Of a stretch of 64,000 bases of DNA, positions 1-64,000 are shown piece by piece. The stretch is from an uncultured Clostridia bacterium (lineage in GTDB: Bacteria > Bacillota > Clostridia > Oscillospirales > Acutalibacteraceae), in the NCBI GenBank assembly GCA_944384995.1, contig CALWVN010000003.1:62001-126000 (forward strand), read 5' to 3'. The first letter of the stretch is position 1. Each line of letters starts with the position of its first letter. The position numbers and the translations under genes were made by a program. The notes under the pieces were generated by a model, which made no database searches, was not told the origin of the DNA, and was given only the letters and a program-made list of their open reading frames with translations.

Positions 1-162
1 CTGCGTGCAGATGTTTTGAAGCATATCCATAAACGGCTTTCGCAGCTCTGTGGGGGAGTTGATGAAGATCTCCGTGCAGTCTGCGCCGAGTTCGCCAACC
101 ATGCGCAGCGAATCCTCCGTTGTCTGCGGATAAAAACAAGATGTTGAGATCCCGATTGCCAT
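1..162 (-). CDS. Sugar phosphate isomerase/epimerase-like TIM-barrel protein, N-terminal part
   Basis: The first 54 residues are visible; the rest lies beyond the window edge. The start MAIGISTSCFYPQ followed by a stretch containing ELGADCTEIFINSP is typical of the first beta-alpha unit of xylose-isomerase-like (AP endonuclease 2 superfamily) proteins, which isomerise or epimerise sugars or cyclitols. The chosen ATG has a purine-rich GGAAAGG about 10 bases upstream. The substrate cannot be told from this fragment. It is divergent from the small membrane protein gene at 269. Confidence 0.6.
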   Translation of the reverse strand, partial: MAIGISTSCFYPQTTEDSLRMVGELGADCTEIFINSPTELRKPFMDMLQNICTQ

Positions 163-211
163 CGCGCCTGCGCCCTTTCCTGCATTAACCGCGCCTGCCA
201 ATATTTGTGCA

Positions 212-240
212 TTGTAAAGACGCGCATGATATTTTACTAT
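212..240 (+). promoter_or_regulatory. Predicted sigma-A promoter for the 269 gene
   Basis: TTGTAA (212-217), a 17-base spacer and TACTAT (235-240), followed within 15 bases by a GGGAGGCG ribosome site. Position and spacing fit a vegetative promoter driving the small gene that starts at 269. Confidence 0.55.
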
Positions 241-268
241 TAGTATTGTAATAGGGAGGCGCATAAAA

Positions 269-553
269 ATGCAAGCGTTATTTCCGGAAATCCGCAGTTT
301 TTTAAAAAGTTTTTCCCCTGTTACCGTACGAATTCTGCGCTGGGGGGTGCCGTTTGTGCTCGGCATGCTGTTATCGGGGGTTGTGTGCCGTCTGCTTGCG
401 GGGACGGTCGGGGAATTTGACAAAATGCTGCGCATGTCCGAAGAACTGCTTTTGTGCGGTAAGGAGATGCTCGGCGCGGTGGGCGTAGGCGCACTTGTCT
501 TGCAGCTGTTTCTGACGGCATATGCGTACGATCACCCGCAGAACGGCGAATAG
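269..553 (+). CDS. Small two-helix membrane protein, unknown function
   Basis: A 94-residue protein with two predicted hydrophobic segments, roughly residues 24-44 (VPFVLGMLLSGVVCRLLAG) and 67-84 (MLGAVGVGALVLQLFLTA), joined by a short acidic loop. GGGAGGCG lies about 6 bases before the ATG. I do not recognise a family. It has its own promoter and is followed 62 bases later by another tiny gene, ahead of a strong terminator. The opposite strand carries longer open frames, but these have no start context and look like GC-driven shadows. Confidence 0.6.
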   Translation: MQALFPEIRSFLKSFSPVTVRILRWGVPFVLGMLLSGVVCRLLAGTVGEFDKMLRMSEELLLCGKEMLGAVGVGALVLQLFLTAYAYDHPQNGE

Positions 554-615
554 CGCTACATAGGGTGGGGGTGGGGAAAGCGGAAAGAACGCAAACAGGA
601 GAAAGGAGTTTTCGC

Positions 616-735
616 GTGCAAAAATACGGAACGCCTGATTTTGTAAGGGTCGAATTTGAACTGGACGATGTTTTGACCGTTTCGGTCGGGACGCAGGTGT
701 TAGACGGCGGCAATGAGGCCTGGCTGGATGCCTGA
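616..735 (+). CDS. Putative 39-residue protein (GTG start)
   Basis: A short reading frame starts at GTG 616 behind a strong AAAGGAG site 6-7 bases upstream and ends at TGA 733-735, just before a terminator hairpin. The peptide begins VQKYGTPDFVRVEF and is acidic. The strong ribosome site, the correct order (site, frame, terminator) and the same strand as the 269 gene favour a real small gene. No family is recognised. It could also be the 3' remnant of a longer gene. Confidence 0.45.
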   Translation: MQKYGTPDFVRVEFELDDVLTVSVGTQVLDGGNEAWLDA

Positions 736-743
736 AACCGAAA

Positions 744-786
744 AGCAAAGGGCCGCACGGCGCTGCAGCGCCGTGCGGCCCTTTTC
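744..786. terminator. Bidirectional Rho-independent terminator
   Basis: A long perfect stem, GGGCCGCACGGCGC paired with GCGCCGTGCGGCCC, with A/T-rich flanks on both sides. It can stop the plus-strand small genes and the minus-strand run that ends with the lipoprotein at 847. Confidence 0.85.
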
Positions 787-846
787 GTGCAAGGAAAAGC
801 GATTTGAAATTTCTTTGTGCGTTTTTGCAAACAAGCAGGCAGGGAG

Positions 847-1272
847 TTACGCCTGCGGCAAAACGATGCGGATGCCAAGCACGCCGTCGCCGGCAGCCAC
901 GGTGACCAGAACGCCGTCTTTTTCAAGAAGCACGCCCGCAGAAGCATCATTTGCCGTTTGTTCCGTGACCGCAAAGCCATTGTTGATCAGCATATCCACA
1001 TACGCGTCGCCCTGCTCGCGGGTCACATCCGTCAAAAACACGGCATACTGCGTGTCCGCAGGCCCGACCAACGCATAGTCGGGCGTGCCGTACTGCGGCG
1101 CAGGCAAAGCGGCGGTATATTCGTTCTGCGGCCAGCTGTTGAGCGTTTCACGCACAGGCTGGGCGGGCGTGGTCGTCCCCGTGTTTTCGGAAGTCCCGCC
1201 GCAGCCGTAAAGTGCGGCGCAAAGAAACAGAAGCACCGCGCTCAGCGCTGCGGCACAGCGAATGTTTTTCAT
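847..1272 (-). CDS. Small surface lipoprotein, unknown function
   Basis: A 141-residue protein with a classic lipoprotein signal: MKNIR, a hydrophobic stretch, then the lipobox LYGC with the lipidated cysteine at residue 24. A Ser/Thr/Gly-rich linker follows, then a compact domain of about 90 residues including TPDYALVGPADTQYAVFL and a glycine-rich end. It is presumably anchored on the outer face of the membrane. It is the last gene of the minus-strand run from 5422, 15 bases after the tautomerase stop, and directly precedes the 744-786 terminator. No enzymatic motif is visible. Confidence 0.75.
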   Translation of the reverse strand: MKNIRCAAALSAVLLFLCAALYGCGGTSENTGTTTPAQPVRETLNSWPQNEYTAALPAPQYGTPDYALVGPADTQYAVFLTDVTREQGDAYVDMLINNGFAVTEQTANDASAGVLLEKDGVLVTVAAGDGVLGIRIVLPQA

Positions 1273-1287
1273 CCCATTCTCCTCTGA

Positions 1288-1632
1288 TCAGAACAGCCCG
1301 CCCGAAAAGCCCCAGGTGTCTGTGAATACAAATTTGACGTAGCACCGGGCAGGGGGAACGTCGAGTTCTTCGGACAAAATCGTGCAAAGCTCCGCTGTAA
1401 GGGCGTTGCACGCGTCACGATTCGCTTTGCCGAACACGCTGACCTCACACATGGCAACGGGCGCATCGTTTGTTCCCTGAAAATACATATCGCAGTTCCC
1501 GTCGAGTCGAACCATCAAATACGTTTCGCTTTTGCCGGGCAGCAGGGCAATGGCTTTGCCGAGCCGCGCTTTTACGGCGTCTGCCTTCGCTTCGGAAATG
1601 GCTTCGGTAGTGCTGACATGGATATACGGCAT
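1288..1632 (-). CDS. MIF-like tautomerase
   Basis: At 114 residues it matches the length of the macrophage migration inhibitory factor / phenylpyruvate tautomerase family. Proline follows the initiator Met (MPYIHVSTTE); in this family Pro after Met cleavage is the catalytic base. The C-terminal pattern (CYVKFVFTDTWGFSGGLF) parallels the RVYINY...NVGWNNSTF end of animal MIF. Members act as trimers on enol/keto substrates. The physiological substrate in bacteria is generally unknown. It lies 21 bases downstream of the GNAT gene, within the same likely operon. Confidence 0.85.
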   Translation of the reverse strand: MPYIHVSTTEAISEAKADAVKARLGKAIALLPGKSETYLMVRLDGNCDMYFQGTNDAPVAMCEVSVFGKANRDACNALTAELCTILSEELDVPPARCYVKFVFTDTWGFSGGLF

Positions 1633-1653
1633 AAAAATACCTCCAAAATGAAA

Positions 1654-2421
1654 TCATTTCTTATAAACGGCGCGGTGCGATACCGCGTTGCCGCAGTCGA
1701 TCTTACGAAACCCCGCCTGCTCGTAAATGCGGATCGCGGTGGGGTTTTCGGAATAGAGAAAGGTTGGCTTTGTCATCCGCGACACCATAAAGGAGATCAG
1801 CTCGCGCGCAAACCCGCGGCAGCGGAATTTTTGTGCGGTCTCCACAAGGTCGAAAAAGGTCATGCCGTAGGGCGAATCCGCCGCCATCGCGATACAGGCG
1901 GGCGCACCTTCGTAATATCCGACATAAACGCTGCACAGCGGATTTCGGATGCAGCGCGAAAGCAGGCGGCGCATGCGGTTGATCGTGTCGGGGTCTTCTT
2001 CCATATACATCCCATAAAGATTGTGAAGCAATGTGCCCGTCACGTCAATGGCATCCGTCAATTTCCGAATCTCCAGAAGATCGGTTTTCGGGATGCGGTT
2101 TTCCTCGGTCAGTAAAAGGTGCTGAAATTCGCCGCAGGAATACAGTTGAAACCCTGCGTGCTCGAGTGTCTGCGCAAAGCGTTCGCGCTGCCCGTCTAAC
2201 AGGTATATGCGCGCCTCCCGCCCTTTTTGCAGGTAAAAATCCCGAATCGTGGGAAGCGCTTCCGAAAAACGCGCATCGTCCAATATGACCGCGTGGTTCG
2301 CATCGTGCTGCGTCGGATTATCATCCGCCCAAAACAGCACGCCCCAGTCGGTCTTTTGCATGTCGGCGTAAATATACGGTGCATACACATCCGACAGCAT
2401 AATGCAATCCTTTATATTCAT
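1654..2421 (-). CDS. GNAT-family N-acetyltransferase
   Basis: A 255-residue protein starting MNIKDCIMLSDVY, behind a CGGAG site. The frame stays open 102 codons further upstream, into the GH18-like gene, but without start support. The C-terminal half has the acetyltransferase fold features: an acetyl-CoA binding region around FRCRGFARELISFMV and the final LYSENPTAIRIYEQAGFRKI block typical of GNATs. The N-terminal half is a poorly conserved domain, as in two-domain GNATs. It would transfer acetyl from acetyl-CoA to an unknown amine. It lies 30 bases after the GH18-like gene. Confidence 0.8.
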   Translation of the reverse strand: MNIKDCIMLSDVYAPYIYADMQKTDWGVLFWADDNPTQHDANHAVILDDARFSEALPTIRDFYLQKGREARIYLLDGQRERFAQTLEHAGFQLYSCGEFQHLLLTEENRIPKTDLLEIRKLTDAIDVTGTLLHNLYGMYMEEDPDTINRMRRLLSRCIRNPLCSVYVGYYEGAPACIAMAADSPYGMTFFDLVETAQKFRCRGFARELISFMVSRMTKPTFLYSENPTAIRIYEQAGFRKIDCGNAVSHRAVYKK

Positions 2422-2450
2422 TTTTATGCTCCGAAAGGTTTGTCGTTTTC

Positions 2451-3833
2451 TTATGCCTGCGCGGTGCGGTCCTCGAGCGCCCGGCGTATCGCGCCGAACA
2501 GGGAAAGCGCATCCGCAGACGGCAGGTCGTAGCCGTAATGCCAGACCATGACGCCGCCCAAGTCCGCGTCGAGCGCGTAGGCGGTCTTGTCGTAGACCGT
2601 CTGCCACCCGTTGTAATACCGCGCAGGCGACTGTGCGCCCTGCGTTTCCGGGCAGTTCGCGAGTGTGCCTTGTGCGATGTTGCATGATGTGCCGAGCGTG
2701 TGCGCTTCCTCCGAATAGGCGTACCAATACAAGCCGCCGTCCACGGGGCGCGCATAAAACGGCATGCCGAGATCCAGCCGCCTGCGTGCAAAGCCAAGGC
2801 TTTGGTAATTGGCGACTAAGCTGCTTGTCGTGTTCCCAAAAGCGGCATGATGACCGTCCGCGTCAAAGGCATCGTAGCCCATGATCTCCGCAACGTCCAG
2901 CGGGCGCGCAAGCAGCGCTTCCCACAAATTTTTCCAAACGGGCACCGCCGCGCCGAGCACAAAACGTCCGTTGATTTTCTTTTTCAAAGCGGCAAGGAAA
3001 CGGCTGAACGTAAGCCAGTCTTTCAGGCGGCGCGGGTATTCGTAATCAAAAAAGATACCGTCAAAGCCGTTTGTCTCGATCAATTGCAGAATGGCGGCAA
3101 TCAGCGTATTGCGGTTCTTGCCGAACGCGAGGTTATGCTGTTCGCATCTTTCGTCTGCCATACCCGCATTGGGACCGAGAAAGTTACAGTGGATGCGCAC
3201 GCCGCGGTCGCCGACGGCTTCACGCAGGTTTTGAATCGCCGTTTGGAACACGGTCTTACCGTCGGCCTTTGTGCCGTCCTCGGCTTCCAAATCGGGATAA
3301 TATAATGTCCCGTCCGCAGAAAAGCGCACTGCGCCGAAGAAAATAACATCGGTAATGCAGCCGAGACTGCCTGCGCGGGCACGCAGCGCGTTTGTATCAT
3401 ATGCGGTCTCCGCCGTCAAGTACGCCGTTACGCGGAAGTCGGGAACACGTTTCTTAGGCACGCAATAGGCTTCTACGCTTGTCAGTGTAAATCGGGTTTC
3501 GGCCTGTCGGACGGTGACACGCAGTGCCGTGGTCTCGACTTCGGGAAATGCGCAGTAACGGTATTCACCGATCTTGTCATCCTGCGCATAAATTTGTCGA
3601 AATTTGCCGTCGATCTTCGCCTCCACGGAGAACCCGCGGCAGCTTGTGCCGTTCTCACGCAGGATCACGGTGTTGACAGTTGTCAGTGCGGAAAATTCTG
3701 CGGTAAACGTCGCGCCGGCATGACCCGAAAAGCCATTCCCGGCGCGTTCGCCGCCGTGAACGGTGACCGACGCGTTTTGCAGCAGGTTTTCTCCCGGAGA
3801 AAATGCAGCGCTGTTTGAGCCGTTGCGTGCCAT
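2451..3833 (-). CDS. GH18-like protein, second tandem copy without membrane anchor
   Basis: A 460-residue paralogue of the gene just upstream (3878-5422). An N-terminal discoidin-like beta domain (about residues 1-125, with GEYRYCAFPEVETTALRVTV) is followed by a glycoside hydrolase 18-type barrel. The active-site strand reads FDGIFFDYEYP, so the proton-donor Glu265 and the preceding Asp are present, but the middle Asp of the DxxDxDxE motif is Phe. The paralogue's first ~55 residues, holding its membrane anchor, are missing: an in-frame TGA sits one codon before the ATG, whose AGAAAGGA site is about 10 bases away. Without a signal the product would stay in the cytoplasm. The substrate is unknown; GH18 members cleave GlcNAc polymers or only bind sugars. 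Confidence 0.8.
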   Translation of the reverse strand: MARNGSNSAAFSPGENLLQNASVTVHGGERAGNGFSGHAGATFTAEFSALTTVNTVILRENGTSCRGFSVEAKIDGKFRQIYAQDDKIGEYRYCAFPEVETTALRVTVRQAETRFTLTSVEAYCVPKKRVPDFRVTAYLTAETAYDTNALRARAGSLGCITDVIFFGAVRFSADGTLYYPDLEAEDGTKADGKTVFQTAIQNLREAVGDRGVRIHCNFLGPNAGMADERCEQHNLAFGKNRNTLIAAILQLIETNGFDGIFFDYEYPRRLKDWLTFSRFLAALKKKINGRFVLGAAVPVWKNLWEALLARPLDVAEIMGYDAFDADGHHAAFGNTTSSLVANYQSLGFARRRLDLGMPFYARPVDGGLYWYAYSEEAHTLGTSCNIAQGTLANCPETQGAQSPARYYNGWQTVYDKTAYALDADLGGVMVWHYGYDLPSADALSLFGAIRRALEDRTAQA

Positions 3834-3877
3834 AGATCACATGTCCTTTCTGTACCGGGGTTCCGAAAAAGGCTTCC

Positions 3878-5422
3878 TCACGCCTGCACCGTTCTGTCCT
3901 CGATCGCCTGTGCCATGGCGCCGAACAGAGAAAGCTCGTCTTCATAGGGCAAGTCGCAGCCGTAATGCCAGACCATCACGCCGCCGAGCCCCGTGTCGAT
4001 CGCATAGGCAGTCTTGTCATAAACCATTTGCCAGCCGTTATAATAGCGGTCGGGTGTGTTCTCCTCCTCGGTTTCGGGACAACCCTCCAAAAGCCCCTCG
4101 GCTACGTTCTGATATTTCCCAAGCTGCCGAGCGTCGCCGGAATAGGTGTACCAGTATTCACCGCCGTCTATGGGACGGGAGAAAAACGGCATGCCCAGAT
4201 CCATTTTATCCGCAGAATAGCCAAGGCTCAGGTAGTCGCCGATGACGCCGCTTGCCGTGCGTGCGAAGGAGGCGTGATGCCCGTCCTCTGCATCAAATGC
4301 ATCATATCCCATGACCTCTACGGTGTCTACCGAACGGCTCAGAAAGATCTCCCACAGATTTTTCCAAACAGGCACCGCCGCGCCGAGCTGATACTGCCCG
4401 TTGATCTCTTCTTTGAGCGCCGAAAGGAAACGGCTGAACGTGAACCAGTCCTTGAGACGGCGCGGATATTCGTAGTCAAAATAGATCCCGTCGAAATCAT
4501 TTGCCGCCGTGAACTCCAAAAGCGCCGCGATCAGGGTGTCCCGGTTGTCGCCAAACGCCAGATTGTGCTGGTCGCATTTTGCGTTCGCCGCATTTTCGGA
4601 GGCTGTCCCTTCGGGGGCGTCGGGACCAATAAAGTTGCAATGGATGCGTACGTCGCGGCCTCCGATGACCTCACGCAGATTTTGAAGCGCCGTTTGGAAG
4701 ACCGTCTCACCGTCCGCCGTCGTCCCATCCCCGAGATCCAGATCGGGGTAATACAGCGTGCCGTCTGCTGCAAAGCGTACCGCGCCGAACAGGATAACAT
4801 CTGTGATCACATCAAAACTGCCCGCCTGTGTGCGAAGACCTTCCAAATCATAGGCAGTCGCCGCAGTTATGTAGGTCGTTACACGGAAGTCCTCCGCCGC
4901 TTTGCGCTCTGAAGAAAAAGCCTCTACATCCTCTATTGTGAAAGGTGCGTCGGCGCCCTGTATGGTGATGCGCAGTGCTGTGGTTTCGACTTCGGGGAAT
5001 GCACAGTAACGGTATTCGCCGATCTTATCATCCTGCGCGTAGATTTGCGTGTATGCGCCGTCCACCAGCGCTTCAATGGAAAACCCGCGGCAGTTTGCGC
5101 CGTCCTCACGCAGAACAACGGTGTTCAAGGTGACCGGCGCGGAAAGCTCCGCTGTGTACGCTGTTCCGGCCGTGCCCGTAAAGCCGTCGCCCGATACTTC
5201 ACCGTTTGTCACGGAGACAACCGCGTTTTCCAGCAGGTTCTGTTCCGGCTTGATCTCCGCCTTGCTTGCATTGCTAAAAGAAAGCGCGGTGCAGACCAGC
5301 GCGAAGACAAGCAGAAAACATACAACGGTAAACAGAACGCGTAGCACTTTTTTTGCCTTAGAGCCCTTGCGGGTCGCGTGTTCGCTCGGCTTGCTTTGCG
5401 GTGTGGATCTTTTGTTTGACAT
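3878..5422 (-). CDS. Membrane-anchored GH18-like glycosidase with discoidin-like domain
   Basis: A 514-residue protein: a basic N-terminus, one membrane helix at about residues 26-48 (VLRVLFTVVCFLLVFALVC), a discoidin-like beta domain (about 60-180), then a GH18-type TIM barrel to the end. The catalytic strand is FDGIYFDYEYP with Glu318 as likely acid; the middle Asp of DxxDxDxE is Tyr, so catalysis may be altered. Conserved barrel pieces such as VWKNLWE, VMGYDAFDAEDGHH and MVWHYG are shared with the downstream copy, and both end DRT(V/A)QA, indicating tandem duplication. It is likely displayed outside the membrane, acting on cell-wall or host glycans. It is the first gene of the minus-strand operon. 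Confidence 0.85.
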   Translation of the reverse strand: MSNKRSTPQSKPSEHATRKGSKAKKVLRVLFTVVCFLLVFALVCTALSFSNASKAEIKPEQNLLENAVVSVTNGEVSGDGFTGTAGTAYTAELSAPVTLNTVVLREDGANCRGFSIEALVDGAYTQIYAQDDKIGEYRYCAFPEVETTALRITIQGADAPFTIEDVEAFSSERKAAEDFRVTTYITAATAYDLEGLRTQAGSFDVITDVILFGAVRFAADGTLYYPDLDLGDGTTADGETVFQTALQNLREVIGGRDVRIHCNFIGPDAPEGTASENAANAKCDQHNLAFGDNRDTLIAALLEFTAANDFDGIYFDYEYPRRLKDWFTFSRFLSALKEEINGQYQLGAAVPVWKNLWEIFLSRSVDTVEVMGYDAFDAEDGHHASFARTASGVIGDYLSLGYSADKMDLGMPFFSRPIDGGEYWYTYSGDARQLGKYQNVAEGLLEGCPETEEENTPDRYYNGWQMVYDKTAYAIDTGLGGVMVWHYGCDLPYEDELSLFGAMAQAIEDRTVQA

Positions 5423-5495
5423 CGTGAAACCCCTTTGTTTTCAGCATTTTTGTATACGCACAAAAAAATCGAACCGATCGTTCGGATTTAAGTCT

Positions 5496-5524
5496 ATTAT
5501 GCCAAATTAACCCGTGTGCGTCAA
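5496..5524 (-). promoter_or_regulatory. Predicted promoter of the GH18-like operon
   Basis: On the minus strand TTGACG (5519-5524), a 17-base spacer and CATAAT (5496-5501). It lies about 75 bases upstream of the GH18-like start. An imperfect dyad centred on CGATCG lies just downstream, near 5475-5485, and might be an operator. Confidence 0.6.
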
Positions 5525-5543
5525 GCAAAACACCGCCTGCAGT

Positions 5544-5572
5544 TTGCATTTTTTTATAAAAGTTAGTATAAT
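5544..5572 (+). promoter_or_regulatory. Predicted sigma-A promoter of the NYN gene
   Basis: TTGCAT (5544-5549), a 17-base spacer and a consensus TATAAT (5567-5572), 30 bases before the start codon of the NYN/LOTUS gene. Confidence 0.75.
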
Positions 5573-5602
5573 AAAAGCATCCTATTGGCAAAGGAAGTTT
5601 TT

Positions 5603-6514
5603 ATGGAAAATATAAATCGGAATATTGCCCTGCTGATTGACTCAGACAATATTTCTCCCCGGTATATCGAAACGGTGTTCGATGAGCTGAAATCCATCGG
5701 GACGGTCACCGTAAAACGCATTTACGGCGATTGGACGCGCGACGATGTGAAAAGCTGGAAGAACGTTCTGCCGGAATATGCCATCCAGCCCATGCAGCAG
5801 TTTGCCAATACCGTGGGCAAAAATTCCACGGATTCCGCCATGATCATCGATGCGATGGACATCCTCTACCGCGATACAGTGGATGTGTTCTGCCTTGCCT
5901 CGAGCGACAGCGATTTTACCCGCCTTGCAGTGCGCCTGCGCGAAAGCGGCAAGCAGGTCGTCGGCATGGGCGAGAGCAAAACGCCGAAGGCGTTCGTCAA
6001 CGCCTGCGACTCGTTCCGGTATCTGGACGTTTTAAGCGGCAAAACGGATGACGAGCCCGCTTCCAATGAAAGCAGCATCACCCCGCGCATGGAGATCGAG
6101 CAGGAGATCCTTTCCATGCTCTCCCGCGGGGAGGCGGGTGCGCGCGTGCTCATCAGCGTTGTCAAGGAATATTTGCAGCGCAAGTTCCCTGATTTTGACG
6201 AGCGCAACTACGGATTTTCCAAGTTTTCAAGCTTTTTGAAATCCTTCAGCAGCTTCCGCGTCGTGCTTGACGGCGCGCACAACCTTTGTTTGTGTCAGGA
6301 ACGCTCCGTGCGCCGGGAGGAGATCGAGGCTTATGTGAAATCCCTGTTACAGAAAAGCCGCGCAAAGCGCATGAACATCGGCGAGATCAATACCCGCCTG
6401 GCCGAACGGTTCAAGGACTTTTCCGTCAAGGCATACGGCTATCGGCAGATCAAGCTGTTCCTGTCGGACATCGACGGCGTAGAGATCGAGGACTGCGATC
6501 TGGTGCTCAAATAA
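5603..6514 (+). CDS. NYN-domain nuclease-like protein with two LOTUS (OST-HTH) domains
   Basis: A 303-residue protein. Residues 1-150 form a NYN (PIN-like, LabA/Limkain type) domain with the acidic active-site clusters ALLIDSDN, STDSAMIIDAMD and ASSDSDFTRL, which coordinate metal in RNA-cleaving members. Two winged-helix OST-HTH/LOTUS domains follow, about residues 165-225 (FPDFDERNYGFSKFSSFLKS) and 240-300 (FSVKAYGYRQIKLFLSD). These domains bind RNA or nucleic-acid structures. The start MENINRN is preceded by AAAGGAAG; a TTG 18 bases upstream is less well placed. It is likely an RNA-processing or turnover protein with unknown target. It is monocistronic, between its own promoter and terminator. 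Confidence 0.9.
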   Translation: MENINRNIALLIDSDNISPRYIETVFDELKSIGTVTVKRIYGDWTRDDVKSWKNVLPEYAIQPMQQFANTVGKNSTDSAMIIDAMDILYRDTVDVFCLASSDSDFTRLAVRLRESGKQVVGMGESKTPKAFVNACDSFRYLDVLSGKTDDEPASNESSITPRMEIEQEILSMLSRGEAGARVLISVVKEYLQRKFPDFDERNYGFSKFSSFLKSFSSFRVVLDGAHNLCLCQERSVRREEIEAYVKSLLQKSRAKRMNIGEINTRLAERFKDFSVKAYGYRQIKLFLSDIDGVEIEDCDLVLK

Positions 6515-6530
6515 CAGCTCTCCATATGGA

Positions 6531-6571
6531 AAAAGCAGCATCTCCGTTTTTGGGAGACGCTGCTTTTTTAT
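6531..6571. terminator. Rho-independent terminator
   Basis: A stem AAAGCAGC(A/G)TCTCC closed over a GTTTTT loop and followed by TTTTTTA, directly after the NYN gene. A-rich sequence on the left lets it serve the opposite-strand MATE gene as well. Confidence 0.85.
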
Positions 6572-6586
6572 AGAAAGCGCGGTTTG

Positions 6587-7948
6587 TCAAATGATTTTCT
6601 GTGCGGGCGTTCGGCAGGACAGATCGACCAGAGAACGGCGTTTGATGAAATAGATGATCAGCAGCGGCACATCGGCGAGCATCCACGCCATAGGGCCTGC
6701 CAGACAAACGGCAGGGAATCCGAATCGGCCTGCGAGCACAAACGCGACCAATACGCGGCCGACCAGCTCCGCAGTTCCTGCAAGCACGGAGGTGTAGCCG
6801 TAGCCGAGCCCTTGTAAAAAGTTGCGGAACACAAACAGCACTGCCAACGCCCAGTAAAAACAGGCGAGCGTGCGCAGATAGGTTTCGGCAAACGGCAGGA
6901 TCTGCGCAGCGGAATCGGTGATAAATACGGCGCACACACTGCGTCCGCAGAACCATAAAAACAGCGATGCGGCTGCGGAAAGGGCAAGATCCAGCAGGAA
7001 AATACGCCGCACGGAATAGAGAATCCTGCCGTACTGCTTTGCACCGCGGTTCTGTGCGGTGAATGTTGAAAGCGCAACGCCGAGTGCGGACATGGTCACA
7101 TTGACAATGTTTTCCGCACGGCTGCCGGCCGTGACGGCGGCAACGGCGTATTCGCCGAAGCGGTTGACTGCGCTTTGCAGGATCATGGACCCTACCGCCG
7201 TAACGGAGAGCTGCAGCGCCATGGGAAGCCCCATGGAAAGCAGTGCGCGGCAGACCGTGCGGTCAGGGATCAGGTCGGATTTTTGTATGTGCAGCTCCGG
7301 GTGCGCGCGCCAAATCAGAACGGCGCACAGCAGTACCGAGACGCCGTTGCCGATCGCGCTTGCCACGGCGACGCCGGCAATGGTCCAGTGCAGCACAAGC
7401 ACAAAAAACAGATCGAGCGCCACGTTGACAAGCGAAGACAAAATCAAAAACAGAAGCGGCGAACGGCTGTCGCCGAGCGCGCGCAGCATGGCAGACATCA
7501 TGTTGTACAGCATCATAAATACGATGCTGCAATACAGGATGACCGCATAGGTGTTCGCGTCCTCCAAAATGCTTTCCGGCGTATCAATGAGCCGCAGCAG
7601 CGGGCGCGAGAGGCTTAAAGCGACAGCGGTGAGTACGGCCGAAAGCGTCAGCGACAGAAACAAAGCATTGCCGAAACACTTTTTGACGCGGGGAATATCT
7701 CCCGCACCGTAGCTTTCCGCCACGGGGATGGCAAAACCGCTTGTCAGTCCGAACGCAAAGCCGACGAGCAGCGAGTTGACCGGCCCCACCGCGCCCACGG
7801 CGGCAAGCGCCGAGGAGCTGACGAAGCGCCCGACCACGATGGAGTCTGCGATATTGTAAAACAGTTGAAAAACATTGCCGAGCATCAACGGAAGGGAAAA
7901 GCGGAGTACCGCTTTTACGGGGCTGCCCTTAAGCATATCGACGCGCAT
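6587..7948 (-). CDS. MATE-family efflux transporter
   Basis: 453 residues with about 12 membrane helices in two homologous halves. The opening PLMLGNVFQLFYNIADSIVVGR is the typical MATE/NorM-like signature, and GIPVAESYGAGD-like and QNRGAKQYGRI segments mark the end of the first helix bundle of each half. These proteins export drugs or cationic compounds by Na+ or H+ antiport. The start at 7948 and an in-frame ATG four codons later are both possible. It is a single gene on the minus strand, convergent with the NYN gene. Confidence 0.9.
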   Translation of the reverse strand: MRVDMLKGSPVKAVLRFSLPLMLGNVFQLFYNIADSIVVGRFVSSSALAAVGAVGPVNSLLVGFAFGLTSGFAIPVAESYGAGDIPRVKKCFGNALFLSLTLSAVLTAVALSLSRPLLRLIDTPESILEDANTYAVILYCSIVFMMLYNMMSAMLRALGDSRSPLLFLILSSLVNVALDLFFVLVLHWTIAGVAVASAIGNGVSVLLCAVLIWRAHPELHIQKSDLIPDRTVCRALLSMGLPMALQLSVTAVGSMILQSAVNRFGEYAVAAVTAGSRAENIVNVTMSALGVALSTFTAQNRGAKQYGRILYSVRRIFLLDLALSAAASLFLWFCGRSVCAVFITDSAAQILPFAETYLRTLACFYWALAVLFVFRNFLQGLGYGYTSVLAGTAELVGRVLVAFVLAGRFGFPAVCLAGPMAWMLADVPLLIIYFIKRRSLVDLSCRTPAQKII

Positions 7949-8067
7949 GCTGCACGCCCCCTTTTGCCGTATTTTTCCAGAATCTTAGCACCGCATTTTT
8001 ACAAAGTCAAGGCTTTTTCGACAGAAAAGGGTATACGGCTGAATTTTGTAAAACGCGCTTAAAATGC

Positions 8068-8096
8068 TTGTAACATTTTTTGAAATTTGGTATAAT
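8068..8096 (+). promoter_or_regulatory. Predicted promoter of the ATP-grasp/transglutaminase operon
   Basis: TTGTAA (8068-8073), a 17-base spacer and consensus TATAAT (8091-8096), 30 bases upstream of the first gene of the operon. Confidence 0.75.
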
Positions 8097-8125
8097 TATA
8101 TAAATTCTTTCCGGGGAGGCGCAAT

Positions 8126-9439
8126 ATGTACAGGCTGATTGACCATAAGGAAGAGATCAACCGTCTGCTGTCGCGCTACGGCGTGAAGTTCGGCATCTAC
8201 AAAAACAACGAATTTCACGAACGGCTGTTCCCGTTTGACCCCATCCCGCGTATTTTGACTAAAAATGAGTTCGCCTTTCTCGAAAAGGGGCTTCGCCAGC
8301 GCGTCCATACGCTCAACCTGTTTCTAAACGACATTTACGGCAAAAAGCAGATCTTAAAAGACGGCGTGCTGCCCGAGGATTTCGTATATCTTTCCAAGGG
8401 CTTTCTGCCGCCGTGCGAAAACATCGCCCCGCCTGAAAGGGTCTACAACCATATTTCGGGCATCGATCTTGTGCAGGGTAAGGATATGGCTTGGTATGTG
8501 CTCGAGGACAATTTGCGTATCCCCTCGGGCGCGTCGTACCCAATGATCGCGCGCGACCTGTGCCGCCGCGCCGCGCCCGATACATTTGAAACGAACGCCG
8601 TGACCGACAACCGTGATTACGGCAAGCTCTTAAAGCGCGTGCTTGACGATGTGAACGTCGGCGGCATCGACGTGATCTTAACCCCCGGACGCTACAACTC
8701 CGCCTTTTTCGAGCACTCCTATCTTGCCGAGCAGACGGGCGCGGTGTTCGCCATGCCGCAGGATCTGTTCGTGGAGGGCAATGTGCTGTATTACAGCGAA
8801 TACTCCGGCGAGCGGCGCCGGGTGGGCACGGTTTACCGCCGCATCTCCGACGAATACATCGACCCCATGACTTTTTTGCCCGATTCGCTTTTGGGCGTGC
8901 CGCATCTCCTGGACGCTTACCGTGCGGGCAATGTCGCGGTCGTTAACGCGCCGGGCAACGGCGTGGCGGACGATAAGGGGATCTATTACTTTGTTCCCGA
9001 GATGATCCGTTACTACCTCGGCGAAGAGCCGATTTTACAAAACGCACCGACGTATCTGCCGTATTATGAAACGGACCGCGCTTATGTGCTCGAACACCTC
9101 GATCGCTTAGTCGTCAAGGATGTGTCCGAAGCGGGCGGCTACGGCGTGGTGTTCGGAAGCGGTCTGACCAAAGACGAACGGCAAAAGCTTGCCGATGCGA
9201 TCCGGGAAAACCCGCGCCGCTTTATCGCGCAGGAGGTCGTAGATTTCCGTGAGCTGACCGTTGCCGAAGCGGGGCAGGTGACGACCCGCAAGGCAGACCT
9301 GCGCGCGTTTGTTTTGTATGGGAAAGAGATCACGGTCTGGAAAAGCGGCCTGACGCGCTATGCGCGTGAGGCAGGCTCGTATGTGGTCAATTCTTCGCAG
9401 GGAGGAGGCTTTAAGGATACATGGGTATTATCTCGATAA
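8126..9439 (+). CDS. Circularly permuted ATP-grasp type 2 protein
   Basis: A 437-residue protein of the DUF404/DUF407 family, recognised as a circularly permuted ATP-grasp. Typical segments include the N-terminal RHTLNLFLNDIYG-like part (RVHTLNLFLNDIYGKKQIL), HISGIDLVQG, WYVLEDNLRIPSGASYP, VVNAPGNGVADDKGIYYFVPEMI and a closing LRAFVLYGKEITVWKSGLTR. ATP-grasp enzymes join a carboxylate to an amine via an acyl-phosphate, and this branch is predicted to make or modify peptides. It overlaps the alpha-E gene by 19 bases and starts a three-gene operon with the transglutaminase-like protein. Substrate unknown. A GGGGAGG site precedes the ATG. Confidence 0.9.
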   Translation: MYRLIDHKEEINRLLSRYGVKFGIYKNNEFHERLFPFDPIPRILTKNEFAFLEKGLRQRVHTLNLFLNDIYGKKQILKDGVLPEDFVYLSKGFLPPCENIAPPERVYNHISGIDLVQGKDMAWYVLEDNLRIPSGASYPMIARDLCRRAAPDTFETNAVTDNRDYGKLLKRVLDDVNVGGIDVILTPGRYNSAFFEHSYLAEQTGAVFAMPQDLFVEGNVLYYSEYSGERRRVGTVYRRISDEYIDPMTFLPDSLLGVPHLLDAYRAGNVAVVNAPGNGVADDKGIYYFVPEMIRYYLGEEPILQNAPTYLPYYETDRAYVLEHLDRLVVKDVSEAGGYGVVFGSGLTKDERQKLADAIRENPRRFIAQEVVDFRELTVAEAGQVTTRKADLRAFVLYGKEITVWKSGLTRYAREAGSYVVNSSQGGGFKDTWVLSR

Positions 9440-10119
9440 AATCCACCGACAATCTGTTCTGGCTTGGGCGGTATGTGGAGCGCGTGTTTACTACGCTTAA
9501 AATGTTTTCCGAATGCTACGACGTGCTCATCGACGTGGATGAAAACGCCTATATCGCTTTCCTGCAAAAGCTCGGCATCCCCAACACCTATGCGTACAAA
9601 GCCGATTTTATCACCAATTTCCTGTTCGATGAGAACAACCCCAATTCGGTGCTGAGCACACTGCTTTGCGCTTACGACAATGCCGTGATGATGCGCAATG
9701 AGATCAGCAGCGAAACCATGTCTTACATCCAGCTTGCGGTCAACGCCATGCAGCGCGGCAAGGAGAGTTCCGCGCCCATGCTCAAGCTCCAGGAGGTCTT
9801 TGACTGTATTTTTGCTTTCTGGGGTTCGGCGGATGACTACGTCGAGTCCGAAACGACGCGCAACATCCTGAAATTCGGCAGGAGCGTGGAACGCCTCGAT
9901 CTGTATACGCGCTTTTCGCAGCCCGCAGCGCTCATCCGCAAGGAATTCAGTATTCTTTTGAACCGCCTTTATAAGGTTGGTGTGGACTGCAACCTTTCCG
10001 CCGTTGATACGCTGATGAAGATCATCCTCGAAAAGGATGACCTCGAAGCGGATAAGACGACCATCCAAACCGAGCTTTCGCGGCTGTTCGTCACAACGCC
10101 GCCCGATTACTACGCATAG
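9421..10119 (+). CDS. Alpha-E domain protein (DUF403)
   Basis: A 232-residue, mostly helical protein with the family's N-terminal hallmark NLFWLGRYVER and later GRSVERLDLYTR. Alpha-E proteins occur either fused to or beside the permuted ATP-grasp and a transglutaminase-like protein. Their biochemical role is not established. The start ATG sits within the 3' end of the ATP-grasp gene (19-base overlap) behind AGGAGG, so translation is probably coupled. The next gene begins 11 bases after its stop. Confidence 0.9.
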   Translation: MGIISIKSTDNLFWLGRYVERVFTTLKMFSECYDVLIDVDENAYIAFLQKLGIPNTYAYKADFITNFLFDENNPNSVLSTLLCAYDNAVMMRNEISSETMSYIQLAVNAMQRGKESSAPMLKLQEVFDCIFAFWGSADDYVESETTRNILKFGRSVERLDLYTRFSQPAALIRKEFSILLNRLYKVGVDCNLSAVDTLMKIILEKDDLEADKTTIQTELSRLFVTTPPDYYA

Positions 10120-10130
10120 GAGAGAGGCTT

Positions 10131-10910
10131 ATGCAGCGCGTGGAGTTTTCCTATTCTATGAAAATCGAATTTTCCGCGCCCGTGGTGCGGCACTGCTTTT
10201 CGCTGCGGTGCCTGCCTTTTAACAACGAATGGCAGCGCATCCGGGAGCTGTTCATCGACGTTTCGCCGCACAATGTATTGACGGAGACCGCCGACGGCTT
10301 CGGCAACCGCATTCTTACAGACCGCATCACCGAGCCGCACACGCTGTTTTCCGTGTATGTCAACGGGATCGCGGAGATCGATCTGTCCGCCGCGGAACCG
10401 GAACCGTTAAACGGCATCTATAAGTACCCGTCGCAGCACACCGCGTGCGGCCCGCTTCTGACGGCGCTCGCCGAAGCGCAGCGCGCCGCCTGTGCCGATA
10501 GATCTCCGACCGAGAAAGCAAAGCTGCTTATGGAGGCGCTGCGCGCACGGTTTTCCTATAAAAGCGGTGTAACACGTGTTGAGACCACCGCCGAAGAAGC
10601 CCTCGAGCTCGGACAGGGCGTTTGTCAGGATTATGCGCATATCCTCATCGCGCTTTGCCGCGCGCTCGGTGTGCCGGCGCGCTATGTGGCAGGCATACAG
10701 GAGGGGACGGGCGAGACGCACGCCTGGGTCGAGATCTATGACAACGGGTACTGGGTCGGCATAGACCCAACCAATCACAAAATGGTGGATGAACGCTACC
10801 TGAAACTCAGCCACGGGCGCGATTTTGCCGACTGCGGTATCAACCGCGGGCTGTTTATCGGCGGCTGTACGCAAAAGCAGACGGTGGAAGCCTCGGTGCG
10901 GGTGCTGTAA
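10131..10910 (+). CDS. Transglutaminase-like cysteine protease/transferase
   Basis: A 259-residue protein with the 'bacterial transglutaminase-like N-terminal' beta region (about 1-90) and a papain-like core. The catalytic triad is intact: Cys165 in GQGVCQDYAHI, His197 in ETHAWVEIY and Asp212 in GIDPTNH. There is no signal peptide, so it is cytoplasmic. In the conserved three-gene set it is expected to process or ligate the peptide bond formed by the ATP-grasp partner, as hydrolase or acyl-transferase. It is the last gene of the operon, closed by the 10941 terminator. GAGAGAGG precedes the ATG. Confidence 0.9.
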   Translation: MQRVEFSYSMKIEFSAPVVRHCFSLRCLPFNNEWQRIRELFIDVSPHNVLTETADGFGNRILTDRITEPHTLFSVYVNGIAEIDLSAAEPEPLNGIYKYPSQHTACGPLLTALAEAQRAACADRSPTEKAKLLMEALRARFSYKSGVTRVETTAEEALELGQGVCQDYAHILIALCRALGVPARYVAGIQEGTGETHAWVEIYDNGYWVGIDPTNHKMVDERYLKLSHGRDFADCGINRGLFIGGCTQKQTVEASVRVL

Positions 10911-10940
10911 ACCAATATAAAGCAAATCCCTTAGGCGGCA

Positions 10941-10973
10941 GACGCCCCGCAGCATCGCTGCGGGGCGTCTTTG
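10941..10973 (+). terminator. Rho-independent terminator
   Basis: A 13-bp perfect stem, GACGCCCCGCAGC paired with GCTGCGGGGCGTC over an ATC loop, then TTTG. It closes the transglutaminase operon and faces the convergent ABC transporter. Confidence 0.8.
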
Positions 10974-10990
10974 TGCCGTTTATACCGTGA

Positions 10991-13504
10991 TCAGAACACG
11001 TTCGATTGGTTTTTCGCAATGCCGGCTTTCACGCTTTCGGGCATATCCTCCGCGTGGACATACATTTTGGAGTAGGTGCCGTCTGCATAACTGAGAATGA
11101 CCACATAATCCGTGGGCTTCAGCGTCGCGCGCAGGGTCGCTTTTGAAACGATGGACTGCATCGTTGCCGCATCCGTGGCCTTATAGATCACAGGCGCTTC
11201 ACTTGCGTCCATATATTCCCATTCACCGGTGAACTCCGCAAAGTGATCTTCGGTGCTGCTCATCCCTGTAAAGGAACAGGCAAAGTCCTCCTGATAAGAG
11301 GTGACATAGTCATCCAGATACGAATCCAGAAACTGCTCCGAGACCTGTGTGCCGTATACGGCGGTCAGTTCCTTATCGGCTGTCAGCGCGCTGCCGTAGC
11401 CCGCGTCGCGCAGCACTTGTAAGGTGTTTGCCATATCCTCGGTGATGAAGAATTCGGGCAGCGCCGCACTCGGCGTTTTGCCGAAGAATTCATTTTCCGA
11501 TACGGTAACGGTTTGGGCGTACATTTCGCCGGGGGAAGCATAAGTGACCGCTGTGGCGCTGTTCGGTTCTTCGTCAAGCCCTTCTTCCGGCAGCAGATCG
11601 AAGCTCAAAAGCCCCAGCGTCTTGCCGTTGTAATGGTTCTCGGGAGTCTGCGCCGAAAGATCGCGGTAGAGCGCGTCTATGAGCGCCGCACGCTGCTCGG
11701 TCGTGAGCGACAGCTTTGTCTGGGTGCTCAACGTGCCGTTGTAAAGGCGAATGTCATCGCTTTCTCGTACCGCACGGATATAGCGGTAGCTTTCAAAGGC
11801 TTCCATTTCGCTGTCCGAGACGATGCTGCCGTTTACGGCGTTGCCCCTTGGAACGGGTACCTTTTCATAGCTGTCCTTAAAGACACGGTCCAGCACGGAC
11901 TGCCGATAATCGGTCTCATCCGCTTTGGTCAATTCGTTAAGGATCTCGTCAGACACGCCATAGTAGTTGCGAAGCACCTCGCTGCCGTCTTTCAGCACAT
12001 ACACGATTTTGATCGACACGGGACGGATGCCGTTATAGTCGTTGTCCGGTACGGTCGGCTGTGTTCTGCCTGCCGCGACGAGCTTTTCGTGGATGCCGCG
12101 GACAAAGTCGATGTCCTTTGCCGTCTCATATTTGCCGACGGGCAGGGTGTTCGGGGAATCGAAGCCGCTGAACGAGAACGAAAATGCATCCGCCTTGGAC
12201 GTATCGGAATAATCGGTCTGTACGGCTGTGATTTTCGCGTAACTGACTTCGTCGGTCGCCGGGATCTTGTTGGCAGCACCGAAATAGCCCGTCGCGAAGA
12301 ACACGAAGATCAGTGCGGTTATGCACAGCTGGATGGGCAGCGCCACAAGCGATTTCGCAAACAGCCGCAGGTTGCGCAAAAGCATAAGGTATAAAAGCGC
12401 AAACAATACCGCAAATACGACCGCCCCTACGATCAGGGCAAACGCCATGCCGTTGTTTTCCAAAGCGGAATACGCGGTTACAAAGCCGAAGAAGGCGACA
12501 AGGAACGTACCAATGAAATTAAGCGCCTTGTTTTTGCCGATGAAGCCGCCGATCTCCGCCTTGCGGCACTTGTAGGCGAACATCCCGCCGACGAACAGCA
12601 CTGCTGTCGCCGCAAGCCACAGGCAGACGGGCAGGAAATTCGGCGCGACCCAATCCATGAGCTCGCCGTTATTCACATTCATGACCTGCCCTTTTTGGTT
12701 GGCGCAGGTGTAAGTGTAAATGCCGTCCGAGAAAAAGCGCAGCGGATTGACTATGCCGAAAGAACGCGCAAGGCTCTGGGTCGTGTCCAGCCCGTTATAA
12801 CTGTAAAGGCTGTCAAAATTGCTGCCCAGCGGCGTGCCGAGCACCAGCGTTTTGATGAGTTTCTCTAACGAGCTGAACAGGATCTCAGGCGTAAGCAGCA
12901 AAATGCCGGAGAACAGCACGCCCTCAAATGCCGTGCCGACGGTGGTGAACACCAGCGCCGTGAGGGTATAGGAAAATGCCGATACGGCGAACAGCCCCAA
13001 AAGCAGATAGAAAAACGCCGTGATCATATATTTGTTTACACCGAGCACTGCGATGTTTGCAATGAGAGACACTACCAGCGGCAGCGCAACGGATACGGCA
13101 ATGAGCGTAAGCCCCGAAAGGTATTTCGCCGAAAAGAGCTTAGTGCGCTTAATACCGAGGCTGTAATACACGTTGACCGTTTTCTTGCCTGTAATGAAGC
13201 GGAAGGTCACAATGCCGAACAGCAGGCCGAGCCCTAAAAGCCCTACAATAATAAAGTAACGAAAGATGCCCATCATTTCCGAGGACGGCCCCAAAAGGAA
13301 GCTGTAAAGCTCCTTATAGTTGATCGTGCTGACTTCCCCGGTCTCAAAGTTCGTCGAAGTCGTATCGCGGAAAGTCATAATGGGCATTATGCAGTAAAAC
13401 AGCGATAAAAACGCCGCCTGCAATACGCCGAACAGCGCATTGTCTCGCAAGCCCGTTCGGTAGGCAAAGCCGAAGTTATTTTGAAAAGATTTGGGCGAAG
13501 TCAT
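10991..13504 (-). CDS. Large ABC transporter permease (ABC-2-like)
   Basis: An 837-residue membrane protein. About eight to ten N-terminal helices (residues ~20-400, including YFIIVGLLGLGLLFGIVTF and VALPLVVSLIANIAVLGV) precede a long extracytoplasmic C-terminal region that repeatedly uses short strands and conserved Tyr residues and ends MPESVKAGIAKNQ. The start MTSPKSFQNN is preceded by GGAGGG; it overlaps the ATPase stop by 29 bases, so the two are co-translated. It likely forms one transporter with that ATPase. The substrate is not evident: peptide, antibiotic-resistance or lipid-type export all fit this kind of pair. Confidence 0.8.
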   Translation of the reverse strand: MTSPKSFQNNFGFAYRTGLRDNALFGVLQAAFLSLFYCIMPIMTFRDTTSTNFETGEVSTINYKELYSFLLGPSSEMMGIFRYFIIVGLLGLGLLFGIVTFRFITGKKTVNVYYSLGIKRTKLFSAKYLSGLTLIAVSVALPLVVSLIANIAVLGVNKYMITAFFYLLLGLFAVSAFSYTLTALVFTTVGTAFEGVLFSGILLLTPEILFSSLEKLIKTLVLGTPLGSNFDSLYSYNGLDTTQSLARSFGIVNPLRFFSDGIYTYTCANQKGQVMNVNNGELMDWVAPNFLPVCLWLAATAVLFVGGMFAYKCRKAEIGGFIGKNKALNFIGTFLVAFFGFVTAYSALENNGMAFALIVGAVVFAVLFALLYLMLLRNLRLFAKSLVALPIQLCITALIFVFFATGYFGAANKIPATDEVSYAKITAVQTDYSDTSKADAFSFSFSGFDSPNTLPVGKYETAKDIDFVRGIHEKLVAAGRTQPTVPDNDYNGIRPVSIKIVYVLKDGSEVLRNYYGVSDEILNELTKADETDYRQSVLDRVFKDSYEKVPVPRGNAVNGSIVSDSEMEAFESYRYIRAVRESDDIRLYNGTLSTQTKLSLTTEQRAALIDALYRDLSAQTPENHYNGKTLGLLSFDLLPEEGLDEEPNSATAVTYASPGEMYAQTVTVSENEFFGKTPSAALPEFFITEDMANTLQVLRDAGYGSALTADKELTAVYGTQVSEQFLDSYLDDYVTSYQEDFACSFTGMSSTEDHFAEFTGEWEYMDASEAPVIYKATDAATMQSIVSKATLRATLKPTDYVVILSYADGTYSKMYVHAEDMPESVKAGIAKNQSNVF

Positions 13505-14384
13505 AATCCGTTCCCTCCATTTCATCCAAGAATACTTCCTCCAAGCTCAGCGGCAGCGATTCAATCATCGCAGGGGAGAGTGCGCGCAGCTTTTCCGAAA
13601 CGGCTTCCTCGTTGCCTTTGACGGTGATGGTCAGGATCTTACCGTCGGGTTTGAAGGATTTTACATCAATGCCTGCCGCGCGCAGTTGTTCTTCGGTTAT
13701 GTCTTCCTTGAATACCAAACGGAATTTGGCGCGGTTTTCGCTCAGATCCGAAATGGAAGCGTCCAGCACCAGCTTTTTGCCGTTGATGAGCCCGAAGTGG
13801 TCGCAAAGTCCCTCCAGCTCGTGCAGATCGTGGGAAGAAACGATGACCGAAGCGTTGCGCTCCTCCATATATTCGTGGATCAGATTTTTGATGAGCGCGC
13901 GCTTGGCGGGGTCAAGTCCGTCAAAGGTCTCGTCAAACAGGATGAAATCGGGCTGTGTGGCAAAGCCTAAAACGATCTCCGCCTGCCGCTGCATGCCTTT
14001 GGAAAACCCGTTGATGCGCGCTTTGGTGTCCAGCCCGAACACCTCGGCGAGCTTGTGGAACGTTTCAAAGCTGAAGTCGGGATAATACCCGTTGTAAAAC
14101 TTCGCCATCTTTTCCATACTCGCATACGGGCGGAAATAGATGTCGTCGGGCACATAGAACATGTGCTGCTTCATGCGCTCGTTGTCAAATGCGTCCTCAC
14201 CGTCTAAGAGCACGCGCCCGCCGTCCGCCTTATACACGCCGGTAATGGTTTTTAAAAGCGTGGTTTTGCCCGCGCCGTTGTAGCCGATCAGCCCGTAAAG
14301 CGAGCCGTCGCCGACGGTAAAGCGGATGTCGCTGATCGCAGTGAAGTCGCCGAACTTTTTGGTCACGCCTTGTACTTCGATCAT
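13476..14384 (-). CDS. ABC transporter ATP-binding protein
   Basis: A 302-residue nucleotide-binding subunit. Walker A is GYNGAGKTTLL; the signature region is NGFSKGMQRQAEIVLG, an FSKGM variant usual in ABC-2-type drug and YtrB/BcrA-like subunits. Walker B is FILFDETFDGLD and the switch histidine lies in VIVSSHDLHEL. A C-terminal ~80-residue regulatory extension follows. AGGAGG precedes the ATG. It is first in a two-gene unit with the permease at 10991 and powers its transport. It lies downstream of, but is separated by a terminator from, mtaB. Confidence 0.92.
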   Translation of the reverse strand: MIEVQGVTKKFGDFTAISDIRFTVGDGSLYGLIGYNGAGKTTLLKTITGVYKADGGRVLLDGEDAFDNERMKQHMFYVPDDIYFRPYASMEKMAKFYNGYYPDFSFETFHKLAEVFGLDTKARINGFSKGMQRQAEIVLGFATQPDFILFDETFDGLDPAKRALIKNLIHEYMEERNASVIVSSHDLHELEGLCDHFGLINGKKLVLDASISDLSENRAKFRLVFKEDITEEQLRAAGIDVKSFKPDGKILTITVKGNEEAVSEKLRALSPAMIESLPLSLEEVFLDEMEGTDYDFAQIFSK

Positions 14385-14473
14385 AGAATAACCTCCTTAT
14401 TAGCTTCGGAAAAGGAACCGTACCGTTCCTTTTGCTGCCCTTATGCTACCACGCGCTGCCGGGCAGGTCAACG

Positions 14474-14518
14474 AAAGACGCCGTATTGTTAGGAACCTGT
14501 AACAATACGGCGTCTTTT
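14474..14518. terminator. Bidirectional Rho-independent terminator
   Basis: An 18-bp stem, AAAGACGCCGTATTGTTA paired with TAACAATACGGCGTCTTT, around an 8-base loop. It ends the minus-strand mtaB transcript ahead of the ABC operon. Confidence 0.85.
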
Positions 14519-14557
14519 CACGTTCAAAATTAACTTTTTCGTAAGAAATCAAAAGAT

Positions 14558-15853
14558 TTATTGCGAAACAAGCTCGCCCTCGGCGCAGTCCGCGTCGACC
14601 CCTGTAATATGTACATGCACAAGCTTGCCCGCGGCATCTTCGCCGCCTGTAAAGCGCACCGGCGTGTAGTTTGCGGTGTAGCCGAAAAACCGCCCGCCGC
14701 ACTCGCGGCTCTCGCAGAGCACCTCGACCGTTTTGCCGACCTGCCGGTGCAAAAAGCCTTGCCGCAGTTCTTCAGCCGTGTTCAGCAGCAGCGCAGCGCG
14801 GTGCTCTTTTTCGGCTTTTTCGATCTGGTCGGGAAACTGTGCAGCGCGCGTGCCGGGCCGCACGGAGTAGGGGAAGACATGGATCTTTTCAAAGCCGATG
14901 CGTTTTGCGAACGTCACGCTTTCTGAAAAATCCGTTTCCGTTTCGCCGGGGAACCCTACCATCATGTCGGTCGTCAAGGTGCAGTCGGGGAAAGCGGCGC
15001 GCAGCTTTTCGCAAAGCGCGGCGTATTCTGCGGCGGTGTAGTGCCGGTTCATGTGCCGGAGCGTGCGGTCGCACCCGCTTTGCAGGGAAATGTGAAACTG
15101 CCCGCAAAGCTTCGGGATCTTTGCCATGCGTTCGATCAAGTCGCCCGTGATATGGTCGGGTTCCAAAGAGCCCAGCCGCACGCGGGCGATTTCTTCGGGG
15201 GCGCAGGCGGCTTCGATCGCGTCGGCAAAGCTTTCACCGCTGTCCTTGCCGTAGGCAGAAAGGTTGATGCCCACGAGCACCAGCTCCCGATAACCCGATC
15301 TTGCAAGCGCTTCGCTTTCCTGTCGGATAACTTCAATGGGCTTCGAACGCACCCTGCCGCGCGCGGTGGGGATGATGCAGTAGGCACAAAAACGGTCACA
15401 GCCGTCCTCGATCTTCAAATTGGCACGCGTGCGCTCGGAGACTTTTGTGATCGGCTCTCCGCAAAACGGTTCACCGGTGCGGTGCGGAAGAATGCAGATC
15501 TGCCTTGTGCGGGTTTGCAGATAGGTTTTTAAAAGCGGCACAAGCTGTGTGTTCGTGCGGTTGCCGAGCACAATGTCCGCTTGTGTGAGCATTTCCGCCT
15601 TTTCAGGGAACGCCTGCGGCATACAGCCCGTGAGCACCACGGTACTTTCGGGAAAATTACGCTTGAGCTTTCGGACGAGCTGGCGCGTTTTGCGGTCGCT
15701 CTCGGCGGTCACGGTGCAGGAATTGACCACGAAAACATCCGCCTGCTTATCGTTCGTCGTCACCGAAAAGCCCTCGCGCTCAAGTGCCTGTGTGATCTCT
15801 TCGGTTTCATATTGATTGACCTTGCAGCCAAGTGTATACAGCTTTATGTTCAT
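14558..15853 (-). CDS. mtaB: tRNA t6A37 methylthiotransferase MtaB
   Basis: 431 residues with the complete three-domain methylthiotransferase layout. The N-terminal MTTase domain (1-125) has the diagnostic TLGCKVNQYE, plus NSCTVT and TGCMPQ supplying the three cysteines for the auxiliary 4Fe-4S cluster. The radical-SAM domain has CDRFCAYCIIP, binding the S-adenosylmethionine cluster. A C-terminal TRAM domain (about 370-430) binds tRNA. It adds the methylthio group to N6-threonylcarbamoyladenosine at position 37 of ANN-decoding tRNAs. The GCKVNQYE motif separates it from MiaB and RimO. Confidence 0.95.
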   Translation of the reverse strand: MNIKLYTLGCKVNQYETEEITQALEREGFSVTTNDKQADVFVVNSCTVTAESDRKTRQLVRKLKRNFPESTVVLTGCMPQAFPEKAEMLTQADIVLGNRTNTQLVPLLKTYLQTRTRQICILPHRTGEPFCGEPITKVSERTRANLKIEDGCDRFCAYCIIPTARGRVRSKPIEVIRQESEALARSGYRELVLVGINLSAYGKDSGESFADAIEAACAPEEIARVRLGSLEPDHITGDLIERMAKIPKLCGQFHISLQSGCDRTLRHMNRHYTAAEYAALCEKLRAAFPDCTLTTDMMVGFPGETETDFSESVTFAKRIGFEKIHVFPYSVRPGTRAAQFPDQIEKAEKEHRAALLLNTAEELRQGFLHRQVGKTVEVLCESRECGGRFFGYTANYTPVRFTGGEDAAGKLVHVHITGVDADCAEGELVSQ

Positions 15854-15930
15854 TTGGTTTCCTCTGTGATTTCCTGCAATTTACCTGTATAGCCTTGGCA
15901 GCCGGCGGCAAAGCTATATGCGGTGATGAG

Positions 15931-16323
15931 ATGAAACGGATCCGGGAATTCTTTTGCGTCTATTCGTTCGGCGCCGTCGTGTATTGTTTGATCGAGGTCC
16001 TGTTCCGCGGCTTTACGCATTGGAGCATGGGATTAACAGGCGGCGCGGCACTTTTAGGAATCTACTGTGTCAACGAAAAATACAAGCATGCCTCCATATT
16101 TAAGCGGTGCTTGATGGGCTGCGGTATCATTACGGTGCTGGAGCTTTTGGTCGGTCTGCTTGTCAACAAGCTGTTTCGCTGGCATGTGTGGGACTACAGC
16201 GCCCGTCCGTTCAATTTGTTCGGGCAGATCTGCCCGCTTTTTTCGCTGTGCTGGTTTTTGCTGTCCTTTCCTGCGTGTATGCTGTGCAAGCTTTTGAAAA
16301 AGCAATTTGGCTTCACGCGGTAG
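15931..16323 (+). CDS. CmpB-like membrane protein (putative ABC permease family)
   Basis: 130 residues, about four membrane helices. The pattern GLTGGAALLGIYCVN followed by WHVWDYSARPFNLFGQICPLFSLCW matches the ABC_trans_CmpB family, very common in Clostridia and of unproven function despite its 'permease' label. The start MKRIREFF (ATG 15931) is chosen because upstream codons run into the mtaB promoter region. It is divergent from mtaB and convergent with the esterase, whose stop is only 2 bases away. Confidence 0.75.
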   Translation: MKRIREFFCVYSFGAVVYCLIEVLFRGFTHWSMGLTGGAALLGIYCVNEKYKHASIFKRCLMGCGIITVLELLVGLLVNKLFRWHVWDYSARPFNLFGQICPLFSLCWFLLSFPACMLCKLLKKQFGFTR

Positions 16324-16325
16324 CG

Positions 16326-17108
16326 TTATGCTTTTCCCATGCTGTGCTGTAAAAACGAGAACGCTTGATCGAGCCACCCTTCGGCGTCTTTTCCCTCGGC
16401 TAAACCGATACCGTGCCCGCCTGTGGGGTACAAATGCAGTTCATGGGGAACGCCGTATTGTTCGAGCGCGTCAGCAAGCATTTGGCTGTTGCGGTAGTCC
16501 ACGGAGGCGTCGTCCTTATTGTGCCACAAAAAGGTGGGCGGGTATTCGGCGGAAACAAGCTGCTCGACAGATGCCGCCGCCTGCTCCTTTTTACCCGAAA
16601 ACAACCCCAAAAGCCGCCGGCGCGAAAGCGCATGCGTGAGCTTCCCCATAGTGATCACGGGGTAAGAAAGCACCAGCGCAGCGGGACGCAGAGGATAGTC
16701 CTCTCCCTCGTATTTGCGTGCAAACAGCTTGTACTGTGCGCCGAAATATGCCGCCAAATGCCCGCCTGCGGAAGAACCGAGTAGTGCGATCCTGTTTTCT
16801 TCTACGCCGAACTCGTCCGTGCGGCTTTGCAAAAACTGCATCGCACGGGCAACATCGAGCATGGGGGCAGGGTAGCGTGCGGCGGCGCCGACGCGATACC
16901 ACAGCACAAAGGCGTTATAGCCGCGCGCTTGCAGCGACTCGGCAATAGGCTTCCCCTCGTTTGAGTCGGAGATCATATTATACGCCCCGCCGGGCAGGAT
17001 CAGCACGGACGGCGCGCTTTTCCCAACGGTATAGGCGTCCAAACACACCTTTTTCCGAGCAGGTTCTGCACGGCATTCGATTTTGTCATACAAATTATAG
17101 GTCTGCAA
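16326..17108 (-). CDS. Alpha/beta hydrolase (esterase, BD-FAE/lipase-like)
   Basis: A 260-residue cytoplasmic hydrolase. The oxyanion segment LPGGAYNMIS, nucleophile elbow LLGSSAGGHLA, acid in DDASVDYRNS and histidine in PTGGHGIGLAEG give a full Ser-Asp-His triad typical of acetyl-xylan esterase/HSL-like enzymes. The start is set at TTG 17108, behind AAGGAGG (11-base gap), because a consensus promoter lies at 17151-17179 and the ATG at 17186 would be upstream of it. The natural ester substrate is unknown; acetylated oligosaccharides are a reasonable guess. Confidence 0.8.
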   Translation of the reverse strand: MQTYNLYDKIECRAEPARKKVCLDAYTVGKSAPSVLILPGGAYNMISDSNEGKPIAESLQARGYNAFVLWYRVGAAARYPAPMLDVARAMQFLQSRTDEFGVEENRIALLGSSAGGHLAAYFGAQYKLFARKYEGEDYPLRPAALVLSYPVITMGKLTHALSRRRLLGLFSGKKEQAAASVEQLVSAEYPPTFLWHNKDDASVDYRNSQMLADALEQYGVPHELHLYPTGGHGIGLAEGKDAEGWLDQAFSFLQHSMGKA

Positions 17109-17150
17109 AGCGGTATCTGCCTCCTTATCTTTTGCAAAACGTACAGCGGT

Positions 17151-17179
17151 ATCATAGCACAAAATATGAAAAACAACAA
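17151..17179 (-). promoter_or_regulatory. Predicted promoter of the esterase gene
   Basis: Minus strand: TTGTTG (17174-17179), a 17-base spacer and TATGAT (17151-17156). It decides the start of the esterase, since the first in-frame ATG of the open frame lies upstream of the expected transcript start. Confidence 0.7.
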
Positions 17180-17193
17180 GGCGCACAAGAGAA

Positions 17194-17231
17194 AAGCCGT
17201 GCGGGGTTCAAAACAGAGCCCTGCACGGCTT
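17194..17231 (-). terminator. Rho-independent terminator of the adaptor-permease operon
   Basis: A stem AAGCCGTGC(A/G)GGG..TC with a 6-base loop, followed on the minus strand by TTTTCTCTT. It lies 14 bases after the permease stop. Confidence 0.8.
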
Positions 17232-17244
17232 GATTCAATTGTCT

Positions 17245-18486
17245 TTACTCACGCCGCAGCGCCTCGATGGGCGGCATTTTGGCGGCGCGCCGGGCGGGAT
17301 ACACACCGAAGATTACGCCGATCGCCGTCGAGAAGCCGATGGCAAGGGCTACGGTGGAAAATTTCACCGCCAGAGGGACATTCATCAGGTGCGAAACGAG
17401 CGCCGCGCCGAATACGCCGAGCAGCAGCCCTATGAGCCCGCCGATCAGGCACAGGATGATCGATTCTGTCAGGAATTGGAACAGGATCGTCGAGGTCTTT
17501 GCGCCCAAAGCCTTTCGAATGCCGATCTCGCGCGTGCGTTCGGTGATGGAGACAAGCATGATGTTCATAACGCCGATCCCGCCGACGAGCAGCGAAATGG
17601 CGCTGACCGCCGCGATGAAGATCGTAAAGACGTTGATGACCGTGTCTAAAAGGTCGATGTAGGTCGCCATGTTTGTGACCGTATAGCAGTCACGCTCATA
17701 GTTGTTGTGCCGCGCGCGCAGACAGTTGAGCGCTGCGTTGCCCGCGCCCTCCAAGTCGTTTTCGTCCGCCGCCATGATGTAGACGGTGTCGAATCGATCC
17801 GCCGACCCTGTGATCTGGGTGGAAAGCGTAGAGGGCACCATCAGCATACCGCTGCTCATCTGCCCGCCGCCGAAGGATTCCATCGTGCTCATCAGCTCCT
17901 CGGAATCGATCCCGAATGAGCTTGCCATATCCGTTACACCGATGATCCGGATCCGCGTGACAATGTTATTATAAGTAAAGTTTACATATTCGTCGACTAC
18001 ATCTGCCCGCCCGAACAGCTGCCGCGCGGAGGTGGCGTCGATTACACCGACCGCCCGGCCCGCGTCAAACTCCGCCTGCGTGAAATAACGCCCGTATACG
18101 CAGTCGCCGCTTGTAAGGTAACGCAGATCGGTGTTACCGCCGAGCAAAAGACCGATTGCGTCCGTATTCTCCGTAGACATAGAGCCCATGGTCATCACAT
18201 ACGGCGAAATGTACTCGACCGTATCGAGCTCTTTGATTGCTGCGATATCCTCTGTGGTGATATAGTCCGAAGACTGTGCTTCCGTGGCGTTTACCATGAT
18301 CGAAATGGCACTGCTGCCCATTTCGCGGATCATGCCGATAATGTAATCGCGCCCGCCGTTGCCGACTGTGATGACCGCAATGACCGATGCTACGCCGATG
18401 ATGATGCCCAGCATCGTTAAAAGCGAGCGCATCAGGTTTGTGCGGATACTGAAAATGGCGATGCGTATGTTTTCCCGAATATTCAA
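17245..18486 (-). CDS. MacB/FtsX-type ABC permease without ATPase domain
   Basis: 413 residues: a first membrane helix (MRSLLTMLGIIIGVASVIAV), a large extracytoplasmic MacB-type core (about 45-290), then three helices with the FtsX-family blocks LLVGGIGVMNIMLVSITERT and REIGIRKALGAK. Such permeases act mechanically across the membrane in export of peptides, toxins or antibiotics. It lies 12 bases downstream of the adaptor gene and shares its operon. The usual companion ATPase is not next to either gene, so it must be supplied from elsewhere. AAGGCGGTGATG precedes the ATG. Confidence 0.9.
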   Translation of the reverse strand: MNIRENIRIAIFSIRTNLMRSLLTMLGIIIGVASVIAVITVGNGGRDYIIGMIREMGSSAISIMVNATEAQSSDYITTEDIAAIKELDTVEYISPYVMTMGSMSTENTDAIGLLLGGNTDLRYLTSGDCVYGRYFTQAEFDAGRAVGVIDATSARQLFGRADVVDEYVNFTYNNIVTRIRIIGVTDMASSFGIDSEELMSTMESFGGGQMSSGMLMVPSTLSTQITGSADRFDTVYIMAADENDLEGAGNAALNCLRARHNNYERDCYTVTNMATYIDLLDTVINVFTIFIAAVSAISLLVGGIGVMNIMLVSITERTREIGIRKALGAKTSTILFQFLTESIILCLIGGLIGLLLGVFGAALVSHLMNVPLAVKFSTVALAIGFSTAIGVIFGVYPARRAAKMPPIEALRRE

Positions 18487-18498
18487 AGCATCACCGCC

Positions 18499-20076
18499 TC
18501 AAGACTCTACGCTGATCTTGTCGCCGTCCAACAATGTCGCTTTGGGGTTGAGAACGACCTGTTCGCCGTCGCTCAGCCCGTCAAGCACCTGATAGGCGTC
18601 GTCGGAGGCAAGCCCCAGTGTTACCGAGCGTTTGGATACGGTGCGTTCTTCAGGGTCATAAACAAACACATAATTCTCGCCGTCCTCGGTCGTAACCGCC
18701 GCCACAGGCAGAACCAGCACGTTTTCGAGCCGTTCCGTATTGATGCTCACATCCACATCGAAGCCGATGACGACGCTTTCGTCCGGTTCCATGATGCGCA
18801 CCTGTACGGGCGCGCTGTTGGTTGTGGAGGCGGCGCCGCCGCCTGTCAGCGACGAGGTGATGGAACTGATGTCCAGCCCGGAAGAGGCGGTCGCCGTTGC
18901 GCTCACATAGCTGACCGTTGCCGCATATTCCTTGTCGAGCGACGTTACCGTCGCCGCTTGGCCGACGTCAAGCTTCGGCAGATCGTATTTCCCGACGGTG
19001 AAGCTTACGTACAGCGCGCCGTATTCTTCTACCACGATCCCCGTCCCGACCGAGGTGTCTGCGCCGCCGGTTGCGGAAAGAAGATCGGACAGCGCGCTCA
19101 TCACGTCCGTGTCACCCGACGCCATGGAAAGCAGAGCGGAAAGATCGGTCGTACCGCTTTTGCTCTCGGCGGGCGTAAAGACCTCGCCGGCCGTCAGGTT
19201 GACTTCGGTGACGATGCCGTCCGCCGCAGCGACCCAGCCGGCGCGTAAGGATTCCACAAGGCTGTTAAAAGAATCGTAATCCGCTTTTTTTGCGTCCATA
19301 ACGGATTTGTAAAGCGTCGCAAGAGTGTCGTCCGTCTGCGCTTTGTAAACCGTCTGCTGCGTTTCCAGCGAGGTCAGCTGCGCCTGCTTTTGCGCAAGCT
19401 CGACCCGTTTGGCGGCAACGGAATTTTCGATCGAATCCTTGATCGCAGCCGCATTGTTGCCGGAGGAGAGCAGTTCGGAAAGGCTTTTCAGCTGTTCTTC
19501 GGTAAAGCCGCCCTGTTCGCGAAGTGCGGCGAGCAGCTGCTCGAGCGCCGCCGTGTCGATACTGCCGGAAGCGGGCAGCGTGCTGCCCGTGCGTTCGACG
19601 GCTTCGATCTCAGCTTCCAGCTGCGCGATCTCCGATTCCAGTGTCGGGATCTGCGCCGAGACCGTGCTCAAATTATTTTCGGCGGCGGCTACGGAAGCAG
19701 CCGCTTCATCATAAGTGGCTTTTGCCTTGTCGTAAGCGGATTTGTAAGCAGTCAGTTCATCCTGCAGCGTCGAAACGTCAAAGGTCGCAAGCTGCTGCCC
19801 GGCGGAAACCCGATCGCCGACCTTCACCGAAACGGTCAGGACCTGTACGCCGGAAGCGGCAGTAAAGGTCTCCGTGTTGCCGGATTCCACCGTGCCCTGT
19901 GTTTGAAAGGTCGATTGAATATCGCCCGTTTCGACCGTCGCGACCTGATAGGCGGGCAGTTCCTCGGGACGGAACATCGAATACAGCACGGTTCCCAAAA
20001 GCGCTGCCAGCACAATGACACTGACCGCCGTAAAGGCTTTCCGCTTTTTAGACCAATTCCTTGTTCGTTTCAACAA
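18499..20076 (-). CDS. HlyD/MacA-type membrane-fusion adaptor
   Basis: 525 residues, starting at TTG 20076 (an in-frame TGA lies three codons upstream). One N-terminal membrane anchor (about 17-35, VIVLAALLGTVLYSMF), a lipoyl/barrel-sandwich half ending VKVGDRVSAGQQLATFDVS, a long coiled-coil hairpin rich in Ala/Gln/Glu (about 105-270), the second lipoyl half, and beta-barrel/membrane-proximal domains finishing with VLNPKATLLDGDKISV. In Gram-positive bacteria these adaptors pair with a MacB-like permease to move substrates from the membrane surface. The insertion between the lipoyl half and the barrel is Ser/Thr-rich and low in complexity. Confidence 0.9.
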   Translation of the reverse strand: MLKRTRNWSKKRKAFTAVSVIVLAALLGTVLYSMFRPEELPAYQVATVETGDIQSTFQTQGTVESGNTETFTAASGVQVLTVSVKVGDRVSAGQQLATFDVSTLQDELTAYKSAYDKAKATYDEAAASVAAAENNLSTVSAQIPTLESEIAQLEAEIEAVERTGSTLPASGSIDTAALEQLLAALREQGGFTEEQLKSLSELLSSGNNAAAIKDSIENSVAAKRVELAQKQAQLTSLETQQTVYKAQTDDTLATLYKSVMDAKKADYDSFNSLVESLRAGWVAAADGIVTEVNLTAGEVFTPAESKSGTTDLSALLSMASGDTDVMSALSDLLSATGGADTSVGTGIVVEEYGALYVSFTVGKYDLPKLDVGQAATVTSLDKEYAATVSYVSATATASSGLDISSITSSLTGGGAASTTNSAPVQVRIMEPDESVVIGFDVDVSINTERLENVLVLPVAAVTTEDGENYVFVYDPEERTVSKRSVTLGLASDDAYQVLDGLSDGEQVVLNPKATLLDGDKISVES

Positions 20077-20248
20077 ACATCACCGCTTTCAAAAAGTTGG
20101 GGATCCAACAGAGGAGATTTTTTGCAAAACTCAGTTCAAAGCAGGATCTACAAAAGATAATTAACAACATTCTATAATATTCCGCCTGTGTTTGCCATAT
20201 ATTTTTGTAAAGAAAATGTGAATAAAACTTGAACAGGAGGATAAAAAT

Positions 20249-20776
20249 TTGCAAAAACGCAAAGGACTTGCCGTGTTGCTGGCGGTGCTCGTTGTGCTGC
20301 TCGCCTCATGCACACGACAGCGCAATATGGATGCGGCGGAATTCTGCCGCCGCTTCAATGCACTACAGAACGCAGAAACGCTTACATCGGATATGTTTTT
20401 CAAAGAGACGGCGGAGGCTTCGGGCACATACGATTGCAACTTCACCTTTGCCGAGGGGCATACGGCGCTTTTAACGCTCACCGCCCGCGACGACGGTACG
20501 ATCACGGCTTTGCAGCTGACCTGCATCCCGCAGGGGGAGGCGGCGTATACCGCAGAGACGTTTTCGGCACTGTATACCTGTTTCGTGCGCCTTGTGTGCG
20601 TCCTTGCCGTGTGCGACACGGAAAACGACGCGCTGGACCTTGTGCACACGGCAGGTATCGCCGAAGACCGCCTCATTTTTGCGGACAGCGGCTACACGGG
20701 CGAGACCGACGGCTTTACATACGCGCTGTTTTCGGGCGCGCAATATCTTTCCTTATTCTGCAGCCGCACGCGGTGA
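20249..20776 (+). CDS. Small lipoprotein, unknown function
   Basis: 175 residues from a TTG start 7 bases after a perfect AGGAGG. The signal peptide ends in the lipobox LASC, with the lipidated cysteine at residue 21. The mature part holds several cysteines (about five) and no recognisable domain. Its 3' end overlaps the convergent patatin gene by 24 bases, and no terminator separates them. It is divergent from the adaptor/permease operon, so a shared control region at 20077-20248 is possible. Confidence 0.75.
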   Translation: MQKRKGLAVLLAVLVVLLASCTRQRNMDAAEFCRRFNALQNAETLTSDMFFKETAEASGTYDCNFTFAEGHTALLTLTARDDGTITALQLTCIPQGEAAYTAETFSALYTCFVRLVCVLAVCDTENDALDLVHTAGIAEDRLIFADSGYTGETDGFTYALFSGAQYLSLFCSRTR

Positions 20777-21898
20777 CCGCCGCCTGCGGCTTTCGGCGAA
20801 TTGCTCGAGCGCCGCGCGCGCCAAGGGGAACGGCTCTTTTTTCGCGGGGCGGCGGATCTTGCGGACAAGCTCTTCGGGCGCGCGGTCCAAAATCGGCTGT
20901 GCGACCTTTAAGATCGAAGAGGTCAATCCCTCGCGCGGCTCTTCCGTAGGCTCCGGCGCGTTCGCGGCGGCAAGCAGGGACGCCATGAACTTGCGGTGCG
21001 AATACACCTCCAGCCGTTCCACACCGCAAAGTGCTGCGAATTTTTCAAGCTCTACACACGTCTTGTAGCCATATGCATCCTGCATTTTTGCATATTCCCG
21101 CGGGCGGAAATAATACGCCTGCCCGCACAGCTTCCCAAACGCCTTGCGCGCGTCAAGATAGCCCATTTTCATACGCATTTCATTCATGCTTGTATCAAAT
21201 TCAAAGGATTCGCCGAGTTCCTTCGGATCGTTCGGGCGGATATACACGATCTCGGCACAGGAAAGATCTGTTCTGTGTCCCATACCCTTCATGCTGGAAA
21301 TATCCACCACGACGAAGCGGTTGTAGCCGCGTTCGCGCAAAAGCCCGATGGGCGCGTTGTCGTAAACGCCGCCGTCGAGGTAGCGTGCGCCGTCGGGGCT
21401 CTGCGTGTGCAGCCCCGGGAAGCGTGCCGACAGCATCAGATAGTCGATCAAAAGCCCTTCGTCGATCTCGTCAAGAAAAATTTCCACGGGTTTCCAAGAC
21501 GACACCTGAAAGGTCACAAGTCCCAGCGGGATACCCGCGGCGCGCACCTTTTCCTCATCAATGTATTCCGCAATCAGATTGCGCGCAGGCGTTACGTCTA
21601 CGCCGCCGTTTTTGACCATCTCGCGGAAGATCTGCGGGAGGTTGGAAAAGCTGAACAGGTTGTCGGGCTCCTTGAGCTCCGTCTCGATATGGATGCCGTC
21701 CTTGACTTCTGCGCGGTTCCAAAGCTCCACCGCACGGTCATAATCCCCTTGGGCGATGAGCGCGCCGTTGATTGCGCCGATGGAAACACCCGTAATGGCG
21801 TTAAACGTTACACCGAGTTCGCGCATGGCTTTCCAAGCACCGATTTGATAGGCGCCCTTTGCGCCGCCGCCAGCCAAAACAAGGCCGTACGATTTCAT
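20753..21898 (-). CDS. Patatin-like phospholipase
   Basis: A 381-residue protein. The patatin domain (1-200) has the glycine-rich oxyanion loop AGGGAKGAYQIG, the nucleophile Ser39 in GVSIGAING and the catalytic Asp in DGGVYDNAP, so the Ser-Asp dyad is complete. A C-terminal ~180-residue extension with charged helices follows. It is predicted to release fatty acids from membrane lipids (lysophospholipase/phospholipase A). The start ATG 21898 is preceded by AGAGGTGA; longer upstream frames lack support. It lies 13 bases after the small membrane protein gene and is the last gene of the PHP-ispE run. Confidence 0.92.
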   Translation of the reverse strand: MKSYGLVLAGGGAKGAYQIGAWKAMRELGVTFNAITGVSIGAINGALIAQGDYDRAVELWNRAEVKDGIHIETELKEPDNLFSFSNLPQIFREMVKNGGVDVTPARNLIAEYIDEEKVRAAGIPLGLVTFQVSSWKPVEIFLDEIDEGLLIDYLMLSARFPGLHTQSPDGARYLDGGVYDNAPIGLLRERGYNRFVVVDISSMKGMGHRTDLSCAEIVYIRPNDPKELGESFEFDTSMNEMRMKMGYLDARKAFGKLCGQAYYFRPREYAKMQDAYGYKTCVELEKFAALCGVERLEVYSHRKFMASLLAAANAPEPTEEPREGLTSSILKVAQPILDRAPEELVRKIRRPAKKEPFPLARAALEQFAESRRRRSPRAAAE

Positions 21899-21911
21899 AG
21901 CAGTCACCTCT

Positions 21912-22061
21912 TTAATACATATGTAAGGGCGCGGGCTGTGTGAACTCCGGCGGCAGCGTGTGCATTTGCACGCGGCTGTCGGAAAACATCCAAACAAGCA
22001 GCAGTACGGCCAGAATTAAAAGTGCCGCTGCAAGGAGCGCCGCCGCGAACCGATTTTTCAT
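21912..22061 (-). CDS. 49-residue single-helix membrane protein coupled to ispE
   Basis: The ATG overlaps the ispE stop as ATGA, a classic translational coupling. After MKNRF comes one strong membrane helix (AAALLAAALLILAVLLLVWMF) and a short polar tail ending PAPLHMY. No family is recognised. It is too short to carry catalysis and may be a small regulatory or structural membrane peptide. Its setting between ispE and the patatin gene suggests a link to membrane-lipid metabolism, but that is inference. Confidence 0.6.
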   Translation of the reverse strand: MKNRFAAALLAAALLILAVLLLVWMFSDSRVQMHTLPPEFTQPAPLHMY

Positions 22062-22927
22062 TTTTCCAATACCTCGACCCCGTACGAAACGGGCTTGCAA
22101 AGGTGCACGTCGGAAAACCGATTTTGCAAAAGTCCTGCGCAGTGCTTCGCGTCCGCCTCCTTTGCAAACAGACCGAACACGGTCGGGCCGCTGCCACTCA
22201 TAAGCGCAAGGGACGCCCCGCATTCGCGCATCACACCCTTGATGTACGGGCGCTGCGGGACTTCAATGACCTGCTCGAACACATTGCCCGCCTTTTCGCA
22301 CAAAAGCCGAAAATCCCCGTTGTGCACGGCGTACAGCATGGCGTTTTTATCCAAATGCCGAAGATGCGGCGCTTCGTCGATTTTTTGGTAGGCGTTTTTG
22401 GTGGATACGTCCATATCGGGCTTGCACAGCACGACAAAGCAATCCGAAAGCGAACGCAGCGGTGCGATCACGCCGCCTTTGTCCATGCAAAGCGCCGTAC
22501 CGCCGGTCAGTGCGAAGGGCACGTCTGCCCCGATGCGCTCGCCAAGCGTCAAAAGCGTATGCCGGTCAAGCTCGGGCGCAAACATCTCCCGCAGGCAGTA
22601 AAGCGTACCTGCCGCGTCGGCACTGCCGCCGGCAAGCCCCGCCGCCATGGGGATGCGTTTTTCGATGCCGATGCGCACGCCTGGATTTTCAACGCCTGTT
22701 TTCTCAAAAAACAGTTTGGCTGTCTTATAAACGATGTTGTCTTCCCCGGCGGGTACGCGGCTGTCTCCGGCTTCGACTTCAATGCCGCCCCTGCCCGTTT
22801 TTTCCACACAGACCGTGTCGAAACAGCTCACGGACTGCATCACCATAAACAGGCTGTGGTAGCCGTCAGGCAGCGTGCCGAGCACGTCCAGCATTAAATT
22901 GATCTTTGCGGCAGCATTTACTTTCAT
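22058..22927 (-). CDS. ispE: 4-diphosphocytidyl-2-C-methyl-D-erythritol kinase
   Basis: A 289-residue GHMP kinase of the MEP isoprenoid pathway, phosphorylating CDP-methylerythritol with ATP. The diagnostic NAAAKINLMLDVLG..DGYHSL opening, the ATP-binding glycine loop PMAAGLAGGSADAAGTL, and the closing MSGSGPTVFGLF motif are all present at the usual positions. The start MKVNAAAK has GAAAGG 8-9 bases upstream. An ATG 24 bases earlier overlaps the preceding stop (ATGA) and is a possible alternative. This indicates a non-mevalonate isoprenoid route. It is co-transcribed with the PHP phosphatase. Confidence 0.95.
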   Translation of the reverse strand: MKVNAAAKINLMLDVLGTLPDGYHSLFMVMQSVSCFDTVCVEKTGRGGIEVEAGDSRVPAGEDNIVYKTAKLFFEKTGVENPGVRIGIEKRIPMAAGLAGGSADAAGTLYCLREMFAPELDRHTLLTLGERIGADVPFALTGGTALCMDKGGVIAPLRSLSDCFVVLCKPDMDVSTKNAYQKIDEAPHLRHLDKNAMLYAVHNGDFRLLCEKAGNVFEQVIEVPQRPYIKGVMRECGASLALMSGSGPTVFGLFAKEADAKHCAGLLQNRFSDVHLCKPVSYGVEVLEK

Positions 22928-22947
22928 GCGGTTGACCTTTCTGAATT

Positions 22948-23760
22948 TCATTCGATCGGCATTTGCAGGGGCGTTCTCTGCTGGAAAAAGGTTAGCTCGG
23001 AAAAGCCCGCCGCGCGCATCACGTCGTAGGCCTCTGTGAGCCCCGCGCCGATGTGCTCGGCATAATGCGCATCCGAGCCGTAGGTGACGTATTTGCCGCC
23101 GAGTTCCCGAAAACGCTTGACCGTTTCAAATTCGGGGGAAAGCTTCCCGATGGGCTGCCGAAGCCCCGCCGTGTTGATCTCCAGCGCCTTTTGCAGCTGG
23201 GCGGTGCGCAGCAAAATCTCATCGACCTGCTGTTTGTAGTCCGCGAGGTCTACCGTGATGCCGGATTTCGCATAAAAATAGCGAAGCGGATAGGTCAAAT
23301 GCGCCAGAACGTCAAAATTGCCCCACTCGAGCATCTGTAAAATCTCATCGAAATACTCCGTTAAAATCGCATGCACTTCGGCGGGATCAAAGCTTTCCAT
23401 AAAATAAAAATCCTGCCTGCCGCGCAGGTTGTGCACCGAGCCGATGACCACGTCATACGGGCGGGTGCGCAAAATCTCTTCCGCGGTTTTTACATCGTAG
23501 TGCGGCTGCCCGAGCTCAATGCCGCGCAGCACCAGCACCTTGCCGCGAAAGGCGGACTGCGCCATGGTCGCCTCCATAAACGCCGCCTGCACGCGCTTGT
23601 CAAAATGCTCGGCACGGTACACGTCCGTTTCACAGTGGTCGGTCAGCGCGACAGCGCGCATGCCCTCGAATTCCGCCTGCTCGCACAAAAACATGGCGGA
23701 GTGGTTGCCGTCCGGGGAGTTGTCGGTATGCACATGCAGATCAAGCTTTCTCTGATACAC
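22948..23760 (-). CDS. PHP-domain phosphoesterase, histidinol-phosphatase type
   Basis: A 270-residue PHP protein. Metal-binding motifs in order: DLHVHTDNSPDG, ALTDHCETD, RGIELGQ, IGSVHNL, LAHLTYPLR and YGSDAHYAEH. This set is that of the HisJ/HisK-type histidinol phosphatases, the last-but-one step of histidine synthesis, although other PHP phosphatases look alike and no his gene is nearby. The start at GTG 23760 is chosen because the open frame further upstream crosses a likely -10 (TATGAT near 23790). Its stop overlaps an ATG of the ispE frame as ATGA. Confidence 0.8.
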   Translation of the reverse strand: MYQRKLDLHVHTDNSPDGNHSAMFLCEQAEFEGMRAVALTDHCETDVYRAEHFDKRVQAAFMEATMAQSAFRGKVLVLRGIELGQPHYDVKTAEEILRTRPYDVVIGSVHNLRGRQDFYFMESFDPAEVHAILTEYFDEILQMLEWGNFDVLAHLTYPLRYFYAKSGITVDLADYKQQVDEILLRTAQLQKALEINTAGLRQPIGKLSPEFETVKRFRELGGKYVTYGSDAHYAEHIGAGLTEAYDVMRAAGFSELTFFQQRTPLQMPIE

Positions 23761-23910
23761 GGTCTCACGTTCTTCCAGTCGAAAATTTACAACTCTATCA
23801 TAGCATATTTTCGCGCGCACGCCTATCTTTTTTTGAAAAAAATCAAAAAGTCCCTGTCCAAACCGGCAAAAGTATGGTAATATGGTAAAAAACTTTTCGG
23901 AGGGCAGCTT

Positions 23911-24180
23911 ATGCGTGCAATCATTACGGTTGTCGGGCATGATACGGTCGGCATCCTTGCGAAGATCTCGGCGCTGTGCGCACAGCACAACGTCAACATC
24001 ATTGAGGTGACGCAAAGCATTTTGCAGGATATGTTCTGCATGATCATGCTTGCGGATGTTTCCGCGTGCAATGTGGCGTTCACAACGCTTGCGGATGAAG
24101 CCAAGGCGCTCGGCGAGGAAATGAACCTTTCCGTCAACGCCATGCATGAGGATATTTTCAACTCCATGCACCGAATCTGA
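23911..24180 (+). CDS. ACT-domain regulatory protein (UPF0237)
   Basis: An 89-residue, single ACT domain: MRAIITVVGHDTVGILAKISALC is the typical first strand and helix, with the DxxGI turn that binds small ligands. It resembles the first half of GcvR. It lies 18 bases upstream of a UPF0210 gene, an arrangement conserved across many bacteria, implying that the two act together, perhaps in sensing an amino acid or one-carbon metabolite. CGGAGGG precedes the ATG. The ligand is unknown. Confidence 0.9.
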   Translation: MRAIITVVGHDTVGILAKISALCAQHNVNIIEVTQSILQDMFCMIMLADVSACNVAFTTLADEAKALGEEMNLSVNAMHEDIFNSMHRI

Positions 24181-24198
24181 AGCCAAAGGAATTTTGCT

Positions 24199-25554
24199 AT
24201 GATCAATACGCATGACATATTAGAAACGATCAATATGATCCGGCAGGAGAATCTCGACATCCGCACCATCACCATGGGCATTTCGCTTTTAAGCTGTGCG
24301 GATTCCGATATTCACAATTCCTGCGAGAAGGTCTATGAAAAGATCTGCCGGCGCGCGAGCCGCCTTGTGGAGACGGGCGAGCAGATCGAAAAGGAATACG
24401 GCATCCCGATCATCCACAAGCGCATTGCCGTTACGCCCGTTTCGATGCTTGTCGCCGCAAGCGGTGGCGATCCCGTGCTCTATGCCAAAACGCTGGAGCG
24501 CGCCGCAAGGGCGGTAGGCGTGAATTTCATCGGCGGGTATTCGGCGCTTGTGCAAAAGGGCTTTGCGGCGGGCGACCGCGCGCTCATAGACAGCATCCCC
24601 GAAGCGCTTGCCGAAACGGAGCATATCTGTTCAAGCGTCAACGTCGGCTCGACGAAGGCGGGCATCAACATGGACGCCGTAGCAACCATGGGGCAGATCG
24701 TCCGCCGCGCGGCGGAGGCGACCGCCGACAACGGCTGCATCGGCCCCGCGAAGCTCGTCGTGTTCTGCAACGCGCCCGAGGACAATCCCTTTATGGCGGG
24801 GGCGTTCCACGGTGCAGGCGAGCCGGACTGCGTCATTAACGTCGGTGTCTCCGGCCCCGGCGTGGTGCGCGCGGCGCTGCAAAAGATCCCGCACGGCAAC
24901 ATCACGGACGTGGCGGATACCGTCAAGAAAACCGCATTCAAGATCACGCGCGTCGGCCAGCTTGTGGCAAAGGAAGCCGCCAAGCGGCTGGGCGTGCCGT
25001 TCGGCATCGTCGACCTTTCGCTTGCGCCCACACCCGCAGTCGGTGACTCGGTGGCGCATATCTTGGAAGAAATGGGGCTTGAGCAGTGCGGCGCGCACGG
25101 CACGACCGCCTGCCTTGCCCTCTTGAACGACGCGGTCAAAAAGGGCGGCGTCATGGCGTCGTCGCACGTCGGCGGGCTTTCGGGCGCGTTCATCCCCGTT
25201 TCGGAGGATGCGGGCATGATCGCCGCCGCCGAAAGCGGCACGCTCACCATCGAAAAGCTCGAAGCCATGACCGCCGTGTGCTCCGTGGGGCTTGACATGA
25301 TCATCATCCCCGGCGATACAACGGCGGAGGTCATTTCGGGCATTATCGCGGACGAAGCCGCCATCGGCATGGTCAATTCCAAGACCACGGCGGTGCGCGT
25401 CATCCCCGCCATCGGGAAAGAGATCGGCGATACGCTCAATTTCGGCGGGCTTCTCGGCTACGGCCCCGTCATGCGCTTGAATACCGCTTCTCCTGCAGAC
25501 TTCATCCACCGCGGCGGCAGGATCCCTGCACCGATTCAGAGCTTGAAGAACTGA
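24199..25554 (+). CDS. UPF0210 / PFL-like family protein
   Basis: A 451-residue protein of the UPF0210 (DUF711) family, structurally related to the glycyl-radical/pyruvate formate-lyase barrel but lacking the radical glycine. Family blocks seen: [53 protein letters not shown] and [15 protein letters not shown]. No enzymatic activity has been proven. It is always near the ACT protein (here 18 bases upstream) and probably shares one transcript closed by the 25571 terminator. Confidence 0.92.
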
Positions 25555-25570
25555 AACGAAGAATAAAAAG

Positions 25571-25615
25571 GGGGACGGTTCGGTGCCCGAAAAGGCGCAG
25601 GACCGTCCCTTTGTT
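25571..25615 (+). terminator. Rho-independent terminator
   Basis: GGGACGGT and ACCGTCCC arms separated by about 23 bases, then TTTGTTTTA. It closes the ACT/UPF0210 unit. Confidence 0.7.
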
Positions 25616-25655
25616 TTATCCTTTCGCTATGGAACACTTTGGAATTTATCTCAAA

Positions 25656-25684
25656 TTGACAAATCCCGTAAAATATGATACAAC
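25656..25684 (+). promoter_or_regulatory. Predicted promoter of the FRG gene
   Basis: Consensus TTGACA (25656-25661), a 17-base spacer and a weaker TACAAC (25679-25684); a TATGAT lies five bases earlier at sub-optimal spacing. The FRG start is about 70 bases downstream. Confidence 0.5.
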
Positions 25685-25753
25685 GGCATACAAAAGCGGT
25701 TCGCGCCGAAGCGGGCGCGGTTTTGCCGTGTAAATAAGGATGGCAGAAAACCT

Positions 25754-26695
25754 ATGCTGACCGAAAAGGGAAAAGAGCTGAAAGAAAAAATCTATGATAC
25801 GTTTGATTACAGCTATTCCGTTTCCATCCGCCGGATCGACTCGTTTGACGAATTCCGGCGGGAGCTTTATACCCCGTTTTTAAACGGGGAAAAGATCTAT
25901 TACCGCGGCGAGCGCTTAAACAGCAAAAAACGGCTTCTGGTGCCGTCGCTGCTGCGAAACGGTGCGCTGCTGCAAACGAAGCCCAACGAAGAGATCGCCT
26001 ACATCGATCGCGAAAAGCTGCTGGAATTTTACGCTGCAAAGCACAATTTCATGCGCGTTTACAGAGTAGTCAACCCAAGCAATACGGGGCTTTATGAAAT
26101 GCTCGCCTTTGCACAGCACTATTTAAAGCTGAGCCCTTTGATCGATTTTTCCAAAAGCCTTTTTGTCGCCCTTTCCTTTGCGCTCAAGGGCAGACAGGAA
26201 TTCAAAGACGATGTGGTGCTGTACACGGCATTTGACATCGGCGATGATGATACCTCGGACGATTTGGAAGAGGTCAACGCGTGGATCGATGCGTACCGTG
26301 TCGCTGTGGTGGATATAGACCCCGGTGCGCTTTTGAAGCCCGATTTTTCAGCGGACGCACACGCAAAGAAGACCGCGCTGTTGAAAAGCATGCAGGAACG
26401 GGCGCTTTCGCTGGATATGCTCGGGGAACTCATCAAGAGCATGTCCCCGGAAGCCAAGCTCATTGACATCCCGACCAATGACTTGATGAAATATCAGCAG
26501 GGCGTTTTTTTGCTGTTGAACCATTTCGCGCTGGTTTCCTCGCATTATTTTACAAAATCCGTGCGCCAAAGCTTCGCGATCCATAAATATGTTCTGGATC
26601 GGCAGATTTGCCCGGAGCTGTGTGCGTTTGTAAATGCGAAAGCGCCGCAGTATCAATACGAAGCTCTGTTGGATATCGCCAAGGCGGTGCGGTAA
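25754..26695 (+). CDS. FRG-domain protein
   Basis: 313 residues. The FRG domain (about 25-160) is marked by IYYRGERLNSKKRLLVPSLL (the F/Y-R-G motif) and AQHYLKLSPLIDFSKSLFVALSFAL, equivalent to the QHYGLPTRLLDWT..P.VALYFA pattern of the family. FRG domains are of unknown activity but recur in phage-defence, toxin-like and mobile loci. The C-terminal ~150 residues are not recognised (includes NAWIDAYRVAVVDIDPGALL). It stands alone between terminators and has its own promoter, so it is a one-gene unit. Confidence 0.8.
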   Translation: MLTEKGKELKEKIYDTFDYSYSVSIRRIDSFDEFRRELYTPFLNGEKIYYRGERLNSKKRLLVPSLLRNGALLQTKPNEEIAYIDREKLLEFYAAKHNFMRVYRVVNPSNTGLYEMLAFAQHYLKLSPLIDFSKSLFVALSFALKGRQEFKDDVVLYTAFDIGDDDTSDDLEEVNAWIDAYRVAVVDIDPGALLKPDFSADAHAKKTALLKSMQERALSLDMLGELIKSMSPEAKLIDIPTNDLMKYQQGVFLLLNHFALVSSHYFTKSVRQSFAIHKYVLDRQICPELCAFVNAKAPQYQYEALLDIAKAVR

Positions 26696-26712
26696 AAGAA
26701 TAAAGCCGGATG

Positions 26713-26755
26713 TAAGCGGTTTGGCGTTCTGCTGCGGACGCAGAGCCGCTTTTTC
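26713..26755 (+). terminator. Rho-independent terminator after FRG gene
   Basis: AAGCGG and CCGCTT outer arms with an inner TCTGC/GCAGA stem, followed by TTTTT. It lies 20 bases after the FRG stop. Confidence 0.65.
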
Positions 26756-26776
26756 CATCAAATCACATCAGATACT

Positions 26777-26806
26777 TGACAAAACCATCGGGCTTTTGAT
26801 ATATTT
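26777..26806 (+). promoter_or_regulatory. Predicted promoter of the MFS gene
   Basis: TTGACA (26777-26782), an 18-base spacer and TATATT (26801-26806). A further extended -10 (TGCTACAAT) lies just downstream near 26820. Confidence 0.65.
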
Positions 26807-26861
26807 TCCGCCGCCGGTGTGCTACAATACAGTGCAATTCTCGCAAAAAGGGGAAAGACCG

Positions 26862-28022
26862 TTGGCAACACTGCTGTTGATCGTCATCTTTATTGCTTTC
26901 ATAGGCTTAGGGCTTCCCGATTCCCTTTTCGGGGCGGCGTGGCCCGCCATATATACGGAAATGGCGCTGCCCGTGTCTTGGGCGAATTTTGTAACGATGC
27001 TCGTCTCCGGCGGGACGATCGTGTCAAGCCTTCTCTCCGCAAGGCTCATCCACCGTTTCGGCACGCCTGCCGTTACGGCGGTCAGCACCGCGATGACCGC
27101 GGCGGCGCTGTTCGGGTTTTCTGCTTCGGGCAGCATGGTGTGGCTCTGTCTGTTCGCCGTGCCGCTGGGACTCGGCGCGGGGGCTATAGACACGGGACTT
27201 AACAATTACGTCGCCCTGCACTACAAGGCGACGCACATGAACTTTCTGCATTGCTTTTACGGCATCGGCGTTTCGGTGAGTCCGTTTTTGATGTCCCTTG
27301 CGCTCTCAAACGGCTCGTGGCGCAGCGGCTACTGCACGGTGTTCTGGATACAGCTCGGCGTTGCCGTGTTGATGCTTGTCTCGCTGCCGCTTTGGAAAAG
27401 GGTCGGACATGCGGCAGCGGAGGGCGAAACCGAAAAAAGCCGTCCCGTACCCTTTAAGACCCTGCTGAAAGACGCAAAAGTGCGTATGGCGTGTTTGGTG
27501 TTTGTCGGCTCGTGCGCGCTGGAATGTACCTGCGGTGCGTGGGGGAGCACCTTTTTGGTGCGCGCGAAGGGCTTAGAAGCGGACGCTGCCGCGTTGACGA
27601 TAACGTTTTACTATGTCGGTATGGCAGTCGGGCGGTTCCTTTCCGGGGTGCTTGCGACCAAATTGACGGCGTCGCAGCTTGTGCGCATCGGGCAGGGCAT
27701 TACCTTTTTTGCCATCCTTTTGGTGCTCCTGCCGCTGCCCGCGGCGGTGTCCGGCGTGGGGCTGTTTATGATCGGGCTTGGCAATGGCCCCGTGTTCCCG
27801 AATATGCTGCACTTGACACCGCGCATTTTCGGAAAAGAGCTCTCGCAGTCGGTCATGGGCGTGCAGATGTCGGCTTCCTATGTCGGCATCCTGCTGGCAC
27901 CTGCGTTGTTCGGCCTGCTCGCCCAAAACATTACGGCCGCACTGTTCCCGTATTATCTGGCAATTTGGTATGCACTGATGCTTACAGGCCGCCTGTTCCT
28001 GCAAAAAAAGCAAAAGGCATAA
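26862..28022 (+). CDS. MFS transporter (FucP/YbjJ-like)
   Basis: 386 residues, 12 predicted helices. The start is TTG 26862, 8 bases after AAAAAGGGGAAAG; the frame is open further upstream but crosses the promoter. Conserved pieces include FIGLGLPDSLFGAAWPAIY in helix 1, a GAGAIDTGLNNYVALHY block in helix 4, MNFLHCFYGIGVSVSP in helix 5 and GLGNGPVFPNMLHLTPR in the second half. This pattern is typical of MFS carriers of sugars or unidentified small metabolites. Substrate unknown. Single gene, closed by a terminator. Confidence 0.85.
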   Translation: MATLLLIVIFIAFIGLGLPDSLFGAAWPAIYTEMALPVSWANFVTMLVSGGTIVSSLLSARLIHRFGTPAVTAVSTAMTAAALFGFSASGSMVWLCLFAVPLGLGAGAIDTGLNNYVALHYKATHMNFLHCFYGIGVSVSPFLMSLALSNGSWRSGYCTVFWIQLGVAVLMLVSLPLWKRVGHAAAEGETEKSRPVPFKTLLKDAKVRMACLVFVGSCALECTCGAWGSTFLVRAKGLEADAAALTITFYYVGMAVGRFLSGVLATKLTASQLVRIGQGITFFAILLVLLPLPAAVSGVGLFMIGLGNGPVFPNMLHLTPRIFGKELSQSVMGVQMSASYVGILLAPALFGLLAQNITAALFPYYLAIWYALMLTGRLFLQKKQKA

Positions 28023-28055
28023 AGGTGAGATCCAATCATCACCTTATCCCGAAAA

Positions 28056-28088
28056 GGACGCTTTCCCACAGGCTGCGGGAAAGCGTCC
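28056..28088. terminator. Bidirectional terminator between two convergent MFS genes
   Basis: A perfect 12-bp stem GGACGCTTTCCC / GGGAAAGCGTCC with a 9-base loop and A-rich left flank; it lies 33 bases after one MFS stop and 6 bases from the other. Confidence 0.75.
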
Positions 28089-28093
28089 GCTTG

Positions 28094-29506
28094 TTATGCA
28101 TCCCATTCAAGACCGGTCACGGTGTCTAAATCTGTTCCTTTTGTCTCCCGCACCTTTGCGGCAAGCACAGCGAGTGAAGCCGCCATGCCGGGGACGGCGA
28201 TTGCCAATGTGACAACAGGCACCGCAGTGTTGCCAAAGTGTGTAATGAGCGGCAGCCCCACCGCATAGGCGGCGGCATACCCTACGCCAAAAGGAAGAAA
28301 CTGCGCGGAAAGCACCGACGAGCGAAGGTGCGTGGGCGCTGATTCAGAGGTAAGGATGATCTCTATGTCCGACACACCCCAGAAGCCGCCGACAGCCATA
28401 CCGCAGAAGATCCCGACCAACGCGGGCGGAAGCGCGCGGCTTGCACCGAAAACAAACGCGAGAAAAGAAATGAGCACCAGCGCCGTCATGAAAACAGCCG
28501 ATTTTTTTCTTCCCCACGCATCGGCAGCATAGCCGACAAAAAGCTGAGCGAAAGCGCTGCCGACGGGAAAGAGGAACAGCGCGCTTGTCACCGGACCTGT
28601 GCTTACCGCTTCAAGCGCCTGCTGCAGATCGGTATATGTGCCCGCCTGCGTATAATGGGAGGCGTATCCGTAAGAAAGAACGACCTGATAATGCATGGTA
28701 ATGATCACGCCGAAGTTGCACAATGCCGTGGCGATAAAGACCCATCGAAGCTGTCTGTGCCGCAGTGCAAACCGAAGCCCTGCAAAAAAGCCGCTTTTTT
28801 GGGAGCTTTGGCGAGGCGCGTCCGAGACCCGTATCGGTTCCCGCAGTGCGGCAAGCCTTGCGTCAAGAAAGGCGTCCGTTTCGCGTGCGAACAGCAGCGC
28901 GATAAACGAGGAAACAAGACCGATCACGGCGGGGACGAGATATACGACGCGCCACTGTGCCGCGCTATGCATCAAAAGCCGTCGAAACAGCGGTACAAGC
29001 ATAACGCCCAGCGTGGCAATGCATTTGATAGAGGAATAAATTTTTGCGCGGTGCTTGGGCGGCGCGGATTCCATGATATAGACCACCTGCATATCGTGCG
29101 GAACAAAAAACAGAATGATGACCGCGCCTATGATATACGGTGCGAAACTGTGCGTCAGCGCAATCAGCAGCATCCCAAGGCTCATCCCCAACGTGTTGAC
29201 GACCAAAAACAGTTTTCGTCCGAAACGGTCGGAAAGGGGCTTGTAAAAAATGGACAGCGCCTGAAAGGGGATCGCAATAAAGCTGATAATATCCAAAGCG
29301 CCGACAGAGCTTTCTCCGAACCGCGCCATCAGATCATTCGCGATCTCTGTTTTCATTAGGGTGCCGATTTGCGACGCGATCTCGTCTGTGATATAGATCA
29401 GGCTGATGAGAAATATAAAATAAGCGAGGTAGCCGTTGATTTTCGGCTTCGCTTTTTGCTTTTCCAATCTGGCGATTTCCAGAAGTCTGCTTTGCTCGCT
29501 TCGCAT
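28094..29506 (-). CDS. MFS transporter
   Basis: 470 residues with a cytoplasmic N-terminus of about 30 residues and 12 helices. The DRFGRK loop (IFYKPLSDRFGRKLFLV) is the standard MFS signature between helices 2 and 3; the matching A-D-A-W-GRKK loop marks the second half, and FCGMAVGGFWGVSDIEIILTSE lies in a late helix. Start ATG 29506 follows AAGGGAGTG. A sugar or metabolite carrier is likely, but the substrate cannot be assigned. It is divergent from the gntR operon. Confidence 0.85.
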   Translation of the reverse strand: MRSEQSRLLEIARLEKQKAKPKINGYLAYFIFLISLIYITDEIASQIGTLMKTEIANDLMARFGESSVGALDIISFIAIPFQALSIFYKPLSDRFGRKLFLVVNTLGMSLGMLLIALTHSFAPYIIGAVIILFFVPHDMQVVYIMESAPPKHRAKIYSSIKCIATLGVMLVPLFRRLLMHSAAQWRVVYLVPAVIGLVSSFIALLFARETDAFLDARLAALREPIRVSDAPRQSSQKSGFFAGLRFALRHRQLRWVFIATALCNFGVIITMHYQVVLSYGYASHYTQAGTYTDLQQALEAVSTGPVTSALFLFPVGSAFAQLFVGYAADAWGRKKSAVFMTALVLISFLAFVFGASRALPPALVGIFCGMAVGGFWGVSDIEIILTSESAPTHLRSSVLSAQFLPFGVGYAAAYAVGLPLITHFGNTAVPVVTLAIAVPGMAASLAVLAAKVRETKGTDLDTVTGLEWDA

Positions 29507-29566
29507 AGCGACACTCCCTTTTATCCCTTGCACACATATGACGCTCGAAAAGGCTTTCCTGACCGT

Positions 29567-29596
29567 ATTTTAGCACGCTGCGCGGGGAAAAAGCAA
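29567..29596 (-). promoter_or_regulatory. Predicted promoter of the minus-strand MFS gene
   Basis: Minus strand TTGCTT (29591-29596), an 18-base spacer and TAAAAT (29567-29572), about 60 bases upstream of the start. Confidence 0.6.
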
Positions 29597-29613
29597 ATAG
29601 ATTTCGATAATGG

Positions 29614-29642
29614 TTGACAAAATCGTCTATTTGTATTACTAT
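29614..29642 (+). promoter_or_regulatory. Promoter of the gntR-DUF5808 operon
   Basis: TTGACA (29614-29619), a 17-base spacer and TACTAT (29637-29642). The -10 lies inside the dyad operator at 29630-29654, so repressor binding would block RNA polymerase. Confidence 0.8.
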
Positions 29643-29654
29643 AAATAATACAAA
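29630..29654 (+). promoter_or_regulatory. Dyad operator for the GntR repressor
   Basis: A perfect inverted repeat: TTTGTATTA (29630-29638), a 7-base spacer, and TAATACAAA (29646-29654). It overlaps the -10 box of the gntR operon. GntR/YtrA-type regulators typically bind such dyads near their own promoter, so autoregulation is inferred. Confidence 0.75.
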
Positions 29655-29709
29655 CAGATAGAGAACTGGGGTTCAATCTGTGAAAAACGGAGAAAGGGCG
29701 GTGCGTATT

Positions 29710-30102
29710 ATGCGGTTGGAAATTGATTTGACCAGCGACGTGCCGATCTATCGGCAGATCCGCGACCGGATCGTGCGCGGCGCGGCGTCGGGGGCGCTCG
29801 CGCCCGGCGAACGTCTGCCCACGGTGCGCCAGCTCGCCGCGGATCTCGGCGTAAACCCGATGACCGTCAACAAAGCGTATGCGCTGTTGAAGACGGAGGG
29901 GATCATCGTGATGGATCGCAGGCACGGCGCGCAGATATGTGAAAGCTTTGCGCAAAGCGGCACGCCGGATGATGACTTTGACGGCAAAGCGTCTTTGCTT
30001 CTTTCGGAAGCACGTACAAAAGGCGTTTCCAAGCAGGCTTTGCTGGCACGCATAGCGGAAATTGCCGACACGCTTTATCAAGATGGGGAGGAATCCAAAT
30101 GA
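29710..30102 (+). CDS. GntR-family regulator, YtrA subfamily
   Basis: 130 residues: an N-terminal winged helix (IYRQIRDRIVRGAASGALAPGERLPTVRQLAADLGVNPMTVNKAY spans the typical GntR DNA-binding unit) and a short ~50-residue C-terminal dimerisation tail. The small size and lack of an effector domain place it in the YtrA subfamily, which controls membrane-protein or ABC genes directly downstream. The ATG at 29710 is taken, following GGGCGGTG; GTG starts at 29701 and 29680 remain possible. The stop overlaps the next gene's start as ATGA. Confidence 0.9.
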   Translation: MRLEIDLTSDVPIYRQIRDRIVRGAASGALAPGERLPTVRQLAADLGVNPMTVNKAYALLKTEGIIVMDRRHGAQICESFAQSGTPDDDFDGKASLLLSEARTKGVSKQALLARIAEIADTLYQDGEESK

Positions 30103-31475
30103 TCTGGTTGTTGCTTGCAATGCTTTGGGTGGTGTTTCTCGCCGTGACCGGCGCTTCCGCTTGTGCGGTGCGGCGCGGCGCATTCGTGCTCGGGGTGGCG
30201 TTCTCTGAAAATAAAGCCGAAAGTCCTGAGGTAAAGCGTATTTTGCGCGCCTATTACGCGGGGCTTTGCGCGGTGCTGGCTGTATCGGCGGCAGCGGGCT
30301 TTTTGCTGTTTTTGCCGGCTGTGCAAGCTTGGGCGGAAATGTGTATGCTGGCGATCCTGGTGCTTTTTCTGCTGCTGACCTGGCTCGTGCAAAATACCGC
30401 GCGCCGCCGGCTTTTGTCCTTGCGCGCGCAAAAGGGCTGGCTGCCGCCTGCGCGCAAAACCCTTTCTGCCGACCTTACGGCAAGCCGCGACAAGGCGACG
30501 GGCGCGCTGTCGCCTGCATTTGTTTGGATATGCCTGATTTTGAGCTTTGTCCCCTTGATCATCCTGCTTGTCGTTCCGTCGCTTCGTTCGGATTTTCCGC
30601 TACCCTTTGCTTTCTTCGGTCCGGTTTGTCAGCTTTTTACGGTGCCTCTTTATTATCAGATGCGCAGCCTGCCCGTCCGCACGGCGGGGGAGGACACTGC
30701 CGCCGCCACGGCGTTTGCGCAGAAAAGCATCCGCATTCATACAGGCAGCGCCGTCGCTATGGCGGTAAGCATGCTCCTGTTTTGGCTGCTGTTCGCTCTA
30801 TCTACCGGTTTTCTGCAAAACATGTATCTGTCGATCGTCGCGATCGCGGTTCTGGTGCTTATTAATCTTGCCGCGGCGTTTTGGCAGCAAAAAAAGCTGC
30901 GGAAGCTGGAAGAAGCCTATATGGACGTGCAAGCACCCGCAGATGCCGAGGCGGAGAGCGAATGGAAATGGGGCTGTTATTACAATCCATATGACCCGCG
31001 CATTTTTGTTCCGAAACGTGTTGAAAGCCTCGGCTGGACGGTGAATATCGGCCGCCCTGCGGGCAAGGCGATTCTGTTCGGCATACTTGCCGTTTTAGTC
31101 TGTATCGTAGCATTTGCCGGTGTGATGAGTTTTTCCGGTTTTTCCGTGAATGTGCAGAACGGGCAGCTTCAAATGGAGGCGCCGCTTTACGACCTGACGC
31201 TTACGCGCGAGCAGATCGAGTCTGTAGAGCTTGTTGACACACTTCCTGCGACCGGCACGCGTACCAACGGTTACGGCGGCGTTTCCAAAAGCTATGGGCA
31301 TTTCTACTTCGACGGCTACGGCGCATGCGATCTGTATGTATACAATGACACGGGCAAATATGTTTGCCTGCGCCTTTCGGGCGATGATCCCGCGTATGTG
31401 TTTTTGAATGCTGAGACCGTCGATGCGACCGAGACGTTGTATGCGGAGATTTCGCAGTGGTATGAAGAGAAATGA
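30099..31475 (+). CDS. DUF5808-type polytopic membrane protein
   Basis: 458 residues, with about seven membrane helices. A cytoplasmic/extracytoplasmic part with GCYYNPYDPRIFVPKRVESLGWTVNIGRP (residues ~290-320) is the DUF5808 signature seen in proteins under YtrA-type GntR control. The C-terminal ~100 residues form a PH-like beta domain with a Ser/Gly/Tyr-rich loop. The start ATG 30099 overlaps the gntR stop (ATGA), so expression follows the repressor. Function unknown; DUF1648/SdpI-like homologues act in immunity to membrane-active peptides, which is a possible but unproven role. Confidence 0.75.
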   Translation: MIWLLLAMLWVVFLAVTGASACAVRRGAFVLGVAFSENKAESPEVKRILRAYYAGLCAVLAVSAAAGFLLFLPAVQAWAEMCMLAILVLFLLLTWLVQNTARRRLLSLRAQKGWLPPARKTLSADLTASRDKATGALSPAFVWICLILSFVPLIILLVVPSLRSDFPLPFAFFGPVCQLFTVPLYYQMRSLPVRTAGEDTAAATAFAQKSIRIHTGSAVAMAVSMLLFWLLFALSTGFLQNMYLSIVAIAVLVLINLAAAFWQQKKLRKLEEAYMDVQAPADAEAESEWKWGCYYNPYDPRIFVPKRVESLGWTVNIGRPAGKAILFGILAVLVCIVAFAGVMSFSGFSVNVQNGQLQMEAPLYDLTLTREQIESVELVDTLPATGTRTNGYGGVSKSYGHFYFDGYGACDLYVYNDTGKYVCLRLSGDDPAYVFLNAETVDATETLYAEISQWYEEK

Positions 31476-31508
31476 TTTATCTCCAATTTCGCTTTACTTA
31501 GAGTAAGA

Positions 31509-31562
31509 TAAAAGCGGAACATCCGATGTTCTTTGAGAACATAAGGAATGTTCCGCTTTCGC
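31509..31562. terminator. Long imperfect hairpin / bidirectional terminator
   Basis: AAAGCGGAACAT..CC pairs with GGAATGTTCCGCTTT, enclosing a second ATGTTCT/AGAACAT stem. It lies between the convergent DUF5808 gene and the acyltransferase remnant and likely stops both. Confidence 0.65.
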
Positions 31563-31583
31563 TTTGCAAAGAAAGGAATGTTT

Positions 31584-32300
31584 TTACATGCGCACGGTCT
31601 TTTTTAAGAGTGGCAGCTTTGAAAGAATAAAAGTCACACCGAGCGATAAAAGTACAAAGACAAGGAAACTCACAAGGATATAGAGTATGGGAAGCTTTTC
31701 GTACGGGAACATCTTGCTGAGCATCTCTTGAAAAAACGGATGTATAATGTATATGCCGAACGTCATTCTGGAGGCTGCTGTCAGTATGCGTTTTGTCTTG
31801 CTGCCGGCATGAATCTTGACACGATTCAAGAACAAAAATTTGCTCGCGGCATACAAGAAAACAAAGAAATTCATGTTGGAAAACGCATCGCCGTTGGCGC
31901 CGGTTATTTGCGAAAGCAAGAGCATCGCCGCTAAGGAGATCGCACCTGCTGCATATAGGACGCCCCGTGCCCATCTTTTTGAAATGCCGATATGCACGAT
32001 ATACCAGCCCGCCAGATAATATGCTGCAAAACCTCCGAAAAATTGCAGATAAAATTTATCGATAAACTCTGAGACTTCTTTGAATATTGTGACTCTGAAC
32101 GATAAAATATCGATGATCGGCCGGGTAAATTGGGATACGAGCGCCAGAAGCAAAAAGAAAAGAATCAGATTTTTGTTTTCCTTTTTGACAAATGCTCTGA
32201 AAAACGGTGTCGCGAGGTACAACCCAATCAGCATGTATAAGTAGCACATATGATAGTGGCCGTTTATAAGTGCAGACAAAATGCTTGCTATGCTGATCCC
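31584..32300 (-). pseudogene. Truncated acyltransferase family 3 membrane protein
   Basis: About 235 residues corresponding to the C-terminal two-thirds of an acyltransferase_3 / O-acetyltransferase-like membrane protein: HYHMCYLYMLIGLYLATPFF is the mid-protein helix, and MTFGIYIIHPFFQEML the terminal helix motif of the family. The N-terminal ~100 residues, including the catalytic His region and first helices, are missing; the frame closes at a TAA near 32325 and runs into the galM promoter. There is no ribosome site or start. The DNA is clearly more A/T-rich than its neighbours, pointing to transfer and decay. Such enzymes acetylate cell-surface polysaccharides. Confidence 0.75.
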
Positions 32301-32338
32301 TTTCGGGGGCGGTTTTCTTTTGTTTTACCGTCGTTTTC

Positions 32339-32367
32339 TTGACAACGCGCGCGGCAAAGATTATACT
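32339..32367 (+). promoter_or_regulatory. Promoter of the galM-ilvN-leuCD operon
   Basis: TTGACA (32339-32344), a 17-base spacer and TATACT (32362-32367), 40 bases before the GTG start of galM. No other promoter is obvious before leuD. Confidence 0.8.
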
Positions 32368-32393
32368 TAATAAAATAGAATTCCATAAGTATA
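32362..32393 (+). promoter_or_regulatory. Inverted repeat overlapping the galM operon -10
   Basis: TATACTTA (32362-32369) and TAAGTATA (32386-32393) form a perfect 8-bp dyad with a 16-base spacer. It starts at the -10 box and covers the expected transcript start, a natural repressor position. The cognate regulator is unknown. Confidence 0.55.
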
Positions 32394-32406
32394 ATGGGGT
32401 GAAATC

Positions 32407-33456
32407 GTGCAGACAGAAAAAAGATTTTACGGAAACGCCGAAAACGGCGCGGCAGTTTACGCATACACCATTACGAACGCCGCCGGCGCGTATATTGAAT
32501 TGCTCTCTTACGGTGCGACGCTCAACAAGATCGTTGTGCCCGACCGCGCGGGTGCGCTTTGCGACGTGCTCGTCGGCTTTGATACCATGGAGGGGCAGAT
32601 TTTGTGCACCGACTCCCAAGGCCGCACCGTCGGCAGGGTCGCCAACCGCATCGCGGGCAAGGGGATCACGATCGACGGGGTCAACTACCCGATCACGAAA
32701 AATGTGGACGGCAAATTTACCCTCCACGGCAACCACGAATATGCCAAAGCGGTGTGGGACGCCGAGATCGTCGGCGACGGCGCTGTCCGCTTTACCTATG
32801 AAAGCCTCGACGGCAACGAGGGCTTCCCCGGGAATGTGCACAACGAGGTGACGTTCTCGTTTGACGACGACTGCGCCGTGCGCATCGAGTACCGCTGCAC
32901 GCCTGACCGCAAAACGGCGATCAATGTCACAAACCACGCCTATTTCAATCTTGCGGGCTTTGACGCGGGGCAGATCATCGACCACGAATTGCAGCTGTTC
33001 TGCGACGCATACACCCCGACGGATACAGACTGCATCCCCACGGGCGAGATCCGCTCGGTCGAGGGCACGCCGTTTGACTTCCGGCTGCCCAAGACGATCG
33101 GCAGGGACGTCGGTGCTGACGACGAGCAGCTGAAGATCGGCAGAGGGTACGACCACAATTTCCGCATTGAAAACTATGACGGTACGCTGCGGGAGTTTGC
33201 CCGCGCAAAAGACCCCGAAAGCGGGCGCGTCATGCGCGGCTATACGGATCTGCCCGGCGTGCAGCTTTACATCGGCAACTATATGGATGGTACGCAGATC
33301 GGCAAGGCGGGCAAGCCCCTTATGTATCGGCAGGGCTTTTGCCTCGAAACGCAGTATTTCCCGGATGCGCTCAACCACCCGGAATTCATCCCCTGCGAAT
33401 TCACGCCGGAAAAGCCGTTCGTTTCCACCACCGTATATCAATTCTCGGCAGAATAA
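32407..33456 (+). CDS. galM: Aldose 1-epimerase (mutarotase)
   Basis: A 349-residue enzyme interconverting alpha and beta anomers of hexoses. Conserved GalM motifs: GATLNKIVVPD, GFDTMEGQ, VGRVANRIAG, LHGNHEYA (substrate-binding His), VTNHAYFNLAG (catalytic His), RGYDHNF, and LETQYFPDALNHPEF holding the catalytic Glu. The start is GTG 32407 with GGGGTGA 4-5 bases before it. It is first in a tight operon with ilvN, leuC and leuD (13 bases to ilvN), an unexpected partner for amino acid synthesis. Confidence 0.93.
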   Translation: MQTEKRFYGNAENGAAVYAYTITNAAGAYIELLSYGATLNKIVVPDRAGALCDVLVGFDTMEGQILCTDSQGRTVGRVANRIAGKGITIDGVNYPITKNVDGKFTLHGNHEYAKAVWDAEIVGDGAVRFTYESLDGNEGFPGNVHNEVTFSFDDDCAVRIEYRCTPDRKTAINVTNHAYFNLAGFDAGQIIDHELQLFCDAYTPTDTDCIPTGEIRSVEGTPFDFRLPKTIGRDVGADDEQLKIGRGYDHNFRIENYDGTLREFARAKDPESGRVMRGYTDLPGVQLYIGNYMDGTQIGKAGKPLMYRQGFCLETQYFPDALNHPEFIPCEFTPEKPFVSTTVYQFSAE

Positions 33457-33469
33457 GAGGGATCCTATC

Positions 33470-33991
33470 ATGGCAGAACAGCAAAATTTGGAGCGTATCT
33501 TCCTTTCCGCACTCGTCTATAACCGCACAGGCGTGCTGCTGCGCGTGGCGAGCCTGTTCGCGCGGCGTGGCTATAACGTCATCAGCCTGACCGTCGCCGA
33601 AACGGAAAATCCGCTGTATTCGCGCATCACCATCGTTTCGGACGTCGAGCCGTACAAATTCATGCAGGTCGAGCAGCAGCTTGCAAAGCTCGGCGACGTG
33701 ATCAAGGTCGTGAAATTAAGCGAAGGGCAGCTCATTGCCAGCGAGCTGCTTCTCATCAAGGTGCATGCGACCAACAGCCGCCGCACCGCAGTGCTCAAGA
33801 CCATCAACGGCTTCGGCGCGAAGGTCAAGGACATCGGCCACACCACCATCACGGCGGAGCTGACGGGGTTGCCGTCGCTGATCGACCGCTTTATTGAAAA
33901 AATGACCAAGCACGGCATCATCGAGCTGTCGCGCTCGGGTCTTACCGCGCTCGAAACGGGCGACACCAACATCAACGGAATCGAGGAATGA
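33470..33991 (+). CDS. ilvN: Acetolactate synthase small (regulatory) subunit
   Basis: 173 residues: an N-terminal ACT domain (about 8-80; FLSALVYNRTGVLLRVASLFARRGYNVISLTVAET is the valine-binding region with the GVL/RG pattern) and the family's C-terminal domain (90-160; ELLLIKVHAT, VLKTINGFGAK). It binds valine and activates/feedback-controls the large subunit IlvB. The large subunit gene is 16 kb away at 50006, whereas ilvBN are usually adjacent. Its start sits 13 bases after galM behind AAGAGGG; leuC follows 3 bases later. Confidence 0.93.
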   Translation: MAEQQNLERIFLSALVYNRTGVLLRVASLFARRGYNVISLTVAETENPLYSRITIVSDVEPYKFMQVEQQLAKLGDVIKVVKLSEGQLIASELLLIKVHATNSRRTAVLKTINGFGAKVKDIGHTTITAELTGLPSLIDRFIEKMTKHGIIELSRSGLTALETGDTNINGIEE

Positions 33992-33994
33992 CCT

Positions 33995-35257
33995 ATGGCT
34001 ATGACAATGACGCAAAAGATCCTTGCCGCGCACGCGGGGCTGCCGTCTGTTTCGGCGGGGCAGCTCATTGAGGCGAATTTGGATCTGGTGATGGGCAATG
34101 ACGTAACTTCTCCCGTCGCCATCCATGAAATGGAAGAAAAGGGCTTTCAAAAGGTCTTTGACAACGAACATATCGCCCTTGTGATGGATCACTTTACGCC
34201 CAACAAGGACATCAAATCTGCCGAGAACTGCAAAAAGGTTCGTACCTTTGCAAAGGAATACGGCATCCGCAATTTCTTTGACGTGGGGCAGATGGGCATT
34301 GAGCACGCTTTGCTTCCCGAACGCGGGCTTGTGATCTCGGGCGACGTGGTCATCGGCGCAGACTCGCACACCTGCACCTATGGCGCGCTCGGCGCATTTT
34401 CCACGGGCGTCGGCTCGACGGATATGGCGGCGGGCATGATCTCCGGCAAGGCTTGGTTCAAGGTACCGTCCGCGATCCAAGTGGTGCTTACCGGGAAGCT
34501 TCAGAAGTATGTCAGCGGCAAGGACGTGATCCTGCACCTCATCGGTAAGATCGGCGTGGACGGCGCGCGGTACCGCTCGCTGGAATTTGCGGGCGAGGGC
34601 GTCGCGAGCCTTTCCATGGATGATCGCTTCTGCATTGCCAATATGGCGATCGAGTGCGGCGCGAAAAACGGGATCTTCCCCGTGGACGAAAAGACGCTTG
34701 CCTATATGGAAGGGCGCACCTCGCGCAAGCCCGTTGTATACGAAGCGGACGCGGACGCGCCCTATGATGAAGTCGTCACCATTGATCTCAATACCCTCAA
34801 GCCCACGGTCGCGTTCCCGCATCTGCCGGAGAACACGCACACGATCGACGAGATCGAGCGCATTGACATCGATCAGGTCGTGATCGGCTCGTGCACCAAC
34901 GGCCGCATCGAGGATATGCGCGCGGCAGCGTCCATCATCCAAGGGCGTAAGATCGCCGACGGTGTGCGCTGCATCGTCATCCCCGCAACGCAGGCGGTGT
35001 ATTTGCAATGCATCGAGGAGGGGCTCACCAAAGCCTTTGTCGAAGCGGGCGCGATCGTCTCCACCCCGACCTGCGGACCGTGCCTCGGCGGGCACATGGG
35101 CATCCTTGCCGCGGGCGAACGCGCGGTCTCCACGACGAATCGCAATTTCGTCGGCAGAATGGGTGACCCTACCAGCGAAGTGTATCTCGCTAGCCCGTAT
35201 GTCGCGGCGGCAAGCGCCGTAACGGGGTACATTGCTGATCCTGCAAAGCTGGACTGA
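33995..35257 (+). CDS. leuC: 3-isopropylmalate dehydratase large subunit
   Basis: A 420-residue aconitase-superfamily enzyme (methanogen/clostridial HACN-like branch). It carries the 4Fe-4S ligand cysteines in [14 protein letters not shown]-like ([10 protein letters not shown]), and [15 protein letters not shown], with [12 protein letters not shown] in the middle. With LeuD it isomerises 2- to 3-isopropylmalate in leucine synthesis. It starts 3 bases after ilvN and is followed by leuD after 17 bases. The ~420-residue length and separate small subunit distinguish it from enterobacterial LeuC (~466). Confidence 0.95.
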
Positions 35258-35274
35258 AAGAAAGGACGAACACC

Positions 35275-35754
35275 ATGAAGATACAGGGTAAAGTACACAA
35301 ATACGGCGACCATGTCGATACGGACGTTATCATCCCTGCGCGCTATCTCAATACCGCCGATCCCAAAGAGCTTGCGGCGCACTGCATGGAGGACATCGAC
35401 AAAGATTTTGTAAAAAATGTGCAGCCCGGCGATATTCTTGTCGCGGGTGTGAACTTCGGCTGCGGTTCTTCGCGCGAGCATGCGCCCATCGCCATTAAAG
35501 CGTCTGGCATCGCCTGCGTCATCGCCGAAAACTTTGCACGCATTTTCTACCGCAATTCGCTGAATATCGGGCTGCCCATTTTGGAATGTCCTGCGGCGAG
35601 CAAGGCGATCCGTGACGGCGACGAGGTCGCGGTGAATTTTGATACCGGCGTGATCGAGAACCTTGCGACGGGCGAGACCTATCAGGCAGAGCCCTTCCCG
35701 CCGTTCATCCAGAACATCATTCAAAAAGGCGGGTTACTCGCGTCCCTGAAATAA
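35275..35754 (+). CDS. leuD: 3-isopropylmalate dehydratase small subunit
   Basis: A 159-residue swivel domain of the aconitase superfamily, short type as in archaea and Clostridia. [14 protein letters not shown] and [15 protein letters not shown] hold the substrate-binding Arg and Ser. It pairs with LeuC to form the active enzyme. AGAAAGGA precedes the ATG. leuA and leuB are not in the window. Confidence 0.95.
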
Positions 35755-35782
35755 GGATCTTTAAGACGGGGTAGGGGAGCCC

Positions 35783-37420
35783 ATGAAACCGATTTTCAAA
35801 AAGACAGCCGAAATTTTCGCCGTGCTCGCATCCTCTGCGGGCGCGGCGGCTGTGCTTGTCTACACGGTACTGTACGCAAAGGCAAACGTCAATTCCGATA
35901 CGATGGATACCCTTATGTGGGCGTATGCGTCATATCGTTCAGGCTCGCTGTTTGCCGCGGATTTCGCGTATGCGGGCTTTTTGCCGTTCGGCGGCGCGCT
36001 TTTGATGCTGCCGTTCGTGGCTTTGTTCGGCGTCAGCTATACGGCGCATATTGCGGGGATGGTCGTGTTTCTGCTGCTGTTCTTTGCCGCGCTTGTGTGG
36101 TTCGCACGCCGCATGTGCCTGGGACTTCTCGGCGGGAGCTTGCTTTTTTCGGCGGTATGCGCGCTGCTGCTTTGCGGACCGAAATTCCGCGAGATGTTTT
36201 GCGAGCACATCCTCTATTACAGCCTTTCCGCTTTATTTCTGATGGTCGGTTTTTCGCTGCTGACCGCATTTTTAGAGGCATTGCAGACACAGTGCCGCCG
36301 CAGGGCGGTGCTGTGGGGGCTTGCCGCTTTTTTGTTTTTTACCGCTGTTTCGTCCGACGGCTTTCAGGTGGCGGGCATTGCCGCGCTGCCGCTATGCATC
36401 GCCTTTTTCTGCGAACGCTTTTTCGACACGAAAGCGAAACTGACGGCACAGGAGAACCTGCCCGCCTTTATTGCCGCAGCATTGCCCTTGCCCGCTATGG
36501 CGCTCGGCTTTCTTTTGCGCTATGCGGTCACGGGCGGCGCGCAGTTCGGCTATGCGAACGCCTCTTCCGCTTATGATTCGGCTGCAGAGATGCTCAACTG
36601 GACGGGCAAGCTTCAAAACCTTGTAACGGAATATTTTTTGCTGTTTGATATATCCTTTACCGATAATGCGAGCTTGACGGATCTTGCCCAGCTGCCCGCG
36701 CTTCTGCGCTGCCTGTTTGCGGCGCTTTTGCCGTGCACGTTCCTTGTTTTCGCATTTTGCTATCGGAAAATCAAAGATGTACACCTCAAACGCCTGTTCT
36801 GGGCGGTGGCGGCGGTGTGCGGCATTACGGTGTTCCTCTGGTTCTTCGGTACGATCTCCAACGCGGGCTGGCGGCTCATCCCCATGATCTTCAGTCTGCT
36901 GTTGTTGTTTGCGGCAAGCGTGGTTGCGCTTTTGCGCCGTGTCTCCGTGCGCCGCTTCGGCGTGGTGCTTTGCGCAGTGACGCTGCTGTTTTTCGCGGAA
37001 TCGGTCTTTTCTCTTAGCAATTTGCAGGTCGTGCGGGAGCCCGCCGGGAAGTACCAGGGGCTTTACGACGCAATTACCGCGCGGGGGCTTTCTTGCGGCT
37101 ACGGCAATTTTTGGTTTTCCAATGCGCTCTTTGTGATGAGCGATGGTAAAGTACAGCCGCACAATGTCGGAATCTCCGAAAACGGCGAACTTCTGCTTGA
37201 AAATTACCAGCAGTTCCCTATCGATGCAACAGCGCATGCTCAACAGAACGGCTGCTATCTGATCGTATTAGCGTCCGATGTGCAGCGCTTTGAAGCCTCC
37301 GAGACTTATCAGGCGCTTGCCGGTTATGAGACGGGGACGTATACGGACACAGAAGCCCCGTGGGGGTGCAGGGTATATTTCTATTCCCGCGATATTTCCG
37401 CCTTTTTCGCGGAGAAATGA
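35783..37420 (+). CDS. Polytopic membrane protein, possibly GT-C-type glycosyltransferase
   Basis: 545 residues. About 11-12 helices occupy residues 1-410, then a soluble ~130-residue C-terminal domain (with NFWFSNALFVMSDGK and FPIDATAHAQQNGCYLIVLAS). A short acidic loop after the first helix (NVNSDTMDTLMWAYASYRSG) is where GT-C enzymes carry their catalytic Asp, so a polyprenyl-phosphate-sugar-dependent glycosyltransferase is possible, but I do not recognise a specific family. AGGGGAG precedes the ATG. It lies 28 bases after leuD, likely read through from that operon. Confidence 0.5.
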   Translation: MKPIFKKTAEIFAVLASSAGAAAVLVYTVLYAKANVNSDTMDTLMWAYASYRSGSLFAADFAYAGFLPFGGALLMLPFVALFGVSYTAHIAGMVVFLLLFFAALVWFARRMCLGLLGGSLLFSAVCALLLCGPKFREMFCEHILYYSLSALFLMVGFSLLTAFLEALQTQCRRRAVLWGLAAFLFFTAVSSDGFQVAGIAALPLCIAFFCERFFDTKAKLTAQENLPAFIAAALPLPAMALGFLLRYAVTGGAQFGYANASSAYDSAAEMLNWTGKLQNLVTEYFLLFDISFTDNASLTDLAQLPALLRCLFAALLPCTFLVFAFCYRKIKDVHLKRLFWAVAAVCGITVFLWFFGTISNAGWRLIPMIFSLLLLFAASVVALLRRVSVRRFGVVLCAVTLLFFAESVFSLSNLQVVREPAGKYQGLYDAITARGLSCGYGNFWFSNALFVMSDGKVQPHNVGISENGELLLENYQQFPIDATAHAQQNGCYLIVLASDVQRFEASETYQALAGYETGTYTDTEAPWGCRVYFYSRDISAFFAEK

Positions 37421-37545
37421 CCGCTTTCGGGATTTAACAAAAGTTTCTTCTTTGTTCATAAACTATTTGCAACTTTTTTTTATGATAAGAAAAAATGAAT
37501 CGGGCGTATGTCCGTTTGGAATTGCGAAAAGAAAGGGTGAGCCTT

Positions 37546-38238
37546 GTGGCAAACGAAAAAATCTTGGTCGTGGACGACGACACCAACATCTGCGAATTGC
37601 TGCGCCTGTATTTGGAAAAAGAGGGGTATGCGGTCAAAAGCGTGAACGATGGGGTTTCGGCGGTCAACGCCTTTAAGCAGGAAAACCCGGATCTGATGAT
37701 TCTTGATATCATGCTCCCGAAGCTCGACGGATGGCAGGTCTGCCGCGAGGTGCGCAAGTTTTCCGACAAGCCCATCATCATGCTTACGGCAAAAGGCGAA
37801 ACCTTTGACAAGGTGCTGGGCCTCGAGCTCGGCGCGGACGATTATATGACCAAGCCCTTTGACACGAAGGAAATGGTCGCCCGCATCAAGGCGGTGCTGC
37901 GCCGTACAAGCGCAGGCCCTGCGGGCGAAGCGGTCAAAGAGGTCAATTACGAGAATTTAAGCATCAACCTCACGAACTACGAAATGAAGGTCAACGGCAA
38001 GCCCGTGGATACACCGCCGAAAGAATTGGAGCTGATCTACCACCTTGCCTCCAACCCGAACCGCGTGTTCACGCGCGACCAGCTGCTTGACGAGGTCTGG
38101 GGCTTTGATTATTACGGCGATTCGCGCACCGTAGACGTCCACGTCAAGCGGCTTCGCGAAAAATTGGAAGGCGTTTCCGACAAATGGGATCTCAAAACGG
38201 TCTGGGGCGTCGGCTATAAATTTGAAACGAAGGAATAA
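37546..38238 (+). CDS. OmpR-family response regulator
   Basis: 230 residues from GTG 37546 (behind AAAGGGTGAG). The receiver domain (1-120) has the acidic pair in VVDDDTN, the phosphorylation site Asp54 in MILDIMLPKLDG and Lys in KPFDTKEM. A winged-helix Trans_reg_C domain (130-228) ends with SRTVDVHVKRLREKL and TVWGVGYKFE. It is paired with the sensor kinase 3 bases downstream. The kinase and HtrA-like protease next door suggest a cell-envelope stress regulon, like CssRS/HtrA, but this is inference. Confidence 0.93.
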   Translation: MANEKILVVDDDTNICELLRLYLEKEGYAVKSVNDGVSAVNAFKQENPDLMILDIMLPKLDGWQVCREVRKFSDKPIIMLTAKGETFDKVLGLELGADDYMTKPFDTKEMVARIKAVLRRTSAGPAGEAVKEVNYENLSINLTNYEMKVNGKPVDTPPKELELIYHLASNPNRVFTRDQLLDEVWGFDYYGDSRTVDVHVKRLREKLEGVSDKWDLKTVWGVGYKFETKE

Positions 38239-38241
38239 GCC

Positions 38242-39780
38242 ATGCGTGACGGCAAGTTAAAGGCCTTTGCCCGCAAGGCATATCATAAATTCAGCCATCA
38301 GTCCCTGTTTGTCAAATACTTTTCGGTGTTTCTGGTCATCGTGACGATCTGTTTTGTCGCATTGGGTGTTACGCTGGGGATTTTTGTGACAAACTATTGG
38401 AGCAATCAGAAATCTGTGCTGCTCAAGGAAAACGCCCGATCGGTGGCGCAGTCCACAGCAGAGGTGCTTTCCTCCTGGCTTCGCGACGAACCGCAGGGAT
38501 CGGTCGTTTTCATCTGCAATAACTTGACCACCATCTCCGAGGCGATCGACGCGGACGTGTTTATGTGCGACCCGGACGGTAAGGTCATCCTCTGCAAGGA
38601 TCTGCTTTCCTCCGACCTTGTCGTGCGAAATGACGGCGTGTGCACCATCCACGGGTCGTATCAGGTACCGCAAAGCGTGCTCGATGAGGTGGCAAAGGGG
38701 AGCTACTATGCCAGCGGGACGCTGGACGGGTTGTATGACAAGACCCATTTGGCGGCTGCCGAGCCTGTGGTCGTCAGCGGGCAGATCGCGGGCTATATCT
38801 TTGCCGTGGAGCCGATGAGCATCAGCTTTCAGGGCTATTTCTTCAATGCGCTGCGCATGTTTGCATTTGCCTCTCTTTTGGCGCTGTGCATCGGCTTTGC
38901 CGTGATCTATCTCTTTACGGCGAACCTTGTTCGCCCTTTAAAGGAGATGTCCAAGGCGACCAAGGCGTATGCGGCGGGCGACTTCAGCCCGCGCGTAAGT
39001 GTGCGCGGCAATGACGAGCTTTCGGAGCTTATGGAGGCGTTCAACCGCATGGCGGCATCCCTTTCCTTACAGGAGAGCTCGCGGCGCAGCTTTGTTGCGA
39101 ACGTTTCGCATGAACTCAAAACCCCCATGACCACCATCGGCGGTTTTATCGACGGTATTTTGGACGGTACCATCGAGCCCGAACGGCAAAATCATTACCT
39201 GCGGATCGTCTCCGACGAGACCAAACGCCTCTCACGGCTTGTGACGTCCATGCTCAATATGTCGAAGATCGAAGCGGGCGAGCTGCAGCTGCAGCCGAAG
39301 CGGTTTGATCTGTGCCGCGAAATTTTTGACACCATGCTCAATTTTGAGCAGATCATTGACCGTAAGCACATTGAGGTTGTGGGGCTTGACACGCTCCGGC
39401 CGACATATATTTTCGCTGACCGCGATATGCTGCATCAGGTCATATACAACTTGGTGGATAACGCCGTGAAGTTCACCGAAAACGGTACGATCGGCGTAGC
39501 GGTAGAGCAAACGCAGGAAAACACCACCGTTTCCATTCGCAATACGGGTACGACGGGGATCTCCTCCGAAGAGCTTTCGCGTGTGTTCGAACGATTTTAT
39601 AAGGTCGACAAATCCCGCAGCTATGATACGAAAGGCGCGGGGCTGGGGCTTTATATCTGCAAGACGATCATAGAAATGCACGGCGGCACGATCTCGGCGC
39701 AAAGCGACGGCAGCGAATATGTGGAGTTTTCCTTCACGCTCCCGAATGTCCCGCCGAGCAGCGGTGAGACGGTTGCTTAA
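38242..39780 (+). CDS. Sensor histidine kinase with extracytoplasmic sensing domain
   Basis: 512 residues: helix 1 (about 28-50, VFLVIVTICFVALGVTLGIF), an extracytoplasmic sensor (~51-185, Cache-like), helix 2 (~190-212), a HAMP linker (KEMSKATKAYAAGDFSPRVS), dimerisation/phospho-acceptor helix with His290 in NVSHELKTPMTTIGGF, and an HATPase domain with N box (HQVIYNLVDNAVKFT), and G boxes (KGAGLGLYICKTIIEMHGG). It autophosphorylates and passes phosphate to the regulator upstream. GAAGGAA precedes the ATG. Confidence 0.93.
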   Translation: MRDGKLKAFARKAYHKFSHQSLFVKYFSVFLVIVTICFVALGVTLGIFVTNYWSNQKSVLLKENARSVAQSTAEVLSSWLRDEPQGSVVFICNNLTTISEAIDADVFMCDPDGKVILCKDLLSSDLVVRNDGVCTIHGSYQVPQSVLDEVAKGSYYASGTLDGLYDKTHLAAAEPVVVSGQIAGYIFAVEPMSISFQGYFFNALRMFAFASLLALCIGFAVIYLFTANLVRPLKEMSKATKAYAAGDFSPRVSVRGNDELSELMEAFNRMAASLSLQESSRRSFVANVSHELKTPMTTIGGFIDGILDGTIEPERQNHYLRIVSDETKRLSRLVTSMLNMSKIEAGELQLQPKRFDLCREIFDTMLNFEQIIDRKHIEVVGLDTLRPTYIFADRDMLHQVIYNLVDNAVKFTENGTIGVAVEQTQENTTVSIRNTGTTGISSEELSRVFERFYKVDKSRSYDTKGAGLGLYICKTIIEMHGGTISAQSDGSEYVEFSFTLPNVPPSSGETVA

Positions 39781-39892
39781 CAACTTATTTACAAGTCCCG
39801 CAAAATTCTTCAAAGCCTGTTAATATCGAGTTAATAACCGCGCATTACGATGATCTTGTCAATCGGAAATCCACGCATGGAGGCGTTTCGAT

Positions 39893-41410
39893 ATGGATTA
39901 CGAAAACAACAATCTGAATCCCAACACAACCCCGCAGCCGGATGCGGCAGACAACGAAAAACCATTGCAAAATGAATCTGCCGGGCAAACGCAGCAGAAT
40001 ACAGCGTACAACGCCGGGCAGGCAAACGCACCGTATACCGCAGCCAATCCCAATACCGGCTTCTACGGTAATCCGCACTACACCGCACAGAATCCGAACG
40101 GCACACCGCAGAACGCAAACCCTAACCCCAACTACGTTTGGTATTCCGCGCCGCAGAAAAAGCAGGTGGATCCGGAAAAATCCAAGCATAAAAAGCGCGG
40201 TGTAAAAATTTTTGCAGCTTGCTTGGCGGTGGTCGTCGTGCTGGCGATCATCGGCGTCTCGGTCGCACTTGCTCGCGGCAATGACGCCCCGACCGCAGAA
40301 AACACGCAAAATCCGAGCACTGCCGAGATCCACGAATCCCCCACGGCATCAAGCACCTCGGCGGACGGGGAACTGACCGCCAAGGGCGTATATGAAAAGG
40401 TTCAGAAAAGCTCTGTCGGTGTGCTGGTCTACAGCAGCAGCGCGTTCAGCAATGAGGCGCTCGCGGGCGAGGGCTCCGGTGTGATCGTCGGCGAGGACAG
40501 CACCGGGACATACACCTATATCGTCACCTGCGCGCACGTCATCAGCGACGGCCAGACCGTTAAAGTGCAGCTGTATGACGAGACGCAGTACGATGCCACC
40601 ATCGTCGGCTATGACTCCAAAACGGATATCGGTGTGCTGAGCATCCGCGCGTCGGGGCTTACCGCCGCCGAGTTCGGGGATTCCGACAGCCTTTCGGTCG
40701 GCGAGACGGTCTATGCCATCGGCAACCCCGGCGGCGTTGCGTTTGCGGGCTCCTTCACGGACGGCATGGTCTCCGCCATTTCCCGCCCCGTGGACAGCGA
40801 GATCGGCTATGAGATGCTCTGCATCCAGCACACAGCAGCCATCAACCCCGGCAACTCGGGCGGCGCGCTTGTAAATGCATACGGGCAGGTCGTCGGCATC
40901 AACTCCTCAAAGATTGCCAGCACCGAATATGAAGGTATGGGCTTTGCCGTGCCGAGCGTGACCGTTAAGGAAGTTTTTGACGAGATCGTTGCCAACGGCT
41001 ATGTGACCAACCGCCCGAAGCTCGGCATCAATTATTTCCCGGCTTCCTCCAACCAGCTTTACAGCATGCTTGTCGGCGCGAACGATCTGCCGGACGGTAC
41101 GCTGGTTATCCAGTCCATCAACTCCGACAGCTCGCTTGCCAATACGGACGTGCAGCCAGGGGACATGATCATCCGTGTCAACGGGGAGGATCTGACCTCT
41201 ACGGATACGCTTCCGGATATCATTGAAGAGTCCAACGTGGGCGACACGCTGACACTGACCATTTGCAGGGTAGACGCTGCAAACAACTATTCCGTCAGCG
41301 AATTTGAAGTGACTGCCACACTCGTGGAAGATCGCGGTACGACCGTGACGAGCGAACCGACATCGCAAAGCTATTATAACCCGTTCGGTGCTTACGGCTA
41401 CGGCAATTAG
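39893..41410 (+). CDS. Membrane-anchored HtrA/DegP-like serine protease
   Basis: 505 residues. A cytoplasmic Asn/Pro/Gln-rich tail (1-95) rich in NPN repeats precedes one membrane helix (~105-125, IFAACLAVVVVLAIIGVSVALA) and a trypsin-like domain with complete triad His215 (VTCAHVI), Asp245 (SKTDIGVL) and Ser322 (NPGNSGGAL). A C-terminal PDZ domain (~390-480, DVQPGDMIIRVNGEDL) follows. It degrades or refolds damaged proteins at the outer face of the membrane. It lies directly downstream of the two-component pair (112-base gap) and is its probable target. The tail is unusually long and low in complexity. Confidence 0.93.
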   Translation: MDYENNNLNPNTTPQPDAADNEKPLQNESAGQTQQNTAYNAGQANAPYTAANPNTGFYGNPHYTAQNPNGTPQNANPNPNYVWYSAPQKKQVDPEKSKHKKRGVKIFAACLAVVVVLAIIGVSVALARGNDAPTAENTQNPSTAEIHESPTASSTSADGELTAKGVYEKVQKSSVGVLVYSSSAFSNEALAGEGSGVIVGEDSTGTYTYIVTCAHVISDGQTVKVQLYDETQYDATIVGYDSKTDIGVLSIRASGLTAAEFGDSDSLSVGETVYAIGNPGGVAFAGSFTDGMVSAISRPVDSEIGYEMLCIQHTAAINPGNSGGALVNAYGQVVGINSSKIASTEYEGMGFAVPSVTVKEVFDEIVANGYVTNRPKLGINYFPASSNQLYSMLVGANDLPDGTLVIQSINSDSSLANTDVQPGDMIIRVNGEDLTSTDTLPDIIEESNVGDTLTLTICRVDAANNYSVSEFEVTATLVEDRGTTVTSEPTSQSYYNPFGAYGYGN

Positions 41411-41439
41411 CACATTGCCGCAGGATGGGGAAACCTCCG

Positions 41440-41815
41440 TCCCGCGCGGGGCAACAGGCCATTGCCCCTGCCGCACGGCGTTTATATAGAGAGGCAAGGG
41501 AAGCCGAGCCCAATATGGTTTCAAACGGCAGCTTTCCGCCTGAACTGCGTTAAAAACCTCGCCATACGGCAGTATGGCATCGGTTTTGTGCCTTGTTCAA
41601 ACGAAAATCTGCTCGTTTGAAACTGCTCGGCACCGAAAACAACGGGAATGCGGATGGATTTTTTCTTTTGAGACGGCAGGTGTGCTGACGCGCACCAACG
41701 GTGAAAAAGGGAAAAGCCGCCGCAGAGCCAAGTTTTCGGCATATTGCGTTCGGCTTTCCTTGCCTCAAAAAAGTGGAGCATCGGCAGTAAAACTGCCGGT
41801 GCTTCGTCAATTTTA
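41440..41815 (+). other. Hairpin-rich non-coding block
   Basis: A 490-base interval holds no plausible gene; the open frames are unsupported by ribosome sites. It contains four clear stems: 41448-41468 (GGGGCAA/TTGCCCC), 41561-41578 (GCCATAC/GTATGGC), 41596-41621 (TTCAAACGA/TCGTTTGAA) and 41777-41803 (AGCATCGGCAGT/ACTGCCGGTGCT). The last is followed by T-rich sequence like a terminator. It may be a structured RNA, a dispersed intergenic repeat or stacked terminators. Confidence 0.45.
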
Positions 41816-41834
41816 TTTGAGCTTAAAATACGCA

Positions 41835-41863
41835 TTGCTTTTCGTGCTGCGGCGTATTATAGT
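41835..41863 (+). promoter_or_regulatory. Predicted promoter of the flavin reductase gene
   Basis: TTGCTT (41835-41840), a 17-base spacer and TATAGT (41858-41863). The region is bracketed by AATACGC (41826) and GCGTATT (41852), a possible operator dyad. Confidence 0.6.
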
Positions 41864-41903
41864 AGTAATCGATCAAACCATCCAAAATACAGGAGGGATT
41901 CCG

Positions 41904-42401
41904 ATGCGCGAAATATCCGTAAAAGACCTGCAAACCTCACCCGTGAAAATGATTGCGGACGATTGGGCGCTGCTCACAGCGGGCACGCCGTCCGATTTCA
42001 ACACCATGACAGTCAGCTGGGGCGGTGTAGGCGAGCTTTGGGGGCGTGACGTGGTGTTTGTGTTTGTCCGTCCGCAGCGCTACACACGTGAATTTATGGA
42101 AAAATACGACCACTTTACCCTGAGCTTTTTTGACGGCGGCTGTAAGGCGGAAATGGGCTTGTGCGGCAGAAAATCCGGAAGGGATACGGACAAATGTGCC
42201 GAAACGGGGCTTGTTCCCGCACCGTTCGGCGATGCAGTGAGCTTCGAGAGCGCAAAAACGGTGCTCGTGTGCAAAAAGCTTGCAAAATGGGATTTGACGC
42301 CCGACGGCTTTTTAGACAGCTCCATTGCGGCAAACTATGCTGCGGGGGATTACCACCGCATGTATGTCGGCGAAATCGAGCATGCGTATCGCGCAGATTG
42401 A
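41904..42401 (+). CDS. Flavin reductase-like / pyridoxamine-oxidase-fold flavoprotein
   Basis: 165 residues of the flavin-reductase/split-barrel family: N-terminal strand with LLTAG..DFNTMTVSWGGVGELWGRD (FMN-binding), VFVRPQRYTREFMEKYDHFTLSFF and a CGRKSGRDTDKCAETGL segment with two Cys that is typical of Clostridial members. It probably uses FMN with NAD(P)H as electron carrier or redox enzyme. A strong AGGAGGG lies 5 bases before the ATG. It stands as a single gene before the 5S gene. Confidence 0.85.
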   Translation: MREISVKDLQTSPVKMIADDWALLTAGTPSDFNTMTVSWGGVGELWGRDVVFVFVRPQRYTREFMEKYDHFTLSFFDGGCKAEMGLCGRKSGRDTDKCAETGLVPAPFGDAVSFESAKTVLVCKKLAKWDLTPDGFLDSSIAANYAAGDYHRMYVGEIEHAYRAD

Positions 42402-42449
42402 CTTGTACGAAAAATTTTTTAAATAGCAAATTTTTTTTCGAAAAAAGGC

Positions 42450-42478
42450 TTGCAATTTTTGAAAGGGTATGCTATACT
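42450..42478 (+). promoter_or_regulatory. Promoter of the solitary 5S rRNA gene
   Basis: TTGCAA (42450-42455), a 17-base spacer and TATACT (42473-42478), 46 bases upstream of the mature 5S. The preceding sequence is very A/T-rich (TTTTTTTTCGAAAAAA), an UP-element-like feature of strong rRNA promoters. Confidence 0.75.
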
Positions 42479-42523
42479 CTTTCTCGCGCTTGAGGGAAAC
42501 GCACAAACGCTTCTCCTTAAGCA

Positions 42524-42638
<115 letters not shown>

Positions 42639-42642
42639 ATCT

Positions 42643-42676
42643 AAAAAGCTCTCCTTATGGAGGGCTTTTCTTTTTG
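42643..42676 (+). terminator. 5S rRNA terminator
   Basis: AAAAGCTCTCC/GGAGGGCTTTT stem over TTAT, followed by CTTTTT. It starts 5 bases after the 5S end. Confidence 0.85.
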
Positions 42677-42687
42677 CATTTTTGCAC

Positions 42688-42719
42688 AAAAAAGCCGCGC
42701 ACCATAGCGGTACGCGGCT
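42688..42719 (-). terminator. Terminator of the MFS/metallophosphoesterase operon
   Basis: AGCCGCG(T/C)ACC paired around GCTAT, followed on the minus strand by TTTTTTG. It lies 18 bases past the MFS stop. Confidence 0.8.
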
Positions 42720-42737
42720 GTATGGGCGGCTTTTGGT

Positions 42738-44225
42738 TTATTCGGCGGCTGCCACGCCCTCGCTTTGCGCAAGCTCCTCGCGCATTTTAAGCACTTCCTC
42801 GTGCACACGCTCGCGCTCCGCACCCGAAAGCTTGTAGAACAGGAACGGCAAGCCCGCAAGCAGCATCATAAGCCCGTGGAACACGGTGTAGAACAGAAGA
42901 AGCATGATTTTTGTATCCAGCGTCTGCGCCGTGCCGTCGCCGAGTCCCTGCTGGTATTGGATGATCGAGCCGTCGCCGTACAGAATATACGGCACGGCAA
43001 TATTGGCAAGTGCGCCGCTGATCGTACTGCCGATCCCGATGAAGAAGCCCAAGCTCGCGTCCAAACGGCTGCCGGTCTTGAGTTCCAGATCGTCGAGCAC
43101 ATCCGCCTTGAACATTTCCGGCAGCAGATTGGATGCGCCGAATTGGATACCGGTGCCGAACAGACAGACGATGAATAGATAGTTAAGCCACGGCATCGTC
43201 TCCATGTGCGTGAGATAAGCGTAGCCCACGCCGAACGCTACGGCATTGATACACACGGAATACACGCCGGAAGCGATATACAGCACGCGGCTTGTATAAC
43301 GCTTTAAAAGTCGGCTGATGACAAGCATGCCCACCATCGTACCGATCCCGACGGGCAGCGCGAACAGAACGGTCTGGCTGGAGCTGCCTAAGATCGCCGC
43401 GGCGATGAACGGTTCCATGAAGGTGGCGATACCGCGAAAAGACTTCAGGAATTCACTGATCAAAATGACCCACGCGTGTTTGTTGCGGATGACGTTCCAA
43501 AGCCCCTTAAGCGGATCCTTGCGCGCGGATTTATAGACGATGCGCTCCTTGATGACGGACATTCCTAACAGCATAGTGATCGTCCCGACCACGCCGCACA
43601 AAATCGCGGAAATAAAGTAGGAAAGCGCGGCGTTTTCCGTTCCGCCGTTTGCCGCTTTAATGATCGCTGCGACCACCAGCACAATGACGAGTGGCGCGGA
43701 GTTGCCGATGGCGCTGGCGATCCCGCGGAACGAAAGCAGCTGTTCGCGCTCCTTATCGTTGGGCGTCATAACGGCGGCGACCATCGTGACTGTCCCGCCG
43801 AAATAGGTGGCGCACCCTTGGATGAGCGCAAGCGCACACAGCCAAACGAGCAAAACGGTTGGGTTGCGCTGCACAAAATCGGGCGTCCAGAAAATGAGTG
43901 CGGTCACCACACCGCAGGGAATTGCTGCAAGCAACCCAAGCGGCTTGAATTTCTGGTTGTTTTTGATCTTTTTGTTGTCTAAGATCAACGCATAAATAAA
44001 TGAAAGCACATAGCCCGCGATCTGCGTAAAGCCGTTGAAAAAGGAAAGCTGATCATTCGACAGCAGCAGTACGTCTACAAGATAGGCACGGCGGTATGAG
44101 TTGACCATGCCCGTCATGGAAGAGAAAAAGAACATGGCGAGCAGGTAAAAGACCCATTCCTTTGTCTTTAAATACTTCTTTTCATTTGCGGTCGGCAGTT
44201 TGCCCGCAACGGACGCCGTGCTCAT
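42738..44225 (-). CDS. MFS/GPH-type sugar-cation symporter-like transporter
   Basis: 495 residues, about 12 helices, in the MFS_2/GPH style: an initial 24-residue cytoplasmic part, then FFFSSMTGMVNSYRRAYLVDVLLLS and LSFRGIASAIGNSAPLVI, with a charged cytoplasmic loop (ERIVYKSARKDPLKGLWNVIRNKHAW) before helix 7. It likely moves a glycoside or other organic solute with a cation. Its ATG overlaps the metallophosphoesterase stop (ATGA) and is preceded by a perfect AAGGAGG, so the phosphoesterase may act on the imported compound. AraC-type control is possible from the gene upstream. Confidence 0.8.
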   Translation of the reverse strand: MSTASVAGKLPTANEKKYLKTKEWVFYLLAMFFFSSMTGMVNSYRRAYLVDVLLLSNDQLSFFNGFTQIAGYVLSFIYALILDNKKIKNNQKFKPLGLLAAIPCGVVTALIFWTPDFVQRNPTVLLVWLCALALIQGCATYFGGTVTMVAAVMTPNDKEREQLLSFRGIASAIGNSAPLVIVLVVAAIIKAANGGTENAALSYFISAILCGVVGTITMLLGMSVIKERIVYKSARKDPLKGLWNVIRNKHAWVILISEFLKSFRGIATFMEPFIAAAILGSSSQTVLFALPVGIGTMVGMLVISRLLKRYTSRVLYIASGVYSVCINAVAFGVGYAYLTHMETMPWLNYLFIVCLFGTGIQFGASNLLPEMFKADVLDDLELKTGSRLDASLGFFIGIGSTISGALANIAVPYILYGDGSIIQYQQGLGDGTAQTLDTKIMLLLFYTVFHGLMMLLAGLPFLFYKLSGAERERVHEEVLKMREELAQSEGVAAAE

Positions 44226-45622
44226 GCCGGGTCGCCTCCTTGCTTCTGATAGGATTTAAAAGGCAGCGTCGCCTCGTAGTCCAGTTGATTTTCATCACCG
44301 ATAAGCGAAAGCACGAACCCGCGCAGATCCGCAAACATCGGGTCTTTTGCACCGAGCTTTTTTTCGGCGATGCGCAGTACCGGGTGCAACCGCCGCAGGA
44401 GCGTATCTACTGCCGCGTACATCGGCGTGCCGGGCACATATGGCTCGTTGCCGACAAAGATATTGCGCACGAATTCCACGGCGGTGTCTTTCAGCAGGCG
44501 GTCTTTTATGGAGGGATCCACACGGAACCAGAACAGCCTGCCCACGCCGCCGAGTGTAAGCTTTTGGAGAATCTTTCCAACCAGCGTGACGGGGATCTTC
44601 AGCTTCTTGTTCTTTTCAGGCCCGCCGAACAGCCGCGTAAAAAAGGCAAAGTCATACGCCATGGCGTCGATGATGTCCGTGATCATGCGGTCAAAGCGCC
44701 AGGTAAAGTATTCAGCGGCAGTCTTGCCCTGTTTATCCCAATCAAAATCCTCGATCGTAAAGGATTCAATGTGGATGTCCGTATCCGAAAACGTCACCTT
44801 GCGGTAGGCGCACGGGCAGCCGACAAACGAGCCTGTGCATACATCCGTGATGGTGTTGCCGTTTTGCGTGGTGTATTGCGTGAGGCTTTGCATATGCATG
44901 TGCCCTGTAAAAATCAGGTCAAGCCCCGCATCGGCGAGCTCGTTTGCGCGCTTTTCCCAATCAGTCAGCTTCGCATCGCCGATCAGGCGCATGACGGGCG
45001 AGCCCGGCAGCAGGGGATAGTGCGTGGTGGCGAATATGTAATTCCCGCTTTCGTGCGCGAGACGGATCTGCTCGAGCGCCCATGCCATCTGGTCATCATA
45101 AAAGCCTTTGAAATCCTTGCTGTCGCCGTCACAGTTGAGCACCAAAAGGCGGATGCCGTCTGTCAGCTGCACAACATAGGAGAGCGTTGGAAGATGCTCG
45201 CTGATCGCCTGCTTGAAGCCGAAATCATAATACAGACCGCGCAGCTCGTCGCGGCGTGTCCCCTCAGCGGGGATTTCCTCTTCACCTACAAAGCCGCATG
45301 GCGTGTTGCCGTCGTTGCAGTAGTCGTGGCGCGCCGTGAGCACATAGATCTTCTTACCCTGGTTTTGCAGCGCCCGCAGCTTTTCGATAAATCCGAGATG
45401 GCTCGCCTTTTCGGCGCGGTAGACCAGATCCCCGGGCAGTACGACGACATTTGTTTCTTTGTCTGCCGCGATCTTGTGAAAGCCCGCGTCGATAATGGCG
45501 CCCGTCTCGGCAATGCACTTTTGATCCGTGCGGCTGCGCCGTTCATACGCTGGCCCCGAAGCGCCGAGCTTATTTTCAAAATAGTGTGGGTCGGTTACGA
45601 TATATAAACTGAAATTCTTCAA
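44222..45622 (-). CDS. Calcineurin-like metallophosphoesterase
   Basis: A 466-residue enzyme from TTG 45622 (AGAGGTG 6-7 bases upstream). The metal-binding motifs appear in order: DPHYF, VVLPGDLVY, TARHDYC, TTHYPL and FTGHMHM. The third motif is altered: the usual GNHD reads TARHD, so Asn is replaced by Arg while His-Asp remain. About 200 C-terminal residues beyond the catalytic fold are of unknown function. It is predicted to hydrolyse a phosphodiester or phosphomonoester in the cytoplasm. It forms an operon with the downstream MFS transporter. Confidence 0.85.
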   Translation of the reverse strand: MKNFSLYIVTDPHYFENKLGASGPAYERRSRTDQKCIAETGAIIDAGFHKIAADKETNVVVLPGDLVYRAEKASHLGFIEKLRALQNQGKKIYVLTARHDYCNDGNTPCGFVGEEEIPAEGTRRDELRGLYYDFGFKQAISEHLPTLSYVVQLTDGIRLLVLNCDGDSKDFKGFYDDQMAWALEQIRLAHESGNYIFATTHYPLLPGSPVMRLIGDAKLTDWEKRANELADAGLDLIFTGHMHMQSLTQYTTQNGNTITDVCTGSFVGCPCAYRKVTFSDTDIHIESFTIEDFDWDKQGKTAAEYFTWRFDRMITDIIDAMAYDFAFFTRLFGGPEKNKKLKIPVTLVGKILQKLTLGGVGRLFWFRVDPSIKDRLLKDTAVEFVRNIFVGNEPYVPGTPMYAAVDTLLRRLHPVLRIAEKKLGAKDPMFADLRGFVLSLIGDENQLDYEATLPFKSYQKQGGDPA

Positions 45623-45701
45623 TTGTGCACACCTCTTTCGTTAGAATATCACAAAAAATCTGCGCTTTAAATGGATTTTATCACCAAAAACATAGAAAAT
45701 A

Positions 45702-46520
45702 TCACATTTTTGATTTCTGAACACGGTTACGGTATTCCCGAGGCGAGCAGCCGACCGCCTTTCGAAAGCAGCTTGCAAAATACTGTCTGTCCGAAAACGC
45801 CAAGAGATCCGCGATTTCACCGATACGCATCGAGGAATCCTGCAAATACCGTTTGGCAGTCTCAAGCTTGACCTCGCAGTAATATTGGTAAGGTGTTTTG
45901 CCGAATTTCTCGCGGAACACATGGATGAGGTAGTTTTTAGAATAGTTGAAGTCGCGGCAAAGCAGATCCAGCGAAAACGGATGCTCCACATAAAAATCCA
46001 AACGGCTGCGGATCTTATCCGCGAGATCCTGCTGCTCCAGCACATTGCGGCTGCGGATATACATGCAGATTTTCAAAAGCGCGACCGTGATTCGATCCGC
46101 CTTTTCCGTGAACGGCACCGCGTCGTCCAGACTGACCTGTACGATCTCGCGGAAATACGGCTCCACATTGCAGCGGGGAAACAGGTAGGTGTCTTTGGGC
46201 AGGTAGCATTCGATGATGCGCTCTGCCACAGGTCCGGAGAACACGGCAAAATACTTGCGCCACGGGTCATCCGGATCGGCATAATAGGTGTGACGGCTGC
46301 CGAGCGTGAGCAGAAATACATCGCCCGCCTGCGGGTGCAGCTCCTGCCCGTTGATATTTAAGGTTCCGGTGCCGGATAGGATGTATTCCAAAGCGAGCAT
46401 ATCGCCCTTTTCACGCGAAATATAAAAATCCGTACCGTCCACCGTTTCACCGGCGATGCGTACTGCCGCAGGCGTTTCAGGCGAAATAAAGCGGGTAAAG
46501 TCTCGAAAATTCTCTACCAT
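45702..46520 (-). CDS. AraC-family transcription regulator
   Basis: A 272-residue protein. An N-terminal cupin-like sensor (about 15-110; MLALEYILSGTGTLNINGQELHPQAGDVFLL is the sugar-binding barrel pattern) and two C-terminal HTH motifs (~170-268; LDLLCRDFNYSKNYLIHVFREKFG and IGEIADLLAFSDRQYFASCFRKAVG). It probably senses a sugar. It sits 79 bases upstream of the metallophosphoesterase/MFS pair on the same strand and is likely its activator. AGGTTGG precedes the ATG. Confidence 0.9.
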   Translation of the reverse strand: MVENFRDFTRFISPETPAAVRIAGETVDGTDFYISREKGDMLALEYILSGTGTLNINGQELHPQAGDVFLLTLGSRHTYYADPDDPWRKYFAVFSGPVAERIIECYLPKDTYLFPRCNVEPYFREIVQVSLDDAVPFTEKADRITVALLKICMYIRSRNVLEQQDLADKIRSRLDFYVEHPFSLDLLCRDFNYSKNYLIHVFREKFGKTPYQYYCEVKLETAKRYLQDSSMRIGEIADLLAFSDRQYFASCFRKAVGCSPREYRNRVQKSKM

Positions 46521-46660
46521 AATGATTTTTCCAACCTTTCTGATAAAAGAGAGCCACGATGCAGATGATTTTGTTTGATATTTCTTTAGTTATCGTAGCA
46601 TGCTTTCTGTAAAAGCGCAAGCGAGAAAAGGATAAAGTGCAGAGGAATGTGGCGTTGGAC

Positions 46661-46690
46661 TTGATTGTGCCCCGCAAAATGCGGTATACT
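46661..46690 (+). promoter_or_regulatory. Promoter of the ECF transporter operon
   Basis: TTGATT (46661-46666), an 18-base spacer and TATACT (46685-46690). It fixes the ecfT start downstream, at TTG 46723, since an in-frame ATG at 46690 lies inside the -10 box. Confidence 0.65.
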
Positions 46691-46722
46691 TGCATGAAAC
46701 ACAAATGAAAGGGGAGAGCATT

Positions 46723-47604
46723 TTGCGTGCGTTTTCTGCGCTGCATCCGAGCGTATTGTTGGTATATTTCCTGTCGGTGCTGCTCTTGACAATGTTCGCC
46801 GAAAATCCCGTGCTGCGCGTTTGTGCGCTGCTCGGCGGCGTGTTGTGTGCCGTGCTGTCCGCACCGACCGGCGGCAAACGGAAAATGCTGCGCACGACCC
46901 TGCCCTTTCTGCTCGTCGTCGCACTGTTCAATCCCTTGTTTGTGCACGAGGGCGTGACCGTCCTCTTTTGGCTCGGGGATACGCCCTTTACGCTCGAGGC
47001 GCTCTTGTACGGCGTATGCCTTGCTTTGACGCTTGCGGCGGTGATTTTGTGGTGCGGCGCATACAATCGGGCGGTGCCGTCCGACAAACTGCTGTTCCTG
47101 TTCGGCAAAGCTGCACCGCGCCTAACCATGACGCTTTGCATGGCGCTGCGCTTTTTGCCGCAGCTGTTAAGGCAGCTTCGTGCGGCGGATCGCGCCCAGA
47201 CGGCGCTCGGCATGCAGATGCCGGCTGACCGAAAAGGACAGATCCGCGGCAAGCTGCGCGTGCTCTCGTGTGTTTTGAGCGTTTCGCTGGAAAACGCCAT
47301 GGAGACCGCCGCATCGATGCAGGCACGCGGGCATGCGCTGCCCGGGCGTACGCATTTTGCGCTGTACCGCTTCACGCTGCGCGACGGTATACTGCTTACG
47401 ACCGTCTTGCTTTTGACGGCGGTCGTACTCGCGGGCTTTATAAGCGGTGAAGTCGCCTATTCGTTTTACCCGCGCGTTACCGCCCCGCCCGTAACGCCTG
47501 CCGCCGTGTGTGCTTATGCCGCCTTTTTGGCGCTGTCGCTTTTACCCGCACTTTTAGAAGCCGTGGAGAGAGGAAAATGGAAATTCTGCGTATCGAAAAT
47601 GTAA
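46723..47604 (+). CDS. ecfT: Energy-coupling factor transmembrane protein EcfT
   Basis: A 293-residue T component of an ECF transporter with about 5-6 helices and the two coupling motifs near the end (TMLCMALRFLPQLLRQLRAADRAQTALG..., and ENAMETAASMQARGHAL) with Ala-Arg-Gly tripeptides that contact the ATPases. The start TTG 46723 is set by AAAGGGGAG 6-7 bases before; ATG 46705 is less likely. It joins the S component and fused ATPase, all in one operon, and its 3' end overlaps ecfA by 28 bases. Confidence 0.9.
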   Translation: MRAFSALHPSVLLVYFLSVLLLTMFAENPVLRVCALLGGVLCAVLSAPTGGKRKMLRTTLPFLLVVALFNPLFVHEGVTVLFWLGDTPFTLEALLYGVCLALTLAAVILWCGAYNRAVPSDKLLFLFGKAAPRLTMTLCMALRFLPQLLRQLRAADRAQTALGMQMPADRKGQIRGKLRVLSCVLSVSLENAMETAASMQARGHALPGRTHFALYRFTLRDGILLTTVLLLTAVVLAGFISGEVAYSFYPRVTAPPVTPAAVCAYAAFLALSLLPALLEAVERGKWKFCVSKM

Positions 47605-49247
47605 GCTTCACGTATCCAAACGCCGAATGCCCCGCGCTCGAATCGATGTCTTTCACCGTGCGGCAAGGGGAATTCGTCGTGCTGTGCGGGGAGACGGGCT
47701 GCGGTAAGACGACGCTGCTGCGGCTTATCAAGCGGGAACTTGCGCCGCATGGTACGCGCACGGGAGCAATCCTTTTTGACGATGTGCCGCTTGAAAGACT
47801 CGACGCGCATACAAGCGCGGGGGAGATCGGCTTTGTTCTGCAAAATCCCGAGAACCAGATCGTTACGGATAAGGTCTGGCACGAGCTGGCGTTCGGGGCG
47901 GAGAGCTTAGGGCTCCCAACGCAGGTGATCCGCCGCCGTGTAGCGGAGACGGCAAGCTGGCTCGGGATCGAAGGCTGGTTTCGGCAGGATACGGACACAC
48001 TTTCCGGCGGGCAGAAGCAGCTTTTGAACCTCGCCTCGGTGCTCGTTATGCAGCCGAAAATGCTGCTTTTGGATGAACCGACCGCCCAGCTTGACCCGAT
48101 TGCGGCGACGGAATTCCTAAATACACTTGCGCGCTTAAATCGGGAACTGGGCATGACGATTTTGCTCGTCGAGCATCGCTTGGAGGAGGTGTTCGCGCTT
48201 GCCGACCGCGTGCTGCTGCTCGAAAAAGGGCGTCTTACGCTGGATGACACCCCGCACGCCATCGCCGAAGCGCTTTGTAAGACTTCCCCGCCGCATCCGA
48301 TATGCGAAGCCTTGCCGAGCGCGGCACGTATCTACCGCCTGCTCGGCGCAAAAAAAGAGCGCTGCCCCATCAGCGTGCGCGAGGGACGGGAGCTTTTGCA
48401 GAAGTACAGCTTTTCCGAGACGGCGCCGGTCTTGCCGAATCCATCTATCGCGTCGAAAAACGAAACACCGCTTGCGGAGCTTCGGGAAGTGTGGTTCCGA
48501 TATGCGCGCGAATTGCCGGACGTGCTGCGCGGGCTTACGCTTCGATTGCATGCGGGCGAGATCTGCTGCGTGCTCGGCGGCAACGGCGTGGGAAAAACGA
48601 CGCTTCTGAATTTGCTTGCGGGTACGGACAAGCCCTATCGCGGCAAAGTGCGGCTTGCCAAAAAGGAAAGCGGGTACGCAAAAACCGCGCTGCTGCCGCA
48701 GAGCCCGCTGCTGCTGTTTACCGAGGAGACCGTCCGTAACGATCTGCTCTCGCTTTTGCAGATTCTCGATGTGCCGAAAGCCGAACGTGAAGCGCGCGTC
48801 CATGCGATTGCGCAGGAACTGCACATTGAAGCGTTGTTGGATCGCCACCCGTTTGACCTGAGTGGCGGCGAGCAGCAGAAATGCGCGCTCTCGAAGGTGC
48901 TGCTGACAAACCCCGATCTGTTGCTGTTAGACGAGCCGACGAAGGGCATGGACGCCGCTTGTAAGCAGGGGCTTGTGACACTTTTGCGCACGCTTCGCGA
49001 AAAGGGGCTTTGTACCCTTATTGTTACGCACGACGCAGAATTTGCCGCCGAAACGGCGGATCGCTGCGCACTGCTGTTTGACGGCGAGATCCTGTCTGTT
49101 GCGCCGCCTCGTGATTTCTTTTCGGAAAATTACTTTTACACCACTGCTGCGAACCGCATCGCCCGCGGCTTTTGCGAGCACGCAGTCACCTGTGAAGCGG
49201 TAGCGGCTGCCGCAAAACCGCGTGGAAAGGCGGATGCGCCATGCTGA
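47577..49247 (+). CDS. Fused ECF transporter double ATPase (EcfA1-EcfA2)
   Basis: 556 residues with two complete ABC ATPase domains: the first (about 1-235) with Walker A GETGCGKTTLL, signature TLSGGQKQLL and Walker B LLLDEPTAQLD; the second (~300-530) with GGNGVGKTTLL, DLSGGEQQKC and LLLDEPTKGMD. Clostridial ECF systems usually encode two separate ATPases, so the fusion is notable. It powers uptake through EcfT and the S component, which follow and precede with overlaps of 7 and 28 bases. AGAGAGG precedes the ATG. Confidence 0.92.
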   Translation: MEILRIENVSFTYPNAECPALESMSFTVRQGEFVVLCGETGCGKTTLLRLIKRELAPHGTRTGAILFDDVPLERLDAHTSAGEIGFVLQNPENQIVTDKVWHELAFGAESLGLPTQVIRRRVAETASWLGIEGWFRQDTDTLSGGQKQLLNLASVLVMQPKMLLLDEPTAQLDPIAATEFLNTLARLNRELGMTILLVEHRLEEVFALADRVLLLEKGRLTLDDTPHAIAEALCKTSPPHPICEALPSAARIYRLLGAKKERCPISVREGRELLQKYSFSETAPVLPNPSIASKNETPLAELREVWFRYARELPDVLRGLTLRLHAGEICCVLGGNGVGKTTLLNLLAGTDKPYRGKVRLAKKESGYAKTALLPQSPLLLFTEETVRNDLLSLLQILDVPKAEREARVHAIAQELHIEALLDRHPFDLSGGEQQKCALSKVLLTNPDLLLLDEPTKGMDAACKQGLVTLLRTLREKGLCTLIVTHDAEFAAETADRCALLFDGEILSVAPPRDFFSENYFYTTAANRIARGFCEHAVTCEAVAAAAKPRGKADAPC

Positions 49248-49918
49248 AAAAAGTGCTTGGTATTGTGCTCCTGTGCGTGTGCATCCCTGCCGTTGTTGCG
49301 GGCGGGCTTTGGCTGTTTGGGGAGCAGAGGTACGCCTGGGTCACGCTGTGCGTTGCCGTGCTCGCCTGTGTGCCGTTCTTTTTGTCTTTTGAAAGGAGCC
49401 GTGCGGGCGCACAGCGGCTCGCCCTGCTTGCCGTCATGACGGCGCTGTCCGTTGCGGGACGTGTTTTGTTTGCGGCGATCCCCGGATTTAAACCCGTGAC
49501 CGCGCTCGTGGTGCTCACCGCCATGTATTTCGGCCCGCAGGCGGGCTTTATGACGGGCGCACTTTCCGCGCTCCTGTCCAATTTCTATTTCGGACAGGGC
49601 CCCTTTACGCCGATGCAGATGCTTGCCTGGGGCATGGTCGGCTTTTTGGCGGGGTTGTTTGCAAAGCGGCTGCAAAAGAGCCGTGTTTCTTTGATCCTGT
49701 ATGGTGCATTCGCAGGTGTGCTGTTTTCATTCGTTATGGACATATGGACGGTGCTTTGGTGGGACGGCGGCTTTAACGCGGCGCGTTATGCGGCAGCGGT
49801 CGTTTCCTCTGCGGGGTTTACTGCCGTTTATGCCGTCTCCAACGTCGTGTTTCTGCTTGCGCTTGCAAAGCCTGTCGGGCGCGTGTTTTCGCGTTTACAG
49901 CAAAAGTACGGCCTGTGA
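49241..49918 (+). CDS. ECF transporter substrate-binding S component
   Basis: 225 residues, about 6-7 helices after a two-helix N-terminal extension. The ECF S-component core begins AVMTALSVAGRVLFAAIPGFKP, with AMYFGPQAGFMTGALSALLSNFYFGQGPFTPMQ and WGMVGFLAG. The S component sets vitamin or metal specificity; no cobalamin, TPP or FMN riboswitch lies upstream, so the substrate cannot be named (a corrinoid-related or other vitamin-like ligand is possible for this length). It overlaps the ATPase stop by 7 bases, completing a self-contained ECF transporter. Confidence 0.85.
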   Translation: MLKKVLGIVLLCVCIPAVVAGGLWLFGEQRYAWVTLCVAVLACVPFFLSFERSRAGAQRLALLAVMTALSVAGRVLFAAIPGFKPVTALVVLTAMYFGPQAGFMTGALSALLSNFYFGQGPFTPMQMLAWGMVGFLAGLFAKRLQKSRVSLILYGAFAGVLFSFVMDIWTVLWWDGGFNAARYAAAVVSSAGFTAVYAVSNVVFLLALAKPVGRVFSRLQQKYGL

Positions 49919-49936
49919 GCGCGTGCCGCGAAACAG

Positions 49937-49965
49937 TTGACTTTTCACGGAATTAGGATTAAAAT
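49937..49965 (+). promoter_or_regulatory. Promoter of ilvB
   Basis: TTGACT (49937-49942), a 17-base spacer and TAAAAT (49960-49965), 40 bases before the ATG. The AGTTGTATGACA operator of ilvD/ilvC is absent here. Confidence 0.75.
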
Positions 49966-50005
49966 ATCATCTAATAGCATTTTTTTGAACTGAGTGGAGA
50001 GAAGT

Positions 50006-51712
50006 ATGAAGCTGAACGGTTCGGATATTATAGCCGAGGTGCTCATTGAGCAGGGCGTGGATACCATTTTTGGGTATCCCGGCGGCTCTGTATTGAACAT
50101 TTACGACGCGCTTTACAAATATCGTGACAAGATCCGCCACGTCCTCACCGCGCACGAACAGGGCGCTGCCCATGCGGCGGACGGCTATGCGCGTGCCACG
50201 GGTAGAACGGGTGTGGTGCTTGCCACAAGCGGCCCCGGGGCTACGAATCTGGTCACAGGTATTGCCACGGCATATATGGATTCCGTCCCGATGGTCGCCA
50301 TTACCGGCAACGTCGGCACGTCGCTGATCGGGCGCGATGCGTTTCAGGAGGTCTATATCACGGGCATCACCATGCCCATCACAAAGCATAATTTCATGGT
50401 GCAGAACATATCTGAACTCGCATCGGTCCTGCGTGAGGCATTCCGGATCGCCAATTCCGGCAGAAAAGGGCCTGTGCTTGTAGATGTGCCGAAGGATATC
50501 ACGGCAGCAGTCACGGAGTTTGAACGGCAGGTGCCGGCAAAGATCGTGGATGAAACGGTGCTCGACGAAGAAAAGCTGCAAAGAGCAGCAGCGCTGATCA
50601 ATGCGGCCCGGTGCCCCGTCATTGAGCTCGGCGGCGGCGTCGCCTCGGCGGATGCGTCCGATATTGCGCGCGCCGTGGTGGAAAAAACAGGCATCCCGAC
50701 CTGCCATACCCTGATGGCGACGGGCGTGCTCGGCTACGACGAACCGCTTAACTACGGGCTTGTGGGTATGCACGGCAACCTTGTGACCAACAAGGCGATC
50801 GATGAAGCGGATCTGCTTTTGGCGATCGGCACGCGTTTTTCCGACCGCGTGGCGCTTGACCCGGAGCATTTCGCCTCGCACGCGGCGATCATCCAGATCG
50901 ACATCGATCAAAGCGAGATCAACAAAAACGTTCGCGTGAACGAATACCTGACGGGCGACGTGAAAACGATCCTGACCGCGCTCCTGCCGCTGTTGGAGAA
51001 CAAAACGCATGACGATTGGATCGCGCGGCTTGCAGAATTCAAAAAGCAGGATTACACCCCGAAAGACAGCGAGGAATTCCTCACGCCGCACGCGCTGGTG
51101 CGCGCGATCTGTGAAGGAACGGACAAGGAAACGATCTATGTCACCGACGTCGGTCAGCACCAGATGTGGGCGGCGCAGTACCTGTCGCACACCAAGTCCC
51201 GCGACTTTTTGACAAGCGGGGGCTTAGGTACCATGGGCTACGGCTACGGTGCGGCAATCGGCGCGCAGATCGGCTGTCCCGAAAAACGTGTGGTACATAT
51301 CACGGGCGACGGTTCTTTCCACATGAACTTAAACGAGGCGTGCACGGCGGTCAGCAACCACCTGCCGATCATCACCGTGATCTTTGACAACCGCGTGCTC
51401 GGTATGGTGCGCCAGTGGCAGACCTGCTTCTACGGAAAACGCTATTCCCAGACCGACCCTGAGCGTCAAACGGATTTCGTAAAGGTGATCGAGGGCTTCG
51501 GCGGCAAGGGCTACCATGCGCATACGCTCGAAGAGTTCAAGGCGGCGTATAAGGCGGCGCAGCAGGCGGACGGCCCCGTTTGGATTGCCTGCGATATCCA
51601 AAAGGACGCGCGCGTCGTGCCGATGATCCCGGCGGGCAAGACCGTGGACAGCATTCTGCTTGCCGATTCCTGTGTGACCTGCGAAAAGCAGTGCTACAAG
51701 CAGAAAAATTAA
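50006..51712 (+). CDS. ilvB: Acetolactate synthase large (catalytic) subunit
   Basis: A 568-residue ThDP enzyme making acetolactate or acetohydroxybutyrate, the first shared step of valine and isoleucine synthesis. The substrate/PYR domain has DTIFGYPGGSVLNIYD, the catalytic Glu in AHEQGAAHAADGYARATG and SGPGATNLVTGIA. The PP domain has GLGTMGYGYGAAIGAQ and the ThDP-Mg motif GDGSFHMNLNE. The FAD-binding middle domain is present. Start ATG 50006, after GGAGAGAAG; the 49994 in-frame start is unlikely. Its regulatory partner ilvN is at 33470. Confidence 0.95.
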   Translation: MKLNGSDIIAEVLIEQGVDTIFGYPGGSVLNIYDALYKYRDKIRHVLTAHEQGAAHAADGYARATGRTGVVLATSGPGATNLVTGIATAYMDSVPMVAITGNVGTSLIGRDAFQEVYITGITMPITKHNFMVQNISELASVLREAFRIANSGRKGPVLVDVPKDITAAVTEFERQVPAKIVDETVLDEEKLQRAAALINAARCPVIELGGGVASADASDIARAVVEKTGIPTCHTLMATGVLGYDEPLNYGLVGMHGNLVTNKAIDEADLLLAIGTRFSDRVALDPEHFASHAAIIQIDIDQSEINKNVRVNEYLTGDVKTILTALLPLLENKTHDDWIARLAEFKKQDYTPKDSEEFLTPHALVRAICEGTDKETIYVTDVGQHQMWAAQYLSHTKSRDFLTSGGLGTMGYGYGAAIGAQIGCPEKRVVHITGDGSFHMNLNEACTAVSNHLPIITVIFDNRVLGMVRQWQTCFYGKRYSQTDPERQTDFVKVIEGFGGKGYHAHTLEEFKAAYKAAQQADGPVWIACDIQKDARVVPMIPAGKTVDSILLADSCVTCEKQCYKQKN

Positions 51713-51726
51713 ATCAAATATTTTTG

Positions 51727-51760
51727 GCTCCGGCTGTTCGGTCAGAACAGCCGGAGCTTT
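51727..51760 (+). terminator. Terminator of ilvB
   Basis: A 13-bp perfect stem GCTCCGGCTGTTC/GAACAGCCGGAGC over GGTCA, then TTTCCCG. Confidence 0.85.
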
Positions 51761-51791
51761 CCCGTTTCGCATCCGATGAGAAACATTTCTC

Positions 51792-51819
51792 TTGACACGG
51801 CTCGTTTACACGCTATAAT
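51792..51819 (+). promoter_or_regulatory. Promoter of the MarR-ABC exporter operon
   Basis: TTGACA (51792-51797), a 16-base spacer and TATAAT (51814-51819). The last T of the -10 is also the first base of the first operator palindrome, so bound MarR would block it. Confidence 0.85.
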
Positions 51820-51845
51820 TGACATGTCAATCATTGACATGTCAA
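51819..51845 (+). promoter_or_regulatory. Twin MarR operators
   Basis: Two identical perfect 12-bp palindromes, TTGACATGTCAA at 51819-51830 and 51834-51845, 15 bases centre to centre. They lie directly on the -10 and just downstream, before the marR gene. This is the usual layout of autorepressing MarR regulators. Confidence 0.85.
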
Positions 51846-51867
51846 TTTTTAGTATGGGGAGTATGCC

Positions 51868-52317
51868 ATGATGGAAACGACCTTTCACCTGCTTTTGTAT
51901 CGCGCGTTCCATATGCAGCGAAGCTACCTGCGCCCTTGCCTGCGTGAGATCGGGCTCGGTTCGGGGCAGCCGAAGCTGTTGTCGTATATTGCGGCGCACC
52001 CGAACTGCCGTCCGAAAGCGCTTGCCGATTATTTTGAGATCGACCCTGCCGCTGTGTCGCGGATGCTCGATGTCATGGAGAAAAGCGGATTTATCGTGCG
52101 CCGCGCGGACGGCAAAAACCGGCGCAGCGCGTGCCTTTCGCTGACCGAAGCGGGGGAGGAGGCTTTCCGCAGCTGGCGTGCACACTGCCAAAGGGAGGAT
52201 GCGGTCATGCTGCGCGGCTTTACCGAAGAAGAGAGGGCATGCTTTGCGGACTTTTTGGTGCGCGCGTACCGCAATTTGCAGGATGCGCAGCGGGAGGAAA
52301 CGGCATGCGGGAAATGA
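51868..52317 (+). CDS. MarR-family transcription regulator
   Basis: 149 residues with the MarR winged-helix core: GSGQPKLLSYIAAHPNCRPKALADYFEIDPAAVSRMLDVMEKSGFI holds helices 3-4, and RADGKNRRSACLSLT the beta wing. Members respond to small aromatic or phenolic ligands, drugs or oxidants. Two TTGACATGTCAA palindromes at its promoter are its likely sites. It overlaps the next exporter gene by 13 bases and likely represses this three-gene operon. ATGGGGAG precedes the ATG. Confidence 0.93.
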   Translation: MMETTFHLLLYRAFHMQRSYLRPCLREIGLGSGQPKLLSYIAAHPNCRPKALADYFEIDPAAVSRMLDVMEKSGFIVRRADGKNRRSACLSLTEAGEEAFRSWRAHCQREDAVMLRGFTEEERACFADFLVRAYRNLQDAQREETACGK

Positions 52318-54053
52318 AACGCTTGTTCGGCTGCTTTGGGCCGTATAAAAAAGATTTATACCTCGGCGGGCTGTTCGTTTTGATCGAGACCGCCTTTGAA
52401 TTGGTGATCCCGATCCTTATGGCGGATCTCATTGACATAGGCGTTGCAAATCGGGACGTGCCCTACATTTTGCACAAAGGTATTCAAATGGGGATTTGCG
52501 CGCTCCTTTCACTCATCACGGGGCTATTGTATGCGCGATTTGCCGCCCGTGCCGCTTACGGCTGGGGCGCGCGCATCCGTGAGGCAGAATATGAAAAGGT
52601 GCAGCAATTCGCCTTCGCGAATCTGGACCGCTTTGACACCGCCTCGCTCGTCACACGCATGACGACGGATGTAACCGTTTTGCAGAATGCCGTCAACGGC
52701 GGGCTGCGCCCGCTTGCACGCAGTCCGATCATGCTCATTATGGGGCTGGGGCTATCATTCTATATGAACGCGCGGCTCGCACTTGTGTTCCTTGTGTGTG
52801 CACCGCTGCTTGCCTTTATCCTGTTTGCGATCGTACGCAAAGTCGCGCCGATGTACAGCGTGCTGCAAAAAGTGGTGGATAAACTCAACCATGTGGTTGA
52901 AGAAAATCTTACTGCCATCCGTGCGGTAAAAGCCTATGTGCGCGGGGATTATGAAGAGGAAAAGTTCCGTGCAGTCAATCAGGATCTGACGAAAACGGGC
53001 GAAAAGACCTTCCGGCTCGCCGTACTCAATATGCCGACGCTGCAATGTGTGATGTATGTGACGATCGTGCTCATCATGTGGTTCGGCGGCAATATGATTT
53101 TGGAAAACAGCCTGCAGGTCGGCGAGCTGACCGGCTTTTTAAGCTACGTGATGCAAGTTATGAACTCCATTATGATGATCTCCAACGCCTTTCTGCTGCT
53201 GACGCGTTCGCTGGCAAGCGCGCACCGCATCGGCGAGGTGCTCGAAGAACCCGTGGTGCTCACATCACCCGCGCAAGCGTGCACTACGGTGGAAAACGGC
53301 AGCGTGGATTTCGAACACGTTTCGTTCAAATACCATGCCGACGCAAAGGAATACGCCCTTTCTGATGTTACGCTGCATATTTCTTCGGGGCAGACGGTTG
53401 GCGTTTTGGGCGGTACGGGGTCTGCCAAGACGACGCTTGTGCAGCTGATCCCACGGCTTTACGATGTGACCAAGGGCGCGGTCAAAGTCGGCGGGCGGGA
53501 TGTGCGGGAATACGACCTGCCGACGCTTCGCGACGCGGTGGGCATCGTGCTGCAAAAAAACGTGCTGTTTTCGGGTACGGTACGCGAAAATCTGCTGTGG
53601 GGCAATGCACAGGCGTCGGAGGATACACTTTGGGCGGCATGCCGCGCGGCAGGGGCGGCGGAATTTCTCGAACGCATGCCGAAAGGACTGAACACCGATG
53701 TCGGGCAGGGCGGTGTAAACTTTTCCGGCGGGCAGAAGCAACGGCTGTGCATCGCGCGCACACTGCTGAAACAACCGAAGGTGCTGATCTTCGACGATGC
53801 GACCAGCGCTGTGGACACCGCCACCGAAGCGGGCATCCGCACAACGCTCGCAGAGCTTCGCGACATGACCAAGATCATCATCGCCCAGCGCATCACCTCC
53901 GTGATGCACAGCGACTGTATCGTGGTGCTCGACGACGGCAGGGTGCACGCCGTTGGTACGCACGACGAGCTTTTGCAAAACGATCCCATTTATCAGGAGA
54001 TTTACGCAACACAGATGCGGGGAGGTGACGAAGATGGCAGCGAGAACGCTTAG
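52305..54053 (+). CDS. Heterodimeric ABC exporter, subunit with degenerate ATP site
   Basis: 582 residues: a six-helix type IV exporter domain (about 1-310) and an ATPase domain (~335-575). Walker A is GGTGSAKTTLV and the signature FSGGQKQRL. Walker B reads VLIFDDATSAVD: the catalytic Glu is Asp, as in the degenerate half of TM287/288 and BmrC/BmrD exporters. It pairs with the next gene. Start ATG 52305 is behind GGGAGGA, within the marR 3' end. The MarR control suggests drug or toxin efflux. Confidence 0.92.
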   Translation: MREMKRLFGCFGPYKKDLYLGGLFVLIETAFELVIPILMADLIDIGVANRDVPYILHKGIQMGICALLSLITGLLYARFAARAAYGWGARIREAEYEKVQQFAFANLDRFDTASLVTRMTTDVTVLQNAVNGGLRPLARSPIMLIMGLGLSFYMNARLALVFLVCAPLLAFILFAIVRKVAPMYSVLQKVVDKLNHVVEENLTAIRAVKAYVRGDYEEEKFRAVNQDLTKTGEKTFRLAVLNMPTLQCVMYVTIVLIMWFGGNMILENSLQVGELTGFLSYVMQVMNSIMMISNAFLLLTRSLASAHRIGEVLEEPVVLTSPAQACTTVENGSVDFEHVSFKYHADAKEYALSDVTLHISSGQTVGVLGGTGSAKTTLVQLIPRLYDVTKGAVKVGGRDVREYDLPTLRDAVGIVLQKNVLFSGTVRENLLWGNAQASEDTLWAACRAAGAAEFLERMPKGLNTDVGQGGVNFSGGQKQRLCIARTLLKQPKVLIFDDATSAVDTATEAGIRTTLAELRDMTKIIIAQRITSVMHSDCIVVLDDGRVHAVGTHDELLQNDPIYQEIYATQMRGGDEDGSENA

Positions 54054-55881
54054 TGCAAAAAAACCGAAGCATCTTGGATTTACGCTGCACGAGCTGTTTG
54101 CCTACATGGGGCGGCACGGCGTTTTGCTGCTGTTTGTTGCCGTCCTTGTGACCGTCAGCGGCGTCGCAGGCTTGCTCGGCACATATATGATCCGTCCGAT
54201 CGTCAATAACCTTATAAACGGCGACCTGCATACGCTGGCGGTCGGTGTCTTGATCGCGGCGGGTATTTTCGGAATAAGTATTTTTAGCGCCTACGGCTAT
54301 ACGCAGCTGATGGTGCGCATGGCGCAAAAGGTGCTCTTTGACATCCGGCGCGACCTGTTTTCGCACGTGCAGAAGCTGCCGTTGAAATTCTTTGACTCCA
54401 CGCCGCACGGCGACGTGATGAGCTACTTTACCAACGATGTGGATACCGTTTCCGACGCGCTCAACAACAGCTTCGCCATGGCGATCCAAAGCTTTATTCA
54501 GATGGCGGGCACGCTTGTGATTTTGTATGTGCTCAACTGGCGGCTGTCCCTGATCGTCACGCTGTGCTACATCGTCATGTTCCTGTACATTCGGTACAGC
54601 GGGCGCCACAGCAAAAAGTATTACAACCGCCAGCAAAAAAGCCTCGGGGTGCTCGACGGTTATATCGAGGAGACGGTTACGGGGCAAAAGGTCGTCAAGG
54701 TTTTCAATCACGAGGCAGAGAACCTGAGGGCCTTCCGCGAGAAGAACGAGGCGCTGCGCAAGGCCGGGACGGGCGCGCAGAGCTACGCCGCCACGATGGT
54801 GCCCGCCGTGGTGAGCATCTCTTATGTCAACTACGCGCTCGTCGCGATTCTCGGCGGCATTATGGCGATGCGGGGACTTACGGATGTGGGCAGCCTTGCA
54901 AGCTACCTTGTGTTTGTGCGGCAGGCGGCGGCGCCGATCAACCAATTTACCCAGCAGTCGAATTTCCTTTTGGCGGCGCTTGCGGGTGCAGAACGCATTT
55001 TTGAAGTAATGCGTCTGCCTGCGGAGGTTGACGACGGCGAGATCACACTTGTCCATGCGCAGGAGACGGCGGACGGGAACTTGCGTGAGACCGATGCGCC
55101 GACAGGCGTCTGGGCCTGGCGCGCGCCGGACGGCAGGCTTACGCGGCTTTGCGGCGACGTTCGGTTTGAAAATGTGACTTTTGGGTACTCTAAAAAGCAT
55201 CCCGTGTTGCGCGATGTCAGCCTGTATGCAAAGCCGGGGCAGAAGATCGCGTTCGTCGGCTCGACAGGTGCGGGCAAAACCACCATTACAAACCTTATCA
55301 ACCGCTTTTACGATGTACAGGGCGGGCATGTGCTGTATGACGGGATCGACGTGCGCGATCTTCGCAAGGCTGCACTGCGGCGCTCGCTCGGCATCGTCTT
55401 GCAGGACACGCACCTGTTCACGGGGACGATCGCGGACAACATCCGTTTCGGCAAGCCTGATGCGACACAGGAAGAGATTGAAAAAGCGGCAAGAATTGCC
55501 AATGCGGATTCGTTCATCCGCCGCCTGCCGAACGGATACGAAACCATGGTCACCGCCGACGGCGCGAATCTCTCGCAGGGGCAGAGGCAGCTCTTGGCCA
55601 TTGCACGGGCGGCTGTGTCCGATCCGCCTGTGCTCATCCTCGACGAAGCGACTTCCTCCATTGATACGCGCACCGAACGCTTGATTGAAAAGGGTATGGA
55701 TGCGCTTATGCAGGGGCGTACCGTGTTCGTGATCGCCCACCGCCTTTCGACCGTGCGCAACGCCAACGCCATCATGGTGCTCGAGCACGGCAAGATCGTC
55801 GAGCGCGGTACGCACGAGGAGCTGCTGCGGCAAAAGGGAATGTATTACCGCCTTTACCACGGGATGTTTGAATTGAGCTGA
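54034..55881 (+). CDS. Heterodimeric ABC exporter, catalytic subunit
   Basis: 615 residues: N-terminal ~40-residue extension, six helices with the elbow (HELFAYMGRHGVLLLFVAVL), and an ATPase domain. Walker A is GSTGAGKTTIT, signature NLSQGQRQLL and Walker B LILDEATSSID with intact Glu; H-loop HRLSTVRNA. A ~60-residue insertion precedes the ATPase domain (HAQETADGNL..). It overlaps the partner by 20 bases and starts behind GGGGAGGTGA. Together they expel a hydrophobic compound or peptide, with the catalytic ATP site here. Confidence 0.93.
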   Translation: MAARTLSAKKPKHLGFTLHELFAYMGRHGVLLLFVAVLVTVSGVAGLLGTYMIRPIVNNLINGDLHTLAVGVLIAAGIFGISIFSAYGYTQLMVRMAQKVLFDIRRDLFSHVQKLPLKFFDSTPHGDVMSYFTNDVDTVSDALNNSFAMAIQSFIQMAGTLVILYVLNWRLSLIVTLCYIVMFLYIRYSGRHSKKYYNRQQKSLGVLDGYIEETVTGQKVVKVFNHEAENLRAFREKNEALRKAGTGAQSYAATMVPAVVSISYVNYALVAILGGIMAMRGLTDVGSLASYLVFVRQAAAPINQFTQQSNFLLAALAGAERIFEVMRLPAEVDDGEITLVHAQETADGNLRETDAPTGVWAWRAPDGRLTRLCGDVRFENVTFGYSKKHPVLRDVSLYAKPGQKIAFVGSTGAGKTTITNLINRFYDVQGGHVLYDGIDVRDLRKAALRRSLGIVLQDTHLFTGTIADNIRFGKPDATQEEIEKAARIANADSFIRRLPNGYETMVTADGANLSQGQRQLLAIARAAVSDPPVLILDEATSSIDTRTERLIEKGMDALMQGRTVFVIAHRLSTVRNANAIMVLEHGKIVERGTHEELLRQKGMYYRLYHGMFELS

Positions 55882-55944
55882 AAAAGCACTCGTTTCCGAT
55901 TGGCGCGCTCAACCTGTTGAAGAAGATACTACAGAGAAAGCGAG

Positions 55945-56135
55945 GCTTAAAAGTTTTCGTCCACCTTTTTCAAAAGGTGGCGGGGTCGAGGGGCGGTGCC
56001 CCCGTCGCGTCCCGCAGGACGCGAAACTCTTTTTCTTAAAAAGCGCAGGAGGGGAAGCGAAACAGTCCGGTGGACTGTTTGGCGCGGGGCACCCTCGCCG
56101 GGGGTGCCCCGATGCGGCGTGCAACGACGCATGAC
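55945..56135. repeat. Hairpin-dense intergenic repeat, dispersed type
   Basis: About 190 bases made almost wholly of stems: CCACCTTTT/AAAAGGTGG (55961-55980), GGGGC/GCCCC (near 55990-56002), CGCGTCC/GGACGCG (56006-56023), AACAGTCC/GGACTGTT (56061-56079), GGGGCACC/GGTGCCCC (56086-56110). It has no gene. Such clusters recur in many Clostridia chromosomes as short non-coding repeats (recalled, not checked), and the translated frames (PPPFEKGG-type) are artefacts of them. Confidence 0.6.
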
Positions 56136-56176
56136 GTAAAATTACCTTTTCTTGCGTTATTGCTGATTATGATGCA

Positions 56177-56213
56177 CAACGCCCCCGTTCCCAAATCGGG
56201 AACGGGGGCGTTG
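56177..56213. terminator. Strong GC-rich hairpin between convergent genes
   Basis: A 16-bp perfect stem, CAACGCCCCCGTTCCC paired with GGGAACGGGGGCGTTG over AAATC. It lies 13 bases past the stop of the minus-strand PII gene. It lacks a T run, so it may work as a terminator or RNA-end stabiliser. Confidence 0.6.
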
Positions 56214-56226
56214 CCGGTTGCTTGCG

Positions 56227-56913
56227 TTATGCTTCGTATTCCTCCGGCAGGCGGATTCCTGCGGTATCCGTTACAGGGACGGAAAACACGATCGCGCCCG
56301 CGGGATTCGGCGCGCCGGCCTGTTCCATAACGGCGCGCATCACGTCGTTTTTGCGCGCGGTGCGCACCACAACGAACACCATTTCCTTTTCCTCTGCAAG
56401 CGAGATCCCCAAAAACTTTTTCGCCTGCTCGGCGCCTGTGCCCTTGGCATGCAGTACCGTGCCGCCCGTGGCTTGTGCGCTGCGCGCTGCGTCCATAATG
56501 GTATCGATACTGCCGCTGTTGGCAATGATGATCAGCAATTCAAAATCCGTGTTCTGCAAGGTGCTTTCCTCCTTGAGTGCGACTTCCTGCCCGTCCGTCA
56601 GGTATTGCAGCGTCCGTCTGCCGCCGATGCTGCTTAACGGCATTAAAAATGCCACGCCCACACCGGGAACACCGATGTACATGTTCCGATACAAAATTTT
56701 TTTAAGCTTCGTCCAGCTTTCTTCCGTGACGATCGCAAAGAACACCACGCGCTCTGAGGACTCCAGCCCCAGAAAATCCAGCGTTTCGCTGGTCGCGGTC
56801 CCTTTTCCGGGCACGGACAGGGTCACATGCACATTTTCCGACGCCAAAACCTCTGCAAATTTGTCTTTCAGTTCCCGTGCAACAATCAGCACGGCTACAT
56901 TGATTTCGTACAT
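56227..56913 (-). CDS. Tandem PII-like regulator paired with DUF1538
   Basis: 228 residues holding two PII-like ferredoxin-fold halves, about 1-108 and 115-225. The second half has the pattern DTIMDAARSAQATGGTVLHAKGTG and FLGISLAEEKEMVFVVV, closest to GlnK/PII-like signal proteins, while the first is more divergent. PII proteins bind ATP/ADP and 2-oxoglutarate or other small ligands and gate transporters. It lies 23 bases after the DUF1538 gene, in line with control of that membrane protein. Start ATG 56913, AGGAG 7 bases upstream; a GTG two codons earlier is possible. Confidence 0.8.
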   Translation of the reverse strand: MYEINVAVLIVARELKDKFAEVLASENVHVTLSVPGKGTATSETLDFLGLESSERVVFFAIVTEESWTKLKKILYRNMYIGVPGVGVAFLMPLSSIGGRRTLQYLTDGQEVALKEESTLQNTDFELLIIIANSGSIDTIMDAARSAQATGGTVLHAKGTGAEQAKKFLGISLAEEKEMVFVVVRTARKNDVMRAVMEQAGAPNPAGAIVFSVPVTDTAGIRLPEEYEA

Positions 56914-56936
56914 TTGCACGCTCCTCTCCGCCCGTG

Positions 56937-58466
56937 TTACAGCTCGATGATCTCAAGATCGGCAAGGGGTTCGCCCACGGGCAGCGCCGTTTCCGCAAAC
57001 TCTGCGCGGCGCGCCTTCCGTTTATACAAAACCCCGAAGATCTGAATGGTGATCAGCGGCGTCATAGCGACCATGGCGACCACGCCGAACGCGTCACGCA
57101 CCACATTGCCGCCCGTCGCCGTGCATGCGCCGATGGCGAACGGCAAAAGGAAGGTCGCCGTCATCGGGCCCGACGCAACGCCGCCGGAGTCAAAGGCGAT
57201 CGCGGTAAAAATTTTCGGCGTAAAGAACGAAAGAAGCAGTGCAATTGCATAGCCGGGGATCACCAGCCACAGCACCGAAACGCCCGCGAGCACGCGGATC
57301 AAGGCAAGCCCCACCGAAACGGCAACGCCGATGGAAAGGCTTGTGCTGAGCGCCTTGCCCGACACCGCGCCGGAGGTGATCTCTTCGACCTGCTCGCGCA
57401 AAACATAGACGGCGGGTTCGGCTCTGACGATGAAATAGCCCATCACTACGCCGATGGGTATAATGATCCAATTATAAGACAGCCCTGCAAGCGTCTGTCC
57501 AAGGTAGTTGCCCGCCGGCATGAAGCCGACGTTTACACCCGTCAAAAACAGTACAAGCCCGACATAGGTGTAAGCAAGCCCGATGACGATCTTCAACAGC
57601 TCGCGCTTTTTAAGCTTGAGCGCAAAAATTTGAAATACGGCAAAAAACAAGACGATCGGAAGCAAAGAGACCGCGATCTCCCGAATGTATTTCGGAAAGC
57701 CCGACAAAAACGTGTAAAACAGCTCTGCGGAATCCGCGATCTGCGGGATCTCGCTTGCGATATAGGTCGTGTCGCCGGGGTTATAGAGCACACCCAGCAG
57801 CAGCACGGCGAGGATGGGTCCGATGGAGCACAGCGCCACAAGGCCGAAGCTGTCGTTTTCGGCGTGCTTGTCGCTTCGCACGGCGGCAAAGCCGACGCCG
57901 AGCGCCATGATGAACGGGACGGTCATCGGCCCCGTGGTCACGCCGCCCGAGTCAAACGCGACCGCCAGAAAATCCTCCGGTACGAAAAAGGCGATCGCAA
58001 ATACAAGCAAATAAAATACGATCAGCAATTTGTTGAGCGATTTGGAAAACAGCATGCGCAGCACGGCGACGACCAAAAACAGCCCGACGCCGACCGCGAC
58101 CGCTAAAATGAGGATGAGATTGGGCACGGCGGGCACCTGCTCGGCAAGCACCTGCAAGTCCGGCTCGGAGATCGTAATGATAAAACCCAGCACGAACGCG
58201 AGCGCAGCCGTCAGCCAAAGCCGATTGGTCTTTGCCATACGCGCCCCGACCTTTTCGCCGACGGGCGTCATGGCAAGCTCCGCGCCGAGTGTAAAAAACA
58301 TCATGCCTGCGATCAGCAGCACCGCGCCGAACAGAAACAAAATCAAAATACCCGTCGGAATCGGTGCGATCGTAAAGCTTAACAGCAGCACGATGCATAC
58401 GATCGGCAGCACCGCCGAAAGCGCTTCTTTCAGTTTCTCTTTCAATTTGGTTTGATAATCCCGCAT
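56937..58466 (-). CDS. DUF1538 tandem-repeat membrane protein (putative transporter)
   Basis: 509 residues, about 12 helices in two homologous DUF1538 halves. Each half has a near-identical signature: AFDSGGVTTGPMTVPFIMALG (around residue 170) and AFDSGGVASGPMTATFLLPFA (around 430), the hallmark of a duplicated, pseudo-symmetric carrier. The function is unproven. An ion, ammonium-like or metabolite transporter controlled by the PII-like protein downstream is likely. CAGG about 7 bases before the ATG serves as the ribosome site. An inverted repeat lies at 58520-58544. Confidence 0.85.
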   Translation of the reverse strand: MRDYQTKLKEKLKEALSAVLPIVCIVLLLSFTIAPIPTGILILFLFGAVLLIAGMMFFTLGAELAMTPVGEKVGARMAKTNRLWLTAALAFVLGFIITISEPDLQVLAEQVPAVPNLILILAVAVGVGLFLVVAVLRMLFSKSLNKLLIVFYLLVFAIAFFVPEDFLAVAFDSGGVTTGPMTVPFIMALGVGFAAVRSDKHAENDSFGLVALCSIGPILAVLLLGVLYNPGDTTYIASEIPQIADSAELFYTFLSGFPKYIREIAVSLLPIVLFFAVFQIFALKLKKRELLKIVIGLAYTYVGLVLFLTGVNVGFMPAGNYLGQTLAGLSYNWIIIPIGVVMGYFIVRAEPAVYVLREQVEEITSGAVSGKALSTSLSIGVAVSVGLALIRVLAGVSVLWLVIPGYAIALLLSFFTPKIFTAIAFDSGGVASGPMTATFLLPFAIGACTATGGNVVRDAFGVVAMVAMTPLITIQIFGVLYKRKARRAEFAETALPVGEPLADLEIIEL

Positions 58467-58519
58467 GCATCGACCTGCCTTTCAAAAATTGCGGTGTTTC
58501 CGTACAGCCGCAGTATATG

Positions 58520-58544
58520 TATGGTACACAAATAGTTTACCATA
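58520..58544 (-). promoter_or_regulatory. Inverted repeat upstream of the DUF1538-PII operon
   Basis: TATGGTA (58520-58526) and TACCATA (58538-58544) form a perfect 7-bp dyad with an 11-base spacer, 54-78 bases before the start. The half-site TACCAT recurs in the 59227 palindrome. Confidence 0.5.
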
Positions 58545-58603
58545 TATTTTGTTCCGCGCAAAGCGAAAAAGCCCGCAAAAAAGTAAACATTATGTGAACA
58601 AAA

Positions 58604-58633
58604 CAGCAGCCCGCGCGGAAAGCACGGGCTGCT
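58604..58633 (-). terminator. Terminator of the 59081 membrane protein gene
   Basis: AGCAGCCCG(T/C)G stem with the loop CTTTCCG-type, followed by TTTTG on the minus strand; 17 bases past the stop. Confidence 0.8.
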
Positions 58634-58649
58634 ATATAAAACACACATT

Positions 58650-59081
58650 CTAATCGGCAACTGTCTGCACGGCGTTGATAACCACAAGCACGGCGTACAC
58701 GGCAAGGCACGGCAGGCACAAAACGGCGCATACGCGCAAAAGCATGCTGTTTTCGTGCGCGTGTGCAAAGACGGCGGGCACAAGCGTAAAGAGGACCGCG
58801 CCGACGAAAACGGCCGTAAGCGCTGCGCGCAGCTTTTTGGATACATGTGTATTCCAAAGATTGACAACCGTCAACAGGATGGCTGTCACGCCGAGCAAGA
58901 TCGGCACAAAAATCAGCGTTTCGGACAGAAAAGAAGTATAAAAGGAATTGAATAACGGATAAAGAAATTCCGGCGTTAAGGTCAGGGACAGGTACATGGA
59001 AGAAAGATCCGTGACCAAAACATATGCGGTGATCGTCGAAAAAAGTCCGCTTAATGCAAGCAGAATAGAGCAAACTGTCAT
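58650..59081 (-). CDS. Small four-helix membrane protein, unknown function
   Basis: 143 residues with about four hydrophobic segments (MTVCSILLALSGLFSTITAYVL; FVPILLGVTAILLTVV; AALTAVFVGAVLFTLVPAVF; VCAVLCLPCLAVYAVLVVI). No family is recognised. ATG 59081 is behind GAGGGG; a longer frame from 59198 crosses a second, near-identical ribosome site and start (59175). A terminator and a palindromic promoter region frame it as a single gene. Confidence 0.7.
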   Translation of the reverse strand: MTVCSILLALSGLFSTITAYVLVTDLSSMYLSLTLTPEFLYPLFNSFYTSFLSETLIFVPILLGVTAILLTVVNLWNTHVSKKLRAALTAVFVGAVLFTLVPAVFAHAHENSMLLRVCAVLCLPCLAVYAVLVVINAVQTVAD

Positions 59082-59145
59082 GGGAACCCCTCGTTTCAAG
59101 CGCCGTTCCCTCCTGCATTTTGTGCAGGACGAAAAGGCACGACGT

Positions 59146-59175
59146 TTAAGAGCCGACGTCTGGACACTGCTGCAT
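59146..59175 (-). CDS. Possible 9-residue leader peptide
   Basis: ATG 59175 to TAA 59146 encodes MQQCPDVGS. It has its own GAGGGG site, and its ribosome-site-plus-start stretch (AACGAGGGG, TTCCCATG) is an almost exact copy of the one at the real gene 94 bases further on. It may be an upstream leader frame in the mRNA, or merely the by-product of a short duplication. Confidence 0.35.
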   Translation of the reverse strand: MQQCPDVGS

Positions 59176-59226
59176 GGGAATCCCCTCGTTTCACCCAAAT
59201 CGCTGTTTTCCTCTTTATATCATCAT

Positions 59227-59240
59227 TTTACCATGGTAAA
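59227..59240. promoter_or_regulatory. Perfect 14-bp palindrome TTTACCATGGTAAA
   Basis: A complete palindrome in the 240-base gap between ilvD and the small membrane protein gene, upstream of the latter. Its half-site ATGGTAAA also occurs in the 58520-58544 dyad ahead of the DUF1538 gene, hinting at a common regulator. Confidence 0.5.
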
Positions 59241-59270
59241 TCCTTTTGTGTCAACCGATCTAAAGAAAAA

Positions 59271-59294
59271 CCCGCACCTTACGAAAGGTGCGGG
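59271..59294 (-). terminator. Terminator of ilvD
   Basis: CCCGCACCTT / AAGGTGCGGG stem, followed on the minus strand by TTTTTCTTT, 27 bases past the ilvD stop. Confidence 0.85.
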
Positions 59295-59320
59295 AAAGAA
59301 ATGTGTATGCTTTGCGTTTG

Positions 59321-60988
59321 TCAGATCTTCATCACAGCGCCGTCCTTGGCGGAGGAGACCATCTGCGCATAGCGCGCAAGCCAGCCGCTCGTGATGCGCG
59401 GCGGATGCGGCACATACGCTTTGCGGCGTTTTTCGAGCTCCTCGTCCGAAACGCGGACGTTGACTTTGGCATTCGGAATGTCGATCTCGATGATGTCGCC
59501 CTCTTCGATGAGGCCGATCTCGCCGCCGCAGGCAGCCTCCGGGCAGACATGCCCGATGGAAGCCCCGCGCGATGCGCCGGAAAAGCGGCCGTCGGTGATG
59601 AGTGCTACGGTCTTGTCAAGCTGCATGCCCGCAAGCGCCGAGGTGGGGTTGAGCATTTCGCGCATCCCGGGCCCGCCGACCGGGCCTTCATAGCGGATGA
59701 CCACCACGTCGCCGTCATGGATCTCGCCGCCGTAAATCGAAGCGATCGCTTCATCCTCGCTGTCGAACACACGTGCCGGACCTTCATGCACAAGCATTTC
59801 GGGCGCGACCGCACTGCGTTTCACAACACAGCCGTCTTTTGCGATGTTGCCCCACAAAATCGCAAGCCCGCCCGTTTCGCTGTACGGGTTCGTGATGGGA
59901 CGGATGGCGTTTTCGTCCTTGATATACGCGCCCTCGATGTTCTCGCCGACGGTCTTGCCCGTTACGGTCAGCAGGGAAAGGTCAAGAAGCCCTTTCTTCG
60001 CAAGCTCTGCCTGTACCGCCGGCACGCCGCCCGCATTGTTGAGGTCGTGCATATGCGTAGGTCCCGCAGGGGCAAGGTGGCAGAGGTTCGGCACCTTGGC
60101 GCTCATTTCGTTGAAGGTGTGCAGATCCATCGGGCAGCCTGCCTCTTTGGCAATGGCGAGCAGGTGCAGCACGGAGTTCGACGAGCACCCCAGCGCCATG
60201 TCGCACGCCAGCGCATTGCGAAGCGCCTTTTCGTTGATGATGTCACGCGCCTTGATGTCATTTTCGACCAGGTGCATGATCGCCATGCCCGCCTTTTTGG
60301 CAAGCTGCACGCGCCCCGCATGCACGGCGGGGATCGTCCCGTTGCCCGGCAGCGCGATGCCTAAGGATTCGCACAGGCAGTTCATGCTGTTGGCGGTATA
60401 CATGCCGGAGCACGAGCCGCAGCCCGGGCAGGTGTTGTTTTCAAATTCGCAAAGCTTCGCGTCGTCGATCAGGTTCGCCTTACGCGCGCCGACGGCTTCA
60501 AACATTTTGGAAAGCGAGGTCTCCACGCCGTCCACAAGACCCGACATCATCGGCCCGCCGGAGCAAACGACGGTCGGCAGATTGATGCGCAAAGCGCCCA
60601 GCAGCATGCCGGGAACGATCTTGTCGCAGTTGGGGACGAGAACCAGCCCGTCAAAGCCGTGCGCGGTTGCCATGGTCTCCACGCTGTCCGCGATCAGCTC
60701 GCGCGAGGGCAGGGAATACTTCATGCCAATATGCCCCATGGCAATGCCGTCGCATACGCCGATGGCGGGGACTTCGATCGGCGTGCCGCCCGCCATGCGC
60801 ACGCCCGCCTTGACCGCCTCGGCGATCTTGTCAAGGTGGATATGCCCGGGAACGATCTCGCTGTGCGCGGAGATTACGCCGATAAGCGGACGTTCCAATT
60901 CCTCTTTTGTATAGCCCATCGCATAAAACAGGCTGCGGTTCGGCGCGCGTTCCACGCCCTCCAACACGTTTTTGCTGTGTAAATTCAT
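59321..60988 (-). CDS. ilvD: Dihydroxy-acid dehydratase
   Basis: A 555-residue iron-sulfur enzyme of the IlvD/Edd family, dehydrating 2,3-dihydroxy-isovalerate and -methylvalerate to the keto acids of valine and isoleucine synthesis. Cluster cysteines lie in [13 protein letters not shown] and [31 protein letters not shown] and [12 protein letters not shown] are further family blocks. Start ATG 60988 follows AGGAGG. Its promoter (61055-61082) and operator match those of ilvC, with the regulator gene gntR divergent between the two. Confidence 0.95.
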
Positions 60989-61018
60989 AAAATGCCTCCT
61001 GTCCAACATCTCTGAAAC

Positions 61019-61054
61019 AGTTGTATGACATATTCTAATAGTTGTCATACAACT
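61019..61054 (-). promoter_or_regulatory. FadR-type operator at the ilvD promoter
   Basis: AGTTGTATGACA (61019-61030) and TGTCATACAACT (61043-61054), a 12-bp inverted repeat with a 12-base spacer. Each arm also contains the TGTnnnACA dyad typical of GntR/FadR sites. It begins right at the end of the ilvD -10. The same arms and spacing occur at ilvC. Confidence 0.88.
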
Positions 61055-61082
61055 ATTATAGCAACAAAATCACAACTGTCAA
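61055..61082 (-). promoter_or_regulatory. Promoter of ilvD
   Basis: Minus strand: TTGACA (61077-61082), a 16-base spacer and TATAAT (61055-61060), running directly into the operator. Confidence 0.85.
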
Positions 61083-61201
61083 TACCCTTTTACGCTTTGC
61101 CGGGGATACAAACGCCGGCGAAGCATTTTTAAGGTTTGCTTTGCTTTTTTTGCAAAAGTATAGTATAGTGGAACAGGCAAATCTATGAATCGAGGCAGAT
61201 T

Positions 61202-61903
61202 ATGCAAACAGAAAACCTTTCCCAGCGCACCGCCGAAACGCTGCGTGCGCAGATCTTGGAAGAAAAGAAATACCGTCCGGGCGAAAAGCTGCCGAATGAA
61301 AATGAGCTTGCCGAGTCGCTCGGCATCAGCCGCACGACGCTTCGCGAGGCGATCCGCACGCTCGCTTCCGAAGGGCTTTTGGAGGTGCGGCGCGGGCGCG
61401 GCACGTTCGTAGCGGGGGAGCTTGACCGCGTCGCGGCGGAGAGCGTCAATATGCAGGAGCTCGTCCGAATGCAGGTCACGCTGCGTGACCTTTACGAAGC
61501 GCGCATGATCTTTGAGCCGCAAGCCGCCGCGCTCGCCTGCAAGCGTGCAACAGACGAGGAGATCGAGCGCATTTTGGCGCTCGGTGCGGAATGCCAGCGC
61601 CAGCTTCAGATCGACCCGCGCGGTAAAAACCGCATCGCCTCGGAAAGCGCGTTCCACGGTGCGATCATCAAGGCGGCGCACAACGACTTTTTAAGCCAGT
61701 TCATGCCCACGCTCACGCAGACGATCGAACAGACCTTCGCGCTCAACTACAATCTGGACGTCATCGCCGAGGACGCCTACAAAGATCATATTTTGATCAT
61801 GGATTTCTTAAAAAAGCGCGACGCGCGCGGCGTTAAAAGCGCCGTGACGGTGCACCTGCACCACGCCGTGCAGCACGAGCAAATTTCTTTTGAAGAATTG
61901 TAA
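61202..61903 (+). CDS. FadR-subfamily GntR transcription regulator, predicted ilv regulator
   Basis: 233 residues: an N-terminal winged helix (1-70; RTAETLRAQILEEKKYRPGEKLPNENELAESLG, then ISRTTLREAIRTL as recognition helix and a GRGTFV wing) and a C-terminal FCD ligand domain (~85-225) with the metal/ligand histidines and Asp in LYEARMIFEP, FHGAIIKAAHN, DHILIMDF and HLHHAV. The acidic or hydroxy-acid ligand could be a branched-chain pathway intermediate, given the position between ilvD and ilvC, whose promoters share the operator. GAGGCAG precedes the ATG. It is 104 bases from ilvC. Confidence 0.92.
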   Translation: MQTENLSQRTAETLRAQILEEKKYRPGEKLPNENELAESLGISRTTLREAIRTLASEGLLEVRRGRGTFVAGELDRVAAESVNMQELVRMQVTLRDLYEARMIFEPQAAALACKRATDEEIERILALGAECQRQLQIDPRGKNRIASESAFHGAIIKAAHNDFLSQFMPTLTQTIEQTFALNYNLDVIAEDAYKDHILIMDFLKKRDARGVKSAVTVHLHHAVQHEQISFEEL

Positions 61904-61910
61904 AAAGGTA

Positions 61911-61938
61911 TTGACAGAACAGAATTTGCGGTTATAAT
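61911..61938 (+). promoter_or_regulatory. Promoter of ilvC
   Basis: TTGACA (61911-61916), a 16-base spacer and TATAAT (61933-61938), followed at once by the operator. It is 8 bases after the regulator stop. Confidence 0.87.
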
Positions 61939-61974
61939 AGTTGTATGACAACAAATCAAACCTGTCATACAACT
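61939..61974 (+). promoter_or_regulatory. FadR-type operator at the ilvC promoter
   Basis: AGTTGTATGACA (61939-61950), a 12-base spacer and TGTCATACAACT (61963-61974). Arms are identical to those at ilvD; only the spacer differs. A repressor bound here would block the -10 and transcript start. Confidence 0.88.
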
Positions 61975-61995
61975 CAGCTAAGATACATATTTTAG

Positions 61996-63033
<1,038 letters not shown>

Positions 63034-63056
63034 CCAAGTTTTCGCTGTATCGAAAC

Positions 63057-63090
63057 AACCGCCCGAACCATTTGGTTCGGGCGGTTTTCT
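63057..63090 (+). terminator. Terminator of ilvC
   Basis: A 13-bp stem AACCGCCCGAACC/GGTTCGGGCGGTT over ATTT, followed by TTCTG; it also faces the convergent beta-galactosidase. Confidence 0.85.
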
Positions 63091-63110
63091 GCGTATGAAG
63101 CTATGTTTCC

Positions 63111-64000
63111 TCAGCGGATCGGCTTGACCGTGAAGCGATAAGCAAACGGCGTGCCCGCGTGCAGGATATACGGCTCGCGGACGTGCGCGTCACCGGGCAT
63201 GTCGCCGCCGACGCCGAGCTGCGCGAGGTCGAAGTTGAAGGTCGTAATATCCTTGTGCTTGAGCTCGTGGATATGCGTCGCCTTTTCTAATTCGTTCTGC
63301 GTATAATGCCATGCCGAGAATTGCAGCGGCGTGCCGACCTCGGCTTCAAAGCGAAGTCCCTTGCCGTCTTTGTCCGTCAGCTCGACAAAGCGCACATCGG
63401 TGCGGTTGGCATTTTCCTGCGGGCGCATGTAGTGGTGCTCAAGATCCGCAACAGTTGCGGAATAGATCGCGATGCGTCCGCCCGTTTTGCGGTCGCAATA
63501 GGTCTCCTGCGGGCCGCGGCCATACCATTTGACATTTTCCAGTTCGCGCACAAAGCCCATCTGCGTGCCGAAGCGCGTCAGCGTGTGGCGCGGCGTGCCG
63601 GAAAGCGCGCATTCGAACGTCCCGTCCGGGTATACCGTCACGCTCGAATTCACGTCCTTCATGCCGCCGATACTCCATGTGCTTGCAACGACCACGCTGC
63701 CGTCGGCGTTTTCCTTGACCTCGCGAATCGTGCCCGTCTCGCCGTTCGTTGCGCGCTGCCACGCGTAATACGGGTGCAGCGGAATTAAGAACGGTACGAA
63801 ATTCGTGTTGGAAAGGTCGTTATCCGTGACCGCGCGGAAGAAGTTCGGCTTCATCGGGTCTTTCAGAAGCTCTTTGCCGTCAATCAGGAGCGAAACGATC
63901 TGCCCGCCCGCTATGCGCAGGGAGAAGTCTTTGCCGGCAACGGCAACGCTGTTCGCGCCCTTCTGGACTTGCAGCTTTTCGCCCTCGTGCGGGGTCTCGA
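63111..64000 (-). CDS. GH2 beta-galactosidase, C-terminal part
   Basis: The last ~296 residues of a long GH2 beta-galactosidase; the catalytic barrel lies beyond the window. The visible part is the large beta-sandwich 'Bgal small chain' domain, with KPNFFRAVTDND (the PNFWRAPTDND-type entry), the strongly conserved WYGRGPQETYCDRKTGGRIAIY, MRPQENANRTDVR and FSAWHYTQNELEKA. It hydrolyses terminal beta-galactosides such as lactose. The frame is open to the window end, so this is a partial gene. The organism thus also uses host or dietary glycans. Confidence 0.92.
   Translation of the reverse strand, partial: ETPHEGEKLQVQKGANSVAVAGKDFSLRIAGGQIVSLLIDGKELLKDPMKPNFFRAVTDNDLSNTNFVPFLIPLHPYYAWQRATNGETGTIREVKENADGSVVVASTWSIGGMKDVNSSVTVYPDGTFECALSGTPRHTLTRFGTQMGFVRELENVKWYGRGPQETYCDRKTGGRIAIYSATVADLEHHYMRPQENANRTDVRFVELTDKDGKGLRFEAEVGTPLQFSAWHYTQNELEKATHIHELKHKDITTFNFDLAQLGVGGDMPGDAHVREPYILHAGTPFAYRFTVKPIR

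Follow-up and report, generated by a model that had tools for sequence, protein, structure and literature searches.

A GntR/FCD regulator gene linked to ilvC and a paired candidate operator: a probable local control switch

In the genome of an uncultured Clostridia bacterium (Acutalibacteraceae), a gene for a GntR-type regulator lies between ilvD and ilvC, and each of the two ilv genes is preceded by a strong-looking promoter followed at once by an inverted repeat. Does the regulator control its neighbors through these repeats and, if so, in which sense and in response to what? The window, that is, the whole 64,000-nucleotide stretch analyzed here, holds ilvD (dihydroxy-acid dehydratase; 59321-60988, minus strand; TIGR00110, 751.6 bits against a cut-off of 618.15), whose start was picked by eye (the longest frame starts at 61048), the regulator gene gntR (61202-61903, plus strand, 233 aa) and ilvC (ketol-acid reductoisomerase; 62008-63033, plus strand; TIGR00465, 451.3 bits against 226.15). 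An earlier note on this DNA had described the two repeats and proposed that they form the operators of a dedicated ilvD/ilvC switch.

Both elements read AGTTGTATGACA-N12-TGTCATACAACT, 36 bp with identical 12-bp arms and a 12-base spacer, exactly as the earlier note had them. The candidate operator of ilvD occupies 61019-61054 on the minus strand and that of ilvC 61939-61974 on the plus strand. Each directly follows a TTGACA-16-TATAAT promoter (61055-61082, minus strand, and 61911-61938, plus strand), and the claim of consensus promoters also stood, both matching at 12 of 12 positions. The first TGT-N3-ACA dyad begins 3 bp after the -10 hexamer, and the dyad centers (61047, promoter-proximal, and 61026 at ilvD; 61946 and 61967 at ilvC) are 21 bp apart in both elements, i.e., two helical turns. 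Two adjacent sites 24 bp apart had been suspected; orientation variants in relatives (see below) bear out the two sites but the spacing is 21 bp, 24 being the offset of the arms. Only the arms are common to the two elements; they differ in their 12-base spacers and also in the 16 bases between the promoter hexamers, so this is not a fresh duplication of the promoter. In the window only these two elements match at up to three mismatches, and 100 dinucleotide shuffles gave none. In the genome to which the window belongs (G000; 1.89 Mb, 86% complete) the 32-bp core TTGTATGACA-N12-TGTCATACAA, again with up to three mismatches, matches only the same two places.

The regulator gene itself probably has a weak promoter of its own, TTGCTT-17-TATAGT (61141-61169, plus strand), seen by eye and without an operator; the promoter scan of the window did not pick it up, and a similar stretch precedes gntR in genus loci. 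One relative (L055) has a dyad pair about 30-60 nt before gntR, behind an 11/12 promoter, which suggests self-control of gntR at that locus. The same layout with another regulator family occurs elsewhere in the window: at 51792-51846 a consensus TTGACA-16-TATAAT leads straight into two ATTGACATGTCAAT palindromes, spaced by 15 bp, before a MarR-family gene and two ABC half-transporters.

What kind of protein is encoded between the elements? The product has a GntR winged helix at its N-terminus (PF00392, 79.2 bits, cut-off 27) and an FCD domain (PF07729, 75.8 bits, cut-off 24.3), so that by its domain content it is, as had been claimed, a GntR regulator of the FCD (FadR) subfamily. A structure model is helical from residue 94 on; its whole-chain matches had poor rmsd and were used for the fold class only. 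The best NCBIfam model is LldR (121.3 bits against a cut-off of 311) and the next PdhR (83.8 against 330); both scores are far below cut-off, so orthology with either was rejected and the regulator has no NCBIfam assignment. In an alignment of 30 regulators, E148, H152, H196, H218 and R101 are invariant in every row. E148 and H152 align with the Asp and His of solved relatives, the Asp/Asn of the metal site in known FCD proteins being replaced by Glu in all 30. By motif, the five residues appear to correspond to the metal site and the pocket Arg of DgoR, CitO and LldR; excerpts of the studies of DgoR (PMC7674646) and CitO (PMC4746285) indicate that these counterparts matter there.

Do the regulator gene and the dyad pair occur together in other organisms? 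Co-occurrence was scored in 59 genomes, G000 and 58 relatives, counting the regulator as present at E <1e-90. It is present in 17, and an ilvC of at least 90% identity is found in exactly those 17. A facing pair of dyads (up to two mismatches) was found in 16 of the 17 genomes with the regulator versus none of the 42 without it; the one missed (G014) has a 13-base gap (L068; twin L040). Five other genomes match at exactly three mismatches, as do five with the reversed control. The ilvC genes of G036 and G041, and the second of the two in G013, stand outside the operator survey. In relatives lacking the regulator, the frame before ilvC mostly reads, by eye, as an acetolactate synthase subunit. 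In a wider sample of the class, the regulator was found at E 1e-40 in 2 of 291 genomes, one being G000, which indicates that the family is patchy. A relative of 41% identity (G262, L137) has neither an ilvC alongside nor a TGT-N3-ACA dyad within its 3.7 kb.

Across species genomes, a pattern-based scan found 33 loci, of which 29 (L033-L061) are at 59% identity or above. Their titles name Fimenecus, Ruminococcus, Lachnospiraceae, Eubacterium ruminantium, Faecalitalea and MAGs labelled Erysipelothrix. The fetched locus contains ilvC in 27 of the 29; in the other two (L053, L059) the contig ends beside gntR. The regulator gene precedes ilvC in most loci, with one frame between them in L057, and follows it in L044, L045 and L049. 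Dyads were sought in 37 loci, of which 35 have an ilvC start (L053 and L059 have no ilvC), by scanning 260 nt upstream of ilvC for two sites with at least 7 of 9 matches each, a sum of at least 15 and a gap of 3-30. Many loci are MAG contigs, and some of the 35 represent one species from two collections. All 35 have two TGT-N3-ACA dyads upstream of ilvC, one dyad half being degenerate in a few (L041, L042, L047, L050), whereas no pair was found within 400 nt in any of 13 ilvC loci without the regulator (L082-L094). Nine genus loci stand outside the 35 (L004, L005, L007, L009-L013, L018); eight show the pair at up to two mismatches, and the ninth, L010, is that of the 13-base-gap genome G014. 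Conservation of the paired operator in related genomes, a check set beforehand, thus holds for ilvC.

Although left free in the scan, the gap between the dyads is always 12-14, with centers 21 bp apart in 29 loci, 22 in five and 23 in one. The direction of the dyads varies: they face each other in 24 loci, point outward in seven and run in the same direction in three and in one. For 20 of the 24 facing loci, the information content per column comes to 1.92 and 1.70 bits in the two dyads, 0.62 in the spacer and 0.49 downstream; there the motif extends to GTTGT-N3-ACAAC and the promoter-proximal copy is the better conserved. In the same-direction clade (L051, L052, L061) the pair lies 20 bp behind the -10 hexamer rather than 0-4 bp, and from the pair to the ilvC start there are 158 nt in L057 and 102 nt in L060; the position of the pair is accordingly not rigid. 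A tree of 30 regulators unites the three same-direction loci in a single supported group (97/88), while the outward type is not one clade (three changes, at least two of them forced). Overall the tree needs five changes of orientation where the least possible is four, so that few events are proven.

Variable direction at a steady distance implies that the conserved unit is two dyads about two turns apart and not a long palindrome. It might still be asked whether one protein, perhaps a different regulator, recognizes the 36 bp as a single palindrome, given that both copies in the window are perfect palindromes of 12-bp arms. We consider this improbable: the facing, outward and same-direction arrangements found in relatives at near-equal distance break the palindrome but keep both dyads, which rules out one long palindrome as the conserved site, and a different binding protein fits poorly with the finding that the pair is present where this GntR gene is. 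The reading as two dyads served by the GntR protein also agrees with the GT-N3-AC operator layout of the FadR subfamily given in excerpts of PMC4494728, which supports the earlier view of a putative GntR-type operator.

Does the element work in the transcript rather than on DNA, forming a hairpin at the 5' end by which the mRNA is protected or attenuated? Its 36 bases can fold to a 12-bp stem (-14.0 kcal/mol), and since the same-direction variants still give a broken stem (-9.5 to -14.2), folding alone is no ground against a hairpin. These variants, however, lack the three core pairs. With transcription starting about 7 bases after the -10 hexamer, the RNA would be missing part of the first arm; moreover, the element tracks the GntR gene from genome to genome, and no Rfam family matches it. 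A role in RNA is in our judgment improbable.

Which genes would these dyads control? The earlier claim that regulation is local is supported; that of a dedicated ilvD/ilvC switch lacks support in this form. While ilvC is the constant target (35 of 35 loci), ilvD carries the pair in only four of the 10 loci that include an ilvD start, twins counted once (the window genome, L034, L033 and L037), and lacks it in six (L035, L036, L039, L016, L054, L056). On these counts ilvC is the core target, to which ilvD is a lineage-specific addition. Within the window the paired operator is absent at ilvB (50006-51712), ilvN (33470-33991) and leuC (33995-35257). It is of note that the acetolactate synthase subunits are split, ilvN standing before leuC and ilvB 16 kb away.

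Searching G000 with TTGTATGACAA alone gave seven places (the reversed control gave one per strand), of which two are in the elements and four in open frames or at their edges (window positions 17083 and 38731; L124; L125). At L130, 1501-1511 (G000:C7:52964), a lone TTGTCATACAA directly follows a -10-like TATACT and precedes a frame that starts with MLRLLVLSDSH; this dyad is possibly a single-site target, or else due to chance. A TGT-N3-ACA pair also occurs at G000:C7:17700, the third in the genome; its cores differ and it falls within a direct repeat. The reversed control finds one such pair too. Two further features of the window were noted in passing: a gene encoding a P-II domain that immediately follows one for a DUF1538 membrane protein (56227-58466, minus strand), and a 545-aa open frame at 35783-37420 with no Pfam match at 1e-6 and no NCBIfam match at 1e-10.

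The ilv operons of Firmicutes, the same genes in the same phylum, are known to be controlled by T-boxes and CodY. The locus differs from these systems, as the earlier note had it: no CodY match was found in any of the 36 genomes searched, G000 included, and no T-box at gathering score in the window, nor any in seven scanned loci that have the regulator. T-boxes are not foreign to the host organism, since G000 has eight matches elsewhere; matches at E <=0.001 occur in all 59 genomes, in 54 above the family cut-off. Among the loci lacking the regulator, a T-box stands upstream of the ilv genes at gathering score in four of 13 (L144 ends at a contig edge), and with so few the general rule that GntR has replaced the T-box was rejected.

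Is the regulator a repressor or an activator? Its candidate sites sit on the expected start point of consensus promoters, from which repression is argued. Some FCD regulators do activate, among them CitO according to an excerpt of PMC4746285, and the same could be proposed for ilvC and ilvD. We hold this to be unlikely, because sites downstream of the -10 hexamer in consensus promoters are in a repressor's position; furthermore, the ilvC promoters match the consensus at 12 of 12 positions in 27 of the 35 loci and at 10-11 in the other eight, and so have no evident need of an activator.

Taken together, these sequence comparisons lead us to favor, with good though not full confidence, the reading that the 61202 product is a local repressor of ilvC that acts through two dyads and is released by a small metal-chelating acid. 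We infer binding to these sites, repression, two dimers, a bound metal and a ligand, and the scheme would run as follows. Each regulator dimer would bind one GTTGT-N3-ACAAC dyad, so that two dimers would lie next to each other immediately past the -10 hexamer, spaced by two helical turns. In this position they would cover the point where ilvC transcription is expected to start and, in the host organism and three close relatives, that of ilvD as well, shutting off promoters otherwise of consensus strength. Release from the DNA would come when a small acid chelates the metal of the FCD pocket. The invariant E148, H152, H196, H218 and R101 point to an acidic, metal-chelating ligand and make this class plausible. 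As ligand, the most economical choice would be a compound on which IlvC acts (2-acetolactate or 2-aceto-2-hydroxybutyrate) or the one that it forms; ilvC would then open on the arrival of acetohydroxy acids. The scheme would follow the logic of IlvY in E. coli, though through an unrelated protein and with opposite sign. By pathway logic and the IlvY precedent, a hydroxy or keto acid of the pathway is the predicted signal, acetolactate being the best fit.

The repressor might instead respond to an end product acting as co-repressor (valine, ketoisovalerate) or to a central acid (lactate, pyruvate), a sub-case of the favored reading whose likelihood is not to be added to that of the others. LldR and then PdhR are the nearest NCBIfam models, which speaks for such a signal, but their scores (see above) give no assignment, and the enzyme encoded by the constant target uses up acetolactate; we give this variant a somewhat less than even chance. 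The gntR/paired-operator arrangement is probably a real local control switch, undescribed in the literature searched. More tentatively, and with slightly more doubt than belief, the proteins may constitute an undescribed FCD repressor family that senses an acetohydroxy acid and rules branched-chain amino acid synthesis at ilvC, as the repressor counterpart of IlvY, in a linked gntR-ilvC unit that spans several Firmicutes families and replaces T-box control in some lineages. The switch would give Firmicutes, here largely uncultured gut bacteria, a further mode of ilv control beside CodY and T-boxes; it would also provide a paired operator of compact size, set on a full-consensus promoter, with acetolactate perhaps as inducer. 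The natural variants in dyad direction at near-fixed distance are a good test set for the placement of FCD dimers on DNA.

How does the locus compare with known systems? It resembles IlvY-ilvC of E. coli in having a local regulator beside ilvC and two adjacent candidate operators; according to excerpts of PMC6483228, IlvY binds its two operators cooperatively and senses the substrate. Likeness in substrate sensing is for the GntR/FCD regulator a proposal by analogy. IlvY, unlike this probable repressor, is a LysR-type activator transcribed away from ilvC; here the sites lie behind the -10 hexamer and, in the loci compared, gntR and ilvC share a strand. No LysR family is among the eight Pfam hits, and the comparison with IlvY is one of working only.

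With DgoR, LldR and PdhR the regulator shares the GntR winged helix and FCD domain; its putative metal-site residues (with Glu at E148 in place of Asp/Asn) and its candidate GT-N3-AC operators would be further points in common. Known targets of the FadR subfamily are mostly catabolic or belong to central metabolism, whereas the target here is a biosynthetic step. DgoR has two inverted repeats over its promoter (excerpt of PMC7674646), and double sites at constant distance occur in 29 of 100 FadR divergons (excerpt of PMC4494728). Among the matches listed in the literature searched, which lay mostly outside subscription papers, there is no description of a GntR regulator of ilvC; an excerpt of PMC4376890, from another context, names a GntR and, separately, a ketol-acid reductoisomerase among transposon hits. 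The protein type and the operator type are thus already known for the FadR subfamily, as is the pairing of sites at a constant distance; new, within that literature and among those matches, are ilvC as the target and the freedom of the paired dyads before it to point either way.
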